A stretch of 32,350 nucleotides of DNA, taken from positions 1 to 32,350 of the forward strand of contig CALKXD010000254.1 of assembly GCA_938003855.1 (NCBI GenBank). The letters run 5' to 3'. Under the pieces are notes generated by a model, which saw only the letters and a list, made by a program, of their open reading frames with translations, was not told where the DNA came from and ran no database searches. Numbering within the stretch: the stretch's first letter is position 1; each line of letters opens with the position of its first letter. Both the position numbers and the translations under genes were made by a program. This document shows, one piece after another, positions 1-32,350 of the stretch. The stretch is from an uncultured Granulosicoccaceae bacterium (GTDB lineage Bacteria > Pseudomonadota > Gammaproteobacteria > Granulosicoccales > Granulosicoccaceae).

Positions 1-71
1 CGTACCCGCCCCCATAAGCGCTCACTGTGTACCGATAACGTTACAACTCAAATCAATGACTGCCTATCCGG

Positions 72-797
72 CTACCACCTTTGGTACCAGAAACCACACA
101 GCGTTTTTGAAAACAAAGCAAATGGAAAGAGAAGAACAGCCATCCTCAGCAGCAACTGCGGCTTGCTGTACCACTCAAGTTTGCGCAGAGAAGTCACGAC
201 GGCAGGTGCCTCAATAATCGTAAAAATCATGCCGCGCCTGCGTGCAACCCGTTTCAGCGCCCGCGAAAGCCAGATCTCTTCACTGGCATACACACGCTCA
301 CTGAAACCACCGACTTCTTCAAAACTCTCACGCAGGCAATAAACAAAACAGCCTGCCGCAATCGAGAATCGCAACGACAATGCGTTCCAGTGATCAATAG
401 CACGCTGCACGCGTGGCGGTGCCTGACGGTCTCCACAAACAACAACGCCACCACCAACACAACAACCGGACTGCAGGTTGCTGATCGCCACCTGCAGTAG
501 TTCTGCCGACATATGGGTATCGGCATCAAGAAAAATCAGAAAATCACCGGTACTTGCTGCAGCACCACAGTTGCGCGCACGGGATATCTGGTTTTTTGCC
601 TCAAACACAACCCTCGCCCCACAGTCGCGGGCAATCTCAGCCGTGTTATCACTTGAGTTATTATCGACCACGATAACTTCTCCGCGCGGGCTGACCCGCG
701 CCATCGCACTCGACACAGATCTAAGCGTCTCAGCAATCAGGCTTTCTTCGTTGAATGCCGGAATGACAATCGAATAATCGGTGCCGCGACCGGTCAC
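72..797 (-). CDS. Family 2 glycosyltransferase (GT-A fold)
   Basis: This 241-residue protein has the hallmarks of a GT2 nucleotide-sugar glycosyltransferase. The N-terminal SIVIPAFNEE segment (residues 9-18) opens the GT-A Rossmann-like fold. VVDNNSSDNT (43-52) is the usual nucleotide-binding acidic turn, and FLDAD (89-93) is the DXD-type metal/nucleotide motif. A hydrophobic stretch near the C terminus (LLLRMAVLLFPFALF) could anchor it to the membrane or be a buried helix. The acceptor cannot be read from sequence; related short GT2 proteins act on lipids, polysaccharides or glycopeptides. Its start overlaps the stop of the upstream Lrp-type gene by 4 bases, so the two are probably co-transcribed and translationally coupled. 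This pairing is not one I recognise as standard. Confidence 0.88.
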   Translation of the reverse strand: MTGRGTDYSIVIPAFNEESLIAETLRSVSSAMARVSPRGEVIVVDNNSSDNTAEIARDCGARVVFEAKNQISRARNCGAAASTGDFLIFLDADTHMSAELLQVAISNLQSGCCVGGGVVVCGDRQAPPRVQRAIDHWNALSLRFSIAAGCFVYCLRESFEEVGGFSERVYASEEIWLSRALKRVARRRGMIFTIIEAPAVVTSLRKLEWYSKPQLLLRMAVLLFPFALFSKTLCGFWYQRW

Positions 798-1267
798 TTA
801 ACCGGGACCTCGCTGGTTTCCTTTATTTTACTCATCACAACCGTTGAACTGGTGCGCGAGATAAATTCCCTGCTCATTAGCCTGCCTTCTAAAAAACGGT
901 AATAAGCACGCATATCAGTGGCCAGCACTTTAAGCAGGTAGTCATGGTCGCCGGTAACCGCATAGCACTCCAGAACCTCCGGCGATTCGGCGATTAGCTC
1001 GGTAAACGCACGGGTAGTCTGCTCACTGTGGGTATTGAGACTGACGTGCACAAGCACCGTCTCTGACCAACCCAGCATCTCTGCAGAGACAGACAAATGA
1101 AAACCATTAATGACCCCGGCCTGCTCCATAACACGCACGCGCCGCCAGACTGAGGACGGCGAGCTGCCGATCTTAGTGGCGATTTCCTGATTACTCAGCC
1201 GGCTGTCAGCCTGCATAGCATCGAGAATTCGACTGTCCAACGCAGTCATGTTGAACGTTTCTTTCAT
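794..1267 (-). CDS. Lrp/AsnC family transcriptional regulator
   Basis: A 157-residue regulator. The N-terminal winged helix-turn-helix (about residues 8-60) contains LDSRILDAMQADSRLSNQEIA followed by a recognition helix around SPSSVWRRVRVMEQAGVI. The C-terminal ligand-sensing RAM/AsnC domain spans about 70-148 and includes ECYAVTGDHDYLLKV, the conserved effector-pocket and dimer region. Family members are feast/famine regulators that sense amino acids. It is divergent from the indolepyruvate oxidoreductase gene at 1442, with a dyad in between, so control of that gene plus autoregulation is the likely role (inference). An internal ATG at 1249 (MTALDSRIL) is an alternative start giving 151 residues and resembles typical family N termini. 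Neither start has a strong Shine-Dalgarno sequence. Confidence 0.93.
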   Translation of the reverse strand: MKETFNMTALDSRILDAMQADSRLSNQEIATKIGSSPSSVWRRVRVMEQAGVINGFHLSVSAEMLGWSETVLVHVSLNTHSEQTTRAFTELIAESPEVLECYAVTGDHDYLLKVLATDMRAYYRFLEGRLMSREFISRTSSTVVMSKIKETSEVPVK

Positions 1268-1313
1268 ATTTAGTCACTAAACCGAATTATTCATTCAATT
1301 TTAGCAGTCAGCA

Positions 1314-1336
1314 GGGAAAATATGGAGCATTTTCCC
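1314..1336. promoter_or_regulatory. Dyad operator candidate between lrp-type gene and oxidoreductase gene
   Basis: Perfect 8-base inverted arms, GGGAAAAT at 1314-1321 and ATTTTCCC at 1329-1336, are separated by 7 bases. A TATACT hexamer at 1350-1355 can serve as the -10 box for the plus-strand oxidoreductase gene. A 17-base spacing would put the -35 box (1327-1332, poor match) inside the right arm of the dyad. An AT-rich palindrome between an Lrp/AsnC gene and its divergent neighbour is the usual position for the regulator's binding site. That this regulator binds here is inference. Confidence 0.5.
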
Positions 1337-1441
1337 GTCCTGAGCGGCCTATACTTTGCAGCGCACCAGTGACGCTGCACCACAGCGACTGGCCTACGCT
1401 CATCCACAGGCAACATCACTCGCAACATCAGAGGTATCGGT

Positions 1442-4400
1442 ATGAATGCGAAAACACCGCAATTCGACACCTACTCACTCGACGATCGCTACCGCAGAAC
1501 CCAAGGGCGCATCTACCTCAGCGGAACTCAGGCTATTGTGCGGATCGCTCTCGATCAGGCGCGCCGCGACAAAGCAGCCAACCTCAATACGGCAGGCTTT
1601 ATCTCCGGCTATCGGGGCTCCCCGCTCGGCGGTATCGACCTGGAACTGTGGCGTCAGAGCAAACTGATTGACAGTGCCGGTGTCGAGTTTCTGCCCGCCG
1701 TGAATGAAGACCTTGCCGCCACCGCAATCCTCGGATCACAGCAGGTAGAAAGCCACCCCGACAAAACCGTCGACGGTGTTTTTGCTCTCTGGTACGGCAA
1801 AGGACCGGGACTCGACCGGGCCGGTGACGCGCTCAAACATGGCAACGCCTATGGGTCATCACCGCATGGGGGCGTACTGGTGATTGCGGGCGACGACCAC
1901 GGTTGTGTCTCATCGTCAATGCCACACCAGTCCGATGTCGCCTTCATGACCTGGTTCATGCCGACCCTCAATCCGGCCAACGTAGCGGAATATCTGGAAT
2001 TCGGCGAATACGGCTACGCACTGTCACGCTATTGCGGTATGTGGGTCGGCTTCAAGGCTATTTCCGAAACGGTCGAGTCATCGGCAAGCATAGAGCTCTC
2101 AGCGGACCGGAGGTTCACCCGCCCCGGCACCCCTCTGCCTGCCGACGGACTGCATTATCGCTGGCCCGACCTGCCCGGCCCCCAGATAGAACAGCGCCTG
2201 GTCGCGAAAAAAACTGCCGTGCTGGATTTTGCCGCTGCCAATCCCATCGACCGGCTTATCTATAACACCCGGCAGGCCGGCTTTGGCATTGTCACCACTG
2301 GCAAAGGGCACCTCGATACCATGGAAGCTCTGCGCCTGCTGGGCATAGACGAGCACACCTGCAGACAGCTGGGTATTGATATCTATAAAGTAGGAATGGT
2401 GTGGCCATTGGCCCGCGCCGATGCACTCGCCTTTGTGCGTGGCAAACGTGAGGTACTGGTGGTCGAAGAGAAACGCGGGATTATCGAGAGTCAGTTTAAA
2501 GAGTACTTCTACGACTGGCCCGGTGACAAGCCCGAGCTGATGGTGGGCAAGCGTGACGAAAACGGTCAGCCGCTGGTGCCATGGACCGGTGAACTTTCCC
2601 CCCGCCTGCTCGTCGGTATCATTGCAAAACGCCTGGCCCGGTTGTTCCCTTCCGAAAATTTTACGCAGCGTGCACATCATTCACAGGGTTCCCACCCAAT
2701 AGCAATCTCGGTCGACGGCGCTACCCGCACACCTTACTTCTGCTCGGGCTGCCCACACAACACGTCGACCAAAGTCCCCGAGGGCTCACAAGCACTGGCA
2801 GGCATTGGCTGCCACTTCATGGCCAGCTGGATGGATCGCGACACAACCTCTTTGATCCAAATGGGAGGCGAAGGAGTTAACTGGGCAGCCTCTTCACGCT
2901 TCACCGGCAATGGCCATATTTTTCAAAATCTAGGTGAAGGCACCTGGTATCACTCGGGGTCTATGGCAATCCGCCAGTCGGTCGCGGCTAAAACCAACAT
3001 CACCTATAAAATTCTCTATAACGATGCCGTCGCCATGACTGGTGGTCAGCCGGTCGACGGTCCGGTGTCAGTGCACGCCATTGCACATTCGGTACGTGCT
3101 GAGGGCGTGCAGCGCATTGCACTGGTCTCTGATGATATCACCCTATATAAAACTGCCGATCTACCGGTTGGCACCACCATTCACGATCGATCAGAACTGG
3201 ACGCGGTACAACGTGAGCTGCGTGACATACGCGGTGTGACGGCAATAATCTACGAGCAAACCTGCGCCACCGAGAAACGCCGCCAGCGCAAACGCGGCAC
3301 ACTGCCAACGCCCAACCGCACAGTGGTGATCAACGAACTGGTTTGCGAAGGCTGTGGTGACTGCTCTGTGGAATCAAACTGCCTGTCAGTGGAACCGGTA
3401 GACACCCGCTACGGCACCAAGCGACGCATCAACCAGTCTGCCTGCAACAAAGACTTCTCTTGCTTGAACGGGTTTTGTCCAAGCTTTGTCACTGTCGAAG
3501 GCATCATGAAAAAGCCCGCGATCAAAGCGCTGGATCTCGATAAATATCAGTTACCGGAACCACCAGTGCAATCGCTGAACACACCGTTCAATCTGCTGAT
3601 CACCGGCGTCGGCGGTACCGGCGTTATCACGGTGGCAGCCCTGATCACAATGGCAGCACACCTGGAAGGTAAAGGCGCAAGCGTGCTCGACTTCACCGGG
3701 TTTGCGCAGAAATTCGGCCCGGTACTAAGCTATGTTCGCATCTGCGACATGCCGCAGGCACTCAATCAGGTACGCATCGACGAGCACAGTGCAGACGCTT
3801 TGATCGCCGGTGACATCGTGGTGTCTTCATCGCCCCGGGCATCAACCCTGTACCGGGTTGGAATGAAGGCAGTCGTCAACACCGCCGCGATGCCAACCGG
3901 TGATATCATCCGGCAACGAGACGCCAGCCTGGACATCGACCTACGCATAGAGAAAATCACTGCCGCTATTGGCAACGCTGACCTGCCACAAGTCGATGCC
4001 AATCAACTGTCGGTGCAACTGTTTGGCGACGCCGTTTATGCCAGTGTCATTTTACTGGGACTGGCCTGGCAAAACGGTCTGGTACCAGTATCACTCGGTG
4101 CTCTGCAGCGTGCAGTCGAACTAAACGCAGTGGCCGTCGACAATAACCTCAAAGCGCTCACCGCCGGCAGAGTCTACGCCCGGCACCCAAACGCCTTTGC
4201 ACCACCTGAACCAATACAACACCATCCCGAACCCGCCAGTGCACTGATCGAACAACGCGCCGGGTTTCTTGAGCAATACCAGAGCCGGCGCTACGCCAAC
4301 CGCTACCGCAACGCACTGAAAAAATTCAGCAACACATTACCCGCAAATCTGGCCGAAGAATTTACACTCGCCGCAGCCAAATCACTGTTTAAACTGATGG

Positions 4401-4861
4401 CCTATAAAGACGAGTACGAAGTAGCACGTCTACACAGCAGCGGATCTTTTCACAATAGTCTGCAAGCGCAGTTCGAAACCGGCTACACCTTAACCTACCA
4501 CATGGCACCGCCCTTTCTGGCGAGGAAAAAAGACTGGCGCGGCAGACCGGTCAAGCGCGAGTTCGGCCAGGGACTTGGTCACGCACTCAACGCTCTGAGC
4601 AAACTAAAAAAACTGCGCGGTACACCACTGGATCTATTCGGCTACACCGCCGAGAGACGCATGGAGCGTGAACTGATCCGCTGGTTTATGTCCGTGCTTA
4701 AGCGCTGTGCTGCACAGGCAGATCAATCCAACCGTGACCACTGGCTGGAGATCGTCAGCGCGCCGTTGAACATACGGGGTTATGGCGCAGTGAAGGATGC
4801 ATCCGTCACTGAGACAAAACACTTGGTGCAAACGCGACTGGAAAAACTCACAGCGACATGA
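1442..4861 (+). CDS. Fused indolepyruvate ferredoxin oxidoreductase (IorA-IorB type)
   Basis: This 1139-residue single-chain 2-oxoacid oxidoreductase matches the usual fused length of 1130-1200. It should oxidatively decarboxylate aryl pyruvates such as indolepyruvate (from Trp, Phe or Tyr transamination) to acyl-CoA, passing electrons to ferredoxin. The order is: an N-terminal pyrimidine-binding region (SGYRGSPLGGID near residue 58); the YFCSGCPHNTSTKVPEG segment (about 431) and the GGEGVNW thiamine-diphosphate region (about 475); a cysteine-rich iron-sulfur segment (CEGCGDC near 634, with a further cluster CNKDFSCLNGFC near 669); then the gamma-type domain beginning LLITGVGGTGVITVAAL (about 718). 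AGAGGT at 1429-1434 is a good ribosome binding site for the ATG at 1442. The divergent Lrp-type gene suggests control by aromatic amino acid status. Substrate range is inferred from family. Confidence 0.93.
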   Translation: MNAKTPQFDTYSLDDRYRRTQGRIYLSGTQAIVRIALDQARRDKAANLNTAGFISGYRGSPLGGIDLELWRQSKLIDSAGVEFLPAVNEDLAATAILGSQQVESHPDKTVDGVFALWYGKGPGLDRAGDALKHGNAYGSSPHGGVLVIAGDDHGCVSSSMPHQSDVAFMTWFMPTLNPANVAEYLEFGEYGYALSRYCGMWVGFKAISETVESSASIELSADRRFTRPGTPLPADGLHYRWPDLPGPQIEQRLVAKKTAVLDFAAANPIDRLIYNTRQAGFGIVTTGKGHLDTMEALRLLGIDEHTCRQLGIDIYKVGMVWPLARADALAFVRGKREVLVVEEKRGIIESQFKEYFYDWPGDKPELMVGKRDENGQPLVPWTGELSPRLLVGIIAKRLARLFPSENFTQRAHHSQGSHPIAISVDGATRTPYFCSGCPHNTSTKVPEGSQALAGIGCHFMASWMDRDTTSLIQMGGEGVNWAASSRFTGNGHIFQNLGEGTWYHSGSMAIRQSVAAKTNITYKILYNDAVAMTGGQPVDGPVSVHAIAHSVRAEGVQRIALVSDDITLYKTADLPVGTTIHDRSELDAVQRELRDIRGVTAIIYEQTCATEKRRQRKRGTLPTPNRTVVINELVCEGCGDCSVESNCLSVEPVDTRYGTKRRINQSACNKDFSCLNGFCPSFVTVEGIMKKPAIKALDLDKYQLPEPPVQSLNTPFNLLITGVGGTGVITVAALITMAAHLEGKGASVLDFTGFAQKFGPVLSYVRICDMPQALNQVRIDEHSADALIAGDIVVSSSPRASTLYRVGMKAVVNTAAMPTGDIIRQRDASLDIDLRIEKITAAIGNADLPQVDANQLSVQLFGDAVYASVILLGLAWQNGLVPVSLGALQRAVELNAVAVDNNLKALTAGRVYARHPNAFAPPEPIQHHPEPASALIEQRAGFLEQYQSRRYANRYRNALKKFSNTLPANLAEEFTLAAAKSLFKLMAYKDEYEVARLHSSGSFHNSLQAQFETGYTLTYHMAPPFLARKKDWRGRPVKREFGQGLGHALNALSKLKKLRGTPLDLFGYTAERRMERELIRWFMSVLKRCAAQADQSNRDHWLEIVSAPLNIRGYGAVKDASVTETKHLVQTRLEKLTAT

Positions 4862-4897
4862 GCGACACTTGCCACCCGGCCCGCTTACAGCAGAACC

Positions 4898-5694
4898 TTA
4901 CGACTTGCGACCATAAAAGCACACCGGCCTTAGCGCGCCTGCCCCGGCCGCTGCCGTGTTAGCACGCCTGACCGCAATCATATGAGCCAGGATTTTCTCA
5001 CCGACAAGCGCAAGGAGCTTTGGATACCTGCGCCCTTCAAATATCGCTAATTCACGTCTGGCATTAGCCACGCAGGCCGCGCGTCTATCCTGATGCCGGA
5101 TACCGCTGAAACCAGCCCGCTGCAAATCGTTGGTAACGTTAGTGATTGTTTGCCAGCGTATGTCCTTTGGTACCACTTCCAGATACTGATGGTACTCTGG
5201 AATCTCATCTGCGTTGTCGGAGATAAGCCAGTCACTGAACACCAGTTCCCCCGATAATTCAGCAGTAAGTGTATGCTTCTATACAGCGCCTGCTTATCAG
5301 CTATATGCAGAAAAGACTCTTTACCGAAAGCAAGATCAAACATTTCCGCCTCAAACGGCCAGACACCCGGACTAACGGTGACTATGTCTATCGCATCAGC
5401 ACATCCGGCGGCGAACACATTTTGCATCTGACGACGAGCAATATGGGGTTCCACATCGACACCGGTAACGCGTGATGCCTGCAGATCTTTGACAATAGAG
5501 ATAGCAGGCCCGGCGATACCGCAACCGATATCGAGGACAGACTTGCCGGTGACAGTGACCGGCGGCAGTATCTCATGTACTTCATCCGGCCCACCCGGTG
5601 ACAGATAGCCGTTACCCCAGACAAGCTCCGGCACGCTGATGAAACTATCCGCATAAGCCGGTGTTGCGCTCACAGCCTGATCCGGCACCCGCAC
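4898..5694 (-). pseudogene. SAM-dependent methyltransferase split by a -1 frameshift
   Basis: Two minus-strand reading frames together make one class I methyltransferase of about 265 residues. The first frame carries the SAM-binding motif I, VLDIGCGIAGPA, and the family segment FGKESFLHIADKQALY, then runs out of homology at LLNYRGNW. The second frame continues exactly where expected with LVFSDWLISDNADEIPEYH. The break falls in a run of five C (five G on the coding strand) at 5248-5252. A sixth base would give LLNYRGELVFSDW, restoring a typical LL..GG.LVFSDW segment. The whole protein resembles phosphoethanolamine or sarcosine/dimethylglycine-type N-methyltransferases, though the substrate is uncertain. 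The first frame begins at a GTG without a good ribosome binding site and with no upstream ATG, so the N terminus may also be damaged. It converges on the oxidoreductase gene. A genuine pseudogene, phase variation and a sequencing error all remain possible. Confidence 0.8.
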
Positions 5695-5888
5695 AAGGCG
5701 ACCGCTGAATCGGGTACAGATATTTTTTCACGGTGAGATAATCGCATTGCTGCTCGCTTTTTAAAACTTAGACACAGCTTGTATTCAATAGAGCAGACGT
5801 TCCACCGGGTAAAGCGCCAGCCCACCTAACACGCGGGCCATTACTACTATCGCCAATAACCATCGAGCCCCGGCAATCTATCAGTGTA

Positions 5889-6194
5889 TTACAGATCAGC
5901 TTCTATAGAGTCAATCTGGAGAAACTCCTCGACCTGCGGCAACCATACATTATTTACAAATTCGACATGAGCGGGATGCTCGTTATAATTTCGGTAGGTT
6001 TCTTCAGGCTCGAAAAACATCGACAATCCATACGTCAAGTTGTGCTATTTTCCTATCCGCCGCAGCTGCGTCAGATCGATAACCCCGGGCAATGTGCCAA
6101 GCGCGCGGGCCCCGGTCAGGAAAGCGGCTTCCTCTGCGCTTCGACAAGCTAACTTCAGTTTGAACTACACAAACCTCATCAGCAACACGCCGCA
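5889..6194 (-). pseudogene. Remnant of a Dabb (stress-responsive alpha/beta-barrel) domain protein
   Basis: Reading the minus strand across frames recovers a Dabb-like protein of about 100 residues. One frame gives FKLKLACRSAEEAAF, then ALGTLPGVIDLTQLRRIGK, followed by an in-frame TAG at 6045-6047. Directly after the stop the same frame continues HNLTYGLSMFFEP, YRNYNEHPAHVEFV and WLPQVEEFLQID, ending in TAA at 5889-5891. The Y..HPAHV.FV segment is the Dabb family signature. The N-terminal strand expected before FKLK (DEVCVV) lies in another frame, so a second lesion sits near 6165. It directly follows the M28 peptidase stop and probably was the last gene of that operon. Two independent lesions make a real pseudogene more likely than a sequencing error. 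Dabb proteins are small dimeric barrels of varied function. Confidence 0.72.
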
Positions 6195-6223
6195 AAACTA
6201 CCGCAGCAGTTAACACCCGGAAG

Positions 6224-7243
6224 TCAGTCGTTGATCGTTGCAGCAACGGCGGCCTTATCGGGGCCACTGTGGTTCATGATATAGCTATAAACGCCATATA
6301 CCACCTGAGCCATACGCTGATAGTCAAGCCGGTCCGCGGTATCTTCTGCCGTGTGGTAGGCGCGGTTGCGATAAAAGGCCGTATCCGTCACCATCACGGC
6401 AGGATAATCGTGCGCCCAGAAATTTCTATGATCAGAAAAATCCACACCCGGCAACCAGGCAGGCGCATTGATCGAATAGACCGGCACCTCTGTTGCCCGA
6501 CTCATCCACCGCTTAAGGTGCGCCGCCTGCCTGGAGAACACCTGATCCACCACGGCGATAAAATCACCACGCGAGGGATAGATCAGATGCAACAGTAACG
6601 ATGGATAGCTCTGACTACGGGGCTGTTCCGTAAAGTATCCGATCATCTCGTAGTTGATCATCAAACTGACCTCGTCACCGGCATCGACCAGTGACTGTGC
6701 AAACACCGCACTGCCCATTTTACGGCCACCAAAATAAGGCATTTCTTCAAGTGTAAATGCAACCAGCACCACACGGCGGTCGGGATCACTGGACGCCAGC
6801 AGGCGACCGGTTTCCAGCAACCCGGCGATGCCGCTGGCATTGTCATCAGCGCCCGGTGTAGAACCCACCGCATCATAGTGGGCACCAACCACAAGCAGTG
6901 GCCCATCGGCAGGACCAAACTCCGCTATGACATTTTTATAGGTGTGGCCGGCAACGTGATACACCTGTTCGCTAACGGTGGCACCATAGCTTTCAAGCCG
7001 GCTGGCAATATAGGCAGCCACCCGACTCAGCATCTGCGGGTGCGCATGGCTTCTGGGGATCATCTGCTCCGATAATACGCGCACATGTTTTTCCAGCATG
7101 GCCGGGTCGACAATATTCGGCCCTCTCTGTGATTGCGCCCCCGCAAAGTAGACCGCGGGGCGCGCAACCAGCAGCCAGAGACACAACAGCAATGCTGCCA
7201 GCACCAGCGCCGATATCAACACCACGGACAACACTCTGCTCAC
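6224..7243 (-). CDS. Membrane-anchored M28 family zinc aminopeptidase
   Basis: A 339-residue peptidase. An N-terminal hydrophobic helix (residues about 5-27), without an obvious signal peptidase site, suggests a membrane-anchored catalytic domain on the periplasmic face. The di-zinc ligands of family M28 are visible in order: H122 in GAHYDAVG, D134 in PGADDNASG, the catalytic/ligand pair E166-E167 in FTLEEMPYFGG, E199 in NYEMIGYF (aspartate in most relatives) and H297 in AYHTAEDT. The fold matches bacterial M28 aminopeptidases that release N-terminal residues from peptides. The start is a GTG 27 bases after the ACT-domain gene, so the two form an operon with the Dabb remnant behind. The peptide substrate is unknown. 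Confidence 0.9.
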   Translation of the reverse strand: MSRVLSVVLISALVLAALLLCLWLLVARPAVYFAGAQSQRGPNIVDPAMLEKHVRVLSEQMIPRSHAHPQMLSRVAAYIASRLESYGATVSEQVYHVAGHTYKNVIAEFGPADGPLLVVGAHYDAVGSTPGADDNASGIAGLLETGRLLASSDPDRRVVLVAFTLEEMPYFGGRKMGSAVFAQSLVDAGDEVSLMINYEMIGYFTEQPRSQSYPSLLLHLIYPSRGDFIAVVDQVFSRQAAHLKRWMSRATEVPVYSINAPAWLPGVDFSDHRNFWAHDYPAVMVTDTAFYRNRAYHTAEDTADRLDYQRMAQVVYGVYSYIMNHSGPDKAAVAATIND

Positions 7244-7270
7244 CTTGCGGTTACCACCGCCCTTGCCAAA

Positions 7271-7687
7271 TCACGTAATCCGCTCAGCGGCCGCTGCGGC
7301 GAGCTCCTGCAACGCAGACAACGCCTCCGCTGCCTTGTCTTTTTGCACAAAGATATGATCATGATAAAAAGCCGCCACCACATTTGCACTGATATTCCGT
7401 GACGTCAGCTTGGCAGACACCGCTGCTGTTAACCCCACTGCCTCCAGACTTGAATGTACGGTCAGAGTTATCTGCCGGAATAGACCATCGAACTCAAGTC
7501 CGGCCACGCGCGCGCGGTCTGCATCAACGATTAACGTCAAGCCTTCTGATTCTGCAAACACGCCCAGCGGATTAAGATGAATATAATCACCAAGGCCACC
7601 ATTCACCGTACAGAACACATACTCACCCCGCTGTAGCTGCGGCGACATTGACTGCAGCAGCGCGTCTATCTCAACGATACCCGACAT
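7271..7687 (-). CDS. ACT domain-containing protein (tandem ACT-like, CASTOR type)
   Basis: A 138-residue protein with two ACT-like halves. The first half has a EYVFCTVNGG strand and segments like PLGVFAESEGLTLIVDAD. The second has ITLTVHSSLEAVGLTAAVSAKL followed by ISANVVAAFYHDHIFV, which is the core of the compact amino-acid-binding ACT family seen as stand-alone bacterial proteins. The length fits (usually 130-140). Such proteins bind small ligands, commonly amino acids, but their partners are mostly undefined. I chose the ATG at 7687 because homology begins just after it; a TTG at 7711 would add 8 residues. It is the first gene of a likely operon with the M28 peptidase. A role in sensing amino acids released by the peptidase is only inferred. 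Confidence 0.87.
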   Translation of the reverse strand: MSGIVEIDALLQSMSPQLQRGEYVFCTVNGGLGDYIHLNPLGVFAESEGLTLIVDADRARVAGLEFDGLFRQITLTVHSSLEAVGLTAAVSAKLTSRNISANVVAAFYHDHIFVQKDKAAEALSALQELAAAAAERIT

Positions 7688-8152
7688 GAATTTTGCCTGT
7701 GTAGTTACCAAAAAAAGACCCTTCTGCGCACCGGTAACACGGGTATTTCAGGCAGCTAACCCAATCCCCCGGTGCACAGAGTTTTTCAGGTCATCGCTAC
7801 CGACGACGGGATTATTACACAACAGCGAGCGGTGGCGGCTACGCCGACCAACCGGGATAGCCTCGACGTGACAAAACGGGTAAAAGAACGCCGCCTGATT
7901 TTCTGCGCGAGCCAGCCCCCCGGGGAAGGCTCACCGCAAAGAAACCGGAGAACTGTCACACAGTTAAAATTCTGCCATCGACAAGTTCACAGCGGCAGGC
8001 GACTGGCACCATCCACGAGTAACGCAATCTTTTGTTTTTCTTAATTATTTTCCGGCCAATGCCAAGCCTGACCAGACTGTTGCTGATTGCCGGATTCCCA
8101 ACCCGCCTCAACTAAGCGACACGATGTCCGATTACTACCCAATAACAAATTA
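7688..8152. other. Divergent intergenic region with structured leader candidate
   Basis: This gap separates the minus-strand ACT gene from the plus-strand diguanylate cyclase. I find no convincing gene in it. The part at 7910-8010 has hairpin-forming sequence: AGCC (7910-7913) can pair with GGCT (7928-7931) around a C-run/G-run, and AACTGT (7951-7956) pairs with ACAGTT (7960-7965) across three bases. Between them lies CGCAAAG at 7935-7941. No clear sigma-70 promoter pair is visible. Confidence 0.4.
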
Positions 8153-10090
8153 ATGCCAGACGGAAATCAAACGTTGCACGAATCAGAAGAAAATGAGTAT
8201 CAAATCGATCTTGAAGACTCAACATTTGAAATTGACAGCCCGTCGGTCGATCATGATTTAAACACGATGGAGCCCACTCCGGCCCGGCAACCGGTACGCG
8301 GCCAGAACCCCAAGCTGGTTGAGGATGAGCTCACCTATTATCGAAAGAAGGCTATCCATCAGGATATCCTGATCTTCGAAATGCGCGCGCTGCTGCAATC
8401 CGGTAAGGGCTTCGGCAACATCATGAATCTGCAACAACTGCTGAATAACTTCATGGCTGTTGTTCGCGAAAAGTACGGCGCCATCAACAGCACGGTTTTA
8501 CTTCGCGATGATCTGGAACCGGGACAAAACTACTATCGTGTGAAATCGTTCTCCGGCCTGGAGCCCGAGTTCCTGCTCAGTGATCATTCGTCTGAGTCAT
8601 TGCACTTATTCAAGTTTCCGCAAGACAACGGACTGCTTTGGCAGATCATCCGTCAGGGTAATGTATTCAGTGTGCGCGACTTACAGCGCGATCCCAGATT
8701 CGACACCGCATGGCGGCAATGGCACTTAGAGATACTGCACTCCGATCTGTGGTGCCCGTTGATCAAAAACGGGGAAGTGCTTGGGATACTCACACTCGGC
8801 GAAAAATACGATGGCAGCCAGATCAGCGAAGAAGATTTTCCATTCCTGCAGGAACTCGCTTCTATCGCAACGACGAATATAGATTCCACACTGAAGTACG
8901 AAAAAAATCATCGCATATTGCGTAATATCCAGACACTGTATGATGTCAATCAGCAACTGGCCAACGTCAATGACTTCAAGCGCCTTTGCATCGAGACACT
9001 GTCGACTGCAGTAGAGGCTGTCAGCGCTCAAAAAGGCAATCTGATGCTGCTGAACAAAGCGACTGGCAAACTCGAGATCAAAGTGGTCTGGGGTAACATA
9101 CCCAGATACGTCCGCGACGACATCAACAACGGCATAACAGCCACCAAAACATTTAATATCGGCGAGGGTATCGCCGGGCAATGCGCCGCCGAACGCAAGC
9201 CGATACGTAAAAACGATCGAAAATACATCGAGCAGATCGGTAAAAATGTCGTCTACTGCATCTGCTGTGTACCGCTGATGCGCGGGGACGAAGTCGAAGG
9301 CGTCATCGCCCTGACCAACAAGGTTCGCACAAATAAAGACGGTATCCGGGTGCTTGACAAAATCGGACGTTTTTCTGAAGAAGATCTCAGCCTGTGCCAG
9401 GGACTTGCCGACCAGGCAGCGGTTAATCTGCACAAAAGCCGGCTCTACAATAAGTCCATCACCGATCAGATGACCGGTCTCTATAACACCAGACACTTTG
9501 AAGACACGCTACAAGTACAACTGGACGAGGCAAATCTCAGTGATAAGCCGCTTTGCCTGGCCGTGTCTGATATTGATCATTTTAAAAAATTCAACGATAC
9601 CCATGGCCACAAGGCAGGCGACGCGGTACTTAAGACCGTCGCCCGTGTCATGGCAAGCTGTATCCGTCCAGGCACAGGCGATCTCGTCTTTCGCTACGGC
9701 GGTGAAGAATTTTGCATGTTAATGCCCAACACCGCCCCGGAAGAAGCGGCAGTGCTGATGGAGACCTACCGAAAGCGCATTGAATCACACATTGTGAACT
9801 ATGAAGGCCAGGACATGTCTGTCACGGTTTCCATCGGTATTTCATGCGCACCGAAAGATTCAACCAACGAAAAGAAATTGTTCGAGCTCGCTGACGAATG
9901 CCTCTATGTTGCCAAGGAAAACGGACGCAATCAGGTAAACACCTATTTCCAGGGACTGAAACTGCGGTTTGGGGAGAAAGTTGATGTCACGTTGCTAAAG
10001 CAGGTAATGAAGGAACAAGACAATGACCAGCCAGAGCAGATTACCTCGATCAAGCTGCTACCACCTGAAGAACCACAGCAAGCCGCCTAG
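8153..10090 (+). CDS. GAF-GAF-GGDEF diguanylate cyclase
   Basis: A cytosolic signalling protein of 645 residues from the ATG at 8153. An in-frame TTG at 8087 would give 667; neither start has a good ribosome binding site. After an acidic, probably disordered N terminus come two GAF sensor domains (roughly 8400-8890 and 8940-9450) and a GGDEF domain (about 9460-9940). The catalytic loop reads RYGGEEF (GGEEF at 9698-9712), and the metal/nucleotide segment DIDHFKKFNDTHGH precedes it, so synthesis of cyclic di-GMP from GTP is expected. The product-inhibition I-site usually has RxxD ending five residues before the GGEEF loop. Here the spacing is R-P-G-T-G-D, so the arginine is displaced. No EAL domain or transmembrane helix is present; input is presumably a soluble ligand or partner. 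Confidence 0.92.
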   Translation: MPDGNQTLHESEENEYQIDLEDSTFEIDSPSVDHDLNTMEPTPARQPVRGQNPKLVEDELTYYRKKAIHQDILIFEMRALLQSGKGFGNIMNLQQLLNNFMAVVREKYGAINSTVLLRDDLEPGQNYYRVKSFSGLEPEFLLSDHSSESLHLFKFPQDNGLLWQIIRQGNVFSVRDLQRDPRFDTAWRQWHLEILHSDLWCPLIKNGEVLGILTLGEKYDGSQISEEDFPFLQELASIATTNIDSTLKYEKNHRILRNIQTLYDVNQQLANVNDFKRLCIETLSTAVEAVSAQKGNLMLLNKATGKLEIKVVWGNIPRYVRDDINNGITATKTFNIGEGIAGQCAAERKPIRKNDRKYIEQIGKNVVYCICCVPLMRGDEVEGVIALTNKVRTNKDGIRVLDKIGRFSEEDLSLCQGLADQAAVNLHKSRLYNKSITDQMTGLYNTRHFEDTLQVQLDEANLSDKPLCLAVSDIDHFKKFNDTHGHKAGDAVLKTVARVMASCIRPGTGDLVFRYGGEEFCMLMPNTAPEEAAVLMETYRKRIESHIVNYEGQDMSVTVSIGISCAPKDSTNEKKLFELADECLYVAKENGRNQVNTYFQGLKLRFGEKVDVTLLKQVMKEQDNDQPEQITSIKLLPPEEPQQAA

Positions 10091-10798
10091 GCCAAACTGC
10101 GACGTCGATTATTGCCCTGCGACGATGCGACGAGCGTGTATCGACAGCGCAATAATCTAAACCGTCATGGCGTGCAGACAGGTATCGTAAAGTCAGATGA
10201 ACTGCCGGGTCTATTGATCGCGCAGAATACCCGCTGTCGCATATTCGGCAGAAAGCGTCGGCATCGGAACCACGATGCCATCACTCGTGCGCACACTCGT
10301 TGTTAAGTGCACGGTAATATATGAGCGACCGGACGGGCAACACTAGAGCAACCGCCAGCCTTTCACTGCGTTGGTCATGTCATAGGTTCAGAAATTGCCC
10401 CTAACTGGCAGTTAATCTACCTCCTTTGCCAACGACCACGCTGATACCTGCAAGGTAATCAACCGCGTTAAACCAACGATGCACACTGGCTGATCGTCAC
10501 GCGCGCTGTTACCAGCGACCGTTCAGTCCGACGGGCACTTTCGCGAATGCGTATCCGGCAGGCAGACCTGGCCGCATTTCACCGCGCCCCTCTTTGCTGG
10601 CCACTCTGCAACATAATCCAAAATTGAAGTCCTTAAACAGACGCGTATAATCAATTACTACAAAAGGATTAACGGACCCTGACACTCTGCGGCATATAAA
10701 AGAGTGCAGTCAGTAACGATGGAGGTTAAGAAATAAGTGATTGTTTGTGTCCGTGTGAGGCTTCACGATTATTTCCCTGCCTGTTGTCTCCATCACCG
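10091..10798. other. Intergenic region with promoter and leader of the WbqC-like gene
   Basis: I find no gene with recognisable homology in these 700 bases. A 64-codon plus-strand frame at 10112-10306 has a composition unlike the neighbouring proteins and no ribosome binding site. The useful content is at the 3' end: a strong promoter at 10624-10651 and a GGAGGT ribosome binding site at 10721-10726 in front of a short frame that overlaps the next gene. Confidence 0.5.
10624..10651 (+). promoter_or_regulatory. Sigma-70 type promoter for the WbqC-like gene
   Basis: A -35 box TTGAAG (10624-10629) and a perfect -10 box TATAAT (10646-10651) are 16 bases apart. This is the best match to a sigma-70 promoter that I noticed in the window. 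Transcription would start near 10658, giving a leader of about 140 bases before the WbqC-like start at 10799. Confidence 0.6.
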
Positions 10799-10802
10799 AT
10801 GA
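10737..10802 (+). CDS. Possible 21-residue leader peptide upstream of the WbqC-like gene
   Basis: GGAGGT at 10721-10726 is a near-consensus ribosome binding site 10 bases before a GTG at 10737. From there a 21-codon frame (beginning VIVCVRVRL) ends in a TGA that overlaps the downstream ATG as ATGA. The main gene's own ATG has no ribosome binding site, so translation of the short frame could deliver ribosomes to it by coupling. This is inferred from geometry only. The peptide has no recognised homology, and an alternative is an in-frame TTG start for the main gene at 10745. Confidence 0.3.
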   Translation: MIVCVRVRLHDYFPACCLHHR

Positions 10803-11497
10803 AAAAAGTCGCAATTCATCAAGTGAACTTTTTCCCGTGGCTGCCTTTTTTTCACAAGCTGGCCTCGGTGGATCACTTTGTACTGCTGGACGATGTACAG
10901 TACGAGCGCACCGGCGCTGGCAGCTGGCAGAATCGCGTCAGACTCGCCTTTCAGGGCAACCCTTACTGGCTGACCTGCCCGCTCGACAGAAGCGTTCCTA
11001 AAACCGCAAGCATTATGGAGATGCGCATCCAGGATGACCCCCGCTGGAAAAAGAAAGCCATCAACACCTTGCAACTGCAGTACAAGAAAGCTCCACACTT
11101 TGAAACCGTGTTTCCATTGGTACAAGAACTAATTCTCAACGACACCGACAACCTCGCGCAGTACAACGAGCACACCATTCGAAGCATCTGCAACTTGATG
11201 GGCCTGACCACTACCATCAGCCGATCGAGTGAGTTAAACGTCCAGACCACTGGCACACAACGCTTGATCGACCTCGTGAAAGCCGCCGACGGTGGTGTTT
11301 ACTACGCGGGCAGAAACGCAGCACGAACCTATCAGGAAAACGAAGCATTCGAACAACAAGACGTTGTGCTAACACTCGAGAACTTCACCGAAACCCCTTA
11401 TCCGCAGCTGAAAACCACCGAATTTGTTGCCGGGCTATCGATCGTTGACGCACTGATGAATGTCGGCAGTGAAGAGACACGCAAACTTATTCAGTAG
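10799..11497 (+). CDS. WbqC-like family protein
   Basis: A 232-residue protein of the WbqC-like family. The conserved N-terminal block is IHQVNFFPWLPFFHKLA followed by FVLLDDVQYER and WQNRVRL, with WLTCPL and a TLQLQYKKAPHF segment after it, in the order typical of the family. Members occur in O-antigen and other sugar or amino-sugar biosynthesis clusters and are thought to modify nucleotide-activated sugars, but the reaction is generally undefined. No membrane segment or signal is present. No sugar genes are adjacent here apart from a distant glycosyltransferase at 72-797. I start at the ATG where homology begins; an upstream TTG at 10745 is in frame. A strong promoter at 10624-10651 and a coupled leader frame precede it. 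Confidence 0.87.
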   Translation: MKKVAIHQVNFFPWLPFFHKLASVDHFVLLDDVQYERTGAGSWQNRVRLAFQGNPYWLTCPLDRSVPKTASIMEMRIQDDPRWKKKAINTLQLQYKKAPHFETVFPLVQELILNDTDNLAQYNEHTIRSICNLMGLTTTISRSSELNVQTTGTQRLIDLVKAADGGVYYAGRNAARTYQENEAFEQQDVVLTLENFTETPYPQLKTTEFVAGLSIVDALMNVGSEETRKLIQ

Positions 11498-11532
11498 CAT
11501 CGACGCTGCCGCCTGCCACAGTGATCTGCACA

Positions 11533-12771
11533 TCACCAGGCAGTATCGAGCACCGCAATCACCTCGATCTCAATCAGCATGTTTTCATACACCAGTGACG
11601 GCACCGGAATCCCGCTGGTGGCGGGACCGGGCGTACGGTAGCAGCCTGACCTAACCAGCAGATTCCGGTGCAGCGCATCAGCGCTGGCCTTCCCCTGATA
11701 AAAAGCCGTGACCTTTACAACATCGTCCAGTGTGGCACCGAGTTCAGCCAGCACTTTTTTGATGTTAGCCATCGCCGTTCGCGTCTGCGCTACCATATCG
11801 TCAGGGTCAAGCACATTCGCCTGACTGTCCAGTGAGACCTGCCCGCCGAGGTGTATCAATCGACCACACAAATTGCCGTGCTTGTACGGCAGAGTAGTCG
11901 TCCAGTTCCAGTGCCCCTCGGGCCAACTGTACTTTTTGTCCAGACGCCCGCCGTGCACGCCATCAACTGCTCGCATCGCGGTTACCGCGATTTTAGTCAT
12001 CAGGTCGACTTGGGCAAACGCAGGAACAGAAATACCAGTCGCCGCCGGACCGGGATCATTGAAGTATCCCTGTCGAATCAGCGCGGGCTGTTGCCAGTTT
12101 TCAGCGGTGCCGTCACCAACATATAGCACGTTGAGCTTTAGCACATCATCGCAGTCAGCACCTGCAGCCTGCAATGCCACACACAACTGCTCCATCATGA
12201 GCCTGGTCTGCGTGATGAGGTCACCGGGGTAGTTAACACTGCCGTCCGCGGCTAGCGCCGACATATCACCGGTAAACACCACATCACCGCAGCGCACAAC
12301 ATGCGGAAAACCCGCCGGAACAGGCGCAAGACCGTCGACAATAAAAGATTGTCTTGCCAGCTTACCACCACCGACCGCCTGCATAGCAACGCCTTCGAGT
12401 TCGATCAGCATACCGGGATAACACAATTGCGGCAGCGCGATTGTATTCACCACCGGTCTGACATCATCACCCGTGACACGGGCTATCTGCTCGAGTATGA
12501 CTCTTTCTGTTTCTGCATCGCCGACAAAATACACCACCAGCCGCACCAGATCGGCAGGCCCTGAATCAAGGTCATGCAGTACGTCGAGCAGATACCGCAC
12601 AACACTTGCTACCTGAGCACGAAGGTCCCCCGGATGTTGCACCCGACCATGACTATCGAGGTCTGCCTGACCACCCGTGAAAATATATTCACCGGCCCTG
12701 ACGCCATGCTGGTGGCTTAGCTCAACCGGCCAGTTCCAATGTTCTGTCGGCCAACTGTATTGTCGATTCAT
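11533..12771 (-). CDS. Triple RidA/YjgF-domain protein lacking the catalytic arginine
   Basis: A 412-residue protein built of three consecutive Rid-fold domains, each about 135 residues, instead of the usual single one. Domains 1 and 3 begin with the same motif, YSWPTEHWNW (near the N terminus) and YSWPEGHWNW (about residue 283), then GEYIFTGGQADLDS and GRLIHLGGQVSLDS. Domain 2 has CGDVVFTGDMSALAADG. Each domain ends with the Rid closing strand (MLIELEGVAM, MTKIAVTAM, MLIEIEVIAV). RidA-type imine/enamine deaminases use an arginine just before that strand, in a P-A-R-S context. Here the three positions read PVVNT, PAATG and PATSG, so none has it. A canonical imine-hydrolase role is therefore unlikely. 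The start is the ATG at 12771; an upstream GTG at 12822 adds residues with no homology. It is divergent from mtnA. Confidence 0.88.
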   Translation of the reverse strand: MNRQYSWPTEHWNWPVELSHQHGVRAGEYIFTGGQADLDSHGRVQHPGDLRAQVASVVRYLLDVLHDLDSGPADLVRLVVYFVGDAETERVILEQIARVTGDDVRPVVNTIALPQLCYPGMLIELEGVAMQAVGGGKLARQSFIVDGLAPVPAGFPHVVRCGDVVFTGDMSALAADGSVNYPGDLITQTRLMMEQLCVALQAAGADCDDVLKLNVLYVGDGTAENWQQPALIRQGYFNDPGPAATGISVPAFAQVDLMTKIAVTAMRAVDGVHGGRLDKKYSWPEGHWNWTTTLPYKHGNLCGRLIHLGGQVSLDSQANVLDPDDMVAQTRTAMANIKKVLAELGATLDDVVKVTAFYQGKASADALHRNLLVRSGCYRTPGPATSGIPVPSLVYENMLIEIEVIAVLDTAW

Positions 12772-13053
12772 TGTGATGCCACTGATTCGCCATTTTGAAG
12801 CGTACGTGATGGGCGCCGGCACTTATCGAAAAAACACCCGGTATACCTGTCTGAAGCCTGATACCAGAGTCACTATCACAGGCCCGCTGATAGCCTATCA
12901 CCTCAAAGGCTTAGCACGCTATATTCAAATAGATCCCTGGCCGCAAGCCCTGCCACGGCAAGCCACAAGGAACACCACAAAGGGTCACTGACTCACACGC
13001 GATTCGCACCGGGGTTTTCAGTCACCACTGATACCCGGCCGGTCGCTGTGCTA

Positions 13054-13082
13054 TTGACTAAATTACGCGCAAACCGGATAGT
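13054..13082 (+). promoter_or_regulatory. Candidate promoter for mtnA
   Basis: TTGACT at 13054-13059 is a good -35 box, and GATAGT at 13077-13082 is a moderate -10 box at the ideal 17-base spacing. Transcription would start near 13089, about 70 bases before the mtnA start. Confidence 0.5.
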
Positions 13083-13105
13083 CTGCTGCACGCATCAGTT
13101 GGCGT

Positions 13106-13123
13106 ATCAGGGAAACCCCTGAT
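13106..13123 (+). promoter_or_regulatory. Leader stem-loop of mtnA
   Basis: ATCAGGG (13106-13112) pairs perfectly with CCCTGAT (13117-13123) across a four-base loop. It lies just after the predicted transcription start and 36 bases before the mtnA start codon. It could stabilise the mRNA 5' end or be an operator. It has no U-run, so it is not a terminator, and I do not recognise a SAM riboswitch fold around it. Confidence 0.4.
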
Positions 13124-13159
13124 CGATGCACCAGAGACCGGCAACCAGAGGATCTCCCT

Positions 13160-14260
13160 TTGAAAATTGGCACGAAACACTATCGCTCACTGTGGTGGGA
13201 CAACAGCGCGCAGGTGTTGGAAATCATTGATCAACGCTGCCTGCCTCATGAGTTTAACGTTCAACGCGTCGAGTCCATGCAGGATTTTGTCGATGCCATT
13301 GCACAGATGCGCGTGCGCGGCGCACCGTTAATCGGTGCTACCGCCGCCTATGGGATGGCTTGCGCGATGGCACAGGACCCGTCAGACAGCAACCTGCAAA
13401 GCGCGTGGCACACTCTTTACGCGACCCGGCCCACTGCGGTCAATCTACGCTGGGCACTGGACCGTTGCACGGCATTACTCAGCGATACCGACACTGATAA
13501 ACGTGCACAGGCCGCGCTGGATCTGGCACACCATATGGCCGACGAAGATGTCGAAATTAATCGATCTATAGGCGAGCATGGCTTAAGCCTCATTCGCGAC
13601 ATTGCCGAGCGAAAGCCCGCAGGCGAGCCAGTTCAGATACTCACCCATTGCAATGCCGGCTGGCTGGCAACCGTTGACTGGGGCACAGCAACCAGCCCGA
13701 TGTACCATGCCTTCGATGCCAATATCCCGCTGCATGTCTGGGTCGACGAAACACGGCCTAGAAATCAAGGCGCGCTGACGGCCTGGGAACTGGGCCATCA
13801 CGGTGTTCCGCACACCTACATCACAGATAATGCCGGTGGCCACCTGATGCAGCATGGACAAGTTGATCTGGTCATCACAGGAACTGACCGGACCACCCGC
13901 CGCGGAGATGTCTGCAACAAGATCGGCACTTACCTGAAAGCTCTGGCGGCACACGACAATGGCATCCCCTTTTATGTGGCACTACCCTCACCCACAATAG
14001 ACTGGTCGATAGAAGACGGCGTCGCGGGCATACCCATCGAAGAGCGCAACGAACGCGAAACCACCCATATTCAAGGCACCGATGCCAACAACACCATTAG
14101 CTCGGTACAGGTAACCCCTCAGGGCACTCGCGGTGGCAACCCGGCATTTGATGTCACCCCCAATAGACTGGTTACCGGGTTGATCACAGAACGAGGCGTT
14201 TGCGCAGCAACAACTGAGGGACTGGCCGGGTTATTTCCAGACCTGGCCTATGCCGGGTAA
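13160..14260 (+). CDS. mtnA: S-methyl-5-thioribose-1-phosphate isomerase
   Basis: This 366-residue enzyme converts 5-methylthioribose 1-phosphate to 5-methylthioribulose 1-phosphate in the methionine salvage pathway. Family motifs are clear: the phosphate-binding RVRGAPLIG (51-59), catalytic C164 in THCNAGW, catalytic D243 in GTDR, NKIGTY (253-258) and [12 protein letters not shown]. The C-terminal segment [21 protein letters not shown] is typical of MtnA and separates it from eIF2B-alpha relatives. The start is a TTG, supported by AGAGGA at 13147-13152 seven bases upstream. No other methionine salvage gene (mtnK, mtnB, mtnC, mtnD, mtnP) is in the window, so the pathway must be encoded elsewhere, or the enzyme serves a shortened 5-methylthioadenosine shunt (inference). 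Confidence 0.95.
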
Positions 14261-14452
14261 CCCCGCAAGCTGTTATCGGGCTGCTTTGCCGGCAGTCAAT
14301 ACCTGATGTATTGTGCTGTCACTCTGGACGCCCCGCATTAACACACTACGGTGCAATGCAACCCCCGGTTGCTTGATGCCCGATCGCCTAGATCATCAGA
14401 CTCCGGCCACGCCGTAGTCAGTGGCCTGCAGGCATTAAATACCGAACCCTAA

Positions 14453-15397
14453 ATGAGCATCGCCGTGACGTTAATGCTAACCGCTCTACTGATAGATTTT
14501 GCAATCGGCTGGCCAGCCATGGTTTACCAAAGGATAAAACACCCGGTGGTCTGGATTGGTTGTTTTATAAGTTATCTGGATAACGTTTTTAATCGTGCCG
14601 ACAGATCCAGATACACGCAGTACGCCACAGGCGCACTCACCACTGCTCTGGTAGTAGGCTTAACTACCATCACAGCAGCAACGATTTCACACCTACTGGG
14701 AACCAGCATCCAGGGACTGTTAGCGCAAGCACTGGTGGCATCGAGTCTGCTGGCATCACGCAGCCTCTATCAGCACGTCGATGCGGTGCTCAAACCGCTG
14801 CGGGCAGGCAACCTGACACAGGCGCGCGAGTCACTCAGCTGTATTGTCGGGCGCGATACAAGCGCAATGCATGACTCGCAGGTAGCAGCCGCCGCCATAG
14901 AAAGTCTGGCTGAGAATTCCTCCGACGGAATCTACGCACCGCTCTGCTGGGGTTTGCTGTTCGGACTACCGGGCATCGCCGGTTACAAGGCCATCAACAC
15001 ACTCGATTCAATGATCGGACATCGCACAGAAAAGTACTTATATTTTGGTGCATTCGCAGCAAAGCTGGATGACGCCGTGAATTTTTTCCCGGCGCGTTTA
15101 AGCGCACTGCTGATCTCGGTTGCCGGCGGCGTGGTCACCTTGATGCCGGCGACTGCCGCTGACGCAAGCCGACATAGATCCCCCAACGCCGGCTGGCCCG
15201 AAGCGGCAATGGCACGTGCTCTTGATGTGCGCCTATCAGGCCCCCGCACCTACCAGAACACTCTGACACAAGAGCCTTGGCTCAATGAAGCGGCAAAAGA
15301 TGCACAGGCAGCAGATATAGAAAAAGCACTGAAGGTATACTGGAAGTCGCTGACACTAATGGTGGCAACACTGGTTCTGACAACGCTACTCGTCTAA
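14453..15397 (+). CDS. cbiB: Adenosylcobinamide-phosphate synthase
   Basis: A 314-residue integral membrane protein of the CbiB/CobD family, which joins the aminopropanol arm to adenosylcobyric acid late in cobalamin synthesis. Hydrophobic helices span the N terminus (about 5-25), the 65-105 region, the 165-180 region and the C-terminal TLMVATLVLTTLLV. The diagnostic central motif is ESLAENSSDGIYAP followed by PGIAGYKAINTLDSMIGH. The length fits the family (300-320). The name is cobD in organisms following Pseudomonas nomenclature. It follows mtnA by 192 bases on the same strand, and no other cobalamin genes are in the window, so it is separated from the main pathway. A cobalamin riboswitch could be expected upstream, but I can find only a weak B12-box-like string at 14416-14430. 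Confidence 0.93.
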   Translation: MSIAVTLMLTALLIDFAIGWPAMVYQRIKHPVVWIGCFISYLDNVFNRADRSRYTQYATGALTTALVVGLTTITAATISHLLGTSIQGLLAQALVASSLLASRSLYQHVDAVLKPLRAGNLTQARESLSCIVGRDTSAMHDSQVAAAAIESLAENSSDGIYAPLCWGLLFGLPGIAGYKAINTLDSMIGHRTEKYLYFGAFAAKLDDAVNFFPARLSALLISVAGGVVTLMPATAADASRHRSPNAGWPEAAMARALDVRLSGPRTYQNTLTQEPWLNEAAKDAQAADIEKALKVYWKSLTLMVATLVLTTLLV

Positions 15398-15871
15398 CCT
15401 GCCGGCAGCCAAAGACGACTGCGATACACGCCGGGCGTAACGGGAGATAAAGCAGTCAAACATAGCCTGGGCGATAACAAGATCAACATCGCTGCAAGGG
15501 CTGCGTCGACAACAACAAAGCCGCCAGAGCCGGAAAACATCTGGCGTAATACTTACAACAGGTACCGGGCGCCACCGTATTGTTACTCAACGCTTTAGCC
15601 GTTGCGATTCTACTTTCTATAAGTGAGGCGTCCAGCGACGGCCTCCGCTACGCTAAAAGGCCGTCCATTCCGGTACTAAACAACACTTCACGCCAACTAG
15701 CCAGCGCCTATCCGGAAACAGGGTGTCGCGAGGATCATTCAGGTGCGTGAGATTTTACCTGCCACAGGTAGGCGCTTAGTTGTTCTTAAGTAACTACCTG
15801 TGGTCGGCAAAAGATTGCGTGCCTGAGTGGTACGCAGTAGCGCTTGTTTCTGGATGGGCACTAGCTAAGCC
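15398..15871. other. Convergent intergenic region with a long inverted repeat
   Basis: This region lies between the converging cbiB and EF-hand genes. No coding sequence is supported on either strand. The one clear structure is the inverted repeat at 15762-15803, listed separately. Confidence 0.5.
15762..15803. repeat. Inverted repeat, 10-base arms, between convergent genes
   Basis: CCACAGGTAG (15762-15771) and CTACCTGTGG (15794-15803) are perfect reverse complements separated by 22 bases. Inside the loop CTTA and TAAG can extend the structure. There is no T-run on either side, so it is not a typical intrinsic terminator, although its place between convergent genes would suit a transcription barrier or mRNA end. 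Confidence 0.5.
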
Positions 15872-16408
15872 CTAATTGAAACTCAGCTTTTTCTCATCGG
15901 CTTCAGGAGTGAGCTCAAACACCTGCCGCTGGTTTTCACTTTTACGATTCGCCGTAATTTTGAGCGCCCGACTGTCGGATTGACTTCCATACAACCCAAC
16001 GTGAAAACTCAATTCATTTTCTGAGCCGGCCAGTGAAAAACGCCCCATAACGATCACCTGCTTAGCTGGTGCTTTGGGATCGTTATGGGGAGTCACAGGT
16101 GACACCATGATTCCATGCAAAGGCAAATGGCCTTTTTCGGTGCTCAGAGTCACCTGCTCTTTCACTGCACTAATCAGACGGGTTCGATGTCGGGAAAACT
16201 CAGTCAGTGACAACTCGCTGTCATTATTCTCATCGGCGCCTGCAAACGCAGATGCCGGCAACGACAACACCATGTAGACGCTGTCGTCGAGAAAATTCAG
16301 CGTGCCATTCTGAGCCACCATAAGATGCGCATGTGCTGTTGCGATCACACCGGCACTAAGCAGCAGTGCAGTCGCTGCATTGATCACTACCCTGGCAATT
16401 GAAATCAT
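15872..16408 (-). CDS. Secreted protein with one EF-hand calcium loop
   Basis: A 178-residue exported protein. A signal peptide (residues 1-27) ends in ATAHA before HLMVAQNG. A single EF-hand loop with proper ligand spacing runs from D59 to E70 (DENNDSELSLTE: D, N, D, E, S, E at positions 1, 3, 5, 7, 9, 12), so calcium binding in the periplasm is plausible. The rest is predicted beta-rich with no motif I recognise. It lies 14 bases downstream of the YHYH lipoprotein gene on the same strand, so the two are probably expressed together. Function is unknown; the strong conservation-type pattern HLMVAQ.GTLNF.DD.VYMVLSLP looks like a real family rather than a random frame. Confidence 0.8.
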   Translation of the reverse strand: MISIARVVINAATALLLSAGVIATAHAHLMVAQNGTLNFLDDSVYMVLSLPASAFAGADENNDSELSLTEFSRHRTRLISAVKEQVTLSTEKGHLPLHGIMVSPVTPHNDPKAPAKQVIVMGRFSLAGSENELSFHVGLYGSQSDSRALKITANRKSENQRQVFELTPEADEKKLSFN

Positions 16409-16422
16409 GGCTTCCGTCTGTG

Positions 16423-17484
16423 TTATGGTTGAGGCGCGCCATTCGGGGGACCACCGTCTGGAGGACCACCGTCTGGAGGACCGCCATTACCAGCCACAGC
16501 ACCTGTGACACATCGCTGAAAATAAGGGTAGGAATCCGTCGCATAATAATGATAGATACCACCCGGAAATTCAGGGGTTACACCAACCCGGCCGTTGCAC
16601 GCATCAAGATCACCGGATCCATCTACGTACTCCCAATCCTGTGCAAAGGTGCCCAGCGCATAGGTATCAGACGACGGCCTGGAATCCGGTACCGGACTAA
16701 CAAGCTGATAGCTGCCAGTCATACTAACCACCGCTGAACTCGCATCGTCGGCAACACTGTAGCCGTAACGCGCATAGATCGGAAATCCATCAGCAGCCCA
16801 GCCAATCAGTGTCATCGTCGAGCTATTGCCACCCCGCTTGGTGATAAACCCCTCCGGCATACCGTGGTAGTGATAAGCACCACCCGGTTGCACATGAGCA
16901 TTGTTAAAATCGTCGCCAAAATCAAAATGCTCCTGCCCCAGTGCTTCAATATTCCAGCTACCGGAATTATCGACCAGACTACAGGCCTCCCCGCCGTCAC
17001 CACATGAACCCGCGGTGGCAGCGTCAATTTTCACACCGTTCAACACATACCCCTGCGGACCCGCAGGACCACCCAGTGCGGTAATTGTCGACGTACTGGT
17101 CGGTGACAATGAGAATGTTGCTGATACATCAACTTCTGCAATGGTATTGGGATTACCGGCATTAGGGAATTCGCCAACCGCATGATCAGGAATACCGTTG
17201 GCCGTAAGAGTTCGCTCAGTCTCAGAGCAAGTCCATTCGGAGGTGCTGGTCGCCAGTACAGAGGCCGAGTCGTTAAACGTGCTGTCAATATAGTCGCACT
17301 CTACGCCTGCTGTGGACGTGGGCGCTCCGGTATCAGGTGTCTCGTCGTCGGTACCATCTGTGGTGTCTGTGGTGTCTGTGGTGTCTGATACAGTCGTACT
17401 ATCGCTGCCACAGGCGGACAGAGACAACGCCAACAACACACTGCAAAGTGCAGCTGTTGGCCTGTAAAGTTCTTCTGGTTTCAT
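16423..17484 (-). CDS. YHYH domain lipoprotein
   Basis: A 353-residue envelope protein. The signal sequence ends in a lipobox, LSAC, with the lipidated cysteine at residue 25. It is followed by a Thr/Asp-rich linker containing repeated DTT units. The body carries the YHYH family signatures: AYHYHGMPEGF in the middle and GIYHYYATDSYPYFQRC near the end, plus the LIGWAADGFPIY segment. YHYH proteins are histidine-rich, found in outer envelopes of marine and other bacteria; metal binding is assumed but not established. The C terminus is a low-complexity tail of GGPPDG repeats, encoded by 15-base direct repeats near 16448-16477. It is first in a probable two-gene operon with the EF-hand protein. 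Confidence 0.88.
   Translation of the reverse strand: MKPEELYRPTAALCSVLLALSLSACGSDSTTVSDTTDTTDTTDGTDDETPDTGAPTSTAGVECDYIDSTFNDSASVLATSTSEWTCSETERTLTANGIPDHAVGEFPNAGNPNTIAEVDVSATFSLSPTSTSTITALGGPAGPQGYVLNGVKIDAATAGSCGDGGEACSLVDNSGSWNIEALGQEHFDFGDDFNNAHVQPGGAYHYHGMPEGFITKRGGNSSTMTLIGWAADGFPIYARYGYSVADDASSAVVSMTGSYQLVSPVPDSRPSSDTYALGTFAQDWEYVDGSGDLDACNGRVGVTPEFPGGIYHYYATDSYPYFQRCVTGAVAGNGGPPDGGPPDGGPPNGAPQP
17360..17386. repeat. Three tandem 9-base repeats in the YHYH lipoprotein linker
   Basis: GTGGTGTCT occurs three times in direct succession and encodes the repeated D-T-T units of the linker just after the lipidated cysteine. A change in copy number would alter linker length without breaking the frame. 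Confidence 0.75.
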
Positions 17485-17789
17485 AATTAATCTACTGTGG
17501 GTTAAAAATCACGTGACACCCACCGGAAAGTCTTCCCGGCAGTGGCAACAAGCTTGAAAAAGTCTATGAAAAGATCTGAGCCAATCAGAGTTGAAAACCA
17601 GTCTTCGCAAGGCTAATCACTGGATAAGGCTATAAATTCAGCCTTGTTGGCCATTGGTGCTGTGCACCTGGAATATCTATTCAACCACGAATTGGACCAG
17701 AATTGTCTAACTCGGTTTGAGAGCGGATAACCTGACAGCCGCACCAACCGGGTCCGAGGGGCAACAATCGACACCCTGACACACGCATC

Positions 17790-17838
17790 AACAAAGACCC
17801 CTTGGCAATTAACAAAGACCCCTTGGCAATTAACAAAG
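17790..17838. repeat. 21-base direct tandem repeat
   Basis: A 21-base unit starting AACAAAGACCCC occupies 17790-17810 and is repeated without change at 17811-17831. It is followed by the first seven bases of a third copy (17832-17838). Identity of the copies indicates a recent duplication. Confidence 0.8.
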
Positions 17839-17916
17839 CCTGGACAGCGGAGTGCGCATAGCCGACACTGATTTCTCCATAGACCTTTCAGGTTAGCAGA
17901 GGATTGTGTATTTATT

Positions 17917-18054
17917 ATGGAATTACCGGAGGACTGGAAAATTCAAGCACGTATGATTATCGGGCCCCTGCGACTGAAATACGGCGCAGACCGAAGGACG
18001 CTGACAGGTCTGACATCACCCTACCGCCCTCCGGCAGACCATAACAACGCATAA
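17917..18054 (+). CDS. Hypothetical 45-residue small protein
   Basis: An ATG at 17917 opens a 45-codon frame starting MELPEDWKIQARMIIGPL and ending in TAA. AGAGGA at 17898-17903 is a possible ribosome binding site, but the 13-base spacing is long. I recognise no family. The frame may be chance, although the first 27 codons have a believable amino acid mix. Confidence 0.2.
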   Translation: MELPEDWKIQARMIIGPLRLKYGADRRTLTGLTSPYRPPADHNNA

Positions 18055-18418
18055 GGGCTGCGAGACTCTGCTTATTCCAAACGGTGATCTGTCATCTAAA
18101 TATCCACAGTTCAGCAATAGGTTTGGCCAAACTTCGATGTTCCGCAACAGCTCAGCCACCGTGCGGGCTTTTTAAGTAGCGGCTTTTGCAATCGTCGTTA
18201 CGTCGCCAGTCGACCCACCACTAAAAGGCTGAAGTCAACTATTGCAGATAACGACCCGACACCTTGAGGCCGAACAACACCGCACTACCGCTCAAAGGAT
18301 ACAGATCTATCCGGGCAGCCTGCCTCACTCAGGTGTGAGTTGAAAACTATAGCGGTCTGTTTACAGGTTCAGTACAACCACGTTTCTACAGCGATTACTA
18401 AGCCTGACCTTGCGGATA

Positions 18419-18434
18419 GCCTGCCCCGGCAGGC
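18419..18434. repeat. GC-rich perfect palindrome
   Basis: GCCTGCC (18419-18425) and GGCAGGC (18428-18434) are separated by two bases, giving a very stable short hairpin. No T-run follows on either strand. It could be a REP-like element, but only this copy was clearly seen. Confidence 0.45.
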
Positions 18435-18873
18435 GATTCCCGCTGCAAGAAAAACAAACACAGAACACACCCACCCGACACACTGCGCCAGCGCAAAATA
18501 ATTTCAATTGAAAGCGGCTTATCCCATGACGGAATGCAAATTGACACTCTCTCCACCGACCATCACCTGACCCTTTCCGAGCTCTAGACTGTCTGGCTTC
18601 AATTCATAATTCCACACAGATCATATGATGATAACGCTACATCCCCCGGCCATCCTGCAGTCACATAATGCTGCTATGTCATCATCATCTATAACGGTGT
18701 ACACGAAACGACATCACAAATTCATCTTATTAAACACAGAGTCGATATTACCAACAACAACTGCAGGTGCGAGCCTGTAACGTTGCCATCCGACACAACA
18801 AGCAGGCGAGGACTGCAGACAAACTGAAACGCGGACATCGACCATAAGATGTCTTATCATCACCGGAAGCAAA

Positions 18874-21309
18874 ATGCCATTAAACACTCAACACCCCACC
18901 GCCATCAGCATTGATTTTCGGCCCCTGATCTACGCGACGTTACTTTCACTGGTGTTACCTGTCACGGCACAGGCACACGAACTCTGGGAACTGACTGCTG
19001 ATCAGGTACTCAACTGGAACAACAAGGCGAAGACGGAAACCTATTCCGGCCTTAGCTTTGCCACAGCCGTGGTGCTTGTCTGTGCTTTGCTGATCAACCT
19101 TGCATTGGTCCATCTCAATGCCAACGGGGCCGGAGAACGATTCCCGAAACTACGTGCACGGCTCCGATCAATGCGTCCGCTGACATCAGTCGTGTTGCGC
19201 TTCTGCCTCGCATGGGCGCTGCTGTCCAGTGCGCTTGCATTCGACCCTCTATTCGGTGACGGGTTATTCTCTGAACCATCGCTGCTCGCACCAGACATTG
19301 TCATTAGCGACTTGCCCGAACACTGGCAGTGGTTGCTTTGGCTGGAAGTGGTCCTCGGTGTTGCGCTGGCGGCAGGTATATACACCCGGCTGGCAGCCTC
19401 CGCCTGCTTGCTGCTGGTGGGCTGTACCATCTACTCGGCAGGCCTGCTGTCGCTTGTCTATACCCCTTCGTTCATTGGTGTTTCGATTTACCTGCTCGTG
19501 GCTGGCGGGGGCATTTGGTTTGTCCCGTTACCGGCACCCGGTGGCAGCACACGTCTATCTGAAACGCTGATCCGCACTGTCAGTATAAGCCGTGCTCAAT
19601 TTATATTGCGGTTGTTAGTCGGGCTTAACTTTCTCTACATGGCGGTGTATTTCAAGGTGCTACAACCGACCCTGACCCTTGCCATCATAGACGTTCATCA
19701 ATTGCCGGTGATGGGGCTTGATCCTGAATTGTTTGTATTGATTCAGGCTGTGGTTGAAGTAAGCATCGGACTGTTGATAATCTTCGGGGTATTACTGCAA
19801 TTTCTCTCGGTGGCATTCATTGGCGCTTTGGTCTTTTTCGCGATCTGCTTACCAGCGGCTGAAAATCCAGGCTCGCACGTGCTTTACTATGGAGTCGCGC
19901 TGGCATTTCTTTTCAGTGGCAATGGCCGGTTCCGTTTTCAGCAGGCAAAAGACAGCGCAGCGCATATCATAGTGCTTGGTAATGGACTCGCCGCTGTTAC
20001 GGCAATCCGCCGCTTGGAGAAACTGCTGCCTGATCAAACCAATGTAAGGCTCACACTGCTCAGCGATCGAACCGACTATCAGATCTCCGCCATGCTGCCG
20101 GAACTGGTTTCCGGTGCAGTGCCGGCAACTTCAGTTGCGCACCCGTTCATCAAAGTACTGGGGAAAACCCGGCTTCGATTGGGGTCACCGCACAGAATAG
20201 ACTATGCCGCTAAAACAATCTTCTTGGATGACGGCTCTGACCTGACCTACGATCAACTGGTTTTTGCACGACCTGAAACTCCGGAACACCGCATGATACA
20301 GGGCGCCGTGAAGTCCGTTTACCAACTCAACACCGTCGCTGATGCTCTGCAACTGAAGCGCTCAATCCTGCACCAGGCCGCTATCGCTTCCTATGATCCA
20401 ACCCGCTACAAAGGGATAGCCAACTTTGCCATCGTCGGTGGCGGCGAACAAGGGTCAGCGCTGGCTGTCGAAATCTCAGCACTGATTGAAAACCTGAAGG
20501 TTGATCACCTGGTCGGTCGTGACTTCCAACCGAATCTGGTCTTGTTTGAAGATGATGCCGACACTGCACTACTCGATAAAAAACTGATCTCGGCACGTGC
20601 TGATGTGTTTAAAAAGTACGGTGTAAAAACCGCTAACACCAGAGCGATCAGTCGATTAACGGGATCTTCTATTATTCTCAAGAGCGGTGGTAGCATTGAT
20701 ATTGGTACCGTGATTAATCTTCGTTGCCGTAGACCAGAGAACCTACTGCCTCCCCACCCGCACGGCGAACCGCTTTTTGACAACACGCTCAGCATGACCG
20801 GACAAACCGATGTATGGATGGCAACACTGACCGAGCACACAGCAGCAGACGTCGATCAGAGTCAGGACACAATATGGCGCAAACTCCCGACAAGTACCGC
20901 TCAGGCAAAACTCGCAGCGTTTAACGCGTGGTCAAGCAGCCAGCACCTGGCACCATCGAAAATTACCCGAAATCAGCAACGGAGCTACCAGTTCTATATG
21001 GGCCGCCATACCGTGGGTCTATGGCGGGGAATAACTGTACCCGGCTGGCTGGCACGCACCGGCACTCGGATACGATTCCTGAAGCAAATCCCTTCTGTCG
21101 AGCGTAAATTACGTGTGTGCCTGGACTGGATCTTTGGTTTGGTCTTCAGCAACGATCAAACTGTACTGGTCGACGACAACATCAGCAACCTCCAGCCGAA
21201 ACCAAAAAACGGGTACACACCGATTATTGCCTTGAACAGTATTCCGTCTGTCAGTGCCATAAAGAACTGTCCCCCACTGGCACCATTGCGTCACTCTCGC
21301 TATGGATAA
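18874..21309 (+). CDS. DoxX-like membrane domain fused to degenerate NDH-2-like oxidoreductase
   Basis: An 811-residue protein. It begins with a signal-like segment ending TAQA before HELWEL, then about 350 residues with several membrane helices (among them FATAVVLVCALLINLALV, WLEVVLGVALAAGIYT and FILRLLVGLNFLYMAVYF), arranged like DoxX/DoxD-type quinone-interacting membrane proteins. From about residue 364 it resembles type II NADH dehydrogenases and sulfide:quinone reductases: HIIVLGNGLAAV, LLSDRTDYQISAMLPELVSGAVP, DLTYDQLVFARPET and the second dinucleotide fold FAIVGGGEQGSAL (518-530). The C-terminal CLDWIFGLVFSNDQTVLV matches the NDH-2 membrane-docking tail. Departures are the first GxGxxG (GNGLAA), the usual ATG at the end of YD.LV.ATG, and the AGD flavin motif, which is replaced by MATLTEH. 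FAD binding may therefore be altered or lost. GGAAG precedes the ATG. Confidence 0.78.
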   Translation: MPLNTQHPTAISIDFRPLIYATLLSLVLPVTAQAHELWELTADQVLNWNNKAKTETYSGLSFATAVVLVCALLINLALVHLNANGAGERFPKLRARLRSMRPLTSVVLRFCLAWALLSSALAFDPLFGDGLFSEPSLLAPDIVISDLPEHWQWLLWLEVVLGVALAAGIYTRLAASACLLLVGCTIYSAGLLSLVYTPSFIGVSIYLLVAGGGIWFVPLPAPGGSTRLSETLIRTVSISRAQFILRLLVGLNFLYMAVYFKVLQPTLTLAIIDVHQLPVMGLDPELFVLIQAVVEVSIGLLIIFGVLLQFLSVAFIGALVFFAICLPAAENPGSHVLYYGVALAFLFSGNGRFRFQQAKDSAAHIIVLGNGLAAVTAIRRLEKLLPDQTNVRLTLLSDRTDYQISAMLPELVSGAVPATSVAHPFIKVLGKTRLRLGSPHRIDYAAKTIFLDDGSDLTYDQLVFARPETPEHRMIQGAVKSVYQLNTVADALQLKRSILHQAAIASYDPTRYKGIANFAIVGGGEQGSALAVEISALIENLKVDHLVGRDFQPNLVLFEDDADTALLDKKLISARADVFKKYGVKTANTRAISRLTGSSIILKSGGSIDIGTVINLRCRRPENLLPPHPHGEPLFDNTLSMTGQTDVWMATLTEHTAADVDQSQDTIWRKLPTSTAQAKLAAFNAWSSSQHLAPSKITRNQQRSYQFYMGRHTVGLWRGITVPGWLARTGTRIRFLKQIPSVERKLRVCLDWIFGLVFSNDQTVLVDDNISNLQPKPKNGYTPIIALNSIPSVSAIKNCPPLAPLRHSRYG

Positions 21310-21473
21310 CACACCGTAGAATACCTGCCCGGCGACACACGCATGGCAGGGAACACCTACACGGGTTAGAGCCTACCTGAAATCGATGGCAAACTGTTGC
21401 TCCGGATAATCACTGGCAACGGGAATCAGACTGTGACCTGCCAACGCTCGGGGGCCTGCCTCTATTGTGAAAA

Positions 21474-22505
21474 CTAGCCAACCTTCACAACCATTTTACC
21501 AAAGCTCCTGCCGAGCAGGACATCATTCAGGGCTGCCGGCGCATTTTCAAGGCCGTCAACCACCTGCTCTTTATAGTGCACTTTGCCCTCGGCGAGCCAG
21601 CCCGTCATATCAGTTGCGAATTCCTGATACAGACTCTTTGGAAAACTGTCATAGATGATAAAGCCCTGAACCTTCACCTTCATACGCAGAATGGTCCCCA
21701 TAATCATGGGACTATGATCCGCGCCTTCAGGTAAGCCAGTCAGGTTGTACCACGAGACAATGCCGCACACGGGCATGCGTGCGAACTCATTCAACAACGG
21801 CAGCACTGCAAAGAGAACCTTACCTCCAACATTCTCAAAATACACGTCAATTCCGTCCGGGCACGCCGCCTTCAATTGCTCAGCGAGGTTGTCTGACCTG
21901 TGATCAAGGCATACATCAAAACCCAGATTATTGACAACGTGATCGCACTTTTCAGCACCGCCCGCAATACCCACAACACGACACCCCTTGAGCTTTGCAA
22001 TTTGCCCAACCGTGGCCCCAACCGGACCGGCGGCAGCGGCGACCACCACCGTTTCGCCAGCCTTCGGCTCACCGATTTTCAACAAGCCCGCATAGGCTGT
22101 GTAGCCAGGCATACCGAGAATACCGAGTGACCAGGACGGATTCTCCGGGCTCTTGCCCAGGTTCATCACTGCAGTGCCATCAGAGACGGCGTAGTCCTGC
22201 CAGCCGCTACCGTGAAGCACAAAATCGCCAACCGCAAACCCGTCAACCGTCGAACTGACAACCTCGGCCACCACCTGACCGGTCATTACCTCACCGATCT
22301 GAACCGGCACGGCATAGGATTTAGAATCATTCATGCGACCACGCATATACGGGTCGAGTGACAGGTAAACCGTACGCAGCAGCATCTGACCATCAACTAC
22401 CTGCGGCACCTCGGTGTGGTCAGATCTCAGGGTATTCTCGTTTGGCAGTCCATTGGGACGTTCGGCGAGAACAATACGGCGGTTAACATTCGATGATTGC
22501 GCCAA
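21474..22505 (-). CDS. NADP-dependent medium-chain oxidoreductase (CurA / leukotriene B4 dehydrogenase-like)
   Basis: A 343-residue zinc-free medium-chain dehydrogenase/reductase of the 2-alkenal or prostaglandin reductase group, which reduces the C=C bond of alpha,beta-unsaturated carbonyl compounds with NADPH. N-terminal NVNRRIVLAERPNG and SLDPYMRGRMND are hallmarks, as are the nucleotide-binding AAAAGPVGATVGQIAKLKG and the C-terminal LEGFI-like region VQGFIIYDSF. I use the TTG at 22505: it has GGAG at 22512-22515 with 6-base spacing, gives the usual family length and starts just before homology. The same frame stays open to 22634, but the added 43 residues have no homology. It lies 215 bases downstream of thrC on the same strand. 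No zinc-ligand cysteines are seen. Confidence 0.92.
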   Translation of the reverse strand: MAQSSNVNRRIVLAERPNGLPNENTLRSDHTEVPQVVDGQMLLRTVYLSLDPYMRGRMNDSKSYAVPVQIGEVMTGQVVAEVVSSTVDGFAVGDFVLHGSGWQDYAVSDGTAVMNLGKSPENPSWSLGILGMPGYTAYAGLLKIGEPKAGETVVVAAAAGPVGATVGQIAKLKGCRVVGIAGGAEKCDHVVNNLGFDVCLDHRSDNLAEQLKAACPDGIDVYFENVGGKVLFAVLPLLNEFARMPVCGIVSWYNLTGLPEGADHSPMIMGTILRMKVKVQGFIIYDSFPKSLYQEFATDMTGWLAEGKVHYKEQVVDGLENAPAALNDVLLGRSFGKMVVKVG

Positions 22506-22720
22506 GTGTCGCTCCAGAGTTAAAGGGGGTGTCAGTGTGGTCCGGCAGATTGTTGAACATGCCTTTCGCCACGGTAGATCGTACAGCATTTGTAGCCCGC
22601 GTGACGCCCCGCTCCCGTTACCGCTGGCGCGCATCAGTTAGCGGTCAGATCAAAGATCAGCACTTCTGCGGCTGAGATGCCTGCACCATGAACGTCAATG
22701 CTTCCAGCAGCGGACAAGCG

Positions 22721-24172
22721 CTAATATCCCCTGGATTGCATTTCCATAGCGTGTGGCAAGGCAGACTCCAGAGTCGATAGATCACACAGCCGCAGGTGCT
22801 GACAAACCTTGCTTGCTTGCTCTAAGGACGGATGGGTTGCGCCCTGCGGCAACGCAGAGTCCACTCCCAGACAGCGATGAATTATTTCCGGAAATTTTGC
22901 AGGGTGAGCCGTCGCCAGGCAGACAATATTGATGTGATCAGGCAAAGCGTCTTTTAACAAATTTGCCGCCGCTACAGCAACTGCTGTGTGCGGGTCGAGT
23001 AGATAGCCCCGGTTGTGATCAAAGGTATCTCTGATGGTTTGTACCGTCTGTGGATCAGAAACAGAGACCGACTGATAACCCTCCTGAACGGCACGCAGCG
23101 TATCAGGGTCGAGCTTCAGAGCCTCATGTTGCTGGAATTCCCGCATCCACCGGTTCAGTTTCTCACTATCACAATGGCTGGCAAAATACAGATAACGCCA
23201 GAAATTGTAAGGCACCACAATGTCGATCGCAGACGACAACGTTGGCACTAGAGTTTTCTTCGCAAACACGCCGCTGGAAAACACCGTGTGCAATGCCTGA
23301 TTGACATTGTTAGCGCAGATAAAGGATTTTACCGGCAACCCCATAGAACGCGCCAGGTACCCGCCAAACAAGTTTCCAAAAGCACCACTGGGCACCGAAA
23401 AAACGATCTCGTCGCCGACGGACTCTACCGTGCGGTAGTAGCCGTAGAAATAGTGTACCGACTGCACCATCACCCGACACCAATTGATCGAATTGACACT
23501 GGACAGATTCAGTTTTTCTTTCAGATCGCGATTTTCAAATAATTTCGCTACGACAAAATCCAGATCATCCCCGCCATTAGCACAGTTCTCAACTCCGACA
23601 GGATGCACATTGCCGGCATTCAGGGTCGTCATCTGCCGTTCCTGCTCCCCGGTAATCATCCCCCGCGGGAAAAGTGGCCAGCAGTCTATGGTTTTTTTTC
23701 CAACAGACGCCCAGGCCGCAGCAGGACCAGTGTCTCCGGTGGTCGCAAGCACTATAGATAACCGTTCACCTCTTTTTTCCAATAGATAGTCAAGCACGTT
23801 TATCAGAAAACCCATAGCGACATCCTTAAAGGACAATGTGGGTCCGTGAAACAACTCCATGATAACAAGGCGATCATCACCGCCAAGCGGCACCAGATCC
23901 ACGACGTCCGCACATTCAAAGGCACTGTAACTGTCATCAATCAGTTTTTTTAAGTCAGCAGCGGGGATAATCGAGCGATCAATAAAAAGTGACATCAGCT
24001 CAAAGGCGAGATCAGGGAAACTCAAACCAGACCACTGTTGTAGCTGTTCGCTCGACAGCGTGGGAATAGAGTCAGGGACAAACAATCCGCCATCCGCTGC
24101 GAAACCACTCAGAACCGCGTCATCAAAAGCGACGGGCGCAACCCCTCCTTTGGTGCTCACGTATTTGATCAT
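22721..24172 (-). CDS. thrC: Threonine synthase
   Basis: A 483-residue PLP enzyme of the bacterial thrC group, which converts O-phosphohomoserine to threonine. The cofactor lysine is K116 in LFHGPTLSFKDVAMG. The glycine-rich phosphate loop and substrate region are in TTGDTGPAAAW, FPRGMITGEQERQM and SVPSGAFGNLFGG. The N terminus (MIKYVSTKGG, then ADGGLFVPD) and overall length are normal for the long form. The ATG at 24172 is well supported by GGGAGG just upstream. It is divergent from the ABC importer operon at 24388. The usual partners thrA and thrB are not in the window. Confidence 0.95.
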   Translation of the reverse strand: MIKYVSTKGGVAPVAFDDAVLSGFAADGGLFVPDSIPTLSSEQLQQWSGLSFPDLAFELMSLFIDRSIIPAADLKKLIDDSYSAFECADVVDLVPLGGDDRLVIMELFHGPTLSFKDVAMGFLINVLDYLLEKRGERLSIVLATTGDTGPAAAWASVGKKTIDCWPLFPRGMITGEQERQMTTLNAGNVHPVGVENCANGGDDLDFVVAKLFENRDLKEKLNLSSVNSINWCRVMVQSVHYFYGYYRTVESVGDEIVFSVPSGAFGNLFGGYLARSMGLPVKSFICANNVNQALHTVFSSGVFAKKTLVPTLSSAIDIVVPYNFWRYLYFASHCDSEKLNRWMREFQQHEALKLDPDTLRAVQEGYQSVSVSDPQTVQTIRDTFDHNRGYLLDPHTAVAVAAANLLKDALPDHINIVCLATAHPAKFPEIIHRCLGVDSALPQGATHPSLEQASKVCQHLRLCDLSTLESALPHAMEMQSRGY

Positions 24173-24387
24173 TGTTGTTTCCCTCCCCCTTTTCGCCTAG
24201 CAGTTTACTCTTCAACCGCCAAATCTGATATCGTCGTTACCTGGACAGGTCGTCTATTGCATTTTCAGGGTGTTTCACACTCAGCCTCGAGTATCTGGCA
24301 GAGACCCTATTCAGCAAGACCTCATTGCCCGACGACCGTACAGTTGTGCTTACGTTGTATGTTAACTTTATTCGTCAGGAGATATTA

Positions 24388-25194
24388 ATGGTTAAACAAT
24401 CAATCAGCTTATTGGCAATCGGTGCTGCAGCCCTGTTTAGTACGGCCAACGTGTCCGCCGAAACCCTTCGAGTGGGAATGGAATGTACCTACGCGCCATT
24501 CAACTACAAAACCGCAGACGGCGAACTGGCAGGCTACGACGTCGATGTTGCCAAAGGCGTTGCGAAAATAATCGGCGCTGAATTCGAATACGTCTGTCAG
24601 GAATGGGACGGTATGATCCCGGCACTTCTGGCAAACAAGTTCGACCTCATCATCGCATCGATGTCGATCACCGAAAAGCGCATGCAGAAAATCGACTTTA
24701 GCGGCCCGTATCGCTTCTCGACCGGCCAGGTTCTGGGCGCCAGGAAAAAACCGATGGAGCTGTTTGACGACGCAGGGAACCCGATAGCCGATAATTTCAA
24801 AGGTCTGAAAGTAGGACTGGAACGCGCCACAACCTATGCCAGCTGGTTCGAGGAAAAACTACCCGGCGCCGATGTTGTTCTGTATGACAACTCCGAGTCT
24901 GTCTACCTCGATCTGCAGAATGGACGAGTCGATATCATCATGACCAATCCAATGAAAGCGCATCTTAAGTTTCTCTCCAAAGAAGATGGTGCGGGCTTTG
25001 AATTCAAAGGCCCGGTTGTCGATGAGGTAGAGTATTTCGGCGTCGGCGTCGGAATTGGACTGCGGAAGGGTCAGGATGAACTGAAAGAGAAGCTAAATGG
25101 CGCACTGAAAGACCTGATCAATTCCGGTGACCTTGAAAGCTACGCTAAAAAAATATTCCCCTTCAAACTTCACAAGGACGAATGGGGACAATAA
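24388..25194 (+). CDS. Periplasmic polar amino acid-binding protein of an ABC importer
   Basis: A 268-residue solute-binding protein of family 3 (HisJ/LAO/ArtJ type). A clear signal peptide (1-24) ends NVSA before ETLRVG. The binding-site pattern is visible: CTYAPFNYKTADGELAGYDVDVAKGVAKIIG, then the ligand-contacting SMSITEKRMQKIDFSGPY with the arginine that grips the alpha-carboxylate, and NGRVDIIMTNPM in the second lobe. The match is to lysine/arginine/ornithine-type binders, but the side-chain pocket cannot be assigned from sequence. AGGAGA at 24377-24382 fixes the start at 24388 rather than an upstream in-frame codon at 24325. It is the first gene of a four-gene importer operon. Confidence 0.93.
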   Translation: MVKQSISLLAIGAAALFSTANVSAETLRVGMECTYAPFNYKTADGELAGYDVDVAKGVAKIIGAEFEYVCQEWDGMIPALLANKFDLIIASMSITEKRMQKIDFSGPYRFSTGQVLGARKKPMELFDDAGNPIADNFKGLKVGLERATTYASWFEEKLPGADVVLYDNSESVYLDLQNGRVDIIMTNPMKAHLKFLSKEDGAGFEFKGPVVDEVEYFGVGVGIGLRKGQDELKEKLNGALKDLINSGDLESYAKKIFPFKLHKDEWGQ

Positions 25195-25207
25195 CACCCG
25201 GCACCCA

Positions 25208-25232
25208 CCGGGGTCGCTTTCATCGACCCCGG
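25208..25232 (+). promoter_or_regulatory. Intercistronic stem-loop after the binding-protein gene
   Basis: CCGGGGTCG (25208-25216) pairs perfectly with CGACCCCGG (25224-25232) over a 7-base loop, starting 14 bases after the binding-protein stop codon and ending 35 bases before the first permease. No U-run follows, so it would act as a partial terminator or as protection of the upstream mRNA from 3' decay. This matches the common way of making more binding protein than membrane components. Confidence 0.65.
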
Positions 25233-25267
25233 CTGTCTACTAGCTCCACTCCCGACAGGATCAGGCA

Positions 25268-25963
25268 TTGGACGTATTAAACGGTTGGTGGGATGACTAC
25301 TTCTGGGGCGCTGTTATCGTCGCAAAGGTGTTCATTGCCTCTCTTTCACTGATGATAATATTCGGCCTTCTCGGGGCTGCCGCGAAACTCTCCGATAACC
25401 GCCTTGCACAAAAAATCGGCGGAGCCTACACGGTAATTTTTCGCGGAACACCTGAAATACTGGTGATACTGCTGCTGTACTTCGGATCCGCTATCGCCTT
25501 GACAGCGCTGGTGCAGCTATTCAACCCTGAGGTTCGTTTTGTAGATGTCCCGCCTTTCTGGGCAGGCACCATCGCCATCGCACTTATCGTCGGGTCCTAT
25601 GCTACCGAGACCTTCCGCGGTGCTTTCCTGGGGGTAAACCCCGGCAGTATCGAGGCCGCCAGAGCCCTTGGTATGTCGCCGCTGCAAACGTTCTTTTATA
25701 TTCGAATTCCCGAAATGTGGCGCATTGCACTGCCGCCATTTGGCAACCACATGCTGTCACTGATAAAAGACACTGCGCTGATTTCAATCATCGGACTGAA
25801 TGAGACTATGTTTGTCGCCAAACAGGCGATTACGGTCACCGGAAAACCGTTCACCATGTATATTGTTGTCGGACTTATTTATCTGGGGTTCTCGACAATC
25901 ATTACTCTGACGGTAATGGGTATAGAAAAATACGGAAACCGCACCACGGTCGGTGCACAATGA
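25268..25963 (+). CDS. Amino acid ABC transporter permease (first of two)
   Basis: A 231-residue inner-membrane permease of the His/Glu/Gln/Arg/opine family. The first helix begins near FWGAVIVAKVFIASLSLMIIFGLLG, and FRGTPEILVILLLYF is the conserved family segment. The coupling-helix EAA motif reads EAARALGMSPLQTFFYIRIPEMWRIALPP, the contact to the ATPase. The start is a TTG at 25268 with AGGA upstream at suitable spacing. Its end overlaps the next permease by four bases (ATGA), so translation is coupled. It forms a heterodimeric channel with the next gene product. Confidence 0.92.
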   Translation: MDVLNGWWDDYFWGAVIVAKVFIASLSLMIIFGLLGAAAKLSDNRLAQKIGGAYTVIFRGTPEILVILLLYFGSAIALTALVQLFNPEVRFVDVPPFWAGTIAIALIVGSYATETFRGAFLGVNPGSIEAARALGMSPLQTFFYIRIPEMWRIALPPFGNHMLSLIKDTALISIIGLNETMFVAKQAITVTGKPFTMYIVVGLIYLGFSTIITLTVMGIEKYGNRTTVGAQ

Positions 25964-26655
25964 GTTTTGATCTCAACCTGGTACTGGAAAGCCTGCCGCA
26001 GATGCTGGCAGGTTTCGGCATTACGTTGAAACTACTGCTTGTATCCGGCTCACTGGGTCTTGTTCTGGCTATTGTGCTTCTGCTCATGAGGATGAGCGGT
26101 AAGTTTTATCTGGACTGGCTGGCGCAAATCTACATCTACGTTTTTCGCGGCACCCCTATCCTGGTACAGATATTTATAATCTACTACGGTCTGCCGCAAT
26201 TTGAAGCTGTGCGTGACAGTGTTTTCTGGAGCATACTGCGGGAGCCAACCGGATGCGCCATTCTGGCTCTCACCCTCAACACCGGAGCCTATGTTTCAGA
26301 AATACTCCGCGGCGGTGTACTCGGTGTAGACAAAGGCCTTCTTGAAGCAGGCTCGGCGTTGGGCATGTCGGCCCGACACAAGCTGATCTATATCACCACC
26401 CCTCTGGCAACTCGCCTGGCGCTGCCCGCCTACAGCAACGACGTCATCAGTTTATTAAAGTCCACCGCACTCGCCAGCACAATAACCATCGCAGACATGA
26501 CTGGCATCGCACGTACTATCGTCGCAGATACCTATGCACCGTATGAGGTTTTTATATCTCTGGCCATTGTCTATATGATTTTTACACTCGCCATACAAAA
26601 GCTCTTTGGCTTGTTTGAGCGATACCTGAGTCGTCACACCCGACGAGAGGACTAA
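25960..26655 (+). CDS. Amino acid ABC transporter permease (second of two)
   Basis: A 231-residue permease, the HisM-type partner of the preceding one. Visible features are an N-terminal helix around [21 protein letters not shown], the family motif [17 protein letters not shown], and the coupling helix [29 protein letters not shown]. The stop is one base from the ATPase start, continuing the tight operon. Two permeases plus one ATPase and one binding protein make a complete importer. Confidence 0.92.
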
Positions 26656-26656
26656 C

Positions 26657-27409
26657 GTGAGCGATAACCCGACCAGGCCACTGATAGAGATGGCCGCGGT
26701 AAGCAAATTCTTCGGTGATTTCCAGGCACTGAGAAACATCGACCTCGTGGTACACAAGGGAGAGCGGATTGTTGTCTGCGGGCCGTCCGGTTCGGGGAAA
26801 TCTACCTTAATCCGCTGCATTAACCGCCTCGAAAAACACAACGAGGGGATAATCACCATTGATGGCATCGAGCTTACCGACAAGGTAGCAGACATTGATG
26901 CGGTTAGACGGGAAGTAGGCATGGTGTTTCAGAGTTTCAATCTGTTTCCCCACATGAGCATCATCAAGAACCTGATGATCGCACAGCAACTGGTTCGCAA
27001 GACCCCCAAAAAAGAGGCCAGGGAAATTGCCATGCACTATCTGCAGCGGGTTAAGATTCCAGAGCAAGCTGAAAAATATCCGATTCAGCTATCCGGTGGC
27101 CAGCAACAGCGGGTCGCGATTGCCCGCGCCCTGTGCATGAAACCCAAAATCATTCTGTTCGACGAACCCACCTCCGCCCTCGACCCGGAAATGATCAATG
27201 AGGTTCTCGATGTGATGGTTGATCTGGCGGACGAGGGCATGACGATGATTTGCGTCACCCATGAAATGGGGTTCGCCCGCTCAGTGGCTGATCGGATTAT
27301 CTTCATGGACGAGGGCGAAATCATTGAACAAGCCAGCCCGGCCGACTTCTTTGATAACCCTGAGAATGAACGGACCAGCGCTTTTCTGGACCAGATCCTA
27401 AAACACTGA
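26657..27409 (+). CDS. Amino acid ABC transporter ATP-binding protein
   Basis: A 250-residue ATPase. It has Walker [10 protein letters not shown] (42-50), a Q-loop in [14 protein letters not shown], the ABC signature LSGGQQQR, Walker [14 protein letters not shown] and the switch histidine in CVTHEMGF. It closely resembles AapP/GltL-type polar amino acid ATPases. The start is GTG at 26657, one base after the permease stop, with GAGAGGA a few bases upstream. Its stop converges on the cyclodeaminase-family gene with a 47-base gap. Confidence 0.95.
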
Positions 27410-27456
27410 GCTGGCGTTATTTTCCGGCTCGCAGCACCCTCAGGCCAGACCTGGCT

Positions 27457-28416
27457 TTACCCCTGACCAAGCGCTTTGCTTACAGCCTTTGCAATTTGCA
27501 CATCCTGCACAGCAACGCCCGTCAGATCTGCCACCGTCACCTGCTCTGCGGTTGCTCTGATCCGGCCGCCACCCTGAATAGCGCTGCCAAGCTCAATAAC
27601 CCGGTCCATGGCCAGATCACCTGTTAACAACGCCTGGTAGATCTCGCCACGTTCCTCACATTGGCTGATGCTGTCGGCAACCACAATATCCGCCGCCGCC
27701 AGAATTTTTGAGTCTAGCTCCTGCTTTGACGCGGTATCAGACCCGATCGCGGTAATATGCACACCGGGCTTAAGCTGGTCAGCTTTGATCAATGGTGTGG
27801 TCGAAGGTGTTGTCATTAAAATCAGGTTGCACGCGTCGGTTACCTGGCTTGATTCCAGCGTGGTCTGCACGTCGTATCCGTCAGCCGTCATCTCTTTTTT
27901 GTATTCATCGAGGCTCGACTGAGAGCGCCCCCACACAACAATTCGCTTGCAGTCAGTTACTGACTCTAGAATCTGCACCTGCATTCTCGCCATAACTCCG
28001 GTGCCGAACACACCTATTGCCGTGACTTCTTCAGGCGCCATATATTTTGCGACTATTTCTCCCGCGACTGCTGTTCGCACATTAGTCAGAAACCCCTCGT
28101 CCAGCAGAACAGTCTCAAGACCGCCCGTCTTCTGCGAAAAAACCAACATTACCCCGGAGCTTGACGGCAGGCCGACATTCACGTTCTGATAAAACCCGGA
28201 TGCGATTTTTACCACGTAGTAGTCGTCGCCCCTGATGTACCCGTACTTAATGTGGGTCTCACCCGGAGGTTCGTCGAAGAGCAACTCACCTACGGGCGGC
28301 ACCACCACATCACCGTTTGAATAGGCGATGAAGCCCGCTTCGATTTCTGTCGAGAAGTTCATCGCCTCAACAGCCTGTTTGATCTGCTCAAGCGTATATA
28401 CTGTTGTCATCTGCAT
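27457..28416 (-). CDS. Ornithine cyclodeaminase / mu-crystallin family protein
   Basis: A 319-residue NAD(P)-binding enzyme. Family features are IEAGFIAYSNGDVVVPPVGELLF, HIKYGYI, the substrate-lysine region YYVVKIASGFYQN, LDEGFLTNVRTAVAGEIVAKYMAP and the dinucleotide loop AIGVFGTGVMARMQ. Members include ornithine cyclodeaminase, ketimine and pyrroline-2-carboxylate reductases, EutC of ectoine use and iminosuccinate reductase. Sequence alone does not pick one. I use the ATG at 28416, which has GGAG at 28424-28427 seven bases away; the frame stays open to 28461 without homology. It converges on the importer operon and is divergent from the phosphatase gene at 28553, which suggests membership of the same substrate pathway (inference). 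Confidence 0.9.
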   Translation of the reverse strand: MQMTTVYTLEQIKQAVEAMNFSTEIEAGFIAYSNGDVVVPPVGELLFDEPPGETHIKYGYIRGDDYYVVKIASGFYQNVNVGLPSSSGVMLVFSQKTGGLETVLLDEGFLTNVRTAVAGEIVAKYMAPEEVTAIGVFGTGVMARMQVQILESVTDCKRIVVWGRSQSSLDEYKKEMTADGYDVQTTLESSQVTDACNLILMTTPSTTPLIKADQLKPGVHITAIGSDTASKQELDSKILAAADIVVADSISQCEERGEIYQALLTGDLAMDRVIELGSAIQGGGRIRATAEQVTVADLTGVAVQDVQIAKAVSKALGQG

Positions 28417-28552
28417 CTCATTGCTCCGGGGCGCTGCGACACGCACCGGGTTGTCACACAAATCCGGTCCGGACGTTTCGTCAGGATACCGATCACCCTA
28501 TAATACCAGCGACTCTTTTGTCAGCGATTTTTTTCTGCCCCGGGAATACTGC

Positions 28553-29326
28553 ATGAACGCCGCCCAGTTTGTCGAACAGGCCCATCGATTTGCCGATATC
28601 TCCCGCGCCATCATTCTTGACGAAATTCATCGCCCGCGGGAGGTTACGGTTAAATCCGATGCGACGCCAGTCACCCCGGTTGACCGGCAAGTAGAGATTG
28701 CTCTTCGAGCCGCAATCGAAAAAACCTACCCCGGCCACGGTATCATCGGCGAAGAGTACGACGATATTCGCACCGATTCTGACTTTGTCTGGGTAGTCGA
28801 TCCAATCGACGGCACCATGGCCTTTGTGGCCGGACTACCCACCTTCAGTACGCTTATCGCACTGACCTGGCGGGGGTCGCCGATACTGGGCATTATGGAC
28901 AGTCCTGTTACCGCAGAGCGATGGACCGGCATTGACGGTATCGGCACGACATGCAACGGACAAACCGTGCACGCACGTTCGTGCAGGACTCTGGCGACTG
29001 CATTTGCACACACCAGCTCCCCGCTTTACTTCGAGACGCCAGACGATATCGCCGCGTACGACCGCATTAAAAACGCCGTCCAGTTTTTGATTTTCGGCGG
29101 TGGCTGCCATGCGTTCGGGCAGGTGGCAAAAGGCCACATCGATGTAGCATTCGAAACCGCTCATGACATCCATGACTACCTCGCGCTGGTCCCGATCATT
29201 AACAATGCCGGTGGCGTCATCTCCGACTGGCAGGGCAACCCGTTAACGCTTGACTCAGGCCGCCGATTTCTAGCCACTGGCGATAACAACATCCACGAGC
29301 GGGCGCTGGGAATTCTCCAACAATGA
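28553..29326 (+). CDS. Inositol monophosphatase family protein (HisN-like)
   Basis: A 257-residue magnesium-dependent phosphatase. Metal-site motifs are present: GEEYDDI (the first-metal glutamate), WVVDPIDGTMAF (the family DPIDGT signature) and DIHDYLALVPIINNAGG, matching the second conserved block. The D.LALVPI wording and the overall spacing resemble histidinol-phosphatases of the HisN type more than suhB-type inositol phosphatases, so the substrate may be a phosphorylated amino alcohol. The frame is open upstream to 28328, but that part overlaps the divergent gene and has no homology, so I start at the ATG at 28553, where MNAAQFVEQAHRFADISR begins the family pattern. The aminotransferase-like gene follows after 72 bases. 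Confidence 0.9.
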   Translation: MNAAQFVEQAHRFADISRAIILDEIHRPREVTVKSDATPVTPVDRQVEIALRAAIEKTYPGHGIIGEEYDDIRTDSDFVWVVDPIDGTMAFVAGLPTFSTLIALTWRGSPILGIMDSPVTAERWTGIDGIGTTCNGQTVHARSCRTLATAFAHTSSPLYFETPDDIAAYDRIKNAVQFLIFGGGCHAFGQVAKGHIDVAFETAHDIHDYLALVPIINNAGGVISDWQGNPLTLDSGRRFLATGDNNIHERALGILQQ

Positions 29327-29398
29327 ATACAACACCCTGCAGAACACGCATGCCGCCGCTGCATTACCGCATATAGCGCCAACCCGGTAACACACCTG

Positions 29399-30547
29399 AT
29401 GATCTACAATGAGCCCTGGTCAAAGCAACACAAAAAAGTCACTGGCGGGCTGCAGCACAGTCTGTCCAATTCTTTTTCCGAACCGCTTACCACCGAAGAG
29501 TTAATCAATTATGCACTGGACAGAGGGGATCAAAAATTAGTCGACGACTACTACCGGCATTCACTGATCTACACACCCAACGGGGGCAGCCTCGATCTGC
29601 GCACAGAGGTTGCCAACTTGTACGGGCCCGACATTGGGCCCGAAAATATTCTGATATTTGCAGGTGGGCAGGTAGCGTTGCAAACAGCCGCTGATGCGGT
29701 GCTGGACGCAGAAAGCCACAGCATTGTTTTCACACCCGGCTATCAGTCAGTCCTGCAAGCGCCGGAGCACGCGCTCAGCGATACCACCCGAATCAATCTG
29801 CACGCAAAAAACCAGTGGCAGATTGATCCTGCAGAAGTAGAGCATTCGATCAGAAGCAACACCAGATATATCGTGATGAATGAACCCTACAGCCCGGCCG
29901 GCACCCTGATGACGCCTGACGTGCAGCAAGCGTTGGTGGAGATAGCTCGCAGGCACAATATTACCGTACTGACCGATGAGGCCTATCGCCTGCTCGAGCA
30001 CGACAAAGCAGATCGTCTGCCCGCCATGGCGGATACTTATGAAAAAGGCATCAGTGCCAGTGTCATGTCAAAACCCTGGGGTGGCTGCGGCATCACCATT
30101 GGCTGGCTGGCACTGCAGGATACAGCACTAAAGCAAAAGCTTGTCGACGCTCAATACTTCGGCACAGCCTGCCCGGGCCGGGCCACCGAATTACAGGCAA
30201 TCATGGCACTTCGGGCCAGTGATATTATTCTCAGCAAAAACCTCAATATTATTAAACAAAATCTCGTGCTGCTGGATCAGTTTATCGATCAATACAGTGA
30301 CCTCTTTGAGTGGGTCAGACCATCCGCCAGCACGGTAGCGTTTGTTAAATTCAACGGCCCGCTCTCATCCGAGGCGCTTGGCGGGCAACTGGCCAGAGAG
30401 GGCATTTCAATTAAACCCGCGTATTGCTTTACCGACAATATCGGTGACTATAAAGACTATTTCCGGATCGGCTTTGGCGAAAAAGCAATGCCATCGCGAC
30501 TCGATGCACTGACCCGCTTTGTCGAGAAAAACAAAAGCAACTGGTAG
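29399..30547 (+). CDS. Class I/II aminotransferase-fold PLP enzyme
   Basis: A 382-residue fold-type I PLP enzyme. The cofactor-contacting pattern is visible: NGGSLDLRTEVANLY, the region MNEPYSPAGT (where most relatives have NPNNPTG), TDEAYR with the pyridine-nitrogen aspartate and tyrosine, the Schiff-base lysine in SVMSKPWGG, and the substrate carboxylate arginine in FRIGFGE. This form resembles the branch that contains arginine-acting enzymes such as capreomycidine synthase and MppP, which are not simple aminotransferases, as well as ordinary aminotransferases. I cannot decide between transamination, elimination or oxidation. Its context with a basic amino acid importer and a cyclodeaminase-family enzyme fits an amino acid substrate. 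Confidence 0.85.
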   Translation: MIYNEPWSKQHKKVTGGLQHSLSNSFSEPLTTEELINYALDRGDQKLVDDYYRHSLIYTPNGGSLDLRTEVANLYGPDIGPENILIFAGGQVALQTAADAVLDAESHSIVFTPGYQSVLQAPEHALSDTTRINLHAKNQWQIDPAEVEHSIRSNTRYIVMNEPYSPAGTLMTPDVQQALVEIARRHNITVLTDEAYRLLEHDKADRLPAMADTYEKGISASVMSKPWGGCGITIGWLALQDTALKQKLVDAQYFGTACPGRATELQAIMALRASDIILSKNLNIIKQNLVLLDQFIDQYSDLFEWVRPSASTVAFVKFNGPLSSEALGGQLAREGISIKPAYCFTDNIGDYKDYFRIGFGEKAMPSRLDALTRFVEKNKSNW

Positions 30548-31098
30548 TCGGCAACTCTCGAATATAAAGACAGCCAATACGGTAAAACAACAGCAGTCCG
30601 GCACTGCACTGACAATCCACTACAAAGTGAACCGCCCCAACTCACTGACTTAACGATTACGCACTTTAAGACCCTCAGCGGGGACGATCGCCAAATTGAA
30701 ATAAACAGCACAGTGGATTTTTGTCAAAGATAATGTCCATTATGCCAACCACAGTAACGCCGCTTTAAGTACAACCATCCCTAACGTCTTCGCAACCACG
30801 GCAGTCACCTGTCATTGTGCCAAGCGGGCGGTGTTATCTGTCCTGATTCTATATAGCCCGGTAAACTGATGGGTAGAAATTTAAAGCGAGATCATAATCC
30901 TAACAGACAGAGCCCGTGGAGAATCAATGCCTATTAACCCGGGGGTTCCGATTGGCCGCCCGTCAATGAGCAGAAACACTACACCATCAAATCCCCTTGC
31001 AAGCGCGGTGTTGCCACAGTAGAGTCCAGCAACGCTGTTGTCTGTTTTTATCAGGTTTTCAATGGAAGAGTACTGCCTGGCTGTCAAAGGTAACATAA
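30548..31098. other. Intergenic region between the PLP enzyme and dehydrogenase genes
   Basis: No gene is supported. A 71-codon minus-strand frame (30881-31096) with segments such as GFDGVVFLLIDGRP could be a gene remnant, but I recognise no family and it lacks a ribosome binding site. No terminator or strong promoter is evident; the gap means the dehydrogenase gene may have its own promoter. Confidence 0.4.
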
Positions 31099-32001
31099 AT
31101 GTTTGAACCCAAACTCATCACCATTCTCGGTTTCGGCGAGGCCGGCTCAAGCATTGCCTCCGGCATCTATGTGCCCGGCAGCAATTCCTGCAAGGTTCAG
31201 GTAATTGATACAGCACTCGACAAAAACCCACGCGGCAAACAAATGGCGGCACGCGCAAACGCGTTGGGACTTCCCGCAAGCGCCGAATACACCGGGGCAC
31301 TGTCCGGCTCAGACCTGGTAATTTCCGTTGTCACCGGTGAAGACGCGGTTGCCGCTGCCACCATGGCTAAACCATGGCTACGCCCTGGCACTGTATACGC
31401 AGACTACAACTCCATAACCGGCCCTCAAACACGCGCTGTATCAGAAGTGTTTGCAGACACAGGGGTGGACTTTGTCGACGTCGCGGTAATGGGTTCATTC
31501 AAGGCCAATGGTCATGCCGCACCGCTGCTGATTTCCGGCTCACGAGCGCTTCAAGTGAGTCACTGGGCGACCCAAAAAGGCACCCCCGCCAAAGTACTGA
31601 ATGACACCATTGGCGATGCCAGTGCCGTCAAGATCCTACGCTCTATTATGATGAAAGGGCTGGAAGCCCTGTCCGTCGAATGCCTGGTGGCCGCACATCG
31701 GCAGGGCCTGGTGGATCAGGTACTCGACAACGTCAGCGATGTCGATAACATGGGCTTTGCCAACTGGGTGAAAACACTGACCGTCACACACCTGGTACAT
31801 GCCAAACGGCGTATGGAAGAAGTCGAAAAAGCCATGGAGAATTTACAGGAAACCGGTATGGAACCGTTAATGAGTGACGCCACCAGGCGCTCGCATCTAC
31901 GCACCGTTCAAGCGGGTTTTGAATCCGCAGAAGTCGATGATCTGGACCTCCAGGCCGCTCTGGAGTTACTCGACTCACGGGTTTACTCATCACTGAAATA
32001 G
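31099..32001 (+). CDS. 6-phosphogluconate dehydrogenase-like NAD(P)-dependent oxidoreductase (DUF1932 type)
   Basis: A 300-residue protein of the beta-hydroxyacid dehydrogenase superfamily. The N-terminal Rossmann loop is ITILGFGEAGSSIASGI (GxGxxG at residues 11-16). VAVMGSFKANGHAAPLLISG lies in the substrate-loop position, and the catalytic lysine candidate is in SAVKILRSIMMKGLEAL. The C-terminal helical domain belongs to the short DUF1932-like form found in enzymes acting on small hydroxy acids. An AGGTAA a few bases before the ATG supports this start. It may reduce or oxidise an intermediate in the preceding gene set, but the 550-base gap makes co-transcription uncertain. Confidence 0.87.
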   Translation: MFEPKLITILGFGEAGSSIASGIYVPGSNSCKVQVIDTALDKNPRGKQMAARANALGLPASAEYTGALSGSDLVISVVTGEDAVAAATMAKPWLRPGTVYADYNSITGPQTRAVSEVFADTGVDFVDVAVMGSFKANGHAAPLLISGSRALQVSHWATQKGTPAKVLNDTIGDASAVKILRSIMMKGLEALSVECLVAAHRQGLVDQVLDNVSDVDNMGFANWVKTLTVTHLVHAKRRMEEVEKAMENLQETGMEPLMSDATRRSHLRTVQAGFESAEVDDLDLQAALELLDSRVYSSLK

Positions 32002-32302
32002 CCGGTCGGCGATGCTGCCTGTAAAACCGATTCAACCCCGCCGGACTGCCATTCTGCTGCTGCCCTGAATTCTAACCCGATTGCCTACCCCGGGGGCTTC
32101 GAAGCTGAGGCTGGTGCCACCGCTGATGCAGTAATGTGAGGGTTGGAAAAGTGAGCAATTCGACTTCCACTAAGCAGTAATTTTGCTATTATTCCCAACT
32201 GGATTGTCTGCAACTGCGCACGATGCGTTTCAGCCCGGACACTACTAAATTAACGGACTAATTCCAGCTCTGGCACCAGACGCTGGCCACTGAGGGAACA
32301 TA
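32002..32302. other. Intergenic region before the last, partial gene
   Basis: I see no gene, RNA or clear repeat here; it presumably carries the promoter of the partial gene at 32303, but no strong box pair is evident. Confidence 0.4.
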
Positions 32303-32350
32303 ATGAATTTACAGAAACTGACCAGCAATAATAAAAACGAAGTTTCCAGC
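32303..32350 (+). CDS. 5' end of a gene cut by the window edge
   Basis: GAGGGA at 32292-32297 is a good ribosome binding site five bases before an ATG at 32303. The open frame (MNLQKLTSNNKNEVSS) continues to the window end. Sixteen residues are too few to name the product. Confidence 0.6.
   Translation, partial: MNLQKLTSNNKNEVSS

Follow-up and report, generated by a model that had tools for sequence, protein, structure and literature searches.

The DoxX family includes the DoxX of the M. tuberculosis DoxX-SseA-SodA complex and the DoxX of bufferin operons, which are four-helix units in single short proteins that carry neither an HExW segment nor an NDH-2 domain. DoxX proteins have been tied elsewhere to envelope oxidative and metal stress in a membrane redox setting (PMC7907618, PMC12452194). 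Type II NADH dehydrogenases (NDH-2s), such as S. aureus NDH-2, Ndi1, and C. thermarum NDH-2, have a two-Rossmann Pyr_redox_2 fold with a GxGxxG motif on the NADH side and a YD pair. Among 1,762 NDH-2s, the Gly-Asp pair was strictly conserved, E172 (S. aureus NDH-2) was conserved in 97%, and the GxGxxA form of the FAD loop, in which the last glycine is alanine, was found in 9%, yeast Ndi1 included (PMC5299459). The signature residues of that set served as our motif yardstick, with S. aureus NDH-2 numbering for E172, G301-D302, W261, and G264. In the literature that we searched, no paper paired DoxX with NDH-2 or DoxX with a haloperoxidase.

The gene described here joins the two domain types in one protein of a marine bacterium. 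It occupies positions 18874 to 21309 on the forward strand of the window, the whole 32,350-nucleotide stretch of uncultured Granulosicoccaceae DNA that was analysed, and its reading frame starts with ATG and runs to 811 residues with no stop within the frame. As the initial annotation had proposed, a DoxX-like membrane region is joined to an NDH-2-like body, with a Pfam match to DoxX (PF07681) at residues 242-323 (E 5.8e-5; 24.1 bits against a curated cut-off of 23.6) and to Pyr_redox_2 at residues 364-622 (E 1.6e-12). The DoxX score lies under the cut-off in two orthologues, G012 (21.4 bits) and G026 (18.7 bits). Thiosulfate:quinone oxidoreductase (DoxDA) was rejected as a candidate, as the window protein had no DoxD (PF04173) match at E<=1; DoxD matches were found only below threshold in the standalone homologues from G179 and G497. 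Upstream of the gene, the intergenic stretch at 17485-18873 is unusually long (1.4 kb), contains a 21-bp tandem repeat (17790-17838, 2.3 copies), and gave no match in an Rfam search. Beyond it, at 15872-17484 on the reverse strand, are a YHYH lipoprotein-like gene and then a 178-residue protein with the motif AHAHLMVAQNG and no Pfam match.

The membrane half begins with a predicted signal peptide (residues 1-34, ending VTAQA; 18874-18975), whose cleavage site was judged by eye and which ends before His35, so that the mature protein would begin with this histidine. An A-H-E sequence stands at the predicted cleavage site in all orthologues and most standalone homologues, with SHE in one. The HELWELT segment that follows (residues 35-41; 18976-18996) is predicted to be periplasmic, and its H35, E36, W38, L40, and T41 are invariant in a 10-protein alignment. 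That alignment defines a HExW-DoxX unit with the invariant motifs HExWxLT after the signal peptide, P..G, PD, K..QP, and E....H...YG. The several helices originally described are present, but they number about nine, lie behind the signal peptide (residues 62-351; 19057-19926), and form two tandem DoxX-like bundles after the first helix. We assigned this topology by hand: a cytoplasmic C terminus after nine helices agrees with the hydropathy and charge profile, and the positive charges fall in the assumed cytoplasmic loops. Twelve of the 15 invariant polar or aromatic residues would lie on the periplasmic side, although on this hand-assigned topology the excess of all invariant residues there (24/179 versus 12/144 elsewhere) is not significant (Fisher p = 0.16). 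Profile comparison aligned the membrane half to the double DoxX region of intact DoxX-NDH-2 fusions (E 3.4e-5, probability 72%), and a sequence-based search for solved structures found none that matched it.

The C-terminal half retains the two-Rossmann fold of NDH-2s, its NADH-side GxGxxG, and the YD pair, but differs from them in lacking the Gly-Asp pair, the ATG/WxxG glycines, E172, and AQxA, and in having a nine-helix membrane unit attached. In the first half of the former FAD domain (residues 363-500; 19960-20373), the FAD-side loop does read GNGLAA (369-374) as first described, but it should not be counted on its own as a lost motif given the 9% of NDH-2s with GxGxxA (PMC5299459). This form is shared by G012, and the other two orthologues have GNSIGS and GNSISA, leaving GxGxx(G/A) in two of the four copies. 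The acid of flavin strand 2 (residue 398 in the window) varies as D, N, H, and R. The usual ATG at the end of this region has indeed gone: ARP replaces AxG at 465-467, and the first AxG glycine, present in intact relatives, is kept by none of the four. The YD pair (Y459-D460 in the window) is kept by all of them. In the NAD-type Rossmann domain (residues 517-622; 20422-20739), the second nucleotide fold is preserved as reported, with GGGEQG at 522-527, GxGxxG in 4/4 copies, and an acidic residue ending the next strand in each (E559 in the window). Within the NAD half, these three glycines are the only positions that do not vary in either clade, degenerate or intact.

Three losses had been overlooked in the initial annotation: C618 stands in place of the second ATG/WxxG glycine, A529 in place of catalytic E172, and AQxA is gone. 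The E172 position is alanine in all four degenerate copies and glutamate in 9/10 intact relatives; one of the eight intact fusions, G029, also has alanine. WxxG (W261, G264) corresponds to N615 and C618 in the window, with Asn and a non-glycine residue in 4/4; its tryptophan is already missing from the intact fusion clade. The rest of the former FAD domain (residues 623-700; 20740-20973) carries MATLTEH (649-655) in place of the AGD flavin motif, again in agreement with the original description. There the Gly-Asp pair is T651-L652 in the window and SL, SY, or TH in the orthologues (0/4 kept), the AQxAxQ flavin/quinone motif is missing from all four, and the PPTAQFA region is unrecognisable. 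A C-terminal tail (residues 701-765; 20974-21168) with YxxYMG...W aligns with the membrane-docking region of NDH-2. At six positions (the first AxG glycine, the WxxG glycine, both residues of the Gly-Asp pair, and the Ala and Gln of AQxA), none of the four orthologues keeps the residue found in at least 9/10 intact relatives; judged from the alignment, these losses are not due to chance. New residues are invariant in the degenerate clade (N615, NAW at 684-686 and SQ at 689-690 of a NAWxxSQ motif, and YMG at 708-710), and they fall in the region aligned to the FAD and quinone site.

The fusion and its motif losses are conserved. A single-protein scan of named genomes found no orthologue, but an alignment-based scan of named genomes found three, all full length, in other Granulosicoccaceae genomes (two Granulosicoccus MAGs and one Bugula neritina symbiont) with 42-44% identity. 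Two of the four genes share a neighbourhood, the window and G012 copies being located elsewhere, and no neighbour gene was common to all four. The degenerate fusion occurs in four of 48 genomes from the family and an intact DoxX-NDH-2 fusion in eight, with no genome having both at the chosen threshold; we rejected mutual exclusion as an explanation of this spread, since by a hand calculation chance would give the same result about half the time. In a tree of the C-terminal domains the four degenerate copies form one clade, whose exact placement is unsure because its stem is very long (6.7 changes per column). In the closest pair, G023 and G026, fourfold sites are saturated (72% different), yet identity is still 57% over the C-terminal domain (dN 0.39) and 74% over the membrane half, which indicates that purifying selection acts on the domain. 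Identities of 33-36% for the C-terminal domain against about 55% for the membrane half likewise show the domain diverging faster. By these sequence comparisons the domain is constrained, yet evolving faster than the membrane half.

Homologues of similar length (717-733 residues) with intact flavin motifs, which the initial annotation had named as a refutation, do exist in the same family, but they count against it only in part: they come from different genomes, have neither the signal peptide nor the HExW segment, and group in a clade of their own. These fusions (e.g., G057, 721 residues) share with the window protein a double DoxX-like region and an NDH-2 domain homologous to its own (hhalign E 1e-28 over the C-terminal half). 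Just upstream of the G057 gene (L043, 6825-9474), and in the same orientation, is a HiPIP gene, whose product is a possible electron-transfer partner of that intact fusion.

Standalone HExW-DoxX proteins resemble the window protein in their signal peptide, HExWxLT, and double DoxX region, with measured identities of about 29-31%, but they lack the NDH-2 domain. They were found in G179 and in Roseobacteraceae (G497, G511, G850, G862, and Phaeobacter plasmids), where the Phaeobacter copy PGA1_RS18540 is annotated as hypothetical. In every Roseobacteraceae context that was read, the next gene after the standalone unit encodes an exported protein of about 138-174 residues, with a GHAH motif wherever the sequence was examined. 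This two-gene module without annotation, its frames overlapping or nearly adjacent, was seen at L056 and L060 (Phaeobacter inhibens plasmids of 239-262 kb), L058, L057, L074, and L075. A GHAH partner gene is also directly downstream of the G012 fusion. A motif scan found no small GHAH gene in the window, and another contig of the same genome contains a GHAH-homologous stretch (E 2.5e-6), near an ABC-2 permease and a 526-residue lipoprotein-like protein without a Pfam match. A vanadium-type haloperoxidase-like gene precedes the standalone unit only in two strains of Phaeobacter inhibens and in the related genomes G511 and G862. A general role in a vanadium-haloperoxidase system was rejected, because no haloperoxidase adjoins the unit in G850 or G497 or the window gene, and the haloperoxidase homologues of the window genome are on other contigs. 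In G179 (L038), the standalone gene adjoins a gene for an FAD-NAD(P)-binding (NAD_binding_9) protein; a di-haem peroxidase-like gene is close by, and the opposite strand encodes a HAD hydrolase with a Tat-like leader.

The absence of E172, of the Gly-Asp pair, and of AQxA speaks against NADH:quinone chemistry, and we infer that the fusion protein has ceased to carry electrons from NADH via FAD to quinone. The shared losses in a domain kept by selection suggest that it has probably been given a new job, perhaps NADH sensing. Our best explanation, which we hold tentatively and at short of even confidence, is a repurposed and probably flavin-free NDH-2 fold whose second Rossmann fold binds NAD(H) and tunes a periplasm-facing DoxX-type unit. 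The membrane unit would act on the periplasmic side through the conserved His35, Glu36, Trp38, Pro140-Asp141, Lys261, Gln264, Glu330, and His335, and the cytoplasmic domain would bind NAD(H) as a regulatory or docking module, which would tune the membrane unit to the redox state of the cell. By analogy with DoxX proteins, an envelope oxidative or metal-stress setting is plausible. A more specific version, a transmembrane redox sensor in which the flavin-free fold would sense cytoplasmic NAD(H) and control a DoxX-type redox or metal site around the mature N-terminal histidine, seems unlikely.

We infer NAD(H) binding from the three retained glycines and one acid. The main rival is that the fold has lost both cofactor functions and is now a ligand-free cytoplasmic domain that docks or stabilises the membrane unit or a partner, which is possible if somewhat on the unlikely side. 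Identity between the window protein and G012 is 38% in the NAD half and 44% in the first FAD half; that the NAD half is overall no better conserved counts against NAD(H) binding, and the first half of the former FAD domain and the tail match the NAD half in conservation, in favor of a scaffold. Because E172 touches the nicotinamide of NADH in yeast Ndi1, losing it could make NADH binding weaker as well; the loss favors a scaffold, as do the loss of WxxG and the standalone membrane units that manage without the domain. Against a scaffold, the four proteins, diverged as they are and altered in nearly all the rest of the NAD half, still share every GxGxxG glycine and the Glu at the strand end.

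That the protein still holds FAD in an altered pocket, as an NADH-dependent reductase with perhaps another acceptor, is a minor and rather doubtful rival. The Gly-Asp pair, both ATG-type glycines, and AQxA are missing from all four copies, two of the four have a GNS loop, and the strand-2 acid is not conserved, even though the window copy and G012 have an Ndi1-like GxGxxA loop (PMC5299459), NDH-2 homology spans some 400 residues, and intact sister fusions exist. AlphaFold runs on four-row alignments were poor (mean pLDDT 41.7 and 50.3); NDH-2 chains were the best fold matches to the weak C-terminal model, and these predictions are too weak to decide between the NAD(H)-binding, scaffold, and FAD readings. 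A decaying domain or an assembly artefact would fit the long stem branch and the faster divergence of the domain, but independent assemblies show the same architecture and losses with no stops, constraint is strong against saturated silent sites, and new positions have become invariant, making this explanation very improbable. The original suggestion of a repurposed rather than dead enzyme is supported by losses common to four species, by their unbroken frames, by residues conserved where silent sites are saturated, and by the new invariant residues that stand in for the old ones.

If a repurposed, NAD(H)-binding fold is the correct reading, a respiratory flavoenzyme fold would have kept its dinucleotide-binding side and given up its flavin in a conserved case, for which the intact sister fusions of the family provide a direct control. 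The DoxX-containing membrane unit, which has no annotation, and its conserved small exported partner may likewise offer a way into the study of the DoxX family, which is poorly understood.
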